Source: Polystyrenella longa (GTDB lineage: Bacteria; Planctomycetota; Planctomycetia; Planctomycetales; Planctomycetaceae). Taken from it: 64,000 nt of DNA. Below are positions 1-64,000 of the stretch, in pieces. The stretch covers positions 3,991,001 through 4,055,000 of the forward strand of contig NZ_CP036281.1 of NCBI RefSeq assembly GCF_007750395.1, written 5' to 3'. Every line of letters begins with the position of its first letter. Position 1 is the first letter of the stretch. The notes under the pieces were generated by a model. The model did not search any database. It worked only from the letters and a program-made list of their open reading frames with translations, and was not told where the DNA came from. The translations under genes were made by a program, and so were the position numbers.

Positions 1-677
1 GGTGTGTAGAAGGGACTCGCGGGATTATCCATTGCCGGTTGGCGACTTCCCATGCGGAACAACAACATCGGTCGTCCAACACGGTCCGCCTCTTTCAACA
101 GGTTCAAGTGATTTCTAAGTAGATTCGTTGGCGAGGGTGTCTTCTGTAATTCAGGAATGGCCAATTGAGGCTGTTCCAGATAAATCACTTTAGAAACAAG
201 ACCACCATCAAGGACATGTTCGATCTCTTCTGCACTCACTTCGATTTCCACCGGAAAATCCAGCTTCTCATCAGTGGGTGGATGCAATTGATCAATCATT
301 TCGATCGTTGGATAAAGGCTGACTCCCGGGAATTCGGGCATGTCAGTCAATCCTAATCGGAAGACCTGTCCAACATTCAATCCTGCCATGGCCGGAGCCG
401 CTTCCGATTGTGGATGAACTCCATAGAACGTCACTTCCCCAGCAGAGGGTAAGTGAATCCTAACCGGTTGAGCATATTGAGGACGAGGTTGTCCCAAAAC
501 CGAGGCCCATTGTGCCGCTCGGCCAGTAGGAGCATATTGATTCAAAGGATAGTAACGATCGTCTTGAGCAACAGCCTTTGAAGGCAGAAGGCCAAGGAGC
601 AGCATGCCCAGCAAAATGACGGAGAGACCGCGTGATTTTTTGATGGCATAACTGGAGTACGTTTCAAACCCACTCAT
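1..677 (-). CDS. Secreted protein of unknown function, tandem paralog A (partial, C-terminus off window)
   Basis: Unrecognised gene. It reads leftward from an ATG at 677 and stays open to the left window edge, giving 225 visible residues. An AGGA ribosome-binding site lies about 7 bases before the ATG. Residues 1-38 form a signal peptide (basic start, Leu-rich core, AVA-Q cleavage-like end), so export is likely. Residues 70-210 align by eye with residues 83-228 of the next gene to the right (843-2069): both carry LYPT, [TS]KVIYL and ADRxG....FRxG in the same order and spacing. The two genes are therefore tandem duplicates on the same strand. No enzyme motif or known domain is visible; an envelope or extracellular structural role is only inference. 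Confidence 0.85.
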   Translation of the reverse strand, partial: MSGFETYSSYAIKKSRGLSVILLGMLLLGLLPSKAVAQDDRYYPLNQYAPTGRAAQWASVLGQPRPQYAQPVRIHLPSAGEVTFYGVHPQSEAAPAMAGLNVGQVFRLGLTDMPEFPGVSLYPTIEMIDQLHPPTDEKLDFPVEIEVSAEEIEHVLDGGLVSKVIYLEQPQLAIPELQKTPSPTNLLRNHLNLLKEADRVGRPMLLFRMGSRQPAMDNPASPFYT

Positions 678-741
678 CGGACGTCCTGTCACTTTTCGTA
701 CGTTACATAAAAATTTGGAGAGATTCTGATTGAAACCAGAG

Positions 742-787
742 ATCGACGCAGACCAGAACATTGGGAACAGGTCTGGCCGGCGTCGAT
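742..787. repeat. Interrupted inverted repeat between the two paralogs
   Basis: ATCGACGC at 742-749 is the exact reverse complement of GCGTCGAT at 780-787. An adjacent inner stem pairs AGACC (750-754) with GGTCT (770-774), leaving a 5-base bulge. It lies just after the stop of the gene at 843-2069 and could fold in its transcript. No T-run follows on either strand, so a terminator role is unproven. Confidence 0.4.
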
Positions 788-842
788 TTGAATTCAGCTA
801 TCCATTATCTGTAATTGCGACTTCTGAAAAGAAGTGAGACAA

Positions 843-2069
843 CTACGGGCAGAAGGCCGAGCCAGGTGCTGGTCCACCTGTGGCTCCCCCGGGCAACGCC
901 CAGGCAGGATAAAGTTCTTGATCCGGACTATGAGTCGGATGCGTTTCGCTATATTCGATGTGCGATACAGGATGGGGCAATCTGTAGCCCGGTTTGTTTT
1001 GCACATCCATCAGCATGTGATCGACTGGTTTTCCGATATCCACATGGGTGAAGTTACGCATCGTGTGCGACTTCAGACTGGCAGGGCCACCCAGTGGAAT
1101 GTGGTTAGGTCCAGGCAGACCAATCGGTGTTCCGGTGATTGGCATTCCATAAGAAGGAATTGATCCCATACCGGCGATCATGCTCTGAGCAGGAACTCCG
1201 GCTCCCATAGCACCACCGCCCATGATCTGAGGACCAGGAACGCCGTGCATTCCGCTTCCCATCACTGCGATAGGAATTGGAGGTGCCATTTCCCCATTCA
1301 TACCGTTGTAGCTGGCCTGCTGAATGTTCCCGGAACCACCATTGGCGGATGCCTGTAGTTCACGGTCCATTTCGAGGTCCATGTTACCGACTCGGAAGAC
1401 GACAAGAATCGTTCCGCGTCGATCTGCTTCTGCAACCGGATCAACACCTGGTTCCAGACGAGTAGAAACCAGAGTTTCGACTCCGGCGATAGCCAGTTCC
1501 TGATACTTGGGTTCCGGTAGGTAAATTACTTTGGTGACAAAGTTGTTGCTCTCGATCTGAGCAAAGTCTTCGTCATTCAATTCGATTGGAATTGTGGTGT
1601 GCATCAGGTAAGCCTGCGTTGTGGGATGCACGGGGTAAACCTGCAACGTTGGGTACAACATCATCCCTTCCCGACCCGGGCCAGGAATGCTGGTGAACTT
1701 CAACCGGTAGGTTGCTGCTTGTGGAAAGTTGTAACGACCCGGAGACATCAACTGACTCTCCGCAAAGCCGTCGCCAACCATCCAACCGATATGCATACCG
1801 GCAGGTCCGGTAAAGCGAACTTGTGAAGTCAAGTTCTCAGGAACATTACCCATTCCCCCTTCCATTGGTTCGTTGTATGCGACCTGCATCAGTTCCGGCA
1901 TCATTACGCCGGGGCCAGGTCCATCCACCATCGGACCAGGTCGCATCATTTGAGCGGCAGGTGGAGCAACATAGTTATCATGCTGCTTCACCATGTGTTG
2001 TCCGCCGGTTGTACAACCGACGCAAACGACAAGGATGGTCCCCAGGACCAGAAAGTAACACTTCATCAT
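843..2069 (-). CDS. Probable lipoprotein of unknown function, tandem paralog B
   Basis: 408 residues, unrecognised family. Two consecutive ATGs (2069 and 2066) follow a strong AAGGGGG ribosome-binding site. The N-terminus is a short hydrophobic signal ending VGC at Cys19; the -3 position is Cys rather than Leu, so the lipobox is only approximate. A structured region (residues 83-230) shares LYPT (138-141), TKVIYL (179-184) and ADRRG....FRVG (215-228) with the partial gene to its left. Residues 250-320 are rich in Gly, Met and Pro ([15 protein letters not shown]) and look disordered. Most likely an envelope-anchored planctomycete-specific protein. Being transcribed before its paralog, the two may form one operon across a 165-base gap. 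Confidence 0.85.
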
Positions 2070-2424
2070 AATCCCCCTTCAGGATTAGCCTCTGGACAGC
2101 TGTCTGGTTTGACATTCAAAGCGAACAAACAAATCAAACAAGTAGCCTTGAATGTCGGAATCTAAAGTTGTGACACTTTGAGCTGTGTACCGGGAATTCC
2201 CTTTTCCCATATGGTTACACTTCTCTGTTCCAGCAAATTGCCGTCGACCTTTAGACCCGATTCCGTTTACAATCCCCGACCTTCGATGAGGAAGAACCTC
2301 TGTTGGAGACGTGAAGCAAAACGGGTCTTTCAGCGCGATGACTTGTAGAACGTTGTTTCACACAATTCTCTATTCGGACCATTACCATCCAATTCTTTGG
2401 AAAATCCCGCAAAATCAGAACAAG
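2070..2424. other. Divergent intergenic region
   Basis: 355 bases between two divergently transcribed genes. It must carry promoters for both. A TTGACA hexamer occurs at 2109-2114, but no convincing -10 box sits 17 bases beyond it. No RNA gene or repeat seen. Confidence 0.5.
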
Positions 2425-3438
2425 ATGAAGAGATTACCTAACTTACAAATCCGAATCTCTGCCTGTTTGATCATCATTCTGGCCATTGGGGGAGCCTTTT
2501 ATCAGTGGTCTCGACAGAATTCCGAGGGCAAGGAAACTCCGTATCCTCTTTCATCACAAGAAGATACGAATGCACCTCAAAATCAGGCCCAGGCTCAGAC
2601 CTCTGCTGGCACCACTCCACTAGTAAGTATTGAAACCCCTACTTTCGACAGTCTACCTGAGTCCCCTAAGGTCCAAAGTGCGGGACGCGACCTGCTTCTG
2701 CAGTCCAGACAACAATTACAGCAATACAAACCATTTCAGGCTCGTTTAACTCAGACCATTCGAATTAGTGCTCAGCCGATTCTGGCCAGAGGGACCTATA
2801 AGGAGGGGCTGGCTCAGCAACTTCGTATGGAATTAGAGATCGAAACGCAGAACACTCGAGGGAAAATGTTGAATGTCTGTGATGGGTCCATCTTATGGAC
2901 TGAATTCACACGACATTCGGCGGAACTCGCACCGGAAGGAAAGCCAAAAATCACTCGACGTGACCTCGGATCGATTCTGCAGGAAGCTTATTCAACCGAT
3001 CATGTCGAGAATGCCCGCTATGTCTCTGATTTGGCCATGGGTGGGCTGACAGCACTGTTCGCATCGCTGGAAAAAGAAATGATCTTCCGCGATCCAACCG
3101 AATTTTCGCACGGTGGCGTACTCCTCTGGAAGCTTCAGGGAACCTGGTCCCCCGGTTTCCTCGAACGCCATCATGTCAGCAACCTTAGTAAATTGCCTCG
3201 GCATGTCCCAGATTCCGTGGAGCTCTTTCTCGATCGCAAGACACTATTTCCGCATCGGATCCTGTTCACCCGCCAACAGGATGATAAAGAGGCTCCTCTG
3301 AAAATGATCACCTTCGACTTCTCGGATGTCGAACTTCAGGCAACGCTCACCGAGGAGTTGTTCGAATACGACCTCAAGGGTGAAACGTATGACGATGTCA
3401 CCAACCAATACCTGCGCAGATTGCAGGAAGTTGACTGA
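2425..3438 (+). CDS. Membrane-anchored LolA-like protein (possibly DUF1571)
   Basis: 337 residues from the ATG at 2425. The frame is open further upstream to 2311, but that extension looks non-coding, and starting at MKRLPNLQIRIS puts the single membrane segment (residues 10-27) at the N-terminus. After a Gln/Pro/Thr-rich linker (30-85), residues 90-335 have the alternating pattern of a LolA/LppX-type half-barrel: a helix, then repeated beta strands, with an L-FPHRI-F strand near residue 275 and a closing strand with TEELFEYD. Planctomycetes carry many such DUF1571-like proteins. Lipid or lipoprotein handling in the envelope is inferred from the fold. It lies upstream of the DUF1501 gene on the same strand, with a 128-base gap. 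Confidence 0.75.
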   Translation: MKRLPNLQIRISACLIIILAIGGAFYQWSRQNSEGKETPYPLSSQEDTNAPQNQAQAQTSAGTTPLVSIETPTFDSLPESPKVQSAGRDLLLQSRQQLQQYKPFQARLTQTIRISAQPILARGTYKEGLAQQLRMELEIETQNTRGKMLNVCDGSILWTEFTRHSAELAPEGKPKITRRDLGSILQEAYSTDHVENARYVSDLAMGGLTALFASLEKEMIFRDPTEFSHGGVLLWKLQGTWSPGFLERHHVSNLSKLPRHVPDSVELFLDRKTLFPHRILFTRQQDDKEAPLKMITFDFSDVELQATLTEELFEYDLKGETYDDVTNQYLRRLQEVD

Positions 3439-3566
3439 CCTGAACCAGTCCAAGTCTGCCTGTGGGGCTCATTTCTGTTTGTATTCCCGATTCTGAATCG
3501 CTACGATACATATCGACGTTTGTTGATGTAATATTACCGTCGTGACTTCATTGGGGATTTCTGCTG

Positions 3567-4925
3567 ATGAGACGTTGTCGTGGACCGATCAATCGTCGTG
3601 ACTTCATGCGAGTTGGCAGTCTCGCGTTAGGCGGGCTTGTTCTCCCTCAGATTTTACAGGCCAAAGAAGCGTCCGGCACATTGAAGCAACGGAAGTCGGT
3701 CATCTTTCTGTTCCAGCACGGAGGGGCTTCTCAGCTCGAAACGTACGACCTGAAGCCTGATGCTCCGCTCGATTACCGAAGTTGCTTTTCGCCAATCTCC
3801 ACTAATGTTCCCGGGATGGACCTCTGTGAGCATCTTCCGTTGCACGCCAAAATTGCGGACAAGTTTTCACTCGTCCGGTCGATGCATCACGATGTAGACA
3901 TTCACAGTGATGGTGGAATTACCGTCCTGACGGGGAAGCGACCGGAGAAACTCGATCCGACGTCCCAATCCAAGAGCGAGCACCCCTGCCTGGGAGCCGT
4001 TGCCAGTCATGTGCTCGGGACCAATGAAAGCTTCATGCCGCCGTATGTTTCAATTCCAAACAAAATCTACATGGTCCGCCCCGCTTACCTGGGCGTAAAA
4101 CATAGTCCTTTCGCTTCGGGGAATCCGGCTGCTGATTCTTACGCGCCACCGCATCTCTCTCTTCCAGCAAATATGTCTCGGGAAGAATTCAAACTTCGCG
4201 GCGATCTAGTTAAGCACCTAGATCGCCTGCGCACTGACATCGACTCGACCCAGAACCTCCAGGGAACAGAGGAATTTCGTGAGTTGGCTCTGCAGATGTT
4301 GACCAGCCCGCAAACGGCTCAAGCTTTTGATCTGCAACGGGAAACAGTACAAACACACACAGCCTATGGTCATCATGAATGGGGACAATCCTGTCTATTG
4401 GCACGACGTCTGGCCGAGGCGGGGACTTTGGTGACGACGATTTATCTCAACAGCCCCATGAGTGGCAATAAATACACCAACTGGGACGATCACATTCTAA
4501 ACGCAGGCCAACCGGGGCACTTCGCCGAGTACATGGAGCGTCGATTGCCCTTCATGGATCAGGCCGTTTCCGCGTTAGTTCAGGACATCTTCGACCGAGG
4601 ATTGCAGGAAGAAATCATGGTTGTCGCCGTAGGCGAATTTGGTCGAACTCCCAAACTAAGTCACAACAGCAGCGGCACGGGTCGGAACCACTGGCCGGGG
4701 GCGTATACCGCCTTCATTTCTGGGGGAGGACTCAAAATGGGCCAAGTCGTGGGAGCCACCAATTCAAAAGCAGAGTATCCGACGCAAGCCCCGTACTCTC
4801 CACAGGATCTGCTCGCCACCATTTACAGGCATCTCGGAATCAACTGGAATGAAAACCTGATCGATCATTCAGGTCGCCCCGTCCCGATTCTTCCTACCGC
4901 ACGACCGATTGCCGAGCTAATCTAA
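3567..4925 (+). CDS. DUF1501 family Tat-exported protein
   Basis: 452 residues. The N-terminus has a twin-arginine signal (NRRDFMRVG at residues 9-17) followed by a hydrophobic stretch ending near LQAKEA, so it is exported folded by the Tat system. The body matches the DUF1501 family, a sulfatase/phosphatase-like alpha/beta group greatly expanded in Planctomycetes: HGGASQLETYD near residue 50, a GEFGRTPK motif near residue 357, and HWPG shortly after. Substrate unknown. These proteins usually sit next to DUF1549/DUF1553 cytochrome-like partners; none is present here, so this is a solitary copy. Its 3' end overlaps the 3' end of murD on the other strand by 9 bases. Confidence 0.92.
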   Translation: MRRCRGPINRRDFMRVGSLALGGLVLPQILQAKEASGTLKQRKSVIFLFQHGGASQLETYDLKPDAPLDYRSCFSPISTNVPGMDLCEHLPLHAKIADKFSLVRSMHHDVDIHSDGGITVLTGKRPEKLDPTSQSKSEHPCLGAVASHVLGTNESFMPPYVSIPNKIYMVRPAYLGVKHSPFASGNPAADSYAPPHLSLPANMSREEFKLRGDLVKHLDRLRTDIDSTQNLQGTEEFRELALQMLTSPQTAQAFDLQRETVQTHTAYGHHEWGQSCLLARRLAEAGTLVTTIYLNSPMSGNKYTNWDDHILNAGQPGHFAEYMERRLPFMDQAVSALVQDIFDRGLQEEIMVVAVGEFGRTPKLSHNSSGTGRNHWPGAYTAFISGGGLKMGQVVGATNSKAEYPTQAPYSPQDLLATIYRHLGINWNENLIDHSGRPVPILPTARPIAELI

Positions 4926-6359
4926 TCGGTCCGGAGTGGATTGAGTTACCAACTGCTGATACTGCTCGACAAATCGCTCCCCACGTTCGCGAAAATCTCG
5001 AAACCAGCCGTAGCTGGCACAACCGGGTGAGAGCAGAATGATGTCCCCCACCTGGGAGGCATCCCACGCAGACTGCATAGCCTCGCTAAAGCTGTTCGCA
5101 ATTGAATAATCGACGAGCGATTCAATCAGCGATTCGACCAGTGCCACTTCTGAGGTGCGATGTTGGTTTATCAGTTCTGCCAATTTCACTTGAGTATCGC
5201 CCATCAGTATGACCTGTTTGCAGCGAGTTCTTATTTCTTTCGCGAATGGTTCCAGGTCGCTCCCTTTATCAGAACCACCTGCCAGGAGAATGATCGGACG
5301 ATCAAACGCGCGAAGCGCGGCCATCGCCGATTCGGGTGTCGTCGCCAGCGAATCGTTATAGAAATCACGGCCATTTATTTCACCGATCCACTGCAATCGG
5401 TGGGGCAAAGGTTCAAACTGATGCAGTCCCTTCTGCATAGTATCCAGAGGCACCCCAACTGCCTGTGCTGCCGTCATTGCTGCAGCGATGTTGGCAAGAT
5501 GATGGCGTCCTTTCAGGCCTGTCCATTCGAGCACAGGGAACCTTATCTCTTCGCCATTAATCGTTAATTCGTCCGTCGCCGATATTCCAAACAGGTGACG
5601 TTCTCCCCTTGTCGGCCAGTCGCAACTTGCCGAATCATCGACATTCAGCACGGTGATTCCGTCGGAATTCTGATATTCAATCAACCGCTGCTTACTCTCA
5701 CGATAATGCGAAACGATCTGGTGCCAGTCGAGATGGTTCGGGCTGAAGTTCGTCACTATGGCGACGTCGGTCGTGGGCTGTAACGACTCAAGATAATAAA
5801 GTTGAAAGCTGGAAACCTCCAAAACGACCCAATCGCCTTTCTGCATTAAGAGCAAATCGGACAATAAACTGCCGCCAAGATTCCCTCCCAGCCATGCAGT
5901 GCCGAAATGTTCCTTGAATAAGGCGTGTAATAGAGCGGATGTCGTCGACTTTCCGTTGCTACCGGTTACAGCGGCAACCTTCATCCCCTTCCAACGCAAC
6001 TCGTTCCAGAGCAGCCCCAGTTCCGTCGTGATGGGAATGGATTTTTCGCGGACATATTGAATCCAGGGATTACCTGGACGCACTGCTGGATTGACGACGA
6101 GCAGTTCGGCATCGCGAAAATCCTCCTCAACATGTCCACCCAGCGTGCATCGCTCCAACTTCAAATTAAGTTCACCTCGAATGTGGTCGAGCGATTTAAT
6201 CAGGTTTTCTTCCGATGCAGTGTCGGTAATTGTCAGTCTGGCTCCGCAGTTTACCAGGTACTCCGCCGCCGCGACGCCCCCGCCAAACGTTCCCAAGCCC
6301 ATTAATGTGATCCGTTTTCCGGATAGAGCCTCAGGATTGCAGGGAAAACAAGGAGCCAT
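4917..6359 (-). CDS. murD: UDP-N-acetylmuramoyl-L-alanine--glutamate ligase
   Basis: 480 residues, normal length for MurD. The cytoplasmic ligase adds glutamate to UDP-MurNAc-L-Ala during peptidoglycan precursor synthesis. Seen: an N-terminal Rossmann-like part (GLGTFGGG, residues 21-28), the ATP-binding loop GSNGKSTT (133-140), the ligase signature EVSSFQL (181-187), NFSPNHLDWH (204-213) and a C-terminal LLAGGSDKG. Odd: the usual NDSKATN motif reads NDSLATT (335-341), so the conserved lysine is Leu at 338. It stands alone rather than in a mur/fts cluster. The tail overlaps the DUF1501 gene tail by 9 bases, convergently. Confidence 0.95.
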   Translation of the reverse strand: MAPCFPCNPEALSGKRITLMGLGTFGGGVAAAEYLVNCGARLTITDTASEENLIKSLDHIRGELNLKLERCTLGGHVEEDFRDAELLVVNPAVRPGNPWIQYVREKSIPITTELGLLWNELRWKGMKVAAVTGSNGKSTTSALLHALFKEHFGTAWLGGNLGGSLLSDLLLMQKGDWVVLEVSSFQLYYLESLQPTTDVAIVTNFSPNHLDWHQIVSHYRESKQRLIEYQNSDGITVLNVDDSASCDWPTRGERHLFGISATDELTINGEEIRFPVLEWTGLKGRHHLANIAAAMTAAQAVGVPLDTMQKGLHQFEPLPHRLQWIGEINGRDFYNDSLATTPESAMAALRAFDRPIILLAGGSDKGSDLEPFAKEIRTRCKQVILMGDTQVKLAELINQHRTSEVALVESLIESLVDYSIANSFSEAMQSAWDASQVGDIILLSPGCASYGWFRDFRERGERFVEQYQQLVTQSTPDRLD

Positions 6360-6782
6360 CGTGTGTAATTTTTCTGAAATAAATTAAGAGTTGCGCCCGA
6401 CCGAGTTGGACGATGAATGTTTTGCTCAATGCAAGTTTTTTCATCAAGCCAGTAGGAAGATCGATCATTTTGCTGGAAGGACCGTTCCCAGAAACTACGC
6501 AACCGTCAAAGAGGCATGGCCATTTCGCTAAAAAAATTCAAACAGTGCAGATCATGCTGAAGAATCACGATTCGACAAGTGAGGACTCTGGGCGAATAGG
6601 ACTATCGCTGAATTTTTTTTGAAATTTCAACAGCAATCGAGCCGAATACTTCGAAGTGACTTATTCTTTTCCAGGATTGCATCGATCGGCGTGCCCGCCG
6701 CGGAAAAGAATTTTCTTAGGAGTTCCGTCCAAGGATTGATGACCCGACAACCAATTATCTACTATCATAGAGCTCACACACA
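6360..6782. other. Divergent intergenic region murD/glgX
   Basis: 423 bases. Short open frames here have no coding character. Contains an AT-rich tract near 6608-6625 but no clear promoter, RNA or repeat. Confidence 0.5.
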
Positions 6783-8864
6783 ATGCTTGGAACATCGCTA
6801 ATGAATCCACCAATACAGTCCCTGCACACATTTCCCTACGGAGCGATCCTGCAGGGACATGGAGTCCAGTTCGCGGTTTACAGTAAATCCGCAACGGATA
6901 TGCGACTGCTGCTTTACGATAACGTAGATGACCTCAACCCGCGTCAGATCATCGAATTTGACAAAGCCAACGGGAAATGTGGTGACATCTGGACGCTGTT
7001 TATCCCTTTTATCGGGGCGGGACAGTTGTACCATTTCCAGGCGGATGGCCCATGGGCTCCGTCGGAAGGGCACAGGTTTGATGGTAAAGCACGTCTGATC
7101 GATCCTTATGCCAAAGCACTGGCAGGTGATTATCAGCATGGGAGGGATGGCATTGTCCGCCCTCCGAAATGCGTTGTTATCGATGATGACTTCAACTGGG
7201 ATGGGGACCGACACCTGGGGCGTCCTCTTTCGGAAACAATCATTTATGAGATGCACGTCCGCGGATTCACCCAGTCAGGAACCAGTGGTGTTGAACATCC
7301 GGGAACCTATCTCGGAATTATTGACAAGATTCCCTATTTGAAATCGTTGGGGGTCACCGCCGTCGAACTGATGCCTGTTCACGAGTTCCCCACCAATCAC
7401 TGGCACCCGGATGACGACCGCCTGGCCAACTACTGGGGCTACGACACGCTCGCTTTCTTCTCACCGCACCGTGGATACGCTGCCGGTGACGAACCGGGCT
7501 GTCAGGTGAATGAATTCAAACAGATGGTCAAGGCTCTCCATCAGGCCGGGATCGAAGTCATTCTGGACGTCGTGTTCAATCACACGGCTGAAGGAAATGC
7601 CAAAGGTCCGACGCTCGGTTTCAAAGGGTTGGAAAACAGCGTCTATTATCACTTGGAAAAAGTCGACCGAGCAATCTACAGTAACTACTCCGGTTGCGGT
7701 AACGCGATCAACGGCAACCACCCGGTTGTCAGAGAGATGATTTTTAATTGCCTGCGACACTGGGTCTGCAACTACCACATTGACGGTTTCCGGTTCGATC
7801 TCGCGTCGATTCTCAGTCGAGACCGTCACGGTCGTCTTGTACCGAATCCACCACTGGTGGAAACGATCTCCGAAGATCCGTTGCTTGCCGATACGAAAAT
7901 TATTGCAGAAGCCTGGGACGCCGCCGGCGCCTATCAGGTCGGTTCCTTCTCGCACATTCGCTGGGCAGAATGGAATGGTCGTTTTCGGGACGATGTCCGC
8001 CGTTACTGGAATGGTTACACTCCCTCGTTGGGCGAAGTCGCCACGCGGATGGCGGGCTCCAGTGACCTGTATCAGTCGGGGGACCGAGCTCCATACCATA
8101 GCATTAACTTTGTGACGGCCCACGACGGCTTCACCATGAACGACCTCGTTTCGTACAACGACAAACATAACGAGGCGAACGGCGAAGATAACCGCGACGG
8201 AGAAAACCACAACCTTTCGATGAACTTCGGGCATGAAGGGCCAACGAAGAACAAAGAGATCGAAAAGCTGCGAAACCGTCAGATCAAAAATATGATGGCG
8301 ACGTTGTTCCTCAGCCAGGGTGTGCCGATGCTGCTTTGTGGCGATGAAGTCCGGCGGACGCAGATGGGTAACAACAATACCTACTGTCAGGACAATGCCC
8401 TTTCCTGGTTCAACTGGGAATTGGTCAATCGCCATAAAGATATGCTGCGATTTACCAAAGGGTTGATCAAACTACGTCGTTTTGAACCCTCATTGCGACG
8501 GGCCGAGTTTCTCTCGGGTGAAGTCACCGACCCGTTACGTCTTCCCGATGTCTCCTGGTACAACTGGCTCGGCCACCCGGTCGATTGGGCCCACGATCAG
8601 CAAACGTTGACCTGTCTCTTCGGTGGCAACCTCGCTTCCGACGATTTAGAGGCTGGCAATAACATCATGATTGTCATGCACTCCGGCTGGGAACCGGTTC
8701 GGGTTCAACTCCCCGAGACGATCATCCCTGCTCAATGGAAACTGGTCATCGACACGGCGGCCGATACGCCCAATGACATTTTCTTTGAGGACGATGGTCC
8801 CAAATTATCTTCGACCAACATCACCTTGTATGGTCGCTCTCTTCGCTGTTACGTCGGCTGGTGA
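6783..8864 (+). CDS. glgX: Glycogen debranching enzyme (isoamylase-type GH13)
   Basis: 693 residues. Hydrolyses alpha-1,6 branch linkages in glycogen limit dextrins, in the cytoplasm. An N-terminal CBM48-like domain (about 10-120) precedes the GH13 barrel. Catalytic residues are visible: nucleophile Asp in FRFDLAS (about 337), acid/base Glu in IIAEAWDAAG (about 374) and the transition-state Asp in TAHDGFT (about 446). YEMHVRGFT and MPVHEFP are typical of the GlgX/TreX subfamily. Two in-frame ATGs (6783, 6801) are possible and neither has a strong ribosome-binding site. A strong bidirectional terminator follows. glgB and glgC lie elsewhere in the window rather than beside it. Confidence 0.95.
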   Translation: MLGTSLMNPPIQSLHTFPYGAILQGHGVQFAVYSKSATDMRLLLYDNVDDLNPRQIIEFDKANGKCGDIWTLFIPFIGAGQLYHFQADGPWAPSEGHRFDGKARLIDPYAKALAGDYQHGRDGIVRPPKCVVIDDDFNWDGDRHLGRPLSETIIYEMHVRGFTQSGTSGVEHPGTYLGIIDKIPYLKSLGVTAVELMPVHEFPTNHWHPDDDRLANYWGYDTLAFFSPHRGYAAGDEPGCQVNEFKQMVKALHQAGIEVILDVVFNHTAEGNAKGPTLGFKGLENSVYYHLEKVDRAIYSNYSGCGNAINGNHPVVREMIFNCLRHWVCNYHIDGFRFDLASILSRDRHGRLVPNPPLVETISEDPLLADTKIIAEAWDAAGAYQVGSFSHIRWAEWNGRFRDDVRRYWNGYTPSLGEVATRMAGSSDLYQSGDRAPYHSINFVTAHDGFTMNDLVSYNDKHNEANGEDNRDGENHNLSMNFGHEGPTKNKEIEKLRNRQIKNMMATLFLSQGVPMLLCGDEVRRTQMGNNNTYCQDNALSWFNWELVNRHKDMLRFTKGLIKLRRFEPSLRRAEFLSGEVTDPLRLPDVSWYNWLGHPVDWAHDQQTLTCLFGGNLASDDLEAGNNIMIVMHSGWEPVRVQLPETIIPAQWKLVIDTAADTPNDIFFEDDGPKLSSTNITLYGRSLRCYVGW

Positions 8865-8910
8865 ACATCACCTAAGTGACACGCAAAGTCTGATATTAAA
8901 GCTTGAATAA

Positions 8911-8950
8911 AAAAACGGTTTCTCCTGCATGTGCGGGAGAAACCGTTTTT
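8911..8950. terminator. Bidirectional intrinsic terminator between glgX and galE
   Basis: Perfect 15-base stem: 8911-8925 pairs with 8936-8950 around a 10-base loop. The stem begins with an A run and ends with a T run, so it works on both strands for these convergent genes. Confidence 0.93.
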
Positions 8951-8992
8951 CGTTTGAACTATGATATCTGCGGATCAGATCCGAAACGCTGA

Positions 8993-9985
8993 TTATTTCG
9001 CGTCATAACCTTCCGGATGCGCCTGGAACCAACTCCAGGCTGAAGCGATGATGTCGTCCAGTTCTTTGATTTCAGGAACCCAACCGAGTTCGTTTTTGAT
9101 TTTGTCTGCATTGCAGTACAGCGCGGGCGGGTCACCCGGGCGACGTTCATCCAGGATTACTGGGATTTCTCGACCGGTAACGCGACGGGCGGAATCGATG
9201 ACTTCTTTGACCGAATACCCTTTGCCGATCCCCAGGTTGTAAAATCGGCCTTCGCCCTGCTTCATCGTGTCGAGCGCCAGCAAGTGAGCACGGCAGAGGT
9301 CTTCGACGTGGACATAGTCGCGGATACAGCTACCGTCCGGAGTGGGGTAATCTGTACCAAAGACTTTGATGCTCTCCCGTTGTCCCATTGCTGTTTGTAA
9401 AACGAGCGGGATCAGGTGTGTTTCAGGCTGGTGATCTTCACCAACCTCACCCGACAGAGAACAACCGGCCACATTGAAATATCGCAGGGCGGTAAACGAG
9501 AAGTCAGAATCCTCTGCCAGTTTGTCCATTAAAAAACGTTCGACAAACAATTTCGACCAGCCGTATGGATTGATCGGCTCCTGATGTGTCGTCTCCAGAA
9601 TCGGCAGATCATCGGGTTCGCCGTAAGTAGCACAGGTGGAGCTGAATACGATCTTCTTGAGATCACACGCTTCCATCGCTTTCAACAACGACAATGTTCC
9701 TGCCGTATTATTTGTATAGTACCAGTAAGGATTCCCGACCGATTCGCCAACATATGCGAGTGCAGCAAAATGGATGACGGCGGAAATAGCATGTTTCTTA
9801 ATGATCTCTTCGAGCCTGGGCTGCTCGATCAAGTCGACTTCGTAGAAATCCACTTCGGGGGGAAGAGATTCCTTGTGGCCTCGAAACAGGTTGTCGACCA
9901 CAACGACTTTTTCTCCACGAGCGAGTAGTTGTCGTACTGCGTGGGAACCGATGTAACCGGCTCCCCCTGTAACCAGGATAGTCAT
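8993..9985 (-). CDS. galE: UDP-glucose 4-epimerase
   Basis: 330 residues from the ATG at 9985, which places the NAD-binding motif GGAGYIGS at residues 7-14 as in all GalE proteins; the frame extends upstream to 10123 but that part has no homologous look. Interconverts UDP-glucose and UDP-galactose (Leloir pathway; envelope sugar supply). Seen: the extended SDR pattern with Ser-Ser-Thr (SSTCATYG) and catalytic YxxxK as NPYGWSK, then LRYFNVAG and the RDYVHVEDL signature. Standalone gene, convergent with glgX across a shared terminator. Confidence 0.95.
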   Translation of the reverse strand: MTILVTGGAGYIGSHAVRQLLARGEKVVVVDNLFRGHKESLPPEVDFYEVDLIEQPRLEEIIKKHAISAVIHFAALAYVGESVGNPYWYYTNNTAGTLSLLKAMEACDLKKIVFSSTCATYGEPDDLPILETTHQEPINPYGWSKLFVERFLMDKLAEDSDFSFTALRYFNVAGCSLSGEVGEDHQPETHLIPLVLQTAMGQRESIKVFGTDYPTPDGSCIRDYVHVEDLCRAHLLALDTMKQGEGRFYNLGIGKGYSVKEVIDSARRVTGREIPVILDERRPGDPPALYCNADKIKNELGWVPEIKELDDIIASAWSWFQAHPEGYDAK

Positions 9986-10325
9986 ATGCTTACTTTCAGA
10001 AATAAGTTCAGGTGAGAGACTGTGCGTGGAGAGAATCCGTAGATTTCTTCTACAGCGGGTTTCTTTTAACGGAAGGGGACTTTGGAAAACAACCGGTACC
10101 GAAAGGATATCAGAGGAGTTCAAATTTTTTTCATAGAGGGTGCCTAGGGATTAAGCACCAAGTTCAATCTGCCAGCATCTTTCGGTCAATTGATCGCATT
10201 CACGGACTGTTAAATTCGATCTGGCTTGTCGAGGTGCTGGTCGGGATGATAACCTGCGTATTCGAATTTCGAAGGGCTGCTGAAATGACCGCCCTTGCTA
10301 CTATTATCTTCAAGGTACTGAACTG
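9986..10325. other. Divergent intergenic region galE/bioB
   Basis: 340 bases between divergent starts. No BirA-type operator or riboswitch-like fold could be picked out by eye. An open frame on the plus strand here lacks homology and coding bias. Confidence 0.45.
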
Positions 10326-11360
10326 ATGACCGTCTCCCCTTCAATTGCTTCCGCTTCTCGCTGGCACGAAATGGCTGGCCGGGTTCTGAACGGAGAACAA
10401 CTCAGCCGCGAGGAAGGTTTAGCCATCCTGCAGGCTCCGGACAACGAGCTCCTGAATCTACTGGCTGCTGCTTACGAAATCCGACAGCGACATTTTGGAA
10501 ATCAGGTACAGCTGTACTATTTGAAGAACGCCAAAAGTGGCCTCTGCCCGGAAGACTGCGGATATTGTTCCCAATCCAAAGTTTCTGACGCCGCGATCGA
10601 CAAATACGTTTTTCTCAACGAGGAAAAACTGATCGCCGGTGCTAAGCAGGCGGCGGAATCCCAGGCGAGGACATACTGCATTGTCGCCAGCGGACGTGGC
10701 CCCACCAACCGCGAAGTGACCCACGTCGCGAACGTCGTTCGCAAAATCAAAGACGAATACGGCCTTCACATCTGCTGCTGCCTCGGATTGCTCAAACCGG
10801 AACAAGCCCTGGAACTTAAAGAAGCAGGCGTCGACCGGATCAATCACAATCTGAACACAAGTCGCAGTCATTACGACGATATCTGCTCGACCCACACCTA
10901 TCAGGACCGGATCGACACTCTCAAAGTCAGTCGCGACGCCGGTTTAGAACTGTGCAGTGGCCTGATCATTGGTATGGGTGAATCACCGGAAGACCTCGTC
11001 GACGTTGCCTGCGAACTGCGGGAGCTCAAAGTCGAATCCCTCCCGGTTAACTTCCTGAACTCGATCGATGGCACTCCGCTGGAAGATCAACACGATCTTG
11101 ACCCCCGTTTTTGCCTCAAAGCACTCTGCCTGATCCGAATGATCAATCCCGCTACCGAAATCCGAGTGGCTGGTGGACGCGAAATTAACCTGCGTTCCAT
11201 GCAGGCGATGAGCCTCTACCCGGCGAATTCCATGTTTGTCAGCGACTACCTGACGACATCCGGACAAACGAAAGAGGAAGATTTCGCCATGGTCGAAGAT
11301 CTTGGCTTCGAAATCGTCCTGATGGGTCACGAACACCAGGAAGAGGCGACCGCGAATTAG
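10326..11360 (+). CDS. bioB: Biotin synthase
   Basis: 344 residues, usual length. A radical-SAM enzyme inserting sulfur into dethiobiotin, the last step of biotin synthesis. The radical-SAM cluster motif is CPEDCGYC with Cys74, Cys78 and Cys81. Other BioB hallmarks: YYLKNAKSGLC before it, NHNLNTS, CSGLIIGMGE, and NFLNSIDGTPL. The second cluster's ligands (Cys in GLHICCCLG, and Arg in IRVAGGRE) are present. Followed by a terminator, then pyruvate carboxylase and a biotin ligase: a functional biotin neighbourhood even though other bio genes are absent here. Confidence 0.97.
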   Translation: MTVSPSIASASRWHEMAGRVLNGEQLSREEGLAILQAPDNELLNLLAAAYEIRQRHFGNQVQLYYLKNAKSGLCPEDCGYCSQSKVSDAAIDKYVFLNEEKLIAGAKQAAESQARTYCIVASGRGPTNREVTHVANVVRKIKDEYGLHICCCLGLLKPEQALELKEAGVDRINHNLNTSRSHYDDICSTHTYQDRIDTLKVSRDAGLELCSGLIIGMGESPEDLVDVACELRELKVESLPVNFLNSIDGTPLEDQHDLDPRFCLKALCLIRMINPATEIRVAGGREINLRSMQAMSLYPANSMFVSDYLTTSGQTKEEDFAMVEDLGFEIVLMGHEHQEEATAN

Positions 11361-11694
11361 TCACTTTAGCGGCAAATCAGCCAGTCTTCCCTGCACATGA
11401 GTCTATTTCCGACGTGCATGGGACGAATCGATTCTGCGGAAAAGGGAGCGATTCCGCCGTTTTTTGACCTTGCACTCGCTCCAATGTCGCCAGTCAATTG
11501 CGACTGAACCCCGGATGATAGTATTCTGTGACCTGCGACCCGGTACGTACTTCGTCCGGAAAGTGAGTCACCGTCACTTTCTACATCGAGACAACTGATC
11601 GAACGACCACGGTGCGTCACTGAGACGAACCGGACATCGCTCGATCATGCTATCTTCATCAACTTCTAGCGAATGGAAGATTTTCTCTACCACA
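11361..11694. other. Intergenic region bioB/pyc
   Basis: 334 bases holding the bioB terminator (11436-11465) and presumably the pyc promoter. Nothing else recognised. Confidence 0.5.
11436..11465 (+). terminator. Intrinsic terminator after bioB
   Basis: GCGGAA (11436-11441) pairs with TTCCGC (11452-11457) around a 10-base loop, followed by CGTTTTTT. It separates bioB transcription from pyc. Confidence 0.75.
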
Positions 11695-14600
11695 ATGAAC
11701 GTTAAACCGATCAAAAAGCTGCTGGTTGCCAACCGAAGTGAAATTGCCATTCGTATCATGCGGACTGCTACCGAACTTGATATCAATACGGTGGGCATCT
11801 ACAGCTATGAAGATCGATTCGCTCTGCATCGATTTAAAGCGGATGAAGCGTATCAGGTCGGGAAAAAAGGGGAACCGATTCGGGCGTATCTCGATATTCC
11901 CGGGATCATCAAAGTCGCCAAAGCATGCAAAGTCGACGCGATTCACCCTGGTTACGGTTTCCTGTCAGAAAACCCTGAGTTCGCCAAAGCCTGTGAAGAA
12001 GCCGGTATCCTGTTTGTCGGACCGACGGTTGACACCCTGATTCGGCTCGGTGACAAAACCCAGGCCCGACTTATTGCAGAAAACGCCAAAGTCCCCGTCC
12101 TGGGTGGTTCCAGCGCCGCAATCAAGAGCGTCGAAGAGGGAATGAAAACCGCAGAAGACCTCGGTTATCCGATCATCCTGAAAGCGGCCCACGGTGGCGG
12201 TGGCCGGGGAATGCGTGTCGTTAAGAAAGCAGAAGAATTCAAAGAAAACTTTGAATCAGCCCAAAGCGAATCGCTGTCCGCATTTGGCAGCCCCGATATC
12301 TTCGTTGAAAAATTCATCACGGCCGCCCGGCACATTGAAGTTCAATTATTAGGTGACCATCACGGCAACCTGGTCCATCTGTACGAGCGAGATTGCTCCG
12401 TACAACGTCGGCATCAGAAGGTCGTCGAAATCGCGCCCGCTCCGAACTTGAAAACTGAAGTTCGCGAAGCCCTTTGCCAGGCAGCACTCAAAATCGGCGA
12501 ACAGGTTTCTTACAAATGTGCCGGTACTGTTGAATTCCTCGTTGATGCCGACACGAACAAATTCTACTTCATCGAAGTGAATCCACGTATCCAGGTCGAA
12601 CATACCGTTACTGAAGAAGTAACGGGGACGGACATCGTCAAAACCCAGATCCTCGTGACTCAAGGTTATCCACTTGCCGATCCGGAAATCGACCTTGGCG
12701 ATCAGTCGCAGATCAGAACCATGGGATTTGCACTTCAATGTCGACTGACGACTGAGGATCCTGAAAACGGATTCATGCCCGACTATGGCCGTCTCGTCCA
12801 TTATCGAGCCGCAAATGGTATGGGAGTCCGGCTCGATGCAGGTAGTGCCTTCAGTGGCGCTGTAGTTGCTCCTTATTACGACTCGATGCTGGTGAAAGTC
12901 ACTGCCCGAGGAAAACGGTTCGTCGATGCCATTCGCAAGATGGATCGAGCATTACGCGAGTTCCGAATCCGTGGTGTGAAGACCAACATTCCCTTCCTGA
13001 TGAAATTGATGCATCACCCCACTTTCGTCGAGGGTTTATGCACAACCAGGTTCATCGATCAAACCCCGGAACTGCTCGTCTTCAAACCGCGTAAAGACCG
13101 GGCAACCAAATTATTGACTTATCTCGCCGAGGTAATCATTAACGAAAATGCATTGGTCAAAGGTCGGCCAAAAGCGTTAAGAAATGAACCAGCTCCGACT
13201 CCAGAAGTTGATATCACAGCCCCTCTTCCTAAAGGAACACGCGACGTCTTCCTGGAGCTGGGTCCCGAGAAATTCAGCCAGTGGATTCTGGATCAGAAAC
13301 GTCTGCTGATCACCGACACCACGATGCGAGATGCACACCAATCACTACTGGCGACACGAGTTCGTACCTACGACCTCAACCAGATCGCGAGCGCTTACGC
13401 TTATAACTGCCCGAATTTCTTCTCTCTCGAAATGTGGGGCGGTGCCACGTTCGATACCACGATGCGATTCCTTAAAGAATCTCCTTGGGATCGATTGACC
13501 GAACTGCGCGATAAAGTTCCAAACATCCTGTTCCAGATGCTGCTGCGAGCATCGAATGCTGTGGGATACACAAACTACCCGGACAATGTCGTTCAACTGT
13601 TTGTGAAAGAAGCCGCCTCTGCGGGAATTGATGTCTTCCGTGTTTTCGATGCCCTGAACTGGGTACCGAACATGAAAGTCGCCATGGAAGCAGTTCGCGA
13701 TTCGGGTGCTATCTGCGAAGCTTCCATCTGTTACACCGGTGACATTCTCGATCCAAAGCGAACTAAATACGATCTCAAGTATTACGTTAAATTGGCTCGC
13801 GAACTGGAAAATATGGGTGCCAACATCCTGGCGATTAAGGATATGGCCGGCCTCTGTAAACCTGACGCCGTCGAGATTCTCGTCAAAACGTTGAAGCAGG
13901 AAGTCGGAATTCCGATTCACTTCCACACGCACGACACCGCCGGCATTCAGGCCGCGTCCATTTTACGTGCAACAGAGGCAAACCTGGACATTGCCGATGC
14001 GGCGATGGCTCCCCTTTCCGGTGGAACGTCGCAGGTCAACCTGAACACGCTATGTGAATCACTCCGGTTCCACGATCGCAACACAGAACTTCAGACCGAA
14101 GCGATTGACGAAATCGCGGATTACTGGCGTTCCGCACGCGAGTTTTATTCTCCCTTCGAAAGCGCTGTCCTTCCCGCGACAGCCGACCTATACGACCACG
14201 AAATGCCCGGCGGCCAGTACACCAACCTGTACCAGCAAGCCCGGGCACTGGGACTTGCTGATCAATGGGCGAAAGTCTGCCGAGTATACGCCGGCGTTAA
14301 CCGTCTCTTCGGAGATATCGTGAAGGTCACTCCCACCTCCAAAGCGGTTGGGGACATGGCCCTCTTCATGGTTGCCAATAACATCACCAATGACGATGTC
14401 CTGAATGGTGAGAAAGAACTTTCCTACCCGCAATCGGTCATCGACTTGATCGGTGGTGGTATGGGACAACCTCCGGGAGGTTTCCCCAAGGATGTGATGA
14501 AACGAATCCTCAAAGGAGAGGAAGGTTTCACAGGCCGTCCAGGAGAAACGTTGGAACCAGCTGACTTCGGTAAAGCGGCCGAAGAAGTCGAGAAATTTCT

Positions 14601-15147
14601 CGACCGCAAACCAACCGATCGCGAAATCGTCACCTACATTCTGTATCCGAAAGTTTACGAAGAATTCGTCCAGCACCAGAAGAAATATTCGAACACGAGC
14701 CAGTTGCCAACACCTGTCTTCTTCTATGGCTTGGAATCGAACGATGAGTTCTCTGTCGATATCGATCCAGGTAAGACGTTGATTATCAACTTCATCTCGA
14801 TTGGAGAACCTCACGCCGACGGAAGCCGGTCGGTCTTCTTCGAGTTGAACGGTCAACCCCGTGCCGTTTCTGTTCTTGACCTCTCCCTTGAACCGGAGAC
14901 GAAAAAGGCGGCCAAAGCCGATCCCTCCAACCCGGAACACGTTGGCGCAGCAATGCCAGGCATGGTGGTCAACATCCCCGTCAAGGAAGGGGATTGGGTC
15001 GAAAAAGGAGACAAACTGCTCAGTCTCGAAGCGATGAAAATGGAAACCAATACCACCGCCGATAAGGATGGCCGCGTCAAAGCGATCTTCGTCAAAACAG
15101 GTAGCCAGGTAGATACAGGCGACCTGTTGATGGAAATCGAGTTTTAA
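11695..15147 (+). CDS. pyc: Pyruvate carboxylase (single-chain)
   Basis: 1150 residues from the ATG at 11695 (MNVKPIKKLLVANRSEIAIR); the frame is open from 11647, but this start matches the family. Makes oxaloacetate from pyruvate, bicarbonate and ATP, an anaplerotic reaction. Domains in order: biotin carboxylase (1-455; Gly-rich ATP loop KAAHGGGGRGM near 162, RDCSVQRRHQK), carboxyltransferase (about 530-830; DTTMRDAHQS from 541, FHTHDTAG), allosteric/linker region, and a C-terminal biotinyl domain with EAMKMET, target Lys about 1115. Full length for the alpha4 type. The biotin ligase gene follows by 68 bases on the same strand. Confidence 0.97.
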   Translation: MNVKPIKKLLVANRSEIAIRIMRTATELDINTVGIYSYEDRFALHRFKADEAYQVGKKGEPIRAYLDIPGIIKVAKACKVDAIHPGYGFLSENPEFAKACEEAGILFVGPTVDTLIRLGDKTQARLIAENAKVPVLGGSSAAIKSVEEGMKTAEDLGYPIILKAAHGGGGRGMRVVKKAEEFKENFESAQSESLSAFGSPDIFVEKFITAARHIEVQLLGDHHGNLVHLYERDCSVQRRHQKVVEIAPAPNLKTEVREALCQAALKIGEQVSYKCAGTVEFLVDADTNKFYFIEVNPRIQVEHTVTEEVTGTDIVKTQILVTQGYPLADPEIDLGDQSQIRTMGFALQCRLTTEDPENGFMPDYGRLVHYRAANGMGVRLDAGSAFSGAVVAPYYDSMLVKVTARGKRFVDAIRKMDRALREFRIRGVKTNIPFLMKLMHHPTFVEGLCTTRFIDQTPELLVFKPRKDRATKLLTYLAEVIINENALVKGRPKALRNEPAPTPEVDITAPLPKGTRDVFLELGPEKFSQWILDQKRLLITDTTMRDAHQSLLATRVRTYDLNQIASAYAYNCPNFFSLEMWGGATFDTTMRFLKESPWDRLTELRDKVPNILFQMLLRASNAVGYTNYPDNVVQLFVKEAASAGIDVFRVFDALNWVPNMKVAMEAVRDSGAICEASICYTGDILDPKRTKYDLKYYVKLARELENMGANILAIKDMAGLCKPDAVEILVKTLKQEVGIPIHFHTHDTAGIQAASILRATEANLDIADAAMAPLSGGTSQVNLNTLCESLRFHDRNTELQTEAIDEIADYWRSAREFYSPFESAVLPATADLYDHEMPGGQYTNLYQQARALGLADQWAKVCRVYAGVNRLFGDIVKVTPTSKAVGDMALFMVANNITNDDVLNGEKELSYPQSVIDLIGGGMGQPPGGFPKDVMKRILKGEEGFTGRPGETLEPADFGKAAEEVEKFLDRKPTDREIVTYILYPKVYEEFVQHQKKYSNTSQLPTPVFFYGLESNDEFSVDIDPGKTLIINFISIGEPHADGSRSVFFELNGQPRAVSVLDLSLEPETKKAAKADPSNPEHVGAAMPGMVVNIPVKEGDWVEKGDKLLSLEAMKMETNTTADKDGRVKAIFVKTGSQVDTGDLLMEIEF

Positions 15148-15215
15148 CGACGTCGGCTTTCAGCTGATGATCGCCTCCCTATAGACAACTTGCATTTGAA
15201 GAAGGTGAGACCGGC

Positions 15216-16013
15216 ATGGGTTCACTCGTCCCCGATCTCAATTCCTTCTCCGCTCTCTGCCTGAATCAGATCCAACGGGAGACGTTTATTAACGATGTCG
15301 ATTTCCATCAGGAGATCGAGTCGACGAACACACAGGCTGCTCTACTTTGCAAACAGAAATCGACGGAACCTCCGACCCTCATTCTGACCGAACGACAAAC
15401 CAAAGGTCGCGGGCGAGGTCGAAATCAGTGGTGGGCACAAGCAGGCTGTTTGACCTTCTCCGTGATTGTGGATGCTTCCAATTTCACTCGGCCAGAACAC
15501 CTACCTTTGATCTCTCTTTCCACGGGCTGGGCGATTGCCGATTTACTCGAAGACTACTCCCCCACCCAGGTCGTTCAGCTGAAGTGGCCGAACGATGTTT
15601 ATATGGGTACCCGCAAAATCTGCGGGATTCTCACGGAAATGCCTTCACCCGACCGCGTCATCGTCGGCATAGGCCTCAATGTGAATAACTCGTTCCACAC
15701 GGCCCCCGATCAATTGAAAGAGCGGGCAACTTCACTGTTTGATCAAGTCGGTGACGAGTATCCCCTGACGACGATTCTGATCGATCTACTTAAGCAGCTG
15801 GAACAGACCTGGACTCGTCTGGCTCATAACGACCTTTCTTTCATCGAACGGTGGTCCCACCGCTGCCTGCTCACGGGTCGCACCATCACCCATGAAATGG
15901 GCGACCAACAGACAATCGGTCTCTGCCAGGGCATCGACAAGTCAGGTGCCCTACTCCTCAGAACGGAACACAAAGTCGAACGATTAATCGGCGGAACAAT
16001 CGTGGCATTTTGA
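15216..16013 (+). CDS. birA: Biotin--[acetyl-CoA-carboxylase] ligase
   Basis: 265 residues with AGGTGA before the ATG. Activates biotin to biotinyl-AMP and transfers it to the lysine of carrier domains, such as that of the pyruvate carboxylase just upstream. Seen: ESTNTQA (residues 29-35), the biotin-binding GRGRGRNQWW near 64-73, LKWPNDVYMGTRKICGIL (about 124-141) and GIGLNVNN. There is no N-terminal winged helix, so it is a catalytic-only (group I) ligase and probably not a repressor. The last 45 residues form the small SH3-like C-terminal domain. Confidence 0.93.
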   Translation: MGSLVPDLNSFSALCLNQIQRETFINDVDFHQEIESTNTQAALLCKQKSTEPPTLILTERQTKGRGRGRNQWWAQAGCLTFSVIVDASNFTRPEHLPLISLSTGWAIADLLEDYSPTQVVQLKWPNDVYMGTRKICGILTEMPSPDRVIVGIGLNVNNSFHTAPDQLKERATSLFDQVGDEYPLTTILIDLLKQLEQTWTRLAHNDLSFIERWSHRCLLTGRTITHEMGDQQTIGLCQGIDKSGALLLRTEHKVERLIGGTIVAF

Positions 16014-16032
16014 TACTTTGTGTCAGCCAATT

Positions 16033-16716
16033 CTACTTCATATCGTATACGTCAACATGAAGTTCACTGCGAACCTCGCTTGCCGTTTGGAGCTTCTCAC
16101 TGCGTTCGAACAGTTCAATGTGACGCAGATAATGCTGATACATTTCTTCCGAAATAACAATTATGCGGCCGTCGTTGCCTCCCATGTGTGCGAAGACGCG
16201 TTCGCTGGAGCCAACCTCTTCGAACATGGAATTGAGTACTTCCAACAACCGCATCAACGCCACAGTCCAAATGTCGGCTCCATCTGGATGGTAGATGGAT
16301 TGCTCGACATATTGTTGGGTATAGATCAGATGCCGGTTACCGTTGATCTCAACGGTATAGCGATCTTCGTCGAAATGATCGGCAATCAAGTCAACGCAGA
16401 TGTTTTCTGCTTTTAAGACAGGAACCATCAAGCGAATACACTCTCCGATTGCACCTTCCGCCAAGGCTTCATTATCTGCGGGATAACTACGACGATCCAT
16501 CCCAACACAATCATCATCCCAATCAGTGATGATTGCTCCAGCTTTTACAGAAGAAATCAACTGCTCTTTGATCGTCGAGTGGTATTCACCCTGAGCATAT
16601 TTGAGGTAACCTAGCGACAAAAGTTCTTCGACAAAGTCCACTACGTCTTCTGGAGAATTCTGTTTAGAGTCCGTGATGAAGCGTTCGAACAACTTTCTGA
16701 AGTGATGAAACACCAT
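16033..16716 (-). CDS. Conserved-looking protein of unknown function
   Basis: 227 residues, not recognised. ATG at 16716 with only a weak ribosome-binding site. No signal peptide or membrane segment, so cytoplasmic. Features: a helical N-terminus (1-60), an acidic TDWDDDCVGMDRR stretch near residue 83, beta-rich middle (VEINGNRHLIYTQ), GADIWTVALMRLLEVLN, and an IIVISEEMYQHYL segment. The even composition and codon use like its neighbours argue for a real gene. It lies between birA and pepA, same strand as pepA and 50 bases after it, so the two may be cotranscribed. Confidence 0.8.
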   Translation of the reverse strand: MVFHHFRKLFERFITDSKQNSPEDVVDFVEELLSLGYLKYAQGEYHSTIKEQLISSVKAGAIITDWDDDCVGMDRRSYPADNEALAEGAIGECIRLMVPVLKAENICVDLIADHFDEDRYTVEINGNRHLIYTQQYVEQSIYHPDGADIWTVALMRLLEVLNSMFEEVGSSERVFAHMGGNDGRIIVISEEMYQHYLRHIELFERSEKLQTASEVRSELHVDVYDMK

Positions 16717-16766
16717 AATAAAAAACTCTCGCTTTTCACCAGAACTAAAACCTAGTCAAGTTCCTA

Positions 16767-18248
16767 TCAACCCTTAAAGTTCCTCGCGACTTCCACCAAA
16801 GTTCGCAGCATGGCTCCTGTCGCTCCGCCGTCGCGTTCCGGTTTTTCCGAGTCCATGAAGGCGGGGCCGGCGATGTCGAGGTGGACCCACGGTTTATCGT
16901 CGACGAAGTGTTCCAGGAATTTCGCAGCGGTAATCGAACCACCCCAACGGGGACCAATGTTTTTGAGTTCCGAAACTTCACTTTTCAGTTGGTCAGCGAA
17001 GTAATCGTGCATCGGCATTTCCCAGACAAGTTCGTTGGTTATCTCGGCCGCTTCTTTCACGGAGTTCGCCCATTCCGAATTATTAGAGAACAACCCGGTA
17101 ATATCGGTTCCCAGAGCGACGAGACAAGCCCCTGTGAGTGTTGCCAGGTCGATCATCTTGGCGGCGCCCTGGTCGGCCGCATAATTCAGGACGTCGGCCA
17201 GCACTAATCGACCTTCGGCGTCGGTATTAAGCACTTCGATGGTTAAGCCGTTTCGAGCGGTGAGGATATCTCCCAGTTTATAACAGGAGCCGCTCACCAT
17301 GTTTTCGACGAGACCCATGTAACCGGTGACATTTACTGGAAGTTTTAAATGGGAAATGGCCATCATCGTGCCGAGTACCGTACCGGCACCAGCCATGTCC
17401 ATCTTCATCTCTTTCATACCGTCGCTCGGTTTCAAAGATAGCCCGCCACTGTCAAAAGTGACCCCTTTACCCACAAGTGCGAGCACGGGATCATCCGCTC
17501 CTGCACCGCGGTATTCAATCACGACCAGGCGAGCTGGGTTGTCACTTCCGGTACCAACGGCCAGCATCGATCCCATCCGTTCCTCGGCGAGTTGATCTTC
17601 ATCGAGAATGGTACAGGTCAAATCATGATCCGCACAAAGTTCGTCCGCAAGTTCTGCGAAGGAAATCGGGTAGATTGCATTCGGCGGTGAATTCACTACG
17701 TCGCGCGTAATGTTGATCGCCGCACCGAGAATCGTGCCCCGCTCCGCAGCGTCAGCCAGATCCATGTTCTCATTTAAGATCGTCAGTGATTCGAGCGGAT
17801 GACGTTTTGGTTTTTCACGATAAAGGTCTTGCCCGCGCGTTCCGACTTCGATCGCTTCGCCAATGATTTCACTGGCGTACTCGGGACAAAATGAACCAAT
17901 CAGGTCCTGTTCGAGAATGATCGCCAGGTTTTGGTCTTCTTTCCGTGACAGGGAACGAATGAGGGTTCGCATCGCTTTTCGAAAGATATCACCATTCAAT
18001 TTTTCTGCGGGCCCCAACCCCAATAAACATAGGCGAGTCGCTTTCACCCCGGCTGGATCGGGTACCTGAAACATCTCAGCAACTTTGCCTGAGAAATCTT
18101 CGCGGTCACAGACCCGGACAACCAATCCGGAAGTCAGTTCGTTCAGCTTCGTGAGAGAGGCCGCTGACAGATTTTCTTCCACGGTGGGAACAATCAACCA
18201 ATCCGCGTCTACATCCTGCCAGGGGGTCGCCGAAATTTGTACAGACAT
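16767..18248 (-). CDS. pepA: Leucyl aminopeptidase (M17)
   Basis: 493 residues, full length. A cytoplasmic hexameric metallopeptidase removing N-terminal residues from peptides. AAAGGA precedes the ATG at 18248. The C-terminal catalytic domain (about 190-490) has VGKGVTFDSGGLSLKP (metal and catalytic Lys), MKMDMAGA, the family signature NTDAEGRL near residue 338, and ATLTGAC. The N-terminal macro-like domain (1-165) is present. Divergent from the FHA gene. Confidence 0.96.
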   Translation of the reverse strand: MSVQISATPWQDVDADWLIVPTVEENLSAASLTKLNELTSGLVVRVCDREDFSGKVAEMFQVPDPAGVKATRLCLLGLGPAEKLNGDIFRKAMRTLIRSLSRKEDQNLAIILEQDLIGSFCPEYASEIIGEAIEVGTRGQDLYREKPKRHPLESLTILNENMDLADAAERGTILGAAINITRDVVNSPPNAIYPISFAELADELCADHDLTCTILDEDQLAEERMGSMLAVGTGSDNPARLVVIEYRGAGADDPVLALVGKGVTFDSGGLSLKPSDGMKEMKMDMAGAGTVLGTMMAISHLKLPVNVTGYMGLVENMVSGSCYKLGDILTARNGLTIEVLNTDAEGRLVLADVLNYAADQGAAKMIDLATLTGACLVALGTDITGLFSNNSEWANSVKEAAEITNELVWEMPMHDYFADQLKSEVSELKNIGPRWGGSITAAKFLEHFVDDKPWVHLDIAGPAFMDSEKPERDGGATGAMLRTLVEVARNFKG

Positions 18249-18610
18249 TCAAAAAATCCTTTCAGAGGGCACGTCGGTGAGTTCTCCGTATTAACAAATC
18301 GGACCTATTTTCTGCAATCCGGAAGCCCGTTCCTGCCCCTGTCGTTTCTAAAACTCACCTGTCCGAGACATATTCTCTGATTTTCCCATAATGTCCCTTC
18401 CACTCCTGTTTCCCGACCGTTTTTGACAAGATCGTTCCCAAACCTCTTTAACCAATGGAAATATACGGGGTAGGAACTGGCAGGTTCATCCGTTAAAATA
18501 CGGAAAACCGAGAAAAAACCCGCAGGACGCGACGATAGAGGGGGAACCTCGACGTATAATTTACTGGGGCCAAAGTCTGATTCAGTGACTCGGTCAAGAA
18601 TGAAGGTTTT
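18249..18610. other. Divergent intergenic region pepA/FHA
   Basis: 362 bases between divergent starts. No RNA, repeat or clear promoter identified by eye. Confidence 0.45.
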
Positions 18611-19231
18611 ATGTCTCTCTATTTAATGCCAGTCGGCGAAGGACGCCGCATCCCGATCAAAAAAACGGTCGTCTTCATCGGTCGCCATCCCGACTGCGAT
18701 GTCGTTCTGTCTAAGAGTCTGAAAGTCTCGCGACGCCACTGTTGTCTGGCTCTTGTTAACAACAAGCTCATGATCCGCGACCTCGGCAGTACTAACGGAG
18801 TCCACGTCAACGGACGCCGTATCAAACGGGAAGAAGTTCTGAGACTGGGTGACGAACTGGTCGTCGGCGATGTTGCCTTTATTCTGAAAGCACGACAGTC
18901 CGATGCCGACGCTCCTGTCGAAGATATCGAAACCGATATCCACGCTGCCAATGCGACCAACCTCGATCAAATTGAGGAGCATCTGCAACAGCGCGATCAA
19001 AGTCACGACCAACACAATAACGATCCCGAAGAAGATCCACTTCAAGTAAAATTAAACGAAGTGGATCCTGATAAATCTCGCCTGACCAAAGCCCCCCCTT
19101 CTTCCCCGGCTGATCTCTCCGCCGAAGAAAGTCAGGAACTTCAGGAACGCTCCATCTACGAAATGAACGAAGATGAGGTGAAGAGCGACAATCAGAAATA
19201 CCATCCGGAAGATTCTTCGATTTTCAAATAA
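18611..19231 (+). CDS. FHA-domain protein
   Basis: 206 residues. An N-terminal forkhead-associated domain (about 18-95) binds phosphothreonine peptides: FIGRHPDCDVVLS, VSRRHCCL and LGSTNGVHVNG give the conserved Gly-Arg, Ser, His and Asn-Gly. The remaining 110 residues are charged, rich in Asp/Glu/Gln/Ser and probably disordered (DQSHDQHNNDPEEDP). No membrane segment. AAGG lies before the ATG. No kinase gene is nearby, so the Ser/Thr kinase partner must be elsewhere. Signalling adaptor role is inferred from the domain. Confidence 0.9.
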   Translation: MSLYLMPVGEGRRIPIKKTVVFIGRHPDCDVVLSKSLKVSRRHCCLALVNNKLMIRDLGSTNGVHVNGRRIKREEVLRLGDELVVGDVAFILKARQSDADAPVEDIETDIHAANATNLDQIEEHLQQRDQSHDQHNNDPEEDPLQVKLNEVDPDKSRLTKAPPSSPADLSAEESQELQERSIYEMNEDEVKSDNQKYHPEDSSIFK

Positions 19232-19431
19232 TCAGTTCGAGTCCCGTGACCTGCTACTCCTCTTCCTGCGCCGCACAGCTCTCGCTGTCCCCCTTCGATT
19301 TCCGAAAGCGTGGACAATCTGTATACTGTGCGTAACGTCGCTTTGCTTTCCGTATTCGGTTGCAACGTAATTCTACATTTTGCCTATTTTCGTTCAGTCT
19401 TCCCGTCCGAATCGATATTAAAAGGAACACC

Positions 19432-20817
19432 ATGCCGACCACTCTGGCTGATTTTCAAAAAGTCGAACAATACTTGACTGACCACCAGAATGATTTCATC
19501 GAAACGTTAAAAACGTTTCTGCGTATTGAATCAGTGAGTGCCGATTCCAAATTCATCCCTGAAATCAAACGAGGTGCAGAATTCGTTGAAAAGCAACTAA
19601 CTTCTGCTGGTCTGGAAACGAAGATCTACGAAACAGCCGGGCATCCAATTGTTTACGGCAGCTGGTTGAAAGCGGAAGGCGCCCCGACAGTCATGGTCTA
19701 CGGCCATTACGACGTTCAACCTGCCGATCCATACGACCTCTGGAAAACTCCCCCTTTTGATCCTGATATTCGCGAAGGTCACATTTACGCCCGAGGAGCC
19801 ACTGACGACAAAGGTCAAATGATGACCCACGTCAACTCGGTCGCCAGTTGGCTTAAAGTCGTGGGATCGCTACCCGTGAATGTGAAGTTTGTCATCGAAG
19901 GTGAAGAAGAAGTCGGTAGTGACAATCTCGATAAGTTCCTGAGTGAACATCAGGAAATGCTTCAATGCGATGTCGCCGTCGTCAGTGATACCAGCCAGTT
20001 CGCCCCGGGCGTTCCTGCGATCACTTATGCGTTGCGAGGAATTACGGCCTGCGAGCTGAAACTGACAGGTCCCGGCCAGGACCTGCACAGCGGCCTCTTC
20101 GGGGGATCCGTCGCTAACCCGGCCAATATCATCGCCCGGCTTGTCGCCAGTTTGCATAATGCCGAAGGGCAGGTGCAGATCCCTGGATTCTACGACGACG
20201 TCCTTCCGTTAAGTGAGCAGGAACGGAACGGATTTGCCAACCTTCCATTCGATGAACCTGCTTTATTCAAAGCACTTGGAGTTTCCGAAGGTTACGGTGA
20301 GGCTGGCTTCACGACTCTCGAACGCCGTTGGGCACGCCCAACCTGCGACGTCAACGGGATCTGGAGTGGCTATCAGGGAGAAGGCCCCAAGACGATCGTC
20401 CCTTCGATTGCAGGTGTCAAAATCAGTTGTCGCCTGGTCCCGAATCAGGATCCCGAAAAAATTAACAGTTCTCTAGAATCTTTTCTGCGCGAGCTGTGTC
20501 CTGCCAGCGTCGACTTCCAATACAAGCAATATCACAGCTGTGGTGGATTAGTATTTGACACCGATAGTGGCTGGATGAAATCAGCCGGAATCGCAATTGA
20601 ACATGCCTTCGGCGTTTCACCCGTTTTCATCCGCGAAGGAGGCTCAATTCCCGTTGTCTCGACCTTTAAGGAAATTCTGGGAGTCGATACACTCCTGTTG
20701 GGCTGGGGACAGAGTACGGATAATTTGCACAGTCCCAACGAAAGATTCAGCCTGGAAGGCTACCGTCAGGGAACGCTGGCTTCGGCCCGCCTCTGGCAGG
20801 AACTTGCCAATCTGTAA
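19432..20817 (+). CDS. M20 family dipeptidase/deacylase
   Basis: 461 residues from the ATG at 19432, chosen because AAAGGAA sits 6 bases before it; an upstream in-frame extension to 19360 has no such site. Zinc-dependent peptidase of the M20 (CNDP/PepV-like) group, cytoplasmic. Seen: metal ligands in VYGHYDVQP (His) and ARGATDDKG (Asp), the catalytic Glu pair in EGEEEVGS, and a dimerisation domain with DLHSGLFGG. A final zinc-ligand His lies in TDNLHSPNE. Exact substrate is not evident. Followed 73 bases later by serS. Confidence 0.92.
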   Translation: MPTTLADFQKVEQYLTDHQNDFIETLKTFLRIESVSADSKFIPEIKRGAEFVEKQLTSAGLETKIYETAGHPIVYGSWLKAEGAPTVMVYGHYDVQPADPYDLWKTPPFDPDIREGHIYARGATDDKGQMMTHVNSVASWLKVVGSLPVNVKFVIEGEEEVGSDNLDKFLSEHQEMLQCDVAVVSDTSQFAPGVPAITYALRGITACELKLTGPGQDLHSGLFGGSVANPANIIARLVASLHNAEGQVQIPGFYDDVLPLSEQERNGFANLPFDEPALFKALGVSEGYGEAGFTTLERRWARPTCDVNGIWSGYQGEGPKTIVPSIAGVKISCRLVPNQDPEKINSSLESFLRELCPASVDFQYKQYHSCGGLVFDTDSGWMKSAGIAIEHAFGVSPVFIREGGSIPVVSTFKEILGVDTLLLGWGQSTDNLHSPNERFSLEGYRQGTLASARLWQELANL

Positions 20818-20890
20818 CCTGATCGACTTCAAATCGATTCCTCCCCACACTTAACCAGCAGATACCCCAACAGACAGACGGACCACATTC

Positions 20891-22171
20891 ATGCTCGATT
20901 TGCAATACATCCTGGAAAACCGCGACGCCGTTGAACAAAACTGCGAAGACCGGGGCGTGAAGGTCAATCTGGATCGCTTAATCGAACTGGACGGACATCG
21001 CCGCCAGCATATTCAAGCGGGAGACGAGCTTCGTCGTGAGCAGAAAGAGACTTCCGGTGGCATTCCCAAAGCCAAAGATAATGACGAACGTCAAAAACTG
21101 ATTGCCAAGGGGAAAGAACTTCGCGAACAGATCAATGCGATCGAAGCCAAACAAAAAGAAGTCGAAACAGAACTGCGAATATTGCAGGGTGACATCCCCA
21201 ACATGACTCACCCCGACGCTCCGGTCGGGAAGACCGAAGACGACAGCAAAGTCGTTCGTACATGGGGTGAGAGACCCAACTTCGATTTCGAACCTCTCGA
21301 TCATGTCTCGCTGGCCGAGAAGCACGATCTCATTGATTTTGAAGCAGGAGGTCGCGTTGCCGGTCACGGTTTCTACTATCTCAAAAACGAAGCCGTCATG
21401 CTCGAACTGGCGCTGATTCAATACGCCGTCGAAAGAGTCCGCGCAGCGGGCTTCACGATTATGACGACACCCGACCTGGCTCGGAATGATGTACTGGAAG
21501 GGATCGGTTTCAACCCACGCGGAAGCGAGACTCAGATTTACTCGGTCGACAACACCGACCTGAGCCTCGTCGCGACAGCAGAAATCACCTTGGGCGGAGC
21601 CGAAAAAGACCAGATGATGGATATCGAGCAGTTGCCCCAATTACGCGCCGGTATCTCTCACTGTTTCCGCACCGAAGCGGGTGCACATGGCCGGGCAACA
21701 CGCGGAATCTACAGGGTCCATCAATTCACCAAAGTGGAGATGTTTGCGTTCGCTGCCCCTGATTCCGCTGAATCAGATGCCATTCACGAGAAGATCGTCG
21801 GCATTGAAGAAGAAATCTTCCAGGGCCTCGGGCTGCATTATCAGGTCATCGATACTGCTACGGGCGACTTGGGTGGACCTGCCTACCGTAAATACGACCT
21901 CGAAGCCTGGATGCCAGGAAGGGGCGAAGGGGGAAGTTACGGAGAAGTCACTTCCGCTTCAAACTGCACCGACTACCAGGCCCGCCGCCTGGGAATTCGC
22001 TGTAAAAACCCGAACGAAAAAGGGACCAAGTTTGTCCATACTCTTAACGGAACTGCCGTTGCTGTAACACGAGCTTTGATTGCCGTTCTGGAAAACAACC
22101 AGCAAGCCGACGGCTCGATCAAAATTCCAGAAGTCCTGCAGAAATGGGTCGGGCAGGAAAAGATTGGTTAA
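20891..22171 (+). CDS. serS: Seryl-tRNA synthetase
   Basis: 426 residues, standard length. Charges tRNA-Ser (and tRNA-Sec). The N-terminal 105 residues form the antiparallel coiled-coil tRNA-binding arm. Class II motif 2 is FRTEAGAHGRATRGIYRVHQF and motif 3 lies in GRGEGGSYGEVTSASNCTDYQ with the C-terminal Arg. TAEITL for serine recognition is present. No T-box leader can fit in the short 73-base gap upstream. Confidence 0.97.
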   Translation: MLDLQYILENRDAVEQNCEDRGVKVNLDRLIELDGHRRQHIQAGDELRREQKETSGGIPKAKDNDERQKLIAKGKELREQINAIEAKQKEVETELRILQGDIPNMTHPDAPVGKTEDDSKVVRTWGERPNFDFEPLDHVSLAEKHDLIDFEAGGRVAGHGFYYLKNEAVMLELALIQYAVERVRAAGFTIMTTPDLARNDVLEGIGFNPRGSETQIYSVDNTDLSLVATAEITLGGAEKDQMMDIEQLPQLRAGISHCFRTEAGAHGRATRGIYRVHQFTKVEMFAFAAPDSAESDAIHEKIVGIEEEIFQGLGLHYQVIDTATGDLGGPAYRKYDLEAWMPGRGEGGSYGEVTSASNCTDYQARRLGIRCKNPNEKGTKFVHTLNGTAVAVTRALIAVLENNQQADGSIKIPEVLQKWVGQEKIG

Positions 22172-22289
22172 TCCTTCTTCTTGAACCCATCCCGAAACCC
22201 GGTTGTGGCTGTCATAGAACTTCCAAAACCAAGATGAATGTGACCCACCAGAGGGTTTCAGAAGATCCTATCGTTGACCACGAGATAAA

Positions 22290-23372
22290 ATGTCCCCATT
22301 CCCGGAACAACCAATATTCCCCGAACCGCTGCACTACGGTCCGCTGAAACTCCCTTCGCGGTATCTGCTATCACCGCTGGCGGGGTTCACGAACCTGTCG
22401 TTTCGGCGCGTCATCCGTGAAATTGGGGGCGTAGGACTGGCGACGACCGACCTGGTCAATGCGCGGGGACTGCTGGAGGGAAGTCGCCGTTCCCTGCAAA
22501 TGATTGAATCCCATCCAACTGATCGCCCTTTCGCCGTTCAGATCTTCGGAAGCGACCCCATCGCCATGCGGGACGTCGCCATCTTCCTTGAACAGCGCGG
22601 TATCGATACCATCGACATCAACATGGGTTGTCCCGTCAACAGGATTGTGAAAGGGGGAGCCGGTGCCAGCATGATGTGCTCGGTCGACAAAACAGTCGCC
22701 CTCGTTCAAGGAGTCGTCGAAGCAGTCTCCATTCCGGTGACCGTTAAGATGCGACTTGGTTGGGATGATTCCCAGCTTTCCGCTCCGTTCTTCTCCCGAG
22801 AGTTCGAACAAGTAGGAGTCGCCGCAGTCGCTATCCATGGCCGTACCCGGGAACAAGGTTTCAGCGGTTCCGTCAACCGGGATGGCATTCGAAAAGTGGT
22901 CGAAGCGGTCGACAAAATCCCCGTCATTGGCAACGGAGATGTTCTGAACATTGAGGATGCCGCGACCATGCTGCGCGAAACGGGCTGTCATGGGGTTTCC
23001 ATCGGTCGGGGGGCTCTGGCTAACCCATGGATCTTCCGTCAACTATCCCAATGGGAAACCACAGGTCAGTACGACTCACCCGGTAACTTCGAAGAACGCC
23101 TCTCCCTGATGATGCGACAGTTCGGTTACCTCGAAGAACAACACGGTATTAAGCATGCGTTGATCGCGTTCCGGAAGATGGGCCATTGGTACCTGAAAGG
23201 GATGCGGGTCAAACCGGTTCATCGACATGAGTTTCAGATGTGCAAAACCCGCGAAGAGCTAATGACAATTCTCCAGAAGATTTCCGAGCTTGGCCCCAAT
23301 GGTGGCACGAAAACGGGATTACTCCCCGACATGCACGTCCCTGTCCCCTCGGGAGCCGTAGAACGCTGGTAA
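22290..23372 (+). CDS. dus: tRNA-dihydrouridine synthase (DusB-like)
   Basis: 360 residues. FMN/NADPH enzyme reducing uridines in the tRNA D-loop. TIM-barrel hallmarks: SPLAGFTNLSFR near 28-39, the catalytic-cysteine motif NMGCPVNRIVKGGAG with Cys114, KMRLGWD, AIHGRTREQGF, GNGDV and GRGALANPWIF. C-terminal helical tRNA-binding domain from about 260. The ATG at 22290 precedes an N-terminal Pro-rich stretch. Convergent with the CBS-protein gene, only 26 bases apart, with no obvious terminator. Confidence 0.93.
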   Translation: MSPFPEQPIFPEPLHYGPLKLPSRYLLSPLAGFTNLSFRRVIREIGGVGLATTDLVNARGLLEGSRRSLQMIESHPTDRPFAVQIFGSDPIAMRDVAIFLEQRGIDTIDINMGCPVNRIVKGGAGASMMCSVDKTVALVQGVVEAVSIPVTVKMRLGWDDSQLSAPFFSREFEQVGVAAVAIHGRTREQGFSGSVNRDGIRKVVEAVDKIPVIGNGDVLNIEDAATMLRETGCHGVSIGRGALANPWIFRQLSQWETTGQYDSPGNFEERLSLMMRQFGYLEEQHGIKHALIAFRKMGHWYLKGMRVKPVHRHEFQMCKTREELMTILQKISELGPNGGTKTGLLPDMHVPVPSGAVERW

Positions 23373-23398
23373 TTCATCATCTAAAGCCTGCCGAAAAC

Positions 23399-24697
23399 CT
23401 AATCGACGGGTAGTTCTGGATGATGCTGAGAGACTTCGATCCTGACTTTATTAATTTTCCGTTGATCGACTTCCAGGATTGTAAATTGCAGGTGGTTCCA
23501 ACTGAGAACTTCATTCTGCGTAGGCACCCGGTTGAGAATGGTCAGGATAAACCCGCCAATGGTATCATAGTCCCCTTCTTCGGGAATCTTGTAGCCGAAC
23601 TGCTCGTTCACGTCATCAATATGTAACCGGGGATCGAGTTCGACGACGGTTTCGGAAATAATCTCGAACCCGCTTGCTTCTTCTTCGTCGTATTCGTCGT
23701 CAATTTCACCGACGATCTCTTCCAGAATGTCTTCCATACAGACCAGGCCAGCCACTCCGCCGTATTCGTCGACGACGATAGCGATATGGATACGCTCCTT
23801 CTTCATCGTCTCCAACAGCGTATTGATGCCCGTAGTCTCGGGAACATACAGCGGTTGCCGAACCAGCTTCTTTAGTGAAAATCGGTCTGCTTTTTCAGGA
23901 GTGACTTTCAACAGGTCTTTTGCGTAAAGAATCCCGATGATGTCGTCCGTGGAGTCGCCGATGATCGGAATACGCGAATGCCCTGCCTCAACCACCTGGC
24001 GTCGTGTTTCTTCCAGCGAGCCATCGACGTGGATGCAGTCCATGTCAGTTCTTGGGGTCATAATTGAAGATGTATCCTGTTCGGCCATCTCCATGACCCG
24101 ATACATCATCGTTCCCGCATTGTCCTCCAGAACGCCTTCTCTCTGGCCTTCATCTATGACCGATTGTAATTCTTCCGCAATCGTTTCCGAGTCGGACTGA
24201 GCCGGTTCCTGTTGACCTGCGAGCCGGTGAATTAGTTTGTTCGCCGATTCCGCGAAGAGCACGAAGGGTTTACCCAGAACCAGCATTGGACCGAGAATCG
24301 TCCAACTGTGGTACAGAATAATCTCGCCTGCGACTCTGGCCGTAGACCAGGGAATGATAATCAGCCCCAGGAATAAACCCAGGAACACGAGAACGAGTTC
24401 GGTAATCCAAAGAGCTGTATCGGAAGCAGTCTCTTTTCCCATAGAGGAAAAGAAGTTGCTCTGGTTAAACAGTGAAAGGGCGAAGAATGAAGCCAATAGC
24501 AACACGAGATCGACCAGAATCAGCACCTGGTCCTGCTTTTTGAGGATATCACCGAATCGAGAAGTTTTATTCTTCTTTTCGCAGATCGCTTCCAGTCGGC
24601 TCCGTGAAAAATCATGCAGCGTATAGCGGACCATAAGGAGCCAGAAGGCTGCAATTCCCCAGCAGGTGAGCAATGCGGACCAGTAGAAGAGCGACAA
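23399..24697 (-). CDS. CorC/HlyC-type membrane protein with CBS pair
   Basis: 432 residues. N-terminal DUF21-like membrane part with hydrophobic segments at about 5-25, 58-78, 92-118 and 125-150. Then a CBS pair (about 200-325; MTPRTDMDCI, EAGHSRIPI, VVDEYGGVAGLV) and a C-terminal CorC/HlyC transporter-associated domain with EEGDYDTIGGFIL. Divalent cation efflux or homeostasis is the family guess. The start codon is TTG, supported by CTGGAG 7 bases upstream; the next ATG would cut the first membrane segment. It is the last gene of phoH-pgpH-ybeY on the same strand, 21 bases after ybeY. Confidence 0.9.
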   Translation of the reverse strand: MSLFYWSALLTCWGIAAFWLLMVRYTLHDFSRSRLEAICEKKNKTSRFGDILKKQDQVLILVDLVLLLASFFALSLFNQSNFFSSMGKETASDTALWITELVLVFLGLFLGLIIIPWSTARVAGEIILYHSWTILGPMLVLGKPFVLFAESANKLIHRLAGQQEPAQSDSETIAEELQSVIDEGQREGVLEDNAGTMMYRVMEMAEQDTSSIMTPRTDMDCIHVDGSLEETRRQVVEAGHSRIPIIGDSTDDIIGILYAKDLLKVTPEKADRFSLKKLVRQPLYVPETTGINTLLETMKKERIHIAIVVDEYGGVAGLVCMEDILEEIVGEIDDEYDEEEASGFEIISETVVELDPRLHIDDVNEQFGYKIPEEGDYDTIGGFILTILNRVPTQNEVLSWNHLQFTILEVDQRKINKVRIEVSQHHPELPVD

Positions 24698-24704
24698 GTA
24701 TTTG

Positions 24705-24710
24705 CTCCAG
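24705..24710 (-). promoter_or_regulatory. Ribosome-binding site deciding a TTG start
   Basis: CTGGAG on the minus strand, 7 bases before TTG at 24697. No ATG is near, so this site fixes the start of the CBS protein. Confidence 0.65.
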
Positions 24711-24718
24711 ATTTCAAG

Positions 24719-25204
24719 TTATTCGTTAGGGGTCGAGGCGGGGAGCTCCAGCCCGCACAATGTGAGCACAGCTTGTTCGCGTTCTCGCATGAGCATCCGC
24801 TCCTCGTCGGTGAGGTCATCATATCCAAGCAGATGTAATATACCGTGGATCAGGTAGAGGATAAACTCATTTTCAGCACTCCATTTATATTCGGGCGCTC
24901 TTTCGATCGCCATTTCGGTGCTAATGATCAATTCTCCCTCGATTCGTTTGCCAGCTCCCCTCCGGGGACTGTCCAAAACCTCGAGCTGCTCTTCTTCCAG
25001 CAGAAAACTGAGCACATCCGTGTCGTAATCGTGGTTCAGGTACTGAATATTCAATTCCCGGAGTGTCGGATTGTCGACGAGAACCAGGCTGATCTCCGCG
25101 GCGGCGACCTGCTCTTCGTTTAGCAGCAGATGCACGACCTTCTCAAGTTCCGATTCATTCACCGGCAGCAATTCCTGCTGATTGGCGATGTCCAACTGGT
25201 ACAT
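24719..25204 (-). CDS. ybeY: Endoribonuclease YbeY (rRNA maturation factor)
   Basis: 161 residues from the ATG at 25204; a TTG at 25240 is a less likely alternative. Zinc-dependent factor for 16S rRNA 3'-end maturation and ribosome quality control. Family features: LNxxYLNHDYDTDVLSF (51-67), GELIIS and the HGILHLLGYD metal motif. Odd: the canonical H-x3-H-x5-H ends in Asp here (His120, His124, Asp130), so the third zinc ligand is changed. Located between pgpH and the CBS protein, the conserved order for this cluster. Confidence 0.94.
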   Translation of the reverse strand: MYQLDIANQQELLPVNESELEKVVHLLLNEEQVAAAEISLVLVDNPTLRELNIQYLNHDYDTDVLSFLLEEEQLEVLDSPRRGAGKRIEGELIISTEMAIERAPEYKWSAENEFILYLIHGILHLLGYDDLTDEERMLMREREQAVLTLCGLELPASTPNE

Positions 25205-25240
25205 AGTAAAAAACGTATTCCTCTGGAACTGTCGTTCCAA

Positions 25241-27634
25241 TCAGTCCGCTTTCGTTTCGGGATATTTAATACGACCGTGATAGATACCAATCAGTGATTT
25301 CGTCAAGGAAGTCTGAATTTTATTTATTTCAGTGAGCGTCAAGCCAGAGCTGTTAAACTGCCCATCTTTCAACTTTTTCATCGTGATTGCGTCTACCAGA
25401 GACTCGATACGTTTTGGTGTTGGATCGGTCAGTGAACGGCTTGCGCTTTCGACAGAGTCCGCCAGCATCATTACTCCCGCTTCACGGCTCTGAGGTCTGG
25501 GGCCAGGATAGCGAAAGCTCGATTCCGAGACTTCTTCATCCTGTTCCGGATCCTGCTCGGCATTTTCCTTGGCACGGTGATAGAAGTATTCAACCAACGT
25601 CGTTCCGTGATGCTGTTCAATAAAGTCGATCAATTGGGGAGGAAGGTGATGTTTCCGTGCAAGATCGACGCCATCTTTCACGTGCCCGATAATAATCAAC
25701 GTACTCATCGAAGGGGACAAATTGTCATGTCGACTCGTCTGTCCCGCATTCATGTTTTCAATAAAGTACTCTGGTTTCAGCATTTTACCAATGTCGTGGA
25801 AATAGGCCCCAACCCTAACCAGGAGACCATTCGCGCCAATCTGTTCGGCAGCGGTTTCACCAATACTTGCGACATTGATGGAGTGGTTATATGTCCCCGG
25901 AGCCCGGCGAACCAACTCGTTCAATAACGGATGAGAAGGGTCGGACATCTCCAGCAGGCTGATATTCGTAACGACACCGAAAGTCGACTCAATGAAGGGA
26001 AGACTTCCAGCTACCACATATCCCGCCACCAGACACCATGCCGAACATTTTAGACTTTGCAGGTACCGATTGGGATTGAAGAAGAGTTGTGTTATGGAAT
26101 CGGAACCGAGAATGGCAATTCCCCAGTAGACGATGAAAGCAACCACAGCCGCCAGAAACCCGACCTTAATCAAGGTAAGTCGAGAAGGCACTTTGGAAAG
26201 GGGGATAATCGCAGTTGCCGCGACCGACATGAGGAGTATGAATTGCTTCAAATCGTTCGTCGTAGAAACGACAATGATCAAAGCGACGGCAAAACTGACG
26301 ATCGTGGCAAGCATTTGGTCATAGACGATGCAGAGAATCATCACTGCTACCAGGAAGGGAATATACTCTGCCCGCCAGGGATCGGCAGAAAAATACCGAG
26401 CGAGAAAGATCGTCAATACAATCACGGTCAAAAAGACAGACAGTTTTCCTGCAGAACCGACGAGTCGTGGATAGTTCTTGGCGAGAAAGCTTCCCATCAG
26501 AATCACCAGCACGGAGATCAGTAATGTCACTGTGAAGAAGCGAACCAGCTTTCTCTGTGGAGAGCTGTATTTATAAATCGTTTCCTGCTCGGACTGTAAC
26601 AGTTCTAAGGTGACCGCATCGATTTCGCTACGGGGTGGTAACAACACCGTTCCCGCGAGGTATTTAATGGTCACTTCCGGGGTCGATTTACGTGCTTCAT
26701 TCATCTGTTGCTGCGTAAGTTGTTCGGAGTACGTTAACGTCGGTTTCATTTGCACGGACAACCAATGTTCGACGTAAGGTCGAATCTGCGATAACTGTCC
26801 AAAGCTCGACCATTTTCTTCCCAGACGACCTGACTCACGTAAGGCATAACTTAGAAGAACGTCCTGGGCGGGGACGATTTCAACTTCTTCTTCCTCCTCA
26901 CTGCTCAAAGGGGTAACCAGAGCGACTTCCCGACTGTAATTCGGTGTAAGTACTTTTAGCTCATCCGCGTTTACGATCCCCAGTTCGGTCAGGGGATCCA
27001 GAAACAAGCGGAACTCCTCGGTCACTTCTTCCAATACAACCAACGGGGGCTGTCCTGCACTCGCAGCAAGTTCCGGATCGGGAGCCAGTGTCAGAGCCTG
27101 TTTCAATTGTTGGAATTTCGTTTCGACTTTCGCCGCCGGAGGAGTGGTGCTGGTCCCTGCTTCCGGAACCAGACCTTCCGTATTCTCGGGAAGCGCTACC
27201 GGCGTATCCGTGATATCCAACCCAAAAGCGGATTGTACTTCGGAAGTCAGATCCGCCTGTTTTTCAGCTTCGAGTATGGCGCGAAGATCTAGCGTGAACT
27301 GCTGCAGAGTCTGTTGCAATGCATTTGGTTTTCGCAAGTAATAGAGCGGCACCTTCTGGGCCCGTTCTTCCTGCTCCTGTCTTGTTTCAAAACTGTCGAC
27401 CCGTTCGAAATCAATTCGGGACAGGATCCCCTGTGGGACTGTTTCCCCCAAACGATAAGTAAAAGGGGCCCGCCAGGCTTCTACCGTGACGGACAGAACC
27501 AGAATCGCCACCACCATCGCCAGCAACCGGAGCAAAAAGCTCTCGTTGCTGAAGATTCGATCCAACCGTTCCTTCCACGACTCTGTCGTTTTGAAATTGC
27601 TGGTCCGAGTTCGTTTTGCTCCAAAGAGCGCCAT
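25241..27634 (-). CDS. pgpH: 7TM-HD family phosphohydrolase (PgpH-like)
   Basis: 797 residues from the ATG at 27634. One membrane segment (about 37-57) is followed by a long extracytoplasmic 7TMR-HDED domain (60-370), seven membrane segments (about 370-560) and a cytoplasmic HD domain (about 580-740) with NHSINVA, YFHDIGK near residue 612, and IEQHHGTTLVEYFY. The family degrades cyclic di-AMP; that substrate is known for Listeria PgpH and inferred here. It ends next to ybeY. A 403-base gap to phoH suggests its own promoter. Confidence 0.93.
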   Translation of the reverse strand: MALFGAKRTRTSNFKTTESWKERLDRIFSNESFLLRLLAMVVAILVLSVTVEAWRAPFTYRLGETVPQGILSRIDFERVDSFETRQEQEERAQKVPLYYLRKPNALQQTLQQFTLDLRAILEAEKQADLTSEVQSAFGLDITDTPVALPENTEGLVPEAGTSTTPPAAKVETKFQQLKQALTLAPDPELAASAGQPPLVVLEEVTEEFRLFLDPLTELGIVNADELKVLTPNYSREVALVTPLSSEEEEEVEIVPAQDVLLSYALRESGRLGRKWSSFGQLSQIRPYVEHWLSVQMKPTLTYSEQLTQQQMNEARKSTPEVTIKYLAGTVLLPPRSEIDAVTLELLQSEQETIYKYSSPQRKLVRFFTVTLLISVLVILMGSFLAKNYPRLVGSAGKLSVFLTVIVLTIFLARYFSADPWRAEYIPFLVAVMILCIVYDQMLATIVSFAVALIIVVSTTNDLKQFILLMSVAATAIIPLSKVPSRLTLIKVGFLAAVVAFIVYWGIAILGSDSITQLFFNPNRYLQSLKCSAWCLVAGYVVAGSLPFIESTFGVVTNISLLEMSDPSHPLLNELVRRAPGTYNHSINVASIGETAAEQIGANGLLVRVGAYFHDIGKMLKPEYFIENMNAGQTSRHDNLSPSMSTLIIIGHVKDGVDLARKHHLPPQLIDFIEQHHGTTLVEYFYHRAKENAEQDPEQDEEVSESSFRYPGPRPQSREAGVMMLADSVESASRSLTDPTPKRIESLVDAITMKKLKDGQFNSSGLTLTEINKIQTSLTKSLIGIYHGRIKYPETKAD

Positions 27635-28037
27635 AATGATGACTTTTAGGTGAACAGAAAGGGAAAGGAGAGGGGCACGCAAAGGAGACCCGACGCCCTG
27701 AATAATCTCGGCGGAGGGCTCGCACTACCGCTGAATATTGAAGAAATCGCTTTCATCAATAAACGGCAAGCTGCGTAAATCCTAGATGGGGCTCTTGAGA
27801 CAGATAGTCCAGTTCCCGTTGCAGATTGGAGAAGAAGAAAAAGAGGTCATCGCCAGACAGACTATACACCCGACTACATTAGTAAATAAACCGTAGCAGA
27901 ACGAATTGCCCCCTTGAAAGTTCACGAGAGTATTTTACAACCAGCGAACCTACAAAAATAGCATAACTGAATCGGTGTACCATATACAATCTGGGAACCG
28001 ACTCGACTGCCGCCGTACCCAAATTCGAAAATAGCGG
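27635..28037. other. Gap between phoH and pgpH
   Basis: 403 bases between same-strand genes of a normally tight cluster. No open frame of coding character, RNA or repeat was found. It probably contains a promoter for pgpH-ybeY-CBS. Confidence 0.45.
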
Positions 28038-29036
28038 TTATTCCGTCTTACCGTCGCTGGAATTCTCCCCATCGTACGCCGCGACGATACGGGCGACCAG
28101 TGGATGCCGCACAATATCCTCGGGCCGCATTCGAATTTTAGCGATTTGCGAAACCTCCGAAAGACGGCGCATCGCGTCTTTCATCCCTGACTGTACCCCT
28201 TTATCCAGATCGATCTGGGTCACGTCGCCGGTAACAACAATCTTCGAGTTGTGACCCATGCGGGTGAGGAACATCTTCATCTGGGTGCAGGTCGTGTTCT
28301 GGCCTTCGTCCAGAATAATGAACGTATCGTTCAGGGTACGACCGCGCATGAAGGCGAGAGGAATGATCTCGATAATGTCATTCTCCATATACCGTTTGAC
28401 CTGATCGTAATCGAGCAGATCATGGAGAGCATCCAGTAATGGCCGCAAGTATGGATTGACCTTGGAAAGCAAATCTCCCGGCAGGAACCCGAGCCTTTCC
28501 CCCGCTTCCACGGCGGGGCGGACGAGTACGATCTTGCGAACTTTTTCCTCGCGAAGGTCATTCACTGCCAGTGCTGCCGCCAGGAACGTTTTTCCACATC
28601 CTGCTGGTCCCGTGCAGAAAATCATGTCGTGATTTTGAATCGCTTTGACATATTCCACCTGACCGGGAGTCCGGGGTTTGATCTTCTTCAGACTTTCATG
28701 CAGCGGAGCGACATGCTTTGCAACAGACTCCCCATTCACAACCGGTGCTGCGGTCTCTTTAGTCAATTCTTCCCGAGCCGCGCCCGGATTTTTCAACACG
28801 CGGTCCACTTCCTCATCGCGCAAAAAGCCTCGCTGCTCGATAATGGACTGCATCTCCTGCAAGATCGAAACGCCTCTTTCGACTTGAGCACTCTGTCCCT
28901 GCAAACGAATTTCGTCTCCACGTACCAAAATATCCACGCCAATGCTGTCGCGTATCTGTCTCAGATAGCGATCCTGATTTCCGAACAGGGCCCGAACCAT
29001 CTCCGTGCTTTCCACGGGTAAAGTCGCTTCTGTCAT
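28038..29036 (-). CDS. phoH: PhoH family ATPase
   Basis: 332 residues from the ATG at 29036, chosen because AAAGGA lies 6 bases upstream (an in-frame extension reaches 29144). Cytoplasmic ATPase linked to RNA metabolism. N-terminal KH-like region (about 12-60; LFGNQDRYLRQI), then a helicase-like P-loop: Walker A GPAGCGKT (143-150), RPAVEAGERLGFLPGDL, Walker B FIILDEGQNTT, and the sensor TGDVTQID. Full length. First gene of the phoH-pgpH-ybeY-CBS cluster. Confidence 0.96.
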   Translation of the reverse strand: MTEATLPVESTEMVRALFGNQDRYLRQIRDSIGVDILVRGDEIRLQGQSAQVERGVSILQEMQSIIEQRGFLRDEEVDRVLKNPGAAREELTKETAAPVVNGESVAKHVAPLHESLKKIKPRTPGQVEYVKAIQNHDMIFCTGPAGCGKTFLAAALAVNDLREEKVRKIVLVRPAVEAGERLGFLPGDLLSKVNPYLRPLLDALHDLLDYDQVKRYMENDIIEIIPLAFMRGRTLNDTFIILDEGQNTTCTQMKMFLTRMGHNSKIVVTGDVTQIDLDKGVQSGMKDAMRRLSEVSQIAKIRMRPEDIVRHPLVARIVAAYDGENSSDGKTE

Positions 29037-29836
29037 GCATAGTCCTTTAACATCAGTTCGCGATTTCAAGCAGTCTCTAGCAATGCCACGCGAGCCGAAT
29101 GAGTGAATGGAAGAAAACCGTTGCCGATGTAAGAGAGATTTCACTTTCTGCGGCGTTCACTAATTTTACCCATCTCGAATTACCACGGCAAAGCCCCTTG
29201 GAAGTTCTGTACGATTCTTCAGCGACTTTAATCAATTCAACGAAAAACTCCCCTTGTCAGCCCTTCTTTAACGGAGTGACAAAAACGCCCTCTAGAATCG
29301 GCACAATTCGCAGGAATCACGTATTCGACCAGGCTTCTCTCGCGAGATTTGAAGGTGGACACTTCAACCGGCGCAAGGTTCAGGCTGCTGTTAGAAACTT
29401 AATCTTTCCTCTTCGAATCGGACGACTCACGTATTTTTTTGCCAGTCGAGAGCATTAAACACTTCCCGTTTTACCTCTTCTCACATGAGCCGATCCTGCC
29501 CAATTCGGACTTCTTTGGCGATACCGTGAATCCGGTAGAATCCGATTTGATGACTCTAAAGAACGATGGCTAGTTTGCTCGAAACAATAACTGGAGGGTT
29601 TCTCGTGCGCAGCCGAACCCTCAATTGATTCGCGCCCCACCTTTTCCCACCATGAACAACTCAAACGTCCCGAGATCCGGTACTCCGGACCACTCCGGGA
29701 AACGGACAAGATCGGGTACGAACCAACCGGCAATGTGCGGCCCCTCCACCATACAACTTACACAAGAACTTTTCGGGTCCAAACACGACTACCGCCATCT
29801 TGGACAAGATCTGGAATTCTAAGAAGATAGCCAAAT
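29037..29836. other. Long divergent intergenic region phoH/ExeA
   Basis: 800 bases. Several overlapping short open frames occur on both strands but none has a ribosome-binding site, signal peptide or known motif. No tRNA, repeat or terminator recognised. Confidence 0.5.
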
Positions 29837-31543
29837 ATGTACGAAGCATTTATGGGTCTTTCCCAACGACCATTCGTCGCGAGTCCGGATGCGAATATGT
29901 ATGCTCGGACCGAAGTCCACGAAAAAGCATTACGCCAGTTGATGTTCGGAATGAATGCCAACCGTGGAATCTCCCTGTTGACGGGAGCGGAGGGTACTGG
30001 CAAATCGATTCTCGCTCGCAAGCTGGTCAACAATCTGGAAGAGTCGACGATTCCGATCTTCTTCTCCAATTCCCATTTTGCCACCCGCCGGGACTTCTAC
30101 CAGTCCATCCTCTTCGAACTCCGCCAACCCTACGCCGGTATGGGACTCCAGGAACTCCGCCTGCAGCTTACATCCGTTATGCGTCAAATGGCTCCTCGGC
30201 ATCGCCCGATCTTGATGGTGATCGATGAAGCCCATCTCCTCAACGACCGTATCCTGGAAGAAGTTCGTAATTGCCTTAATTTCGTCGTTGAAGGTGACTG
30301 CGTTTTCCGCACTCTACTCGTAGGGCATCCAGAGTTGGAAGAACGTCTGGCCCATCCCGATATGGCTGCGGTTAACAGTCGTATTGGCATGCACTCCATG
30401 CTTAACCCGCTGAACCGGGCTCAGTCGGTACAATATATCTCACAACGCCTGGCGATCGCTCACGGCAAGGTGGAAAACATCTTTGAAACGGAAGCGGTCT
30501 TCGCCATCGCTGAAGCCGCCGATGGGCTTCCCCGCGCGATCAATCAACTGTGTGACCACTCCCTGATGCTGGCCACCGCTCGCGGAATTCGCCCCGTCGA
30601 TTTAAACACGGTTCTCGACTCTCTCGAAGAACTACAGACGCTGCCATTACACTGGCGAACTCCTTCAGCACAGCATGAGCGAAATCTGGAGCAAACGACA
30701 TCCCAAGTCCGTTCTGATCAGCCCGCTTTCGAACAATTTCAGGGTGCAGACTCAGATAACCAGTCAGCCAGTATTGAAGTGGGCAGCGCCTGGGACGAAC
30801 CATCAACATCCAGTACCGAGCTTATGTCAGTCACTGAAACTGAAGAAGAGACGTTCCTCGATATCGATACAACTCTCTCTTCAGTGGCAAACGTCATTGA
30901 AACAGAGATCGGTTATGAGGACGAGTTCGACGCCAATGCGGAAGAGACTTTGGAAATCGAAGAGGAAGAGATTGATCCCGAACTCGACGCCCGTCTGTTC
31001 CAACTGACAGATGCCGAAACTCAACAGGATGTTTTGGCCGAAGTTTCACTGTTGAACGATGTTCTGAATGTTCAACTCAAAGACGATCAGGAAGAAACAT
31101 CGACCGAACGACGCATTATCTCCTCTTCTTCCACCCAGAAGAATAATCTGCCCTCCCCAACTGAGAACGCAGTCAATCCTTCCTCAGAAGTGGTCATGGA
31201 CCGCTACGCTTTCATCGACGCTGGTCTGGTTGAACGTGTGCGGGAATGGGAAGTCAGGGTGTGTGAAACGACGGTAGAACACGTTACCAATCCTATGAGC
31301 AACGAGGACATAGCAGCCGCGACCAAACGGGCCGAAGAAGATGTCTATTCACTTCTCCAAGAAGAAAACGCTGCTCAGGCCAGTATTTCTCATTCTCCGA
31401 AAGTGCCACTTGGTTCGATTTCTCTCGAGCAGCCATCGTCTTCCTCAATGGAATTGCCTACCAACGCTCTCGACAAACTGAAGGGAAGTCTTCCTGCTGG
31501 AAGTACGTCATTCAAATTCAACCGACCTTCGAAATCAGCCTGA
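29837..31543 (+). CDS. ExeA/GspA-like AAA ATPase with acidic C-terminal extension
   Basis: 568 residues. The first 270 form an ExeA-type AAA ATPase: MYEAFMGLSQRPF start, Walker A GAEGTGKS (50-57), Walker B LMVIDEAH (about 126-133), and PRAINQLCD near 234 as a sensor. Such ATPases assist secretion-system assembly or DNA/peptidoglycan-associated processes. The remaining 300 residues are acidic and low in hydrophobics (EIEEEEIDPELD), probably disordered. Unlike ExeA of secretion clusters there is no peptidoglycan-binding domain or membrane segment and no gsp gene nearby. Role unknown. Confidence 0.88.
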   Translation: MYEAFMGLSQRPFVASPDANMYARTEVHEKALRQLMFGMNANRGISLLTGAEGTGKSILARKLVNNLEESTIPIFFSNSHFATRRDFYQSILFELRQPYAGMGLQELRLQLTSVMRQMAPRHRPILMVIDEAHLLNDRILEEVRNCLNFVVEGDCVFRTLLVGHPELEERLAHPDMAAVNSRIGMHSMLNPLNRAQSVQYISQRLAIAHGKVENIFETEAVFAIAEAADGLPRAINQLCDHSLMLATARGIRPVDLNTVLDSLEELQTLPLHWRTPSAQHERNLEQTTSQVRSDQPAFEQFQGADSDNQSASIEVGSAWDEPSTSSTELMSVTETEEETFLDIDTTLSSVANVIETEIGYEDEFDANAEETLEIEEEEIDPELDARLFQLTDAETQQDVLAEVSLLNDVLNVQLKDDQEETSTERRIISSSSTQKNNLPSPTENAVNPSSEVVMDRYAFIDAGLVERVREWEVRVCETTVEHVTNPMSNEDIAAATKRAEEDVYSLLQEENAAQASISHSPKVPLGSISLEQPSSSSMELPTNALDKLKGSLPAGSTSFKFNRPSKSA

Positions 31544-31971
31544 AGAGCACAGCAACCCTCGGTGCAAGAAACTGCTCACTTCACCGACGACACTCCACTA
31601 CTGAGATTGCGAATTGAAGGACACACTCCGTCCAGAGAGAATTGAACGCCGTACTCGTTCTGCACGAAATTCGGCGTACAAATCTAATCACTATTCCCGG
31701 CAGTCGCCCTTTCTTCACTAAATTGAATAGAGTATGACGTCAACCGTTTAAATACAACGATTTGCTTTTTAGAGCGAGTCGCTGATATTCGATTGAAGGC
31801 AAATTCCGGTTCTTTCAAACAATTGATATAATGAGTACCGTCAAGATAGGTAAAACCTTGCAGCACTCAATCTGACCCACCTTAATTTGAACTCTCGGTA
31901 AGATTGATTTCTGCTCCGAAAGGGACCTACTCACAAGGAACAGTTTCATTAATTCACAGATTACGAAATCG
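31544..31971. other. Intergenic region before glgB
   Basis: 428 bases. A TATAAT hexamer at 31827-31832 faces glgB but its -35 region (TTCCGG) is poor. No RNA or repeat identified. Confidence 0.4.
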
Positions 31972-33936
31972 ATGTCACGCCCAATATCTGAATCGAAGCC
32001 GGCTGCGAAATCATCAAACTTTCGAGTTGATAATCCGTTCCACTGGACGCTCTACCGTTCTCTGGGCGCTCACCTCGAAGAACAGAACGGCAAACAGGGA
32101 GTCCATTTTTCGGTCTGGGCCCCCAATGCAACCGAAGTCTCTGTAATCTCCGATCGAAACGGATGGCAAGTGGGTAAACATTCGCTCCATGCCAGCGAAC
32201 TTGGTGTCTGGTCGGGATTCTTCCCCGATTACACTACGGGTGAAACCTATAAATTCGCCCTTCGCACTCGCTGGGGCCAGATTCTCGAAAAATCAGACCC
32301 TTACGCATTCTCAGGCGAGCTCCGTCCCAATACTGCCTCAGTCATCAGCGATCTTTCCACTTATGCTTGGAATGACGACGAGTGGATCAAAAATCGCGAC
32401 AGTAAAACATGGATCAATGAGCCGGTTTCGACGTACGAAGTTCATCTCGGGTCCTGGCGTATTCCCACAGATGGCCGCACGTATTACAACTATCGCGAAC
32501 TGGCACCGATGCTGGTGGAGTACGTCAAGAACCTCGGGTACACCCACCTGCAGCTAATGCCTATCAACGAATACCCGTTTGATGGTTCCTGGGGATATCA
32601 GGCAACAGGATATTTTGCACCCACCAGCCGATTCGGTACCCCTCAAGACTTCATGTATTTTGTCGACTACTGCCATCAGCACGAGATTGGGGTGTTGATC
32701 GACTGGGTCCCGGCACACTTTCCGACTGACGCACACTCGCTCGGACGTTTCGACGGAACTTCGCTTTACGAGCACGACGATCCTAGACAAGGTTTCCATC
32801 CCGACTGGAACACCAACATCTTTAATTACGGTCGGGAAGAAGTTCGCAACTTCCTGTTGTCCAGTGCCCACTTCTGGCCAGAGATGTACCACATTGACGG
32901 ACTTCGAGTCGATGCGGTCGCCTCCATGCTGTATCTGGACTACTCACGTAACGAAGGGGAATGGATTCCGAACCGATATGGCGGTCGCGAAAACCTCGAA
33001 GCCATCGAATTTATGCGAGAAGTGAATACCAAGTTACATGGCGACTTCCCCGGCATCATGACGGTCGCAGAAGAATCGACTTCATTTGGCGGTGTTTCCC
33101 GTCCAACTTATGATGGTGGACTCGGTTTCACCATGAAATGGGATATGGGATGGATGAATGATACCCTGCGGTACATGCGCCGGGATTCAATCTATCGTTC
33201 TCATCATCAGAACGAACTCAGTTTCCGTATGGTTTACGCCTTCACCGAGAACTTCGTTCTGCCCCTTTCACACGACGAAGTCGTGCATGGTAAACGGTCT
33301 CTGATATCTCAAATGCCAGGGGATTACTGGCAGCAGTTTGCCAACCTGCGAATGCTTTATACTTACCAGTACTTCATGCCCGGTAAAAAGCTCCTCTTTA
33401 TGGGTGGCGAGTTAGCCCAATGGACGGAGTGGAATCACGATACCGAAATCGACTGGGCCTTGCAGGAGTTTGACAAACATCAGGGCATCAGCGAACTGAT
33501 TAAAGACCTGAACACGATCTACACCGACGAACCTGCCCTGCATGTGAACGATTGTCACAGCGAAGGGTTCGCCTGGATTCAATGCGACGACAGTGCAAAC
33601 TGCGTCTATGCCTTCATTCGCTATGGAAACGATGACGATCTTCCTATCGTCGTCCTCGCGAATTACACGCCCGTTCCCCGACCCGGATACCGAATCGGTT
33701 TGCCTCAACCTGGTTATTACCAGGAAGTCTTCAATAGCGACAGTACCCGTTACGGTGGGTCCGGAGTCGATAACGAAGGAGGAATCTACAGCGAACCGAT
33801 TGATGCGCATGGCCAGAAGCATAGCCTGGCTGTCACCTTGCCTCCTCTGTCGATTGTCGCCTTCAAACCGCTGGTCCCCGCTAAGTCGATCAGCCGTCCC
33901 GCTTCCGGAAATGGAAAACAGGCGAAAAAGAAATAG
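31972..33936 (+). CDS. glgB: 1,4-alpha-glucan branching enzyme
   Basis: 654 residues. Makes alpha-1,6 branches in glycogen. N-terminal CBM48 domain (about 25-125; [15 protein letters not shown]), GH13 barrel with YEVHLGSW, and catalytic residues: nucleophile Asp in [11 protein letters not shown] (about 312), Glu in TVAEEST (about 365) and Asp in [10 protein letters not shown] (about 435). C-terminal all-beta domain follows. Lacks the extra N1 domain of E. coli-type GlgB, as in many shorter bacterial forms, and has a Lys-rich tail. Isolated from glgX and glgC. Confidence 0.96.
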
Positions 33937-34682
33937 GCTAATGCAGCCCGCTTCTTTTCTAATTGTCAAACACTTTCCACAGATCCATCGCGCGCTTTTT
34001 TTGATGCTCGGATGCCTGTAAGCACTGGTGAAAGTGTAACGTTTCTGGCCTGCTCCGAGGAAAACGAGGCAATTCCTCGTGAAGCCGGACGGTTATGCGG
34101 AATGTATCATGGCGAACCTTGCTGGTTGCCACGGTTCTATGCTCTCCCGGAACCACCAGCGGCAAAAATTGCTGGTTTTCTGCTGATGGACGAATCTACT
34201 TTCATTGTTCATCCGATGTAAATCATGAAGGACTTGGTTGTAGTCTGACTTTTTGTTTGGTGAAGCAGTTTCACCGAAGACAAATAGTCCCAGAGACAAG
34301 GTGCCGTTTAGAATAGCACCCGTTATCTCAAGACGCGATCTTTAGTAACTCGCAACGTGCCTGACGAAAGGAGCCTACGTAAGGTCGTTGCCTGTAGAAA
34401 ATGTGGATTACGGAGCATCCACTAGACTCGTCAAAAATTGAATTCCGTCCATTAAGGATGTTTCGGAATTCAATTTTGTCAAAGATTCTATCTGCATTGT
34501 CTGCTGTTCAGGGAACCTTTCATAGGTTGTAAGGAACGCCTGCAGTGAAGAGAGGATCGTTTCTAGTGTCCGAAACAATTTGTTTCAGACTCATGCGTGA
34601 GAAACCGTAAGAAATGCGAACGTCAGCGTTCGATTTCCGGTGCTCGGCATGAACACTTATGCTCAGGTAGAGGCAATCCACC
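33937..34682. other. Long gene-poor region glgB/LysM
   Basis: 746 bases. Contains a perfect hairpin (34434-34477). A 73-residue open frame at 34095-34316 has a hydrophobic start, but it lacks a ribosome-binding site and overlaps other equally long frames, so it is not called. Confidence 0.5.
34434..34477. repeat. Perfect 14-base inverted repeat
   Basis: AAAATTGAATTCCG (34434-34447) and its exact complement CGGAATTCAATTTT (34464-34477) flank a 16-base loop. A-rich on one side, T-rich on the other, so it could terminate on either strand. It lies 200 bases before the LysM gene and 500 after glgB. Confidence 0.85.
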
Positions 34683-36020
34683 ATGCATCGCGATAAAAAA
34701 TTAGGTCTAGCATTGGCATTGATGGTCATCGGCATCGGAACGGCATTCTGTTTCAAACAGGATCTTTCCCAGTTGTCGGAAGGCTCCTTTTTTGAGGGCG
34801 CCTTTACAGGCGGAACCAAGACAGAACCCGTTGCTCCAATCTCCCCAAGCCCTGATATTGATGGCATGGGTAACCTTGCGAGTTCCACGCCAGAACCTCG
34901 TGACCCGTTCAACTTCAGCGAACCCGGGAATCCCGAACGAGCCCTCAGCAATGGCCTGCCAAGTAGCCCGGATCTGGACCGTGCGAGTCGTCGGAAGCAA
35001 AACGATTCGTTCGCGCATTCGGTGAGTAAATCGTACCGGTCGCCCGACTGGAATGATTCTCCCGGGACTTCTCCAGCTAAAGACAGCCGCGATGCGAATT
35101 CGAACTTAATGGCCAATTCATCAGGTCGTGAACTACCTTCCCGTAACTATCATGTTCCGGAACACAATTCAGACTGGGACAGTCCCCAAGCCAATCATCC
35201 GGAGAATACCACGGACACTCGCGACCTGACGGCTCGCACAGCCCCATCAGGTCGTACCCCCTCAGAAAATCGTTCTTCGCCATTTGAATCAGAAACTCAT
35301 TTCACGGCTTACCCGGAACTTCTTAATGAATCGGACCAACGTGAGAATTCTTACCGGAAAGAACCTGCACCGGAAGAAGTTGCTCGTCGTCAACCTACTC
35401 GTCAGAACGTATCCGATAATGGTTCACAACGTCCTCGGTTGAATCAGTCGATCGTAACACTGGACGAAACATTCGATCCATTTGGAGAATCTATCGATAC
35501 CAAACCCGCAACGGGTTCGTCGAGTTCGATGGGGCGCACAACCAGTCCCAGCCAATACCGCAACGACGCTGTCGCACCGCGTGAAGTCGCGCAAACCGCT
35601 CCCACGGCGAGGCCACTGGAAGAACGGGCGATCTCTCCTTTGGGTGAGGACACGATGCTCGTTCACGAAGTCCGGCGAGCAGAAACTCTGTCCGGTATCT
35701 CAGCACGTTACCTGGGAAGCGCACACCAATTCATGCAGATTTTTGAAGCCAACCGCGACGTACTAAAGAGTCCGCATGATATTCGCGTCGGGATGAAGCT
35801 ACGCATTCCACGAGCGGAATCGAGTCAACAGGCGACTCAACCCCGGCGACAAGAAGTTGGGGCTAAACTCGACCCGCAACGAGTTTCCCAGTCTTGGCAT
35901 CAGGAACCGGTAGAATCGTTACCCGAACCTTCAAATCCAACGAGAAATGAACCCCTGGGACCCTACAACAGCAACGAGGACAAGTTCGTCCCGGTTCGGC
36001 GATATCCGTTTGGGAATTAA
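34683..36020 (+). CDS. LysM-domain membrane-anchored protein
   Basis: 445 residues. An N-terminal membrane segment or uncleaved signal (residues 7-22, LGLALALMVIGIGTAF) is followed by about 300 residues rich in Ser, Pro, Asn and Arg that look disordered. One LysM domain occupies about 324-378 (VRRAETLSGISARYLG ... IRVGMKLRIP), a peptidoglycan/chitin-binding fold. A further polar tail ends in VPVRRYPFGN. Likely tethered in the periplasm and binding peptidoglycan. No catalytic domain. Convergent with tilS. Confidence 0.88.
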   Translation: MHRDKKLGLALALMVIGIGTAFCFKQDLSQLSEGSFFEGAFTGGTKTEPVAPISPSPDIDGMGNLASSTPEPRDPFNFSEPGNPERALSNGLPSSPDLDRASRRKQNDSFAHSVSKSYRSPDWNDSPGTSPAKDSRDANSNLMANSSGRELPSRNYHVPEHNSDWDSPQANHPENTTDTRDLTARTAPSGRTPSENRSSPFESETHFTAYPELLNESDQRENSYRKEPAPEEVARRQPTRQNVSDNGSQRPRLNQSIVTLDETFDPFGESIDTKPATGSSSSMGRTTSPSQYRNDAVAPREVAQTAPTARPLEERAISPLGEDTMLVHEVRRAETLSGISARYLGSAHQFMQIFEANRDVLKSPHDIRVGMKLRIPRAESSQQATQPRRQEVGAKLDPQRVSQSWHQEPVESLPEPSNPTRNEPLGPYNSNEDKFVPVRRYPFGN

Positions 36021-36174
36021 AATCCCTCCTGAAATCCTGAAGTGGCCTGCTGAGTCTCTTTCATACGAAGATTCCAGCGACCTACCAAAGGGTTTCAGGA
36101 TATTTAACGAACAAAAATATTGGCGTATTTAAGACTTTATCAAGACTTATTAGAGTCTCAAGTATCCACCGGGG

Positions 36175-37185
36175 TTAACTATCAGCTCTTCCACGGTAGG
36201 ACAGATGCAGTTCTTTGCGAACCCGCTTTACATCAATCGGGCCGGGAAAAGTTCCCCCTTCCGCCTCGCCCAAGACGATTCCTGCCAACCGATCCCACTG
36301 AGTGAAATTCATCTGCTGCCGAGGCCAATCATGCCGTCGCCAAAGTTCGACGAAGGCTTCGCGAATAAGATGTCGAGGAACACCAGCAAAAGCCGTTTTT
36401 GAAATGCGACACGCTTGACGCGTTTGTTCTATCGCGGCCACATCTAATGCTTTCTCTGCGGCCTCGCGAATGAACTCCTGACTTTCGAATGCCTGCCGGC
36501 TTAGCGAGAGAATTGCATCGGAGACTTGGCCATTGAATGAATCTTCCAATAGCGGAATCAATTCATGTCGTAATCGATTCCGAGTATAATGCGTTTCCAG
36601 ATTCGTACTGTCTTCGCGACTTTCCTGCTGCCACCTAGCGAGTGATGCTTCGATTTCATGCTGTCGCATCTCCAGCATGGGTCGTACCAGCCAGAGACCG
36701 TCATCCAACTTTCGTCGCCATTTCATGCCCGCCAAACCACGCAATCCCGTTCCTCGCAGGAAATGATGCAGCACAGTCTCCACCTGATCGTCTGCGTGAT
36801 GAGCCAGTGCAATCAAGCCGCAGTTCTCCTGGCTGGCAGTCTTTCGTAAGAATTGATATCGGGCCTGCCGCGCTCCCGCTTCAATTCCGATGCGTTTACT
36901 TTCTGCATAACCACAGATATCAATTTTTTCCGACGTCAACGGAATACCCAGCTGCTCGCAAAACTGCTCCACCCATCTAGCGTCCTGCGCGGATTCCTCA
37001 CCTCGTAGTTGGTGATCGAGATGAGCCGCGCGTAATTCAATTTGCAAGAACTGCCGAAGTTCACTTAACCCGCGTAGTAAGGCAACACTGTCCGGTCCTC
37101 CAGAAACTCCCACCAGGACCTTCCCTTGGATCATCCCCGCCTTCCGGGCCCCTTTTTCAAGCTGATTCAGGAATTTATTTGTCAT
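36175..37185 (-). CDS. tilS: tRNA(Ile)-lysidine synthase
   Basis: 336 residues. Converts C34 of tRNA-Ile(CAU) to lysidine using ATP and lysine. The PP-loop motif SGGPDS lies at 28-33 (LVGVSGGPDSVALLRG), followed by AAHLDHQLRG, ARYQFL, LAHHADDQVET and RGTGLRGLAGM, all typical of TilS. The C-terminal part (about 215-336) is a shortened substrate-binding region, so it resembles compact TilS forms. Solitary gene. Confidence 0.95.
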   Translation of the reverse strand: MTNKFLNQLEKGARKAGMIQGKVLVGVSGGPDSVALLRGLSELRQFLQIELRAAHLDHQLRGEESAQDARWVEQFCEQLGIPLTSEKIDICGYAESKRIGIEAGARQARYQFLRKTASQENCGLIALAHHADDQVETVLHHFLRGTGLRGLAGMKWRRKLDDGLWLVRPMLEMRQHEIEASLARWQQESREDSTNLETHYTRNRLRHELIPLLEDSFNGQVSDAILSLSRQAFESQEFIREAAEKALDVAAIEQTRQACRISKTAFAGVPRHLIREAFVELWRRHDWPRQQMNFTQWDRLAGIVLGEAEGGTFPGPIDVKRVRKELHLSYRGRADS

Positions 37186-37375
37186 AATGGCGGTACTTAG
37201 AGAACTCGAGGAATTAACAAATCAACTGTAGAGTATTTGGACAGTATAATTGAGCAGGAAACTCCCATTGACCTCAATCAGCTTCACCACAAAAATAATG
37301 GAACATCACAGTCACAACAATGCGAGAGCCAGCTTTCTTCACTTTACCCCCTTTTCAGGGGAATCGGTATTTAAT

Positions 37376-37996
37376 ATGGCGGATGCTCAAAAACCAAAAC
37401 CACGCTCCAGAACCCAAACGGTAATAGTCTCGATTCTCGCGAGTGTGCTCTCATTTTTTGCCTGCTATTTCGCCACAGTCTATGTGATGAATACTCTGTT
37501 TGAAAAAGAAGAGGAAACCTTATCGCCAACAGATGAAGTGCGGTTTGAACCCCAGGACCAAACCGTAGTCGCGACTACGGCAGAGCAACCTGAATCCATA
37601 TCCGTTGTAGAATTGAAATCCGAAGCTGAGTCAAACTCCGATGTCGAACTCAAAGAAAAACTACAGGGAACCTGGACTCAGAATCAGGAAATGAAACAGA
37701 CTCTTGTTCTCGAAGAAGATGGAACGGGGACATTAACTATTGAAGTCAATTCCCTAATCGCGGCCGTCTTCGGTGATCGCATCGTAATGCAGATCAACTG
37801 GTCCGTCGAGAAAGGTCGGGCGATCTTCACTTCTCTGTCGGGTGAACCTGAAGTTGCATTTAACTATATCAAAGAGAACTACGGGACTAAACGAGACCAA
37901 AAGATTGACACTCTCGATCAAGACACACTCGTACTACTCGACGATCAAGACAACAACTCTCGCTCCCAATGGACTCGCCTTACAAGTATTAATTAA
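37376..37996 (+). CDS. Membrane-anchored protein with lipocalin-like domain
   Basis: 206 residues from the ATG at 37376; upstream in-frame starts (TTG 37250, ATG 37298) give a less typical N-terminus. Residues 14-40 form one membrane segment with a basic N-terminal flank (KPKPRSR). An acidic linker follows. Residues 85-206 have the GTWxx...DGTGT...W.....G.I pattern of small lipocalin/TIGR03067-like domains, ending D-LVLLDDQD...W-RL. Function unknown. Followed by a terminator shared with groEL. Confidence 0.78.
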   Translation: MADAQKPKPRSRTQTVIVSILASVLSFFACYFATVYVMNTLFEKEEETLSPTDEVRFEPQDQTVVATTAEQPESISVVELKSEAESNSDVELKEKLQGTWTQNQEMKQTLVLEEDGTGTLTIEVNSLIAAVFGDRIVMQINWSVEKGRAIFTSLSGEPEVAFNYIKENYGTKRDQKIDTLDQDTLVLLDDQDNNSRSQWTRLTSIN

Positions 37997-38048
37997 CGAC
38001 AGTCGATCACCGTAGTCAGTCACCGAAGTCAGTCACCTACAAATAAAA

Positions 38049-38088
38049 AAACCGGGAGCAATCACTTGGATCGCTCCCGGTTTATTTT
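38049..38088. terminator. Bidirectional intrinsic terminator
   Basis: AAACCGGGAGC (38049-38059) pairs with GCTCCCGGTTT (38073-38083). An A-rich tract precedes and a T-rich tract follows, serving the lipocalin-like gene on one strand and groEL on the other. Confidence 0.88.
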
Positions 38089-38132
38089 ATGGAATCAAGG
38101 TTGGCTCAATTGAACCGTTCCCTGTCTTCGAC

Positions 38133-39740
38133 TTAGTAAAGATCGGAATCGCCGCCACTTTTACCTGCTTCTGGTTTTTCAGCGATCAAAGCATCGCTCG
38201 TCAGCAGCAGAGTAGAAACAGAAGCCGCGTTCTGCAGAGCAGTACGGGTTACTTTGGTTGGGTCGATAATACCCGCTTTGACCAAGTCTTCGAACTTGTC
38301 GTCTGCAGCGTTGTATCCTTTGTTGCCATCGAGTTCAGCGACTTTCTCGCAAATCACGCTACCGTCAACGCCAGCGTTGTTTGCAATTCGAGTCAGTGGA
38401 GCACGGCAAGCACGCAGGATGATATTGAAGCCAACTTCTTCGTCGTGGCTAACTTTACCCGGCTTGACGCTACGAGAAGCACGGAGAAGAGCGACGCCAC
38501 CACCTGGCAGAATACCTTCTTCAACAGCAGCACGTGTGGCGTGAAGTGCATCTTCCACGCGAGCTTTTTTCTCTTTCATTTCGCTTTCGGTAGCGGCTCC
38601 GACGTTAACCTGAGCAACACCGCCAGAAAGTTTGGCGATTCGCTCTTCCAATTTTTCTTTGTCGTAATCACTGGAGGAATTTTCGACTTCACGACGAATC
38701 TGAGTGATACGATCTTTGATGTCGGCACCTTTGCCAGAACCTTCGATGATCGTAGTGTTCTCTTTGTCGATCACGATTTTCTTGGCACGACCGAGGTCGG
38801 ACAACTGGATGTTTTCCAGTTTGATTCCCAAGTCATCGAAGATCGCCTGGCCACCAACCATGATCGCGATGTCCTGCAGCATGGCTTTACGACGATCGCC
38901 GTAACCAGGAGCTTTGACAGCAACACAGTTGAAGGTTCCGCGAAGTTTGTTAATTACGAGAGTTGCCAGGGCTTCGCCTTCGACATCTTCAGCAATAATC
39001 AAGAGTGGTTTGTTAGCGTTAACGACCTTTTCCAGAACAGGAACGAGGTCTTTAATATTCGTCACTTTTTTCTCGTGGATCAAGACGTAAGCGTCTTCCA
39101 GAACACATTCCATGCTCTGCTGATCTGTCACGAAGTAAGGGCTGAGGTAACCACGATCGAACTGCATACCTTCGACTACTTCGAAGTCGGTCGTCAGGCT
39201 TTTGCCTTCTTCGACAGTGATGACACCATCTTTGCCAACTTGTTCCATGGCTTCGGCGAGGATTGCACCGATTTCAGTATCGCCATTGGAAGCGACAGTA
39301 CCGACCTGGGCGATTGCTTTCTTGGTTTTGCAATCGGTGGCCATAGAATGAAGATTTTCAACGATGTCGGAAACTGCTTTGTCCATTCCGCGTTTCATCG
39401 CGATGGGGCTGACACCGGCAACAACGGCTTTAAGGCCTTCGTTGTAGATCGCTTCAGCCATGATCGTCGCAGTAGTGGTTCCGTCGCCGGCAATGTCAGA
39501 AGTTTTGCTGGCCACTTCGCGAACCATGCGGGCTCCCATGTCTTCAAACTTGTCGCTCAGTTCGATTTCGCGAGCGACAGTGACACCGTCTTTCGTGACG
39601 GTAGGGGAACCAAAGCTTTTCTGAATGATGACATTGCGACCGCGCGGTCCTAAGGTAACGCCCACGGTTTTCGCGAGCTTACTAATACCACGTCGCATCG
39701 CTTCCTGGGCTTCTTGATCAAAGGCAATTATCTTTGCCAT
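38133..39740 (-). CDS. groEL: 60 kDa chaperonin GroEL
   Basis: 535 residues. ATP-dependent protein-folding cage with GroES. Typical features: [10 protein letters not shown] (about 29-38), [12 protein letters not shown], the ATP-site GDGTTTA (about 86-92), [15 protein letters not shown] in the apical domain, and GGGVALLR near 414. The tail ends SGGDSDLY rather than in a Gly-Gly-Met repeat. Downstream of groES on the same strand but separated by about 200 bases. Planctomycetes often have several groEL copies, so this may be one of a set. Confidence 0.97.
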
Positions 39741-39942
39741 GTCTGGGTATCTCCTGATTCAATGACTGTAGGTTTATGGGCGTTGTATGCAATTCACTGG
39801 CGTCTGTCGTTCCTGCAGATCAACATCGCGCTGGGATTGTTTTCCCTCTGTTGGAAAACCAATCCCCTCTCCGGCTGGTAACTTGGCCGCAATTCAACTT
39901 AGGCGGCGTCTTCAATATAAACCGGAGGCTTAGGGCATCTGA

Positions 39943-40260
39943 TTAGAAGGTAGCGAGGATGTCGCTTTCGCGCATCAGCAGATACTCTTCATCGCCCAAT
40001 TTGATCTCTTCGGGAGCGTAAGAGTTGAACAGAACACGATCGCCTTCTTTAACCGTCAGAGGAACTTTCGTTCCATCGTCACGGACGTGTCCATCTCCGA
40101 CGGCGACAACTTCGCCCCGTTGTGGTTTGTTTTGGGCTGAATCGGGCAGAAAAATACCGCCAGCAGTTTGCTCTTCGGTTTCTGCTCTTTTCACCACCAC
40201 GCGGTCTCCAAGCGGAATAAGCTGAACGGCAGACTTGGACTTCGCAGCGGTCTTAGCCAT
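39943..40260 (-). CDS. groES: 10 kDa co-chaperonin GroES
   Basis: 105 residues from the ATG at 40260, which has GAGGAGA upstream; the frame is open further upstream (to 40473), but that extension is unlike GroES. Heptameric lid of GroEL. Seen: LIPLGDRVVVKR, the mobile loop ETEEQTAGGIFLPDSAQNKPQRGEVVAVG, and DRVLFNSYAPEEIKLGDEEYLLMRESDILA. A 12-residue Ala/Lys/Ser extension precedes the core. No CIRCE inverted repeat was found upstream. Confidence 0.97.
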   Translation of the reverse strand: MAKTAAKSKSAVQLIPLGDRVVVKRAETEEQTAGGIFLPDSAQNKPQRGEVVAVGDGHVRDDGTKVPLTVKEGDRVLFNSYAPEEIKLGDEEYLLMRESDILATF

Positions 40261-41099
40261 CGATCTCTCCTCAAGATTATAAAAACAACTGATTTTAACT
40301 GATACAAGATTTATCCATCTGCAGAGGGCAAACCCCACGCAGGATGGTCTCCGGGCCTTCCCGGAATATGTATTTCGGGTTGATATAGCAACCAAGCGAA
40401 CATCGTGCCGATCACTTCGAAAATCATATCTCGTTGATATCGAATACTTTACAAACATGACCTTATTCAGCAATCTGCCAACTTAGTCAGTTCATTTCAG
40501 GACCGGCTCGTGATGTCTGCCATTATGACAGAGTTACATCACATGAGAAGACTGCCACAGGTAGCTTCTGAAGAATTCCCCGAGATATCCGAAACTCTCC
40601 CGGCGAAACGCTCGCGATGACATTCCAGGCACCATCCACACTATTGTCGAGGTATTGAAACGAACAGCCTTCGTTTATATGATCAATCCAGTTAATTCAT
40701 CAATTGATAATTCAACAACTGTCTGTGACTCACGAAGGTTGATGTTTGAACCTACTGCGAAGCAAACGCTTTTGCGATCTCAGAAGTCAAACATCGTCCC
40801 ACCAAATCCTTCCCCCCTCGGCACAATTCAACCCGCTTGAACACATTCAAGCTCCCCCTGCCTTATATTCCTGCCCTGCACTCCGGGCTAATCAGACCCA
40901 CCTGTTCCTGCTGTCCGATTAACAATTGGAAAATTCATCCCGCCAACTTACGCGACTTCCCTGCACGCGCGGTATTCCCGTAATTGGAACAGCAGTTCCT
41001 ACCCTAATCTAATACATCACACCTCTTTCCATAACCGATCGACAGCACTGCTGTTCTGGGCTGCGCGATGGTTCCTGAACTGAAGAATGGAGACACTCT
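40261..41099. other. Divergent intergenic region groES/propeller gene
   Basis: 839 bases. It must hold the groES promoter. No TTAGCACTC-N9-GAGTGCTAA element was found. A short palindrome, ACAGCA-C-TGCTGT (41042-41054), lies about 45 bases before the next gene. Short open frames here show no coding character. Confidence 0.5.
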
Positions 41100-43505
41100 G
41101 TGAAGCGGCATTCTCTTAACAAAGGCTTCAGCTGGCTGGTGCTGGCTGGACTCGTGATCGGCACAACCCTGGCGACGATTGAACCACTTCAGGCTAAACC
41201 GCCAATACGCGGCACGGGTAAAGGCGAAGTGGTAGGCGAGTACCTGCAACAGGTCGCCGTGCAGTACACCAAAGAGGAAGGACTCCCCTCAAAAGACATT
41301 CTTTGCCTCGCTGCGGACAATGGAATTTTTGCTGGAACGGCAAAAGGCATTGCCCAGTTCGAAGGTTCCACTTGGAAAACCGTACTGAAAACCTCCTCGC
41401 CCGTCGTCGCACTGACCACTCTCGGTGATACCGTGTTCTACGCGACGCAAACGGAGATAGGCCAACTGGGCGTAGACGATAAAGCAATCGCCACCATCCG
41501 CGACGGAGTCACGATCACTGAAATGCTTCTGACCCCGGAAGGGCTTTACATCAGCAGCAACGAAGGTCTCGATCTCCTTCCCAACGGTTCCTCAGAACAA
41601 GTGGAAGTCAAAGCGTTCAACGATATTCTTCCACCAGAAACGACTGTCAACCAACTTGCCTACTCGGAAGGTCGAGGATTGGCGATTGCGTCTACCAACG
41701 GACTTTATCTGTACTCCGCAAAAGACAACCAGGCCGCACGAATTCACGCAGCCACGGCAGCAGGAGGATGGTTCCTCGCTGATGTCCGGGGAGTTGGATT
41801 CGATTCTCAAGGCCAGCTGCGCGTTGCCGCTCCTCAGGGAATCGCTTTTGAAACTCAAGAAGGCTGGGACTTACTGACTGGGTCCGAAGGACTTCCCTAC
41901 AACGACTTCACCAAACTGGCAGTCGGTTCCAAAGACGACGTCTGGTACGCAACCCACATCGGAGCCGTGCATCGATACGACGACATCTGGGAATATCGTC
42001 AGGGACGCCGCTGGATCCTAGATGACGACATTCGCGACGTCGTGGTGACTCCTAACGGTTACTCCTGGTTTGCAACCGCCAAAGGAGTCAGTTGCATCAA
42101 GCTTGTTCCGATGACGCTGCGTGAAAAAGCAGACTTCTTTAACGCGGAGATCGAAAAATATCACTTGCGAACGGAATACGGTTATGTTGATTCGGTCCGC
42201 ATGAAAGAACCGGGCGTTAAGATTGTCGACAACCAGAAACACGACAGCGACAACGACGGACTCTGGACAAGCATGTACGGTGCGGCTCATGCTTTTGAAT
42301 ACGCCGTGACCAAAACACCAGAATCCAAAGCACGAGCAAATAAAGCATTCCGAGCGATCGGCTTTCTGAGTGAAGTCCCCCAGGGAGGCAAACATTCCCC
42401 TCCCTTTGGTTTCCCCGCACGCACCATTCTCCCCACTTCCGGCCGCAATCCGAACGACCATGACTCAGTCGAACATGATAAAGAGAAACGAGAAAAGGAC
42501 CCGGACCACCTTTGGAAAGTTCTCGATCCCCGCTGGCCTGTCAGTGCAGATGGCCAATGGTACTGGAAAACCGATACCAGTTCTGACGAACTCGACGGCC
42601 ACTATTTCTTCTACGGAGCGTACTACGACCTGGTCGCTGAAACTGAAGAAGAGAAATCTTACTGCCGTGAAGTTGTCGACCGTGTCTCGACTCACCTGAT
42701 CGAGCATGATTACGCCCTTGTCGACCACGATGGCCAACCGACCCGCTGGGGCCAGTTCGGTCCGCACATGATTAACACGGACAAAATGACTGACCTGCGT
42801 GGTCTTAATGCCATCAGCCTGCTGGCTTACATCAAAACGGCTTATCATGTGACTGGCGATCCGAAATACCAGGAGCATTACGAAAAGCTGCTCTACGAGC
42901 ACGACTACTTCACTAACGTGCTCCATCCTAAATGGCAGAACGGCCCTGGAACCGGTAACCAGTCCGACGATGAAATGGCCTTCATGTGTTACTACAACCT
43001 GTTCCAGTACGAAACCGATCCAAAACTGATTAAACAGTACACCCGGTCAATGAATCGTTACTTCCTGCAGGAACAGTACGAGTTGTGCCCCCTGTTCAAC
43101 TTCATTTATGCGTTGAACTATTACTCAACCCGCTTCTACTGGCCCGAGGCCATCGGTGACGAAATCATTCCTGAAGCGATTGATTCGCTGAAACGGTATC
43201 CGCTGGATCGCTTCCGCTGGAGCATGAAGAACAGTCACCGACTCGACATGGTTCACGTCCAGAAGCACGTCATCCGACAACGAAACCGAGGCTATCTCTA
43301 CAATGGGTATGCGTTGCCAATTGACGAACGATTTGTAGAGCACTGGAATCACGATCCGTGGCGTATGGATGTCCATGGTAATGGAACAGAACTGGCCGAT
43401 GGCGCATCGTTCCTGCTCCCCTATTACATGGGCGTTTATCATGGGTATGTAATCGAAGACCCCAGTTCCGCCAGCCCTACCAGCGGAAGTGCGTCGGAAG
43501 AGTAA
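41100..43505 (+). CDS. Secreted protein: beta-propeller plus helical-barrel domain
   Basis: 801 residues; GTG start with GGAG 8 bases upstream. Signal peptide (1-32, cleavage after LQA). Residues about 45-335 contain repeated blades of the two-component-regulator-propeller kind: GTAKGIAQFEG, SSNEGLDLLP, ASTNGLYLYS, AAPQGIAFET, and WYATHIGAVHRYDD. Residues 345-770 are helical with HDSDNDGLWTSMYGAAHAFEYA, DELDGHYFFYGAYYDLVA, RWGQFGP, LRGLNAISLLAYIKTAYHVTG and DDEMAFMCYYNLFQYE, resembling an (alpha/alpha)6 barrel of glycoside hydrolases or epimerases, with several Asp/Glu/His clusters. Enzyme activity is inferred only. No histidine kinase follows the propeller. Confidence 0.85.
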   Translation: MKRHSLNKGFSWLVLAGLVIGTTLATIEPLQAKPPIRGTGKGEVVGEYLQQVAVQYTKEEGLPSKDILCLAADNGIFAGTAKGIAQFEGSTWKTVLKTSSPVVALTTLGDTVFYATQTEIGQLGVDDKAIATIRDGVTITEMLLTPEGLYISSNEGLDLLPNGSSEQVEVKAFNDILPPETTVNQLAYSEGRGLAIASTNGLYLYSAKDNQAARIHAATAAGGWFLADVRGVGFDSQGQLRVAAPQGIAFETQEGWDLLTGSEGLPYNDFTKLAVGSKDDVWYATHIGAVHRYDDIWEYRQGRRWILDDDIRDVVVTPNGYSWFATAKGVSCIKLVPMTLREKADFFNAEIEKYHLRTEYGYVDSVRMKEPGVKIVDNQKHDSDNDGLWTSMYGAAHAFEYAVTKTPESKARANKAFRAIGFLSEVPQGGKHSPPFGFPARTILPTSGRNPNDHDSVEHDKEKREKDPDHLWKVLDPRWPVSADGQWYWKTDTSSDELDGHYFFYGAYYDLVAETEEEKSYCREVVDRVSTHLIEHDYALVDHDGQPTRWGQFGPHMINTDKMTDLRGLNAISLLAYIKTAYHVTGDPKYQEHYEKLLYEHDYFTNVLHPKWQNGPGTGNQSDDEMAFMCYYNLFQYETDPKLIKQYTRSMNRYFLQEQYELCPLFNFIYALNYYSTRFYWPEAIGDEIIPEAIDSLKRYPLDRFRWSMKNSHRLDMVHVQKHVIRQRNRGYLYNGYALPIDERFVEHWNHDPWRMDVHGNGTELADGASFLLPYYMGVYHGYVIEDPSSASPTSGSASEE

Positions 43506-43526
43506 TAAACCCTGACGTTCAAAACA

Positions 43527-43565
43527 AAAACGGGAACCTGTAACAATGCCGGTTTCCGTTTTTTT
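43527..43565. terminator. Bidirectional intrinsic terminator
   Basis: AAAACGGGAACC (from about 43527) pairs with GGTTTCCGTTTT (43551-43562) around a 12-base loop, then TTT. Serves the propeller gene and, on the other strand, pyrF. Confidence 0.85.
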
Positions 43566-43621
43566 GTTTTACAAACTCAAAGTCATACCCGTTCACTTCA
43601 TAACAGTCAGTGAGTCGCAGC

Positions 43622-44566
43622 TTAACCAAGTGCTTTCACGGGCGTGTGTGTCGCGAGGTCGTCGATCATATCGAGAGTTGCCTGGTGCACCGCTTCCTCC
43701 CATTGATCCGGTCCAAACTTCTCCTGATAAACAGGTTTGTTGTATGCGAAGTTGATTCCACGAGAACTGTTGATGAGCGCCCCCAATCCTCCGGTATCAA
43801 AGGCAGAAGCGACATCGGCCGACGTTCCGCCCTGGCTTCCGTAACCGGGTACGAGAAAGGGAACGTGGGGCATTTGTGTTCGCAACGCTTCCAGTTCAGC
43901 GGGATAAGTTGCTCCGACAACGGCGCCAATCGAGCTGTAACCTTCGCTCAGTTCTGCTTGACTGGCGAATGCTTCCACTTCGGCGGCGACATGTTCGTAA
44001 ATCGGTTTCCCGTCGGCTTCCAGATTTTGAAATCGTCCCGATCCAGGGTTACTGGTTCGCACCAACACATACAACCCGGCTCCCCGTTCTTTGGCTACTT
44101 TGATGAACGGCTCCAACGTATCGCTTCCCATATAGGGATTCACTGTCAGTGCGTCCGCCCCCCAGGGAGAAGCTTCCGGATCGCTCCCGGCCAGATAGGC
44201 ATGAGCATAAGCGGTCGCCGTCGAACCTATGTCGTTTCGTTTACCATCACAAATGACGAGCAATCCCTGCTTTCGTGCATACTGAATCACTCGGCACAAT
44301 GTTCGTGAACCTGCCGGTCCCCACTCTTCATAAAAGGCAGCTTGGGGCTTTACCGCTGGAACAAGAGGCGCAACGACGTCGATCAACCGTTTGCAGAATT
44401 CTTCAAAGGCTGCAGCCACCATTTCGTTCGGATCGGAATGATTCGCTTTTGCTTTCTTCACAATCTCTTCCGGTAGTTGATCAAATCGTGGATCCAGCCC
44501 AACGAGCGCCGCTGTTTTCTTTTGTTGCGTCAATTGATTTAGTCGTGCGATATAGGTCGAACTCAT
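43622..44566 (-). CDS. pyrF: Orotidine 5'-phosphate decarboxylase (subfamily 2)
   Basis: 314 residues from the ATG at 44566 with AGGA about 10 bases before it; an in-frame extension to 44614 is unlikely. Final step of UMP synthesis. Subfamily 2 features: [28 protein letters not shown], the catalytic [15 protein letters not shown] (Lys and Asp) and [14 protein letters not shown]-terminal PGYGSQGG and [10 protein letters not shown] bind phosphate. Longer than the E. coli type, as expected for this subfamily. Alone here. Confidence 0.95.
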
Positions 44567-44954
44567 GGAGTCAGGGTCCTCTGGTAAAACAGGGCGAATC
44601 AGATAAGCTGTCATTCCGGGCAGACAGATTCCCGCAAGAATGTACTACAGACCGATGGCCGATCCCAGTCACCCGCCACTTGAAATGCAATTCAACATCG
44701 CAAACTGGAGTGAGATCGAGCCATCGCTAGACTTAAGACATTCTTAATCTAAACACTTAATCTACTTGATTTTCCTGCGATTCCAAAACCTGCAGGCTGA
44801 GGCTAATTTCGCAATTTCAAAATCAAGCGAAAGTTGTTACTCTGGTTCAACGGTCGCGATGGAGGCGACTCCTTTTCTGACAGCTTTGTATCCTCCCTCA
44901 TTATTGGAGGAAGATACCTCATCACCGGAATTGAACGGTTTCAAGGAGCTTCGC
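44567..44954. other. Intergenic region pyrF/glgC
   Basis: 388 bases. The glgC frame is open back to 44766, with an in-frame ATG at 44859, but the strong ribosome-binding site at 44943 points to 44955. Contains divergent promoters; none assigned. Confidence 0.45.
44943..44948 (+). promoter_or_regulatory. Ribosome-binding site deciding the glgC start
   Basis: AAGGAG, 6 bases before ATG 44955. Favours this start over ATG 44859 and the longer open frame. Confidence 0.7.
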
Positions 44955-46208
44955 ATGCGTGGTGTTCTCGCGTTGATTTTGGCCGGAGGCAAAGGAACCC
45001 GCCTCGAACCCCTCACCCGTGATCGGGCGAAGCCAGCGGTCCCTTTCGGTGGCGCGTACCGCATTATCGACTTTACACTGTCGAACTGCATCAACAGTGG
45101 CTTGCGACGAATCCTGCTCCTCTCGCAATATAAAGCGGCCAGCCTGAACCGACATCTTAATCACGGTTGGCGTTTTCTCTGTAGTGAACTCGACGAGTTC
45201 GTCGATATCCTGCCGCCACAGCAGCGCATCGACGAGAACTGGTATCAGGGCACCGCCGATGCTGTTTATCAGAACATTTACACCATCGAGCAATGCCGAC
45301 CCGCCTATGTTGTCATTCTGTCGGGCGACCACATTTACAAGATGGATTATTCCGAACTGATCCGCGATCACATCGAGTCCGAAGCCGATGCCACTGTCGG
45401 TTGTATTCCCGTCAGCCTGGAAGAGGGGACTGAATTTGGCGTGATGCAAATCGACAGTTCCCGCCGCATTATCGATTTCGCCGAAAAGCCAGCGAATCCA
45501 AAACCTTCTCCCGAAGACCCGACTCAATGCCTCGCTTCCATGGGAATTTACGTTTTCAACGCGAACTTCCTGTTCGAACAGTTATGCCGCGACGCCACCG
45601 ACCGGGACAGTTCCCACGACTTCGGCAAGAACATCATCCCCGAAATCATCGGTCCTTATGACGTGCGGGCATTTCCCTTCCACGACAAAAACACGGGGAC
45701 GCGCAGATACTGGCGCGACGTGGGAACTCTCGATTCCTATTACGAAGCCAACCTGGATCTGGTTTCCGTTAAACCCAACCTGAACCTGTATGATTCCCGG
45801 TGGCCTATTCGAACCTACCAACCCCCGTTGCCCCCTCCCAAATTCGTATTTAATTACGACGGCGACAAACGTCCCCGCGTCGGCAAAGCGGTCGACAGTC
45901 TTGTCTGCAGCGGCTCCATCGTTTCAGGTGGCGAAGTCGAACGATCAATTCTTTCGTCTAATGTGCGAGTGAACAGTTGGGCGAGTGTGAAGAATTCGAT
46001 TCTCTTCGAAGGGGTCGAAATCGGACGGGATGCACAAGTTCAGAACGCGATCATCGACAAAAACGTCGTTATCCCGGAAGAAACGCGTATCGGATTCGAC
46101 ATCGAAGAAGACCGTGCGCGCGGTTTCGTGGTGACTGAATCGGGAATTGTCGTCATCGGTAAATCCGATTCGCTCGGCGACTACCAGATGTTTCGCGACT
46201 CCGCCTAA
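44955..46208 (+). CDS. glgC: Glucose-1-phosphate adenylyltransferase
   Basis: 417 residues from the ATG at 44955. Makes ADP-glucose for glycogen synthesis, the committed step. Nucleotidyltransferase domain with [27 protein letters not shown] near the start, [41 protein letters not shown], and [16 protein letters not shown]-terminal left-handed beta-helix (about 300-417) with [20 protein letters not shown] and NAIIDKNV. Length matches the family, supporting the chosen start. Convergent with glnD, 20 bases apart, no terminator. Confidence 0.95.
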
Positions 46209-46228
46209 GCTTTGTTCAAGGGAATCTT

Positions 46229-48925
46229 TCAGGTGCGATAATTCTGAAAACCCTCTTCGTTGAAATACCGAATTTCATCATACATGTAGTCGTGTATTTC
46301 CTGGATACGATCCTGATCGGTAATTTTCTCACCCGAGGCATCAACGACGTAAAACACGTCAGCAACCTGGTCGAGGCTGGTCGCAATCTTTGCCACATTC
46401 ACGGACAGTTGCAAATCGTCCATGCAGCGGGTGATCGTGTACAGCAAGCCTCGATGATCGTGAGAAAAGACAGAGATGATCGTGTAGAGTCTCGAACTCT
46501 GGGTATCAATCTGGATTCGCAACGGTTCGTTGGATTGCGCTAACGGCTTTTCTGTTTTGAATCGCATATGACGCTGAAAATAGGGCTTCAATGACTCCTG
46601 ATTTCGAATACCCCGTTTAATCGCTTCGGAAACTTCCTCCATCCGTTCCTCAGGAACAGGACCGTCACAATCCGGGTCTTGTACCAGCAACGTATCCAGC
46701 ACATGCCCATCGAAGGTCGTGTTAATGTGTGCAGAAAGAATGGTAAAGTGCTTGGCCGTCAATACTCCGACTGCTCGATGGAACAGCCCATTGGACTGCT
46801 TCTCATGAGTGATGATTCGATACTCGGTGATATTGTTCTGAACAACGTATTTGCCATAAACGTGGATTTCTTCCTCATCCATTTTTTCGATCAGTATCAG
46901 GTCACGCGCAATCTGAGTGACGGGAGTATTCGCCCAGTAATGCGACGGAAATCGCTCCACCTGCTCAAGGACCCAACGCGCTTTGTGACGCAATCGAGTA
47001 TCCACAGCGCTGTAGGCCAAAAAATGCTCCAGCACGCGTGTTTTTAACATTTCCCGTCGCTGCTTCTCGCCATGCTTCGGACTTTTCCCGGCGAGAATTT
47101 TCATCAGACTGTCAAACAATTCAGTTAACAGCTGCTCTTTCCAATCGGTCCAGACTCCCGGGCCAACGGCCTTCAAGTCGGCGATGGTAAGGAGATATAA
47201 CATGCGCAGCTTTTCAGTTGTGCCAATCTCGTGCGCCAACTCATACAGAAGTTTGACATCCGAGGTATCCCTTCGGAATGCCGCGTGGCCTAACATTAAA
47301 TGTTTATGAACAAGGAAGACGAGCGTCTCTCTACGCGTCTGACTTAAATGCAGCTGATTGGCAATTTCCTCCGAAACACGGCGACCAACCTCGCTATGAT
47401 CTTCTGGGTAGCCTTTGCCAATATCGTGCAACAGAATCGCGAGATGTAATAGCGCCTTATCACGTACGGCTTCATAGGCGGTTCCCGCCGTGCTGTTCTC
47501 GCCGAGAACTTTTTCCGCCGCTTCCAAAGCGCGAAACGTATGCTCGTCGACAGTGTAACTATGATAGTTATTGAACTGTAACAGAAACCGTACATGTCCG
47601 AATTGCGGAATCACCCGGTCAAGGACTTCCGTACGAAACATATGACGAATCGACTGGTTCAGAAATCCGGGCAACGCCAGGTGTTCCATGAAGATATCCG
47701 CTTCTTCACTCGTGGGAGGTTCGGTAATATTCTGAGCCTCATCCAGTAACAATTGCGTGGTCTGCGGACTGGGAAGTTTGCTGTAGTATGCAGTCGAACG
47801 GTACAAACGCAGAATATTCTTCAAGCGACCTTGCAGCAAATGCTGTGAACGTGGAGGCACATTGATGTAATCGGGGCTCATCACAAAATCGTTCTCGATT
47901 CGTAACGTCGTTAACAGACGCCCGAAACGAACCACGCGCGATTCCAGATGATGCGCGGAGACAAACCGATCTACCAATTCTGCCTGGGCGGACGTCTTCT
48001 GAAAATAATCGCGCATAAAGTATTCGACGTCCCGCATCGTTTCATCATCTTTGTACCCAAATTCCTGCGACAGACGAATCTGTTCGTCAGCGTCGAGTAT
48101 GTCGTTGCCGCGGCCAGCATGCAGATGCATATTGATGCGAATGCGTAGTAGAAAATCCTGAGCCGCCTGCAATGTTCGCACGTCGTCCCGGCTGAGAACA
48201 CTCATCAACTTCAAAGTTTCAAAGCGGGTCGTTTTATAATGGGCGTAGGCAATCCAGCGTAAAAGGTGCAAATCGCGCAGCCCTCCTTTGCTTTTTTTTA
48301 CATTGGGCTGCAGATGTTTTGTAGTCGACCCTAACTGCTCCTGCTCGTTCGCCCGAGCAGCGATGCAGGCATCGATAAATGCTTTCTTTCGGTTCCTGAT
48401 CACCTTTTTATAAAACAAGTTTTCGAAGCGATAAAAACCTGATTCCGACCCCCACAGCAGACGCGACTCCACCACTGCTGAAGCAGTTTCCAGGTTCTCT
48501 TTGCAGATTTCGATCATCCGCGACGTCGTCGTAAAATTGCTACCGGGCTTGAGACCAACATCCCAGGTCAACGGAACAAAGCGGTCAATCAGCTTACGCG
48601 CCTGCAGGTAGTTGGAGGGTTTGTATAGAAACAGCAAATCGGTATCGGAAAAGGGAGCCAACTCCGAACGACCGGAACCTCCGATAGCAATGATCTGAAT
48701 ACCGTCGCGGGCCGAGTTCTGGTCCGATTCCGACAAGCTCTGGAAACAATGTTCCCACAACTTAATGAGCACAGAATCGGTCGTCTCTGAAATCGCGAGC
48801 GCCGTCTGGCTGCCCGTTTTCGTCTCCTGATACAGTCGACTTTCCTGAACTCGCAGGTTAGCGATCTGCTCAGCTAGAGATTGAACCCAGTCGGTATTTA
48901 AATCGGTTAGCCCTGTGGTGGTCAT
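46229..48925 (-). CDS. glnD: Bifunctional PII uridylyltransferase/uridylyl-removing enzyme
   Basis: 898 residues from the ATG at 48925 (a GTG at 48943 is an alternative). Senses glutamine and adds or removes UMP on PII. Domains in order: nucleotidyltransferase (IGGSGRSELAPFSDTDLLF, residues 81-99), helical linker, HD domain (LLHDIGKGYPEDHSEVG, about 498-514) and two C-terminal ACT domains (about 700-790 and 810-890; SRLYTIISVFSHDHRGLLY). All parts are present, so both activities are expected. Last gene of amtB-glnB-glnD, same strand. Confidence 0.95.
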   Translation of the reverse strand: MTTTGLTDLNTDWVQSLAEQIANLRVQESRLYQETKTGSQTALAISETTDSVLIKLWEHCFQSLSESDQNSARDGIQIIAIGGSGRSELAPFSDTDLLFLYKPSNYLQARKLIDRFVPLTWDVGLKPGSNFTTTSRMIEICKENLETASAVVESRLLWGSESGFYRFENLFYKKVIRNRKKAFIDACIAARANEQEQLGSTTKHLQPNVKKSKGGLRDLHLLRWIAYAHYKTTRFETLKLMSVLSRDDVRTLQAAQDFLLRIRINMHLHAGRGNDILDADEQIRLSQEFGYKDDETMRDVEYFMRDYFQKTSAQAELVDRFVSAHHLESRVVRFGRLLTTLRIENDFVMSPDYINVPPRSQHLLQGRLKNILRLYRSTAYYSKLPSPQTTQLLLDEAQNITEPPTSEEADIFMEHLALPGFLNQSIRHMFRTEVLDRVIPQFGHVRFLLQFNNYHSYTVDEHTFRALEAAEKVLGENSTAGTAYEAVRDKALLHLAILLHDIGKGYPEDHSEVGRRVSEEIANQLHLSQTRRETLVFLVHKHLMLGHAAFRRDTSDVKLLYELAHEIGTTEKLRMLYLLTIADLKAVGPGVWTDWKEQLLTELFDSLMKILAGKSPKHGEKQRREMLKTRVLEHFLAYSAVDTRLRHKARWVLEQVERFPSHYWANTPVTQIARDLILIEKMDEEEIHVYGKYVVQNNITEYRIITHEKQSNGLFHRAVGVLTAKHFTILSAHINTTFDGHVLDTLLVQDPDCDGPVPEERMEEVSEAIKRGIRNQESLKPYFQRHMRFKTEKPLAQSNEPLRIQIDTQSSRLYTIISVFSHDHRGLLYTITRCMDDLQLSVNVAKIATSLDQVADVFYVVDASGEKITDQDRIQEIHDYMYDEIRYFNEEGFQNYRT

Positions 48926-49180
48926 GCTGACCCTGTTCCGCACGAATATGATATCGAGCGGTCTTTACGCAGCAAATCGAACGAGCGACTTCGATTCACC
49001 TGGTGATGGCGATAATACGACAAATCGTGAAATGACGATCCGAAATCGTCGGTGTAACAGACATGGGGTTGAAACTGAAAAGAAAATTGATCGCTGAACC
49101 GGACTGATTTTTCCAGAAGTTCAGACTGGCCCACCAGTAGCGGACAATAATTTAAAAAAGTAGATTGCTCCGTAGATGCT

Positions 49181-49636
<456 letters not shown>

Positions 49637-49805
49637 CTATTCGATGGTAAAGGATGCTCCCCCGCCGGCGAAAGGAATAAACCGGAATGAAACTCCAGAA
49701 TCAAGCCGGTTTGATTATTTACAACCGAATCATGACGTCAAACTATTTACACCTGCCCCACTAAAGAATACGGAGCCAAAAGCCGAAATTATCGCCGCTT
49801 TTCCC

Positions 49806-51245
49806 TTACAGGAAGATGTATCCTTCTTCGCCGTGCTGTGTCAGGTCGAGTCCTTTGAGTTCCTCTTCGTGAGTGACGCGAAGTCCGATCACTAAATCGA
49901 CGAATTTCAATAAGATGACTGTTCCAATCACCGCGATCGCGACTGCGGCGACGACGCTGATCGTCTGGTTTGCAAACTGGTGCATGTTGCCTTCCAGAAG
50001 GCCACTGCCATTCGCGTCACCAGTCACTCGGCGAGTTGCGAAGACTCCCGTCAAAAGAGCTCCTACAGCCCCGCCAACACCATGGATACCGAAAGCATCC
50101 AGAGCATCATCATATTTGAATTTTGATTTCAAACTTGTACAGGCAAAGTAACAAGCGGAAGCGGCAATAAAACCGAGCCAGATTCCTTCCAGTGGAGTGA
50201 CAAACCCACAGGCGGGCGTAATACAAACCAGCCCGGCCACGGCTCCTGAACAGCCACCCAGGATTGAAGGTTTCCCGCGAGTCACCCATTCGATTCCGGC
50301 CCAGGTCACTAAACCAGTCGCCGCACAAATATGAGTTGCTACGAAAGCATTCGCCGCAAGCGGATTCACACCCAGGGCACTTCCCGCATTAAAACCAAAC
50401 CAACCGAACCAGAGTAATGCCGTTCCAATCGTGGTATAGGTCAGGTTATGAGGAGGCATCGGTTCCTGACCATGCCCCAACCGTTTTCCGATCATCATCG
50501 CACAGATCAACGCCGACACACCTGAGCTGACATGCACGACCGTACCACCGGCAAAGTCAAACGCGTGATAAGCTCCTTCTGGCGAGAGCCAACCATTAGC
50601 GGACCAGACCCAGTGACAAAGGGGGCAATACACGAAGGTTCCCCACAATACGGCAAACATACACATCGCACTGAACTTCATTCGTTCAGCAAACGCCCCG
50701 CAAATCAGTGCCGGTGTAATAATAAAGAACATCATCTGAAACATCATGAAGACAATCTCAGGAATGCTTCCTTCAAGCGGCAGCATGGGAGTACTGGTCT
50801 CCGCGTCCCAGTAAGGGAGTACGCCCATCAAACCTGCTTTTCCGAATCCTCCCACGTAGCCATTGAGGATATCCGTATCGAAAGCAAGACTGTATCCCCA
50901 CAGGAACCAAACCAGGCTCATGAGCCCCATGAGAAACATACACTGCATCATAACGCTTAGAATGTTTTTCTTCCGAACCAGTCCCCCGTAAAACAGAGCA
51001 AGACCAGGGGCAGTCATCAACAGTACAAACGCGGTGGAGATCAATACCCACATCGTATCGGCGGCATTGAATTCTTCTCCCACAGTCAATTCTTTTGCTT
51101 CCGGTGCAACGGACGCCGCTTCTACAGAAATGGTTTCGAGATCAGCACGTCTTTCTTGAGCCGCTAATTCATTTCTGTTCGCAGGAAGCGCAGCAAGCCC
51201 CAGCAGAAAAAAGACAATCAAACAGAGCGATTGAGGCCGGGACAT
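49806..51245 (-). CDS. amtB: Ammonium transporter
   Basis: 479 residues; GGAGGAG precedes the ATG at 51245. Trimeric channel for ammonium/ammonia in the inner membrane, controlled by PII. Signal peptide (1-29), a polar lead, then about 11 membrane segments. Seen: ALFYGGLVRKKN, GGTVVHVSSG (first pore His), WFGWFGFNAGSAL, FGIHGVGGAVGALLTG (second pore His), and GLRVTHEEELKGLDLTQHGEEGY at the tail. Heads the amtB-glnB-glnD cluster. Confidence 0.97.
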   Translation of the reverse strand: MSRPQSLCLIVFFLLGLAALPANRNELAAQERRADLETISVEAASVAPEAKELTVGEEFNAADTMWVLISTAFVLLMTAPGLALFYGGLVRKKNILSVMMQCMFLMGLMSLVWFLWGYSLAFDTDILNGYVGGFGKAGLMGVLPYWDAETSTPMLPLEGSIPEIVFMMFQMMFFIITPALICGAFAERMKFSAMCMFAVLWGTFVYCPLCHWVWSANGWLSPEGAYHAFDFAGGTVVHVSSGVSALICAMMIGKRLGHGQEPMPPHNLTYTTIGTALLWFGWFGFNAGSALGVNPLAANAFVATHICAATGLVTWAGIEWVTRGKPSILGGCSGAVAGLVCITPACGFVTPLEGIWLGFIAASACYFACTSLKSKFKYDDALDAFGIHGVGGAVGALLTGVFATRRVTGDANGSGLLEGNMHQFANQTISVVAAVAIAVIGTVILLKFVDLVIGLRVTHEEELKGLDLTQHGEEGYIFL

Positions 51246-51658
51246 GAACGGGCTCCTCCTGCATGGACGCTAGGATCAAGAATGAAATCGAAGAGCTGCC
51301 GGAAAGAGGCAGCGAAAGGCGAGAGCAGTCTCTTCCTGGCGGCAACGGGACCGAGGCGCAGAAGATCGACATAACGGCGTACCGATCGCGCGAGACTTCT
51401 ACCTGATCTAACTTCTCTCGGCAAACACGGACGGAACCACTCGTCGTTTACGAATACTCAATTCAAAACCACTATAAGCCCGGAGGTAATGACTCTCAAC
51501 TCCCACAAGCGGCAGGAGTTGGACACCGCTTGAAATTCCGCAGCGATTTACATGTCTGCACAGTTTCACAAGCCGAAACAGCTTCACGTGTCTTCACAGC
51601 TTTAAATAGCTAGACCGCCGCTAGCAGAACCAGTGCCTCTGGAAATACGAAATTCAGC
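51246..51658. other. Intergenic region amtB/fur
   Basis: 413 bases, both neighbours on the minus strand. Contains the amtB ribosome-binding site and a 7-base perfect inverted repeat (CAAGCGG 51506-51512, CCGCTTG 51526-51532). No sigma-54 -24/-12 box was found by eye. Confidence 0.45.
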
Positions 51659-52153
51659 CTAAATCATATCCAGCTTACGAAACTGACGTTTCGGAGGTTT
51701 CGCGCAACTTGAGCACGTCCCGTACACTTCCAACCGGTGGCCTTCCATCAGAAAACCATGTTTGCTGGAAACAGAGGAAAGCAATTCCGCCAAGCCTTCA
51801 CTGTGGAACTCGGTCAATGACCCGCATTTACCGCAGATGAGGTGGTCGTGCTGGGGATAACCGTAATCGTGTTCGTACACGTCTCGATCGTTCGTCCGTG
51901 CCACTTTTCGTAACAAGCCAGCTTCTTCCAGGCAGTTCAACGTCCGGTAAACGGTCGCCCGACTGACATTTCGCTTTTTCAGTCGATCGACCAGTTCTTC
52001 CGCGTCGAAATGGCTATGGTCGGCGAAAACCTCCTCTACGATCAGAGAACGTTCGTGTGTCAGGCGCATTCCCTTTGTCCCCAGAAATTCTTGAAATTTC
52101 TCTTCCGGGGTCACGGAAACATTTACTGAAGCTAAATTTAACGGCTCGCTCAC
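51659..52153 (-). CDS. fur: Fur family transcriptional regulator
   Basis: 164 residues; GTG start with AGAGGA 5 bases upstream. Metal-dependent DNA-binding repressor (iron, zinc or peroxide response; type not decided by sequence). N-terminal winged helix with TRERSLIVEEVF-like start and VSRATVYRTLNCLEEAGLLRKV recognition helix. The metal site has HDHLICGKCG and a second CSSC pair for structural zinc. C-terminal dimerisation domain with GHRLEVYGTC. No clear Fur box found nearby; target genes unknown. Confidence 0.92.
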   Translation of the reverse strand: MSEPLNLASVNVSVTPEEKFQEFLGTKGMRLTHERSLIVEEVFADHSHFDAEELVDRLKKRNVSRATVYRTLNCLEEAGLLRKVARTNDRDVYEHDYGYPQHDHLICGKCGSLTEFHSEGLAELLSSVSSKHGFLMEGHRLEVYGTCSSCAKPPKRQFRKLDMI

Positions 52154-52710
52154 CCGTATCCTCTTCTGGTCGCAATCGAAGTAAGTTCAAATAATGTGTG
52201 AGGTCAAAATGTGTTTGGTATCAGGTTGGTGAGACGTCCATTTCTGGAAAATCCCAACCGCTCCCACCTTCATCTCCAACCCGCCAAACAGAAGCTGGAA
52301 TGCCCAAGAACCTCATCCAAATCTATTTGAACGAAGCCTATGGAACAGAAAAAGACCCGGACTCACTCAATCGCAGGAAAGAGAAAGCATTTCGGGATCT
52401 GATTATGGGAATCTTATTGTAGTCACCTCAGCCCCCTAGGGGCAGCGGCGATTAGAAATGAGCAAGAGATGAGTAGAGAGATAGATCAAAAACGAAATGG
52501 TTTTGAAGTTACTGAATCCAGGATTGTCTGATGATCCGCTTCAGATTCGTTATCGGATATTTCCGTCACTAAAAAATTCACACCGGATCGAAACCGGTTG
52601 TCAGCACCTCGCCTCTGTCGATTTTAAAACAGGTCCGCAGAATTGAAAGCAAACTCGCTGAGGAGGTGCTACCGAGCAACACCAGCGACTTAACCGTCAC
52701 CTCAGGCGAA
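52154..52710. other. Intergenic region fur/flgM-like
   Basis: 557 bases. Holds one weak 40-codon open frame at 52300-52422 (listed separately) and a 10-base palindrome CCCCTAGGGG near 52433. Otherwise nothing recognised. Confidence 0.45.
52300..52422 (+). CDS. Possible small protein
   Basis: 40 codons from an ATG; a longer GTG start exists at 52198. The peptide MPKNLIQIYLNEAYG.. has a helical, charged look and codon use like its neighbours. No clear ribosome-binding site and no recognised family. Divergent from fur. Weak call. Confidence 0.25.
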   Translation: MPKNLIQIYLNEAYGTEKDPDSLNRRKEKAFRDLIMGILL

Positions 52711-53001
52711 TTAGCCTTCGATGTCGATCTGCCCCATCATTTTCATCAGGGCTGCTTCCATTTTTTCCGGAGTATCATAGGTGCCCGCATCGATATCCGC
52801 CTTAATCTGAGCGAGCCGGGCCTCCCGAACATCTGAATTATCAGGTGATTGATTCATTAATTTTCCCAAATCGGATATCTCGACCTGATCGACAGGCGCC
52901 ATTGTTTTTGGCGTCGAACTGGTCTCCGCGGGCCGCGTTGTTGCCTTGGCACGCTCAAAGGAAAATCCGCTTTGAACTGAGCCGGGTCCACTGATGCTCA
53001 T
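52711..53001 (-). CDS. flgM: FlgM-like anti-sigma-28 factor
   Basis: 96 residues from the ATG at 53001 with AAGGAG 8 bases upstream. The C-terminal half matches FlgM: DQVEISDLGKLM, VREARLAQIKADIDAGTYDTPEKMEAALMKMM. FlgM binds and holds sigma-28 (FliA) until the flagellar hook is complete. The Ser/Thr/Pro-rich N-terminal half is unstructured, as in the family. No flagellar gene lies nearby, so it is an orphan copy. Confidence 0.78.
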   Translation of the reverse strand: MSISGPGSVQSGFSFERAKATTRPAETSSTPKTMAPVDQVEISDLGKLMNQSPDNSDVREARLAQIKADIDAGTYDTPEKMEAALMKMMGQIDIEG

Positions 53002-53316
53002 TCCAGCCACTCCTTGCTGAGGTCTCCCCAAACGGGCTGACCACATGGGGTCAGATCCGGGCAGACTGATGTGAAATTCATTTCCAGGTAATCATCAGAC
53101 ATTTTCTTCAATCACGTCCCGCCAAATGACTCAACAGGTTCAACATTCTGTTTGGAATGCGATCAGACCGAATCAGGAACGGACAACGTGCGATCTAAGT
53201 ATACCCGATAAAAGGGGGGGGATTCAACGTGGATCTCGACGAAAATTGACCTCGACAATCATCCACTTTTCCGGTTTACTAGGTAGTAACGTCCCGTCTG
53301 TTAAAAGGATACGGTT
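53002..53316. other. Divergent intergenic region flgM-like/zinc-ribbon gene
   Basis: 315 bases between divergent starts, with a run of eight G near 53213-53220. No RNA or repeat identified. Confidence 0.4.
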
Positions 53317-53703
53317 ATGGCGATTCGGTTCTCCTGTGAAAAATGTGACAGGTTCATTAAAGCCGTTGACGAGAAAATCGGTAAGAAAGTGATCTGCTCC
53401 AGTTGTGGACACTCCAACAAAGTTCCGCAATCCGACAAAATCGCGATGGATGCCCTGGGCGTGAGAAAACGCGAAACCTACGGTAAACCAGGGGAAGATG
53501 TCGAGGCGGCAACAGAGACCCTGATGCAGGACGTGGTCCAAACCTACCGTACCCGTGATATTGGCTCAGACCACTCCGGTGGGTATCGCTTCAACCTGGT
53601 TTCCGTCTTCCGACCGTTTCTCCTCCCCCTTGTCCTCATATTGCTGTTCATACTCGCCTTAGTTTTAGCATATACTTACGGCAGCAGTATGACTGACAAT
53701 TGA
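53317..53703 (+). CDS. Zinc-ribbon membrane protein
   Basis: 128 residues, AAGGAT before the ATG. An N-terminal zinc ribbon has two CxxC knuckles (Cys7, Cys10, Cys27, Cys30: SCEKC ... CSSCGHSN). A polar middle part follows, and residues 98-121 form one membrane helix near the C-terminus (LLPLVLILLFILALVLAY). So a tail-anchored cytoplasmic ribbon protein, a pattern common in planctomycetes. Function unknown. Confidence 0.82.
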   Translation: MAIRFSCEKCDRFIKAVDEKIGKKVICSSCGHSNKVPQSDKIAMDALGVRKRETYGKPGEDVEAATETLMQDVVQTYRTRDIGSDHSGGYRFNLVSVFRPFLLPLVLILLFILALVLAYTYGSSMTDN

Positions 53704-53832
53704 TCACCCGGATTATCCGTCCCTCGAAACAGGCTGCAGCCTCCTCCGGACGGAAGACTTTTGGACAGGATGTTCCGAGAGCACGATCCCCCATTTTTAT
53801 CTGAACTCTCCAATCGCAAGGATGCATACGGC

Positions 53833-54531
53833 ATGGCCGGATATCGAGAGCACATTTCCGTCAGCGGGCTTTGCGGAGCCGGTTATGGAATCGCCGCGAC
53901 CCTTCTCTTTGGATTCACACCCGAACAGGGATTATTGGCAGCAATCCTCTGCTGGATGTCAGGAATGCTTCCGGATATCGATTCCCAGACGGGAAAACCA
54001 GTCCAGAAGATTTTCGGCATATTAGCCGCCATCGTCCCGATGATGATGATGGAAAGATTCCGAGAGATCACCGAAAACCGTGAACAGATCATTCTGCTCG
54101 CCATCTGCACCTACACCGCCGTCAGGTATGGTCTATCACACATTCTTGGACGCCTGAGTATTCACCGTGGCATGTTTCACAGCATTCCAGCGTTGTTCAT
54201 TGCCGCCGAACTGGTCATGTTGGTCTACCGCAGCGACGATCTGGCCGTCAAAGGTTTAATGGGCGCTGCCGTGGCACTGGGGTTCCTCTCGCACCTCTTA
54301 CTGGACGAATTGTACAGCGTGCAGTTCACCGGAACCCGACTCAAATTGAACAAAGCAGCAGGCAGCGCACTTAAGTTCGTGGGTAAGAGTTATTACCCAA
54401 ACATTTTCACTTATACCGTCCTCATGTTCCTGACATATGTCTCGCTGGTGCAGTTCGGTGTGATTGAAGGTCCGGAAAAGATGCCGCATTCTTTCCGTCA
54501 GGCGGTTGAGTCCCTCCCCATGCGAAAATAG
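53833..54531 (+). CDS. YdjM-like membrane metal-dependent hydrolase
   Basis: 233 residues from the ATG at 53833, which begins MAGYREH like other YdjM/DUF457 proteins; earlier starts (ATG 53770, TTG 53761) are possible. Motifs: an N-terminal His, LPDIDSQTGKP, HRGMFHS and SHLLLDEL, probable metal ligands. At least four hydrophobic segments. The family is described as LexA-regulated inner-membrane hydrolases of unclear substrate. Located 129 bases after the zinc-ribbon gene on the same strand. Confidence 0.82.
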   Translation: MAGYREHISVSGLCGAGYGIAATLLFGFTPEQGLLAAILCWMSGMLPDIDSQTGKPVQKIFGILAAIVPMMMMERFREITENREQIILLAICTYTAVRYGLSHILGRLSIHRGMFHSIPALFIAAELVMLVYRSDDLAVKGLMGAAVALGFLSHLLLDELYSVQFTGTRLKLNKAAGSALKFVGKSYYPNIFTYTVLMFLTYVSLVQFGVIEGPEKMPHSFRQAVESLPMRK

Positions 54532-54679
54532 ACTGGAAGTAGTCGCCCAACCGCTATCCAGGAATTAACGTCCTCGCGGTTGCGACAACAATCCGATGAT
54601 CTTCATGAACCCTATCGATGCTATAGGGTCGTTTCGATCGTAGGCTCAGTACATTTAGCGTTATAATGAGGAACTCAGG

Positions 54680-55540
54680 ATGAAAATTGCCGGTGTGCAG
54701 ATCGATGTCCAGTTGGGCGAAGTAGACCAGAACCTGCAAATGATTATCAAATCACTGGAAGAAACCACGGCTGCCGGTGCTCATCTGACACTCTTCCCTG
54801 AATGTGCCCTCTCTGGATATTGCTTTGAGAGCCGCGATGAAGCCGCTCCTTTCGCACAATCCATTCCCGGCCCCGCCACCGATCAATTGACCGAAGCCTG
54901 TCGACGTCTCGACTGCTTTACGGTCATCGGTTTGCTCGAGCTTGAGGGAAATGATGTCTACAACAGCGCTGTGCTGATTGGACCGGAAGGGGTCATTGGG
55001 AAATATCGCAAAGTCCATCTCCCCTATCTCGGTGTTGACCGCTACACCACCCCCGGTAACGATCCGTATCAGGTGTTCAATGCGGGTGGACTGAGAGTCG
55101 GAATGCAAATCTGCTACGACGCCTCCTTCCCCGAAGCCACCCGCTGCCTCACGATGCTCGGTGCCGATCTTGTCGTCCTCCCCACCAACTGGCCACCCGG
55201 CGCAGAAACGACTGCGGACTACTGCATCAATTCTCGCGCTGTCGAAAATGGAATCTACTTCATGGCCGTGAACCGATGTGGCCGCGAACGAGGATTTCAA
55301 TTCATCGGACGCAGCAGCATTTGTGATCCGTTTGGGAAAACACTCGCGAAGGCAGAAACTCGCGACGTGGAAATCTTGTACGCTGAAATCGACGTCGAAC
55401 GAGCTCGCAATAAAAGATACCAGCGCGTCCCCGGAAAGCACGAAATAGACCGACTCGCCGACCGTCGACCAGAAATGTACATCGCTCTGACCCAACCCCA
55501 CGGTCTCAGCACACCTCACGCCGAGTTAAAAGGAAAGTGA
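54680..55540 (+). CDS. Nitrilase-superfamily carbon-nitrogen hydrolase
   Basis: 286 residues, GAGGA before the ATG. Cleaves an amide or nitrile bond by a Glu-Lys-Cys triad: Glu41 (FPECALSG), Lys111 (YRKVHLPY) and Cys145 (QICYDASFPE). The order and spacing are complete. Resembles N-carbamoyl or omega-amidase-type members; the substrate is not evident. Cytoplasmic, no signal peptide. Precedes the VWA cluster by about 250 bases. Confidence 0.93.
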   Translation: MKIAGVQIDVQLGEVDQNLQMIIKSLEETTAAGAHLTLFPECALSGYCFESRDEAAPFAQSIPGPATDQLTEACRRLDCFTVIGLLELEGNDVYNSAVLIGPEGVIGKYRKVHLPYLGVDRYTTPGNDPYQVFNAGGLRVGMQICYDASFPEATRCLTMLGADLVVLPTNWPPGAETTADYCINSRAVENGIYFMAVNRCGRERGFQFIGRSSICDPFGKTLAKAETRDVEILYAEIDVERARNKRYQRVPGKHEIDRLADRRPEMYIALTQPHGLSTPHAELKGK

Positions 55541-55794
55541 TCCTAATCTGAAAGATGACGCATTTCTTTTATCTTTCCCCTCAAACTTCTCTACGCTTCA
55601 ATCACTGAATCGAATCACTGGACCGCTAGTTTACCAGCAACACTTCCCTTCAGCCATCGATCCACCTATCATAAAACTGTCGCCTGAGTTACGTTAAACG
55701 AGAATTGGTTCAGGCCACTTTAGCCCGCTCCGGTATTGACCGGGAATATCACGACAAGTCCATCCGGTTACCTCACTTCAGATTTGCTCTGTCC

Positions 55795-58275
55795 ATGTCC
55801 CTGCTCAATCCCACACTTCTATTGGCACTCCCGCTGGCGATCATTCCAGTCCTGTTGCATCTACTGCTCCGCTCCAAACCAAAGCGGATGGCGTTCCCCG
55901 CCCTGCGACTCATTCAGTCCCGCCGCAAATCAAACACCCGACGATTCCGAATGAAGCAATTCTGGTTGATGCTCTTGCGAGTCATCGTGATTGCCTTCTT
56001 TATCTTATTGCTCGCTAGACCTTCTCTGCCCGCTGCGAATTACACTCCGAACTTATATGAATCACTCATGACTTTCGGTCTCGTCGCAGCCGCTGTTGGT
56101 GCCTGCTGGGGCCTGAAGAAATTATGGGAGCGTCGTAAGCTCCCCCGTCATCAAATCGCTTACCGACAAACGATGTCACGCTCCATTGCAGGTGTAGCTG
56201 GCGTGATACTCTTTCTGCTACTGGTCATCTGGCCGTATGCGCATCGACTTCGCGCGGAACTGACCAGTCCTCGCCCGATCGTTTCAGAGAACATACCGAG
56301 TGCGGCGATATTCCTGTTCGACACCAGCTTAAGCATGGAATACCGATCCGAAAGCGATACCCGTCTCGATGTCGCTCGGAAGATTGCATCGGAACATCTC
56401 GATCAGTTACCTAATGGCAGCCGAGTCGCGATTACAACGAATCAGGATCAATCGGCGATTCTCTTCCAGATCGACAAAACCACCGCCCGCGAACATATGT
56501 ACGACTTGGAACTCGCCCCCAGTACGGTCAAGTTAAACACACGACTTTGGGACTCTCTCTCCTTTCAGGAACAGGACCGCGAACGGATTGGAACGGAACA
56601 GAATGAGACTGAAGATGAAATCACCGACCGATATATTCGAGAGGTTTATCTGTTTACCGATCTCTCGCGTAACTCTTGGGATCTAGCCGAACAGCAATAT
56701 TTAAAAGGGGAACTCGAACGGCTCGAATTCGTCCAGGTTTACCTGATTGACGTCAGTAAACAGGAGCCGAAGAACATTTCGCTTTCGAACATTCGCTTGC
56801 AAAATAAAGAGTTTCTGAAGAGCCAACCGATCTCAATGTCAGTCACCGTTCAGGCAGAGCGTCAAACCGATATAACTCGCCAAGTGGAACTGTATACGGA
56901 GAACAGTTCGGGCGAGATGGTCCGCAGGGCAGCACAGGAAATTCAGATCAATGCCGGGACACCTCAATCCGTGGAACTCTCTTATGTCCCGGAGGATGCT
57001 GTTCTAGATTCTAAAACAGACGAAATAAACAACGAAACAAACTATGACTGGCAGGAAACGGTTCAGGGAGAAATCCGACTAAACTCCACAGACGCGATGA
57101 CCTTCGACAACCAACGCTTTTTTACTGTGAACAGACGCTTGCCGCCGAAGGTATTAATCGTCTCCGGCGCGACTGGAGGCGGCCCGATCCTTCAGGACGT
57201 GCTAGCCCCGGGTGAATTACGGAAGAACAATAAAGCCCCTTACCGCTGTGATCTGGTACGACAGGAAGCCCTCCTCGATATGTCATCCGAGAAGCTACAG
57301 TCGTACGACAACATCTGCCTAGTCAGTGTTCGCCAACCTCGAGAAGAAATCTGGAGCCGGCTGGAAAGTTATGTCACCGCGGGTGGTGGCCTCTTTGTAG
57401 TAGCCGGTAGTTCCAGAATCGATCCCGTCGAGTATACCACAGACGCCGCATTGGCCGTACTGCCTGCGGAACTCAAAGGGTTCATTGAATTTGAACCACC
57501 CGAGTTTATCGACTTTGAAGCGGGCAAAAACCATCCTCTGCTCAAACCCTTCGATCAGTACGGTAGCTTCGGTGATCTTCCCGCAGCCCGGGTCAACTGG
57601 TGCTGGTCCGTCGCGCCCCATCCCTCGGCAAACGTCATCGCCAATTATACTTTTAACAAACCTCGTCCAGCAATCATCGATCGAGTTCTGGGACGCGGTC
57701 ATTCCATGATGTTAACAACCTCGGTTGACCGTGGTGAATGGAGTACCCTCGCTCGATCATGGTGGTTCCTGGTGCTTGCCGATAAGATTATGGACTACTC
57801 TGCGGGAGGCAACGAACTAATGCGGAATTATATGGCCGGTGAAGCCGTCGTACTGCCCCTCCCTGCTGATGAGAAATCGGCCAGTTACCTACTGCGACAG
57901 CCCAACCTGAAACAGCTTCCATTAACAGCAGATACCGAGAACAATCTACTCCTCATTCGAAACACGGAAACGCTCGGACATTACCAGGTATTACAGAAAA
58001 GTGATCTGACTGCCCCGTTCTTCCAATACAGCATGAACATAGCCGACGCGGAGAGTAATTTCGATCCGATTACAAGCGACGAGCTCGACAGCTTGCTTGG
58101 AGAAAAACGATATCAACTCTCTCGGTCAATTAACGAATTAACGCGACAGGTCGGTCTCGGTCGAATTGGTCAGGAAATGTTTCCAATGGTCCTCGGACTG
58201 CTGTTCGCCTTCTTCTGGGGTGAGCACTTTATTGCCAATCGATTTTACGATCACGAACAAACTCCCCTGGTCTGA
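55795..58275 (+). CDS. BatA-type VWA membrane protein
   Basis: 826 residues from the ATG at 55795 (MSLLNPTLLLALPLAIIPVLLHLL), the usual BatA N-terminus; an in-frame upstream extension to 55705 is unlikely. Residues 1-75 have two membrane segments with the RRKSNTRRFRMKQF basic motif. Two further hydrophobic stretches (about 85-105, 128-150) are followed by a VWA domain (about 180-350) with the MIDAS start LFDTSLSM. A long extracytoplasmic part follows and a final membrane segment near the C-terminus (MFPMVLGLLFAFFWGEHF). Related to the MoxR/BatA aerotolerance cluster. First of three linked genes. Confidence 0.88.
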   Translation: MSLLNPTLLLALPLAIIPVLLHLLLRSKPKRMAFPALRLIQSRRKSNTRRFRMKQFWLMLLRVIVIAFFILLLARPSLPAANYTPNLYESLMTFGLVAAAVGACWGLKKLWERRKLPRHQIAYRQTMSRSIAGVAGVILFLLLVIWPYAHRLRAELTSPRPIVSENIPSAAIFLFDTSLSMEYRSESDTRLDVARKIASEHLDQLPNGSRVAITTNQDQSAILFQIDKTTAREHMYDLELAPSTVKLNTRLWDSLSFQEQDRERIGTEQNETEDEITDRYIREVYLFTDLSRNSWDLAEQQYLKGELERLEFVQVYLIDVSKQEPKNISLSNIRLQNKEFLKSQPISMSVTVQAERQTDITRQVELYTENSSGEMVRRAAQEIQINAGTPQSVELSYVPEDAVLDSKTDEINNETNYDWQETVQGEIRLNSTDAMTFDNQRFFTVNRRLPPKVLIVSGATGGGPILQDVLAPGELRKNNKAPYRCDLVRQEALLDMSSEKLQSYDNICLVSVRQPREEIWSRLESYVTAGGGLFVVAGSSRIDPVEYTTDAALAVLPAELKGFIEFEPPEFIDFEAGKNHPLLKPFDQYGSFGDLPAARVNWCWSVAPHPSANVIANYTFNKPRPAIIDRVLGRGHSMMLTTSVDRGEWSTLARSWWFLVLADKIMDYSAGGNELMRNYMAGEAVVLPLPADEKSASYLLRQPNLKQLPLTADTENNLLLIRNTETLGHYQVLQKSDLTAPFFQYSMNIADAESNFDPITSDELDSLLGEKRYQLSRSINELTRQVGLGRIGQEMFPMVLGLLFAFFWGEHFIANRFYDHEQTPLV

Positions 58276-58319
58276 TTCAGAAACAGAACTCCCCCCGCGC
58301 GATAGAATTCGAACAATTC

Positions 58320-60584
58320 ATGTCGATTATGTTTGAGCCAGTTTGGAATCTCCCCATCGCGGTGGTCGTTATGATCGCCACGATCGCGCTGGTTCTCTGG
58401 ACATATCCTCCTCGAGTTCAGCATCACCCGCCACTGACGCGACGCTTTCTTATTACGCTCCGTCTCGCTGCCGTGCTCGTACTCTGCATCGCCATGTTCC
58501 GTCCCAGTATTGTCATCGAAAATGAGGAAGAGACCGAACAGGGTGAAATCATCGTATTGGCCGACTCGTCCCGCAGCATGGGAATTAAAGATGGTGCCGG
58601 TGGGTTGAGCCGTCGTGAAGTGATGCTGGAGTCCGTACGAATCATTGAAGGACAGATCGCTGATCAGGAAAACTTAAAGCTGCAAACATACAACTTTTCA
58701 ACAGAACCTGAACCTGTCGCAGATATGACCGCTGACCAGACTGAAGGTTCTCAGACCTCCCTGGGCGCGACCTTACGCTGGATTAAACAGGAATCGACGC
58801 AGAAAGATATTCGCTCCATCCTGATTCTTTCCGACGGTGCCCAACGAGCAGTCGCACCATACGACATTGATCCCCTTCCTGAAGCAATGCAACTCGGAGC
58901 GAGTCAACTGCGTGTCCACACCATCCCTTTCGGTTCAACTGGCTTCGCCGACAACGTCTCCGACCTTGCCGTTCAGGATGTCCAGATCTCCGATGTCGGG
59001 TATGAAAAGAAAGTCGTTCCCGTACGTGTTCGGGTTCGTGCTGTCGGTGCCGCAGGAAAAACGATTCGAGTAAGAATGCTGGTGGAAGACCGCCGCGGAG
59101 TGAAGCTGGGCGAAGCCGGAAAAATGGCTCCTGCACTGGCGCAGGAAGGAGCTACCCCGTTCGCCGATATCCCTATCCGCGAAGAGAGTGAAACGGTGAC
59201 CGCCGAGCTGAGCTGGTTCCCCGAGTTTCCTGGCGAATACAAACTTGCCTTTGAAGCCGAACCTCTCGATGGAGAGATTCAGACCAGTAACAATATCAAA
59301 CACTCAATGACCACCATCTTGAAAGGGGGCGTGCGCGTCGCCTACATCGATCGAGTACGTCCAGAGAACAGTGCCGTACGAACCGTCGGTTCCGCTCAGA
59401 AGATTCAGATCGATACCTTCTGGATAACTATGGGCAAACTGATTAAACGAGCCAACATTTCTCCTAAAGTATTCGCTCCGCAAGAATACGATGTCTTTAT
59501 TCTGGGCGATGTCCCCGCTGATCTACTTGATCCAGACTCGCTTCAAAAATTGCGGGACCGGGTCGATGAAGGTGCCGGATTGTTGATGATGGGCGGCCTG
59601 CAAAGTTTTGGTGGTGGAGGGTACGCCAACACCCCTCTCGAAGAGGTACTCCCGGTGATGATGTCACCCGCTCAGAAACAAATCGAATCGAATCCAAGCA
59701 CAGAGAATCATCTCGTCGACCAATTAAAAATGGTTCCCACCGACGCAGGTCAGTTCCACTTTCTGATGCAATTAGGCAATGACAATGATTCAGTCTGGCA
59801 GAAACTTCCCAAGTTAAACGGAGCAAATAAAATTGTTCCCAAGAACAACTTCGCCGAGATCCTCGCTGTAGACGAACAGAATCATCCGCTATTGATCAGT
59901 CAGGATTACGGAGCAGGCCGTGTTCTCGCTTTCGCCGGAGACAGCACCTGGGTTTGGGTTCTACAAGGTCACTTTGAGGAGACTCAACGTTTCTGGCAGC
60001 AGCTTGTTCTTTGGCTGGCTCACAAGGAAGCCGACACCGATCAACCCGTCTGGGTAAAAGCCACGCCTCGGATTCTTTCGTCAGGTCAGCGAGCCGCCTT
60101 CCAGTTTGGTGCACGAGACGAGACAGGGAAAGCGATCTCAGAGAATGTTCAATTCACCGTCAATGTTAAACAACCTGGTGGAGAGATGGTGGAAGTCACA
60201 CCACGACAACAGAGCAATCGATTCCTCGCTGACTTTCAGGAGACTGTCCAACCGGGAGACTACTGGGTGCAGGTGCAAGCTCTACGAGACAATCGCCCGC
60301 TGGGGTATAGTGCCTGGGGTCGATTCCAAGTGGAAGAGACCGACCTCGAACTCGACAATCCCGCCGCCGATCCAGGAATGTTACAACAAATTGCCTCGGC
60401 CACCGGCGGTTCCTTCGTCGAACCAGAGGAACTGCTAGCCTTCATGGAACGCCTGGAACAAATTGAACAGGAGACCGACAATCAGGAAACGATTCGTTTG
60501 TGGGACAACTGGTGGTTTCTCCTCCTGTTCGTCCTCCTGATGTCGAGCGAATGGACACTCCGAAAAATGAGAGGCCTTGTTTAA
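58320..60584 (+). CDS. VWA and glutamine-amidotransferase-like membrane protein
   Basis: 754 residues; a second ATG follows at 58329. Two N-terminal membrane segments (about 8-28, 37-60), a VWA-type domain with IIVLADSSRSMG (about 78-89), a beta-rich region, then a class I amidotransferase-like fold (about 380-460; VFILGDVP, EGAGLLMMGGLQSFGGGGY). A C-terminal Ig-like part precedes a last membrane segment (about 728-745). No catalytic Cys was picked out in the amidotransferase-like part, so it may be structural. 44 bases after the BatA-type gene. Confidence 0.88.
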   Translation: MSIMFEPVWNLPIAVVVMIATIALVLWTYPPRVQHHPPLTRRFLITLRLAAVLVLCIAMFRPSIVIENEEETEQGEIIVLADSSRSMGIKDGAGGLSRREVMLESVRIIEGQIADQENLKLQTYNFSTEPEPVADMTADQTEGSQTSLGATLRWIKQESTQKDIRSILILSDGAQRAVAPYDIDPLPEAMQLGASQLRVHTIPFGSTGFADNVSDLAVQDVQISDVGYEKKVVPVRVRVRAVGAAGKTIRVRMLVEDRRGVKLGEAGKMAPALAQEGATPFADIPIREESETVTAELSWFPEFPGEYKLAFEAEPLDGEIQTSNNIKHSMTTILKGGVRVAYIDRVRPENSAVRTVGSAQKIQIDTFWITMGKLIKRANISPKVFAPQEYDVFILGDVPADLLDPDSLQKLRDRVDEGAGLLMMGGLQSFGGGGYANTPLEEVLPVMMSPAQKQIESNPSTENHLVDQLKMVPTDAGQFHFLMQLGNDNDSVWQKLPKLNGANKIVPKNNFAEILAVDEQNHPLLISQDYGAGRVLAFAGDSTWVWVLQGHFEETQRFWQQLVLWLAHKEADTDQPVWVKATPRILSSGQRAAFQFGARDETGKAISENVQFTVNVKQPGGEMVEVTPRQQSNRFLADFQETVQPGDYWVQVQALRDNRPLGYSAWGRFQVEETDLELDNPAADPGMLQQIASATGGSFVEPEELLAFMERLEQIEQETDNQETIRLWDNWWFLLLFVLLMSSEWTLRKMRGLV

Positions 60585-60816
60585 CCGTGATAGCATCAGT
60601 GACGAGGGTCTGAAACCATCATAACGGTTTTCCGGATCCGGGAATCCAAGCAGACAGGGAAATCGAGGAAACCTGCCCGAAGAATGATTTTTCAGGAAAC
60701 ATTGGCCCGACAGAGGTCGTCTAAATAGAATAGAGGGTGGATATCTCCACCCGCATTACATGGACATTAGACCACACTAGTACACATCCACATTCCATCA
60801 CACCCCTTGGGGCAAT

Positions 60817-63800
60817 ATGGCTACCACGTCGCAACCAGAATCACAGCAATATGTCGACTTCGACGAGTACGTTGAATTCCAATTGCAAAAGATCCGTAAA
60901 CAGGTCCGCGGGCACGACTTGATGCTCTCGACGCTCACGCTGTTCACATTTTTGATCGGTTACCTGTTTGTCTTTGCGATCTTCGACCAATGGATCATTC
61001 CGGGTGGATTCTCTTACTCATTAAGACTCTTATTGCTGTGCTCCTTCGTAGGAGGTGTTTCAGGTTGGCTCTGGTTTCGAATTTGGCGGCCCTACCGCCA
61101 GCAAATCAATGACCTCTACGCGGCTCGCGTAATCGAAAAAGCGGTCCCCGATTTAAAAAGTCGTGTCCTGAACTTGATCGACTTACGTCACACCGATCGC
61201 AAACCAGCGCCGGGTATCCTCAAAGCGATGGAAAAGCAGGCGGCTCTTAAACTTTCCAATGCTGATCTGGAAGAAGTCATTGATAGTCGTCCAGTGCTGC
61301 ACGTCTCTTACGCGCTGTTCGCGATCCTGCTCATCTTTTTCCTGTATATGCTGTTCAGTCCAAAAAATGTATTTCCAAGTGTCTGGCGCGCGCTCTTTCC
61401 CACCGCCGACGTAGCCGTCGCCACTGAGACCCGAATCGAGTCTGTCGATCCGGGGAGCACGACTGTTTACGAGTATTCTGATCTACTCGTAACCGCCATC
61501 ATCTCGGGCAAGGTACCGGAAGAACTGACACTCATCTATTCGACAACCGATCAGACCTACGTCGATGAACCAGTCAAACTAAGACGAACCGAAGATGCCT
61601 TGCCCACTTTCCAGGGCCGCATTGTGGGGCAGAACGGGGAGGGAATCCGGCAGGAATTCGTCTACTCCATTCAGGCAGGTGATGTCACTTCGGAAGAATA
61701 TACGGTCGGAGTGATTGCCCCCCCACAGGCTACGCTCGATTCCGTCACGCTGAAACACCCTGACTATACGCAGCTAGCGGATCGAACTCAGCCATCGGGC
61801 CATATCGATTCCTGGGAAGGAACCATCGCCCGACTCACGGCACACACGAATACGAAAGTCGCCACCGCGGAAGTCGTCTTTTCCGATAGCGAAAGTTTCG
61901 ATGCCACGGCGGAACGATTCGCGTTAAAGGTAAGCGACGATGGAGTTAAACTCGACGGTTCCTGGAAGCTCTCCCTGCGTACGGACGGAACTCATCCGCT
62001 CTACTACCGCATCTCCTGTAAGACGGTAGAAGGGCAACAGAACAGAAACCCGATGACGTTTCGTTACCGCGTGAGACCAGATGAAGCGCCTGTAGTCCGC
62101 CTGTACGATCCATCCGAAGACATCGAAAGCCCTGCAAACGCGACGGTCCCGTTGATGTTCAAAGCCGAGGATCCCGACTTCAAATTGAGCCGAGTCCGCA
62201 TCTTCGTCGAAAAAGAAGGCGAAGAGATCTACCGTGAAACGATTCTCGATCAGCCCCAGAAAATGATCGAAGGACGATATCTTCTGTCACTTAAGAACCT
62301 GGCGCTCAGTCCGGGTGATGTCGTCAGTTACTACATCGAAGCGGAAGACAACAAACAACCAGAGCACAACAAATCAACTACAGGTAGTTTGAAAATCACC
62401 GTTGTAGACCGTGTTCCAGAACGTGAAGCGGAAAAACAACTCGACGAACAGAAGAAACAACAGGATCAGCTCCGTGAAGAACTGCAGGAGCAACAGGAAC
62501 AAGAACAACAGCAGGAGGGCCAACAACAAAACGAAGAAGGGGGCGAGCAGCAACAAGATGGTGACTCGCAGCAGGGTGGGGAGCAGCAACAGGGAGCGGA
62601 TGGCCAGCAGGACCAACAGCAGCCTGACGCGGAAGGGGCAGAGCCTCAACAAGACAATCAACCGGGCAATGAGGAAGGACAATCCTCAGAGAATTCGGCT
62701 GAGAACAATCCTCAACAGGAAAATAGCCCCCCAGAAAACCAACAGCCAGGGGAACAACCCAAAGGGGATAGCACAGATCCTCAGAATGGACCAAATGGAG
62801 CTCAGAATCAGCAACAGAAAAACGAGGCCGACCCCAATTCCAAACAAAACCAGGCGGAGCAGGACCCAAACGGGAAGCAAAATCCTGACAAAAATCAACC
62901 CGCTCCTGAACAAGGGGATCAGCAGACCAGAAATAATGATCCGAACGACGCCCCCGGCAAAGGTGAACAGAACCAATCCCCTTCCGACTCATCACCAATG
63001 GGGTCCGATGAAAAGTCGGAAGGCGCTGAAGATCCGCTGAACCCCGACAGCGAAGAAGATCAGGCGGAATCTCTCAAACGATTGCTGGATCACTTCAACG
63101 AAGAGAATCAGAAGCAGGATAAGTCGTCTAAGCAAGACAAGCAGAGTCCGCAGAAAGAACCATCAAAACAATCCGAGACACCCCAGTCCAAACAGGAACA
63201 ACAGCCCGAAGAAAACGAGGACGGTAAGACTCCCAAAAACGATCCTCAAAAAGAACGTAAAGAAGATTCGTCAGAAGAACAGAAAGCAAACGAGAAAAAA
63301 CCAGAACCTGGCTCTGAACAACAACAGGATCAACCCGCTTCCAAAACAGAACCAGATAAAGGGGTGCAGAAAAACCAACCCGCAGAACAGCAAACTCCTG
63401 CCGAAGATGCCCAGAAACAACAACAGGGCGAACCGGGTGCTAAAAAGCAGGAACAGCCCGGTGCAAAGTCGGACGAGCAGAATCAGCTGGAGTCTGCGGC
63501 CAACGACGAAAACGGTCCTGACGAAAAGCAGGATCCGTCAAATAACTCTGCCGCGGAACAGCAAAACTCACCGGACAATCAACAACCCGGCGAGCAACAA
63601 CCAGGCGATCAGAAACCGAACGAGCAACAGCCGGGTGAGCAAAAGCAGGGTAAAGAGCAACAAGGCGATCTACAGAAAGAACAGCGGAAGAAATCGGATT
63701 CCCCATCTTCTACCGAGCAGTCTAAAAATTCCGAGCAATCACCGGACGGCTCCGAACAACAGAATCCGCAAGGACAATCTGAACCCAAAGAGCAGGGACA

Positions 63801-64000
63801 GAAACCGAACGACCCGAATTCCCCTGATCAAAATGAAGGGGGGAAACCTCAGTCATCTGATTCGAAACCGAGTGGAGATCAACAAAAAGAAAAACCGGAC
63901 AGCGATCCGGCAGATCAACCCTCTCCAGATCAACCCTCTCCAGATCAACCCTCTTCAGATAAACCACCTTCAGATGAAAAGCCGTCAGGTCAACAACAAC
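60817..64000 (+). CDS. Giant membrane protein with Gln-rich region (partial, DUF4175-like)
   Basis: 1061 codons visible; no stop before the right window edge, checked codon by codon. The ATG at 60817 has a modest GGGG site. Residues 1-190: coiled start, membrane segments at about 42-60, 68-90 and 163-182. Residues 190-530: beta-rich Ig-like repeats. From about 530 to the edge the protein is extremely rich in Gln, Glu, Pro, Asn and Lys, with short interruptions such as a helical SLKRLLDHFNEENQ near 755. It ends here in pentapeptide repeats. This layout resembles DUF4175/TIGR02302 membrane proteins. Third gene after the VWA pair, 232 bases after the second. Confidence 0.85.
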   Translation, partial: MATTSQPESQQYVDFDEYVEFQLQKIRKQVRGHDLMLSTLTLFTFLIGYLFVFAIFDQWIIPGGFSYSLRLLLLCSFVGGVSGWLWFRIWRPYRQQINDLYAARVIEKAVPDLKSRVLNLIDLRHTDRKPAPGILKAMEKQAALKLSNADLEEVIDSRPVLHVSYALFAILLIFFLYMLFSPKNVFPSVWRALFPTADVAVATETRIESVDPGSTTVYEYSDLLVTAIISGKVPEELTLIYSTTDQTYVDEPVKLRRTEDALPTFQGRIVGQNGEGIRQEFVYSIQAGDVTSEEYTVGVIAPPQATLDSVTLKHPDYTQLADRTQPSGHIDSWEGTIARLTAHTNTKVATAEVVFSDSESFDATAERFALKVSDDGVKLDGSWKLSLRTDGTHPLYYRISCKTVEGQQNRNPMTFRYRVRPDEAPVVRLYDPSEDIESPANATVPLMFKAEDPDFKLSRVRIFVEKEGEEIYRETILDQPQKMIEGRYLLSLKNLALSPGDVVSYYIEAEDNKQPEHNKSTTGSLKITVVDRVPEREAEKQLDEQKKQQDQLREELQEQQEQEQQQEGQQQNEEGGEQQQDGDSQQGGEQQQGADGQQDQQQPDAEGAEPQQDNQPGNEEGQSSENSAENNPQQENSPPENQQPGEQPKGDSTDPQNGPNGAQNQQQKNEADPNSKQNQAEQDPNGKQNPDKNQPAPEQGDQQTRNNDPNDAPGKGEQNQSPSDSSPMGSDEKSEGAEDPLNPDSEEDQAESLKRLLDHFNEENQKQDKSSKQDKQSPQKEPSKQSETPQSKQEQQPEENEDGKTPKNDPQKERKEDSSEEQKANEKKPEPGSEQQQDQPASKTEPDKGVQKNQPAEQQTPAEDAQKQQQGEPGAKKQEQPGAKSDEQNQLESAANDENGPDEKQDPSNNSAAEQQNSPDNQQPGEQQPGDQKPNEQQPGEQKQGKEQQGDLQKEQRKKSDSPSSTEQSKNSEQSPDGSEQQNPQGQSEPKEQGQKPNDPNSPDQNEGGKPQSSDSKPSGDQQKEKPDSDPADQPSPDQPSPDQPSSDKPPSDEKPSGQQQ
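62430..64000 (+). repeat. Gln/Glu/Pro-rich low-complexity coding tract
   Basis: About 1.57 kb of coding DNA with CAA/CAG/GAA-rich codons, giving Gln-Gln runs (EQQQ, QQQ). On the opposite strand this creates long Leu/Val-rich open frames that are shadows. Confidence 0.9.
63913..63987 (+). repeat. 15-base tandem repeat, five copies
   Basis: GATCAACCCTCTCCA repeats at 63913, 63928, 63943, 63958 and 63973, the last three diverging. Encodes D-[QKE]-[PK]-[SP]-[PS] pentapeptides. Confidence 0.9.

Follow-up and report, generated by a model that had tools for sequence, protein, structure and literature searches.

The YbeY protein of Polystyrenella longa, encoded in the 64,000-nucleotide stretch of DNA analyzed here (the window), belongs to an Asp type of the family that predominates in its own phylum, the Planctomycetota, as well as in no fewer than two further named phyla. 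We favor, at a probability of about 0.55, the reading that this YbeY is functional, with a metal site of the His-His-Asp kind and with a histidine (His58) that would stand in for a lost arginine. It is most likely that Asp130 binds the metal together with His120 and His124, and that His58 does the work of the lost arginine.

The ybeY frame is intact (ATG start, TAA stop, 161 amino acids in the translation of 24719–25204, minus strand), and a profile search of the one-contig genome (6,125,480 bases) found in this gene its sole YbeY-family match. A longer version could begin from a TTG at 25240. The ATG start is nonetheless plausible, because the structural model built from it begins with a strand (residues 2–8) and has a pLDDT of 97 in its first block. 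The gene and the codons discussed below are located as follows:

24719..25204, minus strand: ybeY, 161 amino acids, Asp type (exact translation and family profile matches)
24845..24847, minus strand: His120 codon CAC, first ligand position (codon read and alignment)
24833..24835, minus strand: His124 codon CAT, second ligand position (codon read and alignment)
24815..24817, minus strand: Asp130 codon GAC, third ligand position (codon read; conservation across loci)
25037..25039, minus strand: Leu56 codon, matching Arg59 of E. coli and Arg58 of S. aureus (alignment)
25031..25033, minus strand: His58 codon, matching Lys61 of E. coli and Lys60 of S. aureus; candidate replacement of the arginine (alignment)
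24854..24856, minus strand: Tyr117 codon, three residues ahead of His120 (alignment)

The protein scores 110.4 bits against the Pfam YbeY model (PF02130, cut-off 25), its sole Pfam match at E up to 0.001, and 125.7 bits against TIGR00043 (cut-off 45). It has the first two ligand histidines (His120 and His124) and the methionine that follows the helix (Met139), all features of YbeY membership. The metal-site motif reads H120-x3-H124-x5-D130 (segment HGILHLLGYDD), and the GAC codon confirms what a sequence-only reading of this DNA had claimed, namely that Asp130 replaces the third ligand histidine of H-x3-H-x5-H. The His-type triad (H3XH5XH) is therefore incomplete, and the RNA-contacting arginine of E. 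coli (Arg59) is also missing, its place being taken by Leu56. The protein lies outside the His-triad type; the curated YbeY family itself includes Asp-type members. The fold is that of YbeY as well. The predicted model (mean pLDDT 91.9, pTM 0.88) retrieved YbeY chains as the top five and top six rows of two structure searches. It superimposed with VIA on the E. coli protein (1XM5; Z 19.8, 145 residues, 2.2 Å) and the S. aureus protein (7Y7O; Z 19.5, 143 residues, 2.0 Å), and gave Z scores of 18.6, 9.8, and 9.2 with the proteins of A. aeolicus (1OZ9), T. maritima (1TVI), and H. influenzae (1XAX), respectively.

The genes around ybeY are arranged in the order PhoH, 7TM-HD, YbeY, and CNNM, all on the minus strand:

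28038..29144, minus strand: PhoH/YbeZ-like ATPase gene, further upstream of ybeY (PhoH model 219.8 bits, under the cut-off of 380)
25241..27682, minus strand: 7TM-HD phosphohydrolase gene, directly upstream of ybeY (profile match)
23399..24697, minus strand: CNNM/CorC-type gene, downstream of ybeY (profile match)

Genes of the PhoH and CorC types usually accompany ybeY. A review also describes PhoH as the conserved partner of YbeY. A scan for promoters and terminators was no richer than shuffled sequence (5 versus 5.5 and 8 versus 6.4). Elsewhere in the genome, we saw no canonical Era GTPase among the eight strongest of the ten matches to an Era model. The best of them is a 503-amino acid open reading frame with two tandem GTPase domains (C1:1333274-1334320 of G000), which we take to be Der-like, and the other matches read resemble MnmE, FeoB, HflX, IF-2, and Obg. 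A second, shorter MnmE-like frame (L397, G000:C1:22672-23034; 393 amino acids) lies beside the 461-amino acid one of L395. Era is reported to be patchy in Planctomycetota (PMC10582724).

We detected YbeY in 140 of 149 Planctomycetota genomes and read the best locus of each of the 140. In the numbering of the window protein, which is used for all columns (52, 56, 58, 63, 113, 116, 117, 120, 124, 129, 130, and 139), column 130 is Asp in 139 of the 140 loci and His in one (L007). All six other genomes of the same family also have Asp (L022, L030, L045, L046, L049, and L117). The sequence-only reading had asked whether Asp is conserved among the YbeY proteins of Planctomycetota, and the alignment answers that it is, in 139/140 loci. 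Such phylum-wide conservation fits the proposal that Asp is a working ligand rather than a sign of decay, but not the notion that it is peculiar to this protein, for Asp prevails in several phyla. The conservation also disposes of a sequencing error at the codon, a sensible concern no longer when the residue is shared by 139/140 Planctomycetota loci and by all six family genomes. An error or a decaying gene has in its favor the single-base change that separates His from Asp and nothing more; with the frame intact and Asp conserved, we rejected this explanation as having next to no probability.

Asp also prevails in other groups. The samples from other phyla were centered on loci taken from a list of the window protein's relatives. 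Asp was found in all 30 loci read from Bacteroidota (match in 31/31 genomes), in all 28 read from Chlamydiota (match in 27/28 genomes plus one further locus), and in all 30 of the phylum of L214, one of them a fragment (match in 29/30 genomes). His occupies column 130 in 27/27 loci of the phylum of L190 (a Desulfobacterales MAG), in 30/30 read from 31 matches in that of L147 (a Spirochaetota MAG), in 29/30 read from 31 matches in that of L157 (an Actinobacteria MAG; Asp in L421), and in 24/27 of that of L144 (bacterium HR24), where the three Asp loci include one fragment. The best 80 of 548 relatives, which as the best-scoring part of the list lie close to the query, comprise 21 Asp and 59 His proteins. 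The five solved YbeY sequences matched all have His at the third ligand position; Pseudomonadota is represented by just two solved sequences, both with His, and the sample extends to neither Verrucomicrobiota nor Cyanobacteriota. We also considered Asp129 as the true third ligand and dropped it, because column 129 varies (D in 195/249 Asp-type rows; the rest E, N, K, R, S, and others) whereas column 130 separates the two types. As separate observations, L352 and L421 are Asp-type proteins from beyond the main Asp phyla; in L347, L353, and L354 (phylum of L144) Gln replaces the second ligand (HGxLQLLG) while the third is His; and G334, of the Spirochaetota group, has two full-length YbeY matches on C101 and C103 (122.5 and 111.7 bits), of which one was read.

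Columns 130 and 56 were left out when trees were built from selected rows. The tree of 78 rows, which included the long branches L392 and L383, required six changes of the ligand. Removal of these two rows lowered the changes to four, and in the resulting 76-row tree the 39 Asp-type rows of the main Asp phyla, together with L007, were separated from the rest by a branch with an SH-aLRT of 95.2, a value from a quick tree method that leaves the branch less certain. L421 and L361 are outside the tree. The topology fits one main origin of the Asp type, one probable reversion to His (L007), and apparently separate origins for L350 and L352.

Other residues also differ between the two types. Among 389 full-length rows (380 different sequences, a few records being doubled), Arg56 is present in 1/249 Asp-type versus 101/140 His-type rows; with the last sample added (419 rows), the figures are 1/250 versus 114/169, so that Arg is absent from 55 of the 169 His-type rows. 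L352 is the sole Asp-type row that retains it. Arg116 or Tyr117, just ahead of the first ligand, follows the opposite pattern (245/249 Asp-type versus 17/140 His-type in the 389 rows; 245/250 versus 17/169 in the 419). For the remaining site residues, the counts are as follows: His120 and His124 occur together in 249/249 Asp-type and 137/140 His-type rows, Glu113 in 249/249 and 114/140, Asp63 in 249/249 and 116/140, and Met139 in 243/249 and 132/140. A strict coupling between Asp and loss of Arg was dropped, because the association runs one way only and a tree-aware sign test gave no significant link (p = 1). In the phylum of L190 (L278–L304), Leu mostly replaces Arg, with an Arg two residues on, and the TD that follows the Arg region reads TN in 21/27 loci.

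A histidine recurs near the site of the missing arginine. In the model, helix 45–56 bears positions 52 and 56 on successive turns and position 58 lies just past the helix end; all three would be near the metal. Alignment would place His58 on the wall of the cleft where the lost Arg would sit. His at 52, 56, or 58 occurs in 0/115 rows with Arg56 and in 227/304 rows without it (419 rows), an absence that is trivial for position 56 itself. The 227 rows comprise 215/249 Asp-type and 12/55 His-type rows, and 8 of these 12 belong to the phylum sampled last (that of L157). The histidine thus accompanies the loss of Arg in both types, at a much higher frequency in the Asp type. Within the 249 Asp-type rows, it is His58 in 118, His52 in 86, His56 in 10, and both His52 and His56 in one. 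The 34 rows with none of them have Lys or Arg at 58 (27), Arg56 (1), or no basic residue there (6).

His52 and His58 never co-occur. In the Asp-type set of Planctomycetota (n = 139), 49 rows have His52, 65 have His58, and none has both (Fisher p = 4.6e-19, a value that ignores kinship). The segment 52–67 is free of gaps in 244 rows, and parsimony counts 22 switches between His52 and His58 on the poorly resolved tree of these rows. A sign test confined to well-supported branches found three independent His52/His58 pairs and was not significant (p = 0.25). When one trait was fixed on the Asp-type tree and the other simulated at fitted rates, the two shared at least 13 rows, without exception, in the 1216 and the 1538 draws whose simulated count was within 10 of the observed count. 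Free simulation of both traits gave zero overlap in 2% of 2000 draws, which we read as mostly an effect of unmatched counts.

The sequence-only reading had named a nearby compensating histidine as evidence against its proposal, and the window protein offers no clear case of one. His58 does appear to line the active site, yet such a histidine goes with the loss of Arg and seems to replace Arg rather than the third His. A third His that moved across the cleft and itself binds the metal from position 58 (or 52 or 56) was the explanation first favored, as the histidine was present in 215/249 Asp-type but 4/140 His-type rows of the first 389. The last sample then revealed it in His-type proteins that lack Arg, and the role of replacement ligand was rejected as quite improbable. 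A stand-in for Arg fits better, because the histidine occurs in 12/55 Arg-less His-type rows and in no protein with Arg, and is replaced by Lys or Arg at 58 in many rows.

The role proposed for the arginine draws on characterized homologs. Arg58 of the S. aureus protein (position 56 here) grips a citrate on the zinc and Lys60 (position 58 here) is by the modeled RNA (PMC9895993), and the RNase activity of E. coli YbeY requires the His triad, Arg59, and Lys61 (PMC5101352). In the favored reading, His120, His124, and Asp130 would bind one divalent metal, while His58 (elsewhere His52, His56, or Lys/Arg58) would assume the phosphate contact or the acid-base work of Arg; the Asp-type protein would still serve small-subunit maturation. 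As a counterpoint, mutants of the equivalent Arg and of the third His keep ribosome maturation in several species (PMC7515705), so a catalytic role in vivo is not required of either residue.

A serious alternative, possible though with the odds against it, is that the protein is mainly an assembly factor at uS11, metal-bound but catalytically weak, with the metal site kept for shape. Human YBEY mutants of Arg and of the third His rescue the knockout, the RNase activity being apparently dispensable, and similar results are cited for the proteins of E. coli and B. subtilis (PMC7515705). Furthermore, an acidic residue, Glu or Asp, occupies the uS11-contact position (Asp85 in E. coli, Glu91 in the window protein) in 240/249 Asp-type rows. 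The invariance of His120, His124, Glu113, and Asp63, each conserved in all 249 rows, and the repeated regain of a basic residue near the site suggest more than a scaffold, however. The favored reading of a functional enzyme with a stand-in histidine can be extended, as a tentative suggestion, to a second active-site design that spans several phyla, with a His-His-Asp center that perhaps holds a non-zinc metal, and with repeated settling of a basic residue at 52, 56, or 58 after Arg was lost.

In reviews and papers, YbeY is described by its His triad and conserved Arg (PMC8191802, PMC5101352, PMC7515705), and new hits were verified by the triad, as a diagnostic feature, in one survey or more (PMC7515705). 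Bacteria with Asp-type proteins show that identifying YbeY by this motif is too restrictive. The active site of YbeY may be built differently in a large share of bacteria, and bacteria that naturally lack the third His and the Arg offer a natural test of YbeY as RNase or assembly factor. We found no mention of an Asp-type YbeY in the accessible portions of the open-access literature, supplements and subscription journals aside, and no biochemistry of any such protein in the same portions. The Asp type with a stand-in histidine is, as far as these searches show, new.

The window protein shares with the His-type proteins of known structure (1XM5, 7Y7O, 1OZ9, 1TVI, and 1XAX) the family profile, the fold, and the first two ligand histidines, but differs in having Asp at the third ligand, Leu at the place of Arg59, and His at the place of Lys61. 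A site of two histidines and one carboxylate could also hold Fe(II), Mn(II), or Co(II) and serve in hydrolysis or even in an oxidation, an unlikely option for which YfcM (EpmC) is the precedent. This iron-binding hydroxylase has two His and one Glu on a YbeY-like fold, which resembles the arrangement seen here, but its carboxylate derives from another place, as a Glu of the following helix, and it lacks the YbeY cleft (PMC4231759). The window protein has no match to the EpmC/YfcM Pfam family at E up to 0.001, and its family, gene neighbors, and conserved cleft residues point to work on RNA. Asp-ligated zinc sites also exist and count against a metal other than zinc. Some zincin proteases, such as snapalysin, have Asp as the third ligand and a HEXXH motif. 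The likeness to these zincins is the Asp in lieu of a third His; the window protein differs in its HGILH segment, which is without the Glu of HEXXH. Metzincin-like entries align with the model at Z scores of 5 to 8, a range typical of a common arrangement.

Follow-up and report, generated by a model that had tools for sequence, protein, structure and literature searches.

The gene at positions 41100–43505 of the window (the whole stretch of Polystyrenella longa DNA that was analysed, 64,000 nucleotides in length, at 3,991,001–4,055,000 of a single 6.1 Mb contig) encodes an 801-residue protein in which a β-propeller (residues ~48–338) is followed by a twelve-helix C-terminal domain (residues 339–790). 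From its sequence and its predicted structure, this propeller-barrel protein is probably an exported (periplasmic or extracellular), glycan-active (α/α)6-barrel enzyme, most likely a glycoside hydrolase, of which the propeller is an integral part. The barrel represents a large family that is absent from Pfam and NCBIfam. The gene and its main parts are as follows.

41100–43505, plus strand: whole gene, 801 amino acids (open reading frame with the stop codon included, supported by homologs)
41100–41198, plus strand: signal-peptide-like N terminus, residues 1–33, MKRHSLNKGFSWLVLAGLVIGTTLATIEPLQAK (from sequence, hydropathy, and low pLDDT at residues 1–8 and 26–38)
41241–42113, plus strand: seven-bladed β-propeller of the two-component-sensor type, residues 48–338 (from the model, a profile match, and Foldseek)
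42114–43469, plus strand: (α/α)6-barrel domain, residues 339–790 (from the model and fold matches; outside Pfam and NCBIfam)

The reading frame starts with a GTG codon, with GGAG at 41089–41092, 7 nt upstream, and is a real gene, being conserved within the genus (one relative being 75% identical) and in 18 relatives in a single alignment; a scan of genome contigs found relatives encoded at no fewer than 558 further loci. The hydrophobic peak of the protein lies at residues 13–27 on the Kyte-Doolittle scale, and the putative signal cleavage site was placed by reading rather than by a predictor. No transmembrane segment was found after residue 40, where every later 19-residue window scores at most 1.19 on the same scale, and the protein consequently has no membrane anchor. 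Scans against Pfam and NCBIfam gave no match to HisKA or HATPase in the 801 residues; the protein thus has neither the transmembrane segment nor the histidine kinase that define a hybrid two-component system. The first-pass annotation had described the product as secreted and as lacking a kinase, and both descriptions agree with these observations, the former as a prediction from the signal-peptide-like start. The full-length AlphaFold2 model (pLDDT 91.5, pTM 0.90, from a 63-sequence alignment) suggests, by its high pTM, that the two domains may be held in a fixed arrangement.

The propeller has seven blades in the model, their number and limits having been read by eye from the list of strands. 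Among solved structures, the family profile finds the sensor propellers 4a2l (BT4663; E = 7.7e-27), 3v9f (E = 1.1e-25), and 3ott (E = 1.5e-15), and structure comparison of the full-length model with seven-bladed propellers gave Z scores of 27–28. The 801-residue protein itself scores 11.2 bits against Reg_prop, under the curated cut-off of 20.4, and four homologs (L042, L082, L116, and L014) exceed this cut-off; it is through the sequence relation of the family profile that the domain belongs with the Reg_prop propellers of hybrid two-component (HTCS) sensors, as the earlier assignment to the sensor type had proposed. The sensors BT4663, BT3049, and BT4673, which share this sequence-related seven-bladed propeller and provide the best Foldseek match of the full model, have two propellers where the propeller-barrel protein has one with a helical barrel instead, and the latter is without their Y_Y_Y domain, membrane anchor, and kinase. 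Propellers of the sensor type outside a kinase are also found in PorZ of type IX secretion (5m11 in Foldseek; PMC5121618), although PorZ carries a second propeller and ends in a T9SS C-terminal domain, and has no barrel.

Conservation is unevenly spread over the blades and is concentrated in the half of the propeller that adjoins the barrel in sequence.

41760–42113, plus strand: blades 5–7, conserved half of the propeller, approximately residues 221–338 (from alignment conservation)

The mean top-residue frequency is 0.22 in blades 2–3 (with 29–36% gaps), 0.39–0.45 in blades 1 and 4, and 0.60–0.70 in blades 5–7, compared with 0.57–0.78 in the barrel, so that the conservation of blades 5–7 almost equals that of the barrel. 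Arg300, Gly302, Trp305, and the Gly-Leu-Pro stretch at 264–266, all in blades 5–7, are at least 95% conserved.

The C-terminal domain was modelled by itself, since unrelated propellers (WD40 and others) fill the fold search with the full-length model, and was predicted with a pLDDT of 91.8 and a pTM of 0.92. Its twelve main helices, in domain numbering (to which 334 is added to obtain the protein residue), span 6–21, 52–70, 73–91, 161–177, 182–201, 230–251, 254–266, 287–303, 307–327, 330–343, 355–365, and 435–446. This succession of twelve helices, together with weak matches over the full length of the domain, identifies an (α/α)6-like barrel at the level of fold only. All 17 Foldseek matches at E ≤ 0.001 are described as carbohydrate enzymes (cellobiose or glucose 2-epimerases, GH76, and GH9), with cellobiose 2-epimerase 7d5g the best of them (E = 1.5e-5). 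The top VIA-align match was the GH76 enzyme BT2949 (4v1s; Z = 18.3, r.m.s. deviation 4.3, 308 aligned residues, 8% identity), followed by many further (α/α)6 enzymes at Z scores of 15–16. An exported, uncharacterised protein, YPO2471 (PDB 7tem), was also near the top, at Z = 17.1. Rows less than 1 Z apart count as ties, and for this reason no single family stands clearly above the others among the 50 VIA-align matches listed; Z scores of 14–18 at 6–14% identity are evidence of fold only, and helical folds can reach middling Z scores by chance. The structure prediction and fold searches nonetheless uphold the helical barrel expected by the first-pass annotation, whose limits for it (345–770) were close to those given here.

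Searches of Pfam, NCBIfam, and PDB sequences with the 801-residue protein produced nothing above threshold, the barrel profile found nothing among PDB sequences at E ≤ 10, and neither the protein nor ten stand-alone or divergent relatives gave an above-threshold Pfam or NCBIfam match over the barrel. The only sub-threshold barrel match among the members searched was that of the distant relative L024 to GH127 (PF07944; E = 0.0058, 16.1 against 24.9 bits), a family for which the 801-residue protein itself gave no match. GH76 (PF03663) was not matched by the protein at E ≤ 10, where the filters drop most matches above 0.1, nor by the ten relatives at E ≤ 1; AGE (GlcNAc_2-epim, PF07221) and GH88/GH105 (PF07470) gave no match among the proteins scanned. 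With the wider barrel alignment, hhalign returned probabilities of 31% for GH127 (P = 5e-4, 141 columns), 3.7% for GH76, 0.8% for AGE, and 0.2% for GH88, against comparison sets of only 2–11 sequences per family. Among the known families, hhalign gave no mutual detection except between GH127 and GH76 (84%). As the sets were small and the known families missed each other, the sequence evidence neither proves nor rules out deep kinship. The open-licence literature searched yielded no relevant report of a six-hairpin glycosidase fused to a propeller.

Residue conservation was assessed over 104 barrels (63 close, 29 intermediate, and 12 stand-alone, with a few near-copies among them), and the following positions were located by the alignment and, for all but Arg441, by the helix boundaries of the model.

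42249–42257, plus strand: Asp384-Asn385-Asp386, start of inner helix 2; invariant in propeller-bearing members, missing from most or all of the stand-alone barrels
42420–42422, plus strand: Arg441; present in every aligned barrel, stand-alone and BNR-tailed included
42585–42590, plus strand: Asp496-Glu497, start of inner helix 4; candidate catalytic acids
42969–42971, plus strand: Asp624, start of inner helix 8; candidate second acid

Asp496 is found in 104 of 104 barrels without a BNR tail. Glu497 is invariant in the propeller-bearing barrels (92 of 92) and is replaced by Gln in all 12 stand-alone barrels, so the vicinal pair is not universal; Asp624 occurs in 97% of propeller-bearing and 9 of the 12 stand-alone barrels. 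By the helix boundaries of the model, Asp384/Asp386, Asp496/Glu497, and Asp624 occupy the opening turns of inner helices 2, 4, and 8, and the motifs DxDND, SSDE, LNS, SDDE, PxFNF, and LPYYMG are situated at or near the N termini of the six inner helices. The cluster of acidic residues reported from the single sequence is accordingly a conserved feature of the homologs. Neither outcome that the first-pass annotation had named as refuting its reading, a different fold or a lack of conserved residues, was therefore observed. None of the Cys residues of the 801-residue protein is conserved in the family, and the Cys common in homologs (column 398, 83%) is not a Cys here. Two relatives have the reversed order of a barrel followed by a BNR/sortilin-like propeller (L017:991–3357 and L024:979–3351), and these carry His-Asn at the position of Asp496-Glu497 while Arg441 is kept. 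The stand-alone barrels from phylum genomes (L119–L129) are mostly of 460–530 amino acids, several with a lipobox-like start. Beyond Asp384 and Asp386, the residues Arg357, Arg549, and Arg567 are likewise kept where a propeller is present and missing from most or all of the barrels that stand alone, and Arg714 and Asp716 are lost in about half or more of the latter. This loss in propeller-less barrels suggests that propeller and barrel may form a shared site.

The GH76 α-mannanases (BT2949, BT3782, and Aman6) resemble the propeller-barrel protein in the (α/α)6 barrel and, in sequence order, in a pair of adjacent acids with another Asp after it; they differ from it in lacking a propeller and the long insertion that it has ahead of helix 4. 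The proposed catalytic residues of BT2949 are Asp143-Glu144, with the nearby conserved Asp249 (PMC4321491), and the acids are similarly spaced, Asp496 and Asp624 being 128 residues apart compared with 106, a likeness that comes from sequence order rather than from superposition. The GH127/GH146 β-L-arabinofuranosidases also share the (α/α)6 barrel and provide the one profile link, a weak one. Catalysis in GH127 relies on a Zn-bound catalytic Cys, whereas the propeller-barrel protein has no family-conserved Cys.

The conserved acids at the starts of the inner helices probably line a central cleft, in which Asp496, with either Glu497 or Asp624, would perform the chemistry in a GH76-like placement of a vicinal pair and a further Asp. 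The propeller would be a fixed part of the enzyme, its conserved blades 5–7 helping to hold or select a polysaccharide chain; it is not expected to be a signalling module, because the protein has nothing able to pass a signal across the membrane. A more specific proposal, which is tentative and at present the less probable outcome, is that the protein belongs to a new family of glycoside hydrolases whose propeller once served a sensor and has since been taken into the enzyme, with blades 5–7 and Arg357, Asp384, Asp386, Arg549, and Arg567 making up a composite substrate site.

Matches were obtained in 10 genomes when 40 relatives were searched, and in 131 of 392 phylum genomes at E ≤ 0.001, many of the latter being propeller-only. 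The 558 or more loci of the contig scan are from, among others, Planctomycetota, Hydrogenedentota, Verrucomicrobiota, Acidobacteriota, KSB1, Neomarinimicrobiota, Omnitrophota, and Nitrospirota (phylum names as given in the records), and a single actinomycete in culture, Spongiactinospora gelatinilytica; a phylum represented by one MAG is weakly supported, since MAG bins can be contaminated. In a quick tree, most of the stand-alone barrels fall to one side, with two changes, an arrangement made unsure by long branches. The relative G024, with a total of six matches, carries two propeller-barrel genes in tandem (L217:7744–10092 and 10135–12570).

The gene is flanked by groES/groEL on one side and by a pyrF-like gene on the other, as named from reading of the sequence. 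Its single paralog in the same genome (C1:3240362–3242542, minus strand) is directly followed on the same strand by two sulfatase genes (locus L138, G000:C1:3237625–3242542); this proximity may be due to chance because the 6.1 Mb genome has approximately 43 sulfatase genes. Among 73 genes directly adjacent on the same strand in other genomes, the 25 Pfam families that occur most often include GH2 and BNR_2 (three each) and apiosidase and sulfatase (two each), compared with one BNR_2 and no GH2, apiosidase, or sulfatase among those listed for 73 distant genes, a plain tally of small counts. In one Neomarinimicrobiota locus (L070:699–11436), the propeller-barrel gene occurs together with genes for a GH84-like N-acetylglucosaminidase (PF07555) and a BNR protein and with transporter genes, read as symporter-like and receptor-like. 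The neighbouring genes give only weak glycan hints. The closest relatives share no neighbourhood, and the genes around them and in 80 wider loci were mostly unrelated, which leaves the neighbourhoods mostly uninformative as to the substrate.

The neighbourhoods also bear on whether the protein is a non-catalytic, exported glycan-binding or glycan-sensing protein, in which both domains bind and an unlinked partner carries the signal. The propellers of BT4663 bind disaccharides and PorZ provides a precedent for sensor-type propellers without a kinase (PMC5121618), but no conserved partner gene was seen around the relatives. Moreover, conservation in the protein is highest in the barrel, and the barrel acids are kept across nine labelled phyla, which fits catalysis better than mere binding and leaves this explanation unlikely.

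It is also improbable that the protein is a polysaccharide lyase or a sugar epimerase with the same barrel rather than a hydrolase. The cellobiose 2-epimerases are the best Foldseek matches of the barrel, the polysaccharide lyase 5no8 is among the VIA-align matches (Z = 15.4), and some His residues are conserved (His532, His501, His583, and His781). The epimerases have, however, no profile link to the barrel, as the missing GlcNAc_2-epim match in the proteins scanned and the hhalign value below 1% attest, and inner helix 8 starts with SDDE, not with His. Epimerases of the cellobiose 2-epimerase type are, as far as is known, cytosolic, whereas the propeller-barrel protein looks exported. An enzyme acting on a non-sugar substrate is very unlikely: the barrel fold by itself does not fix the chemistry and terpene cyclases have a similar helical barrel (drimenyl diphosphate synthase chains at Z scores of 14.4–14.9), but these rank under GH76 and cover 259–265 residues compared with 308–315, and an exported protein whose propeller is akin to those of carbohydrate sensors is better suited to glycans.

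If the propeller-barrel protein is indeed an exported glycan-active enzyme, it would stand for a large and so far uncharacterised family of such enzymes across Planctomycetota, Hydrogenedentota, Verrucomicrobiota, and Acidobacteriota, phyla that include several known degraders of complex polysaccharides. A sensor propeller would then have been reused as an enzyme module, and hundreds of unannotated proteins would acquire a testable function.
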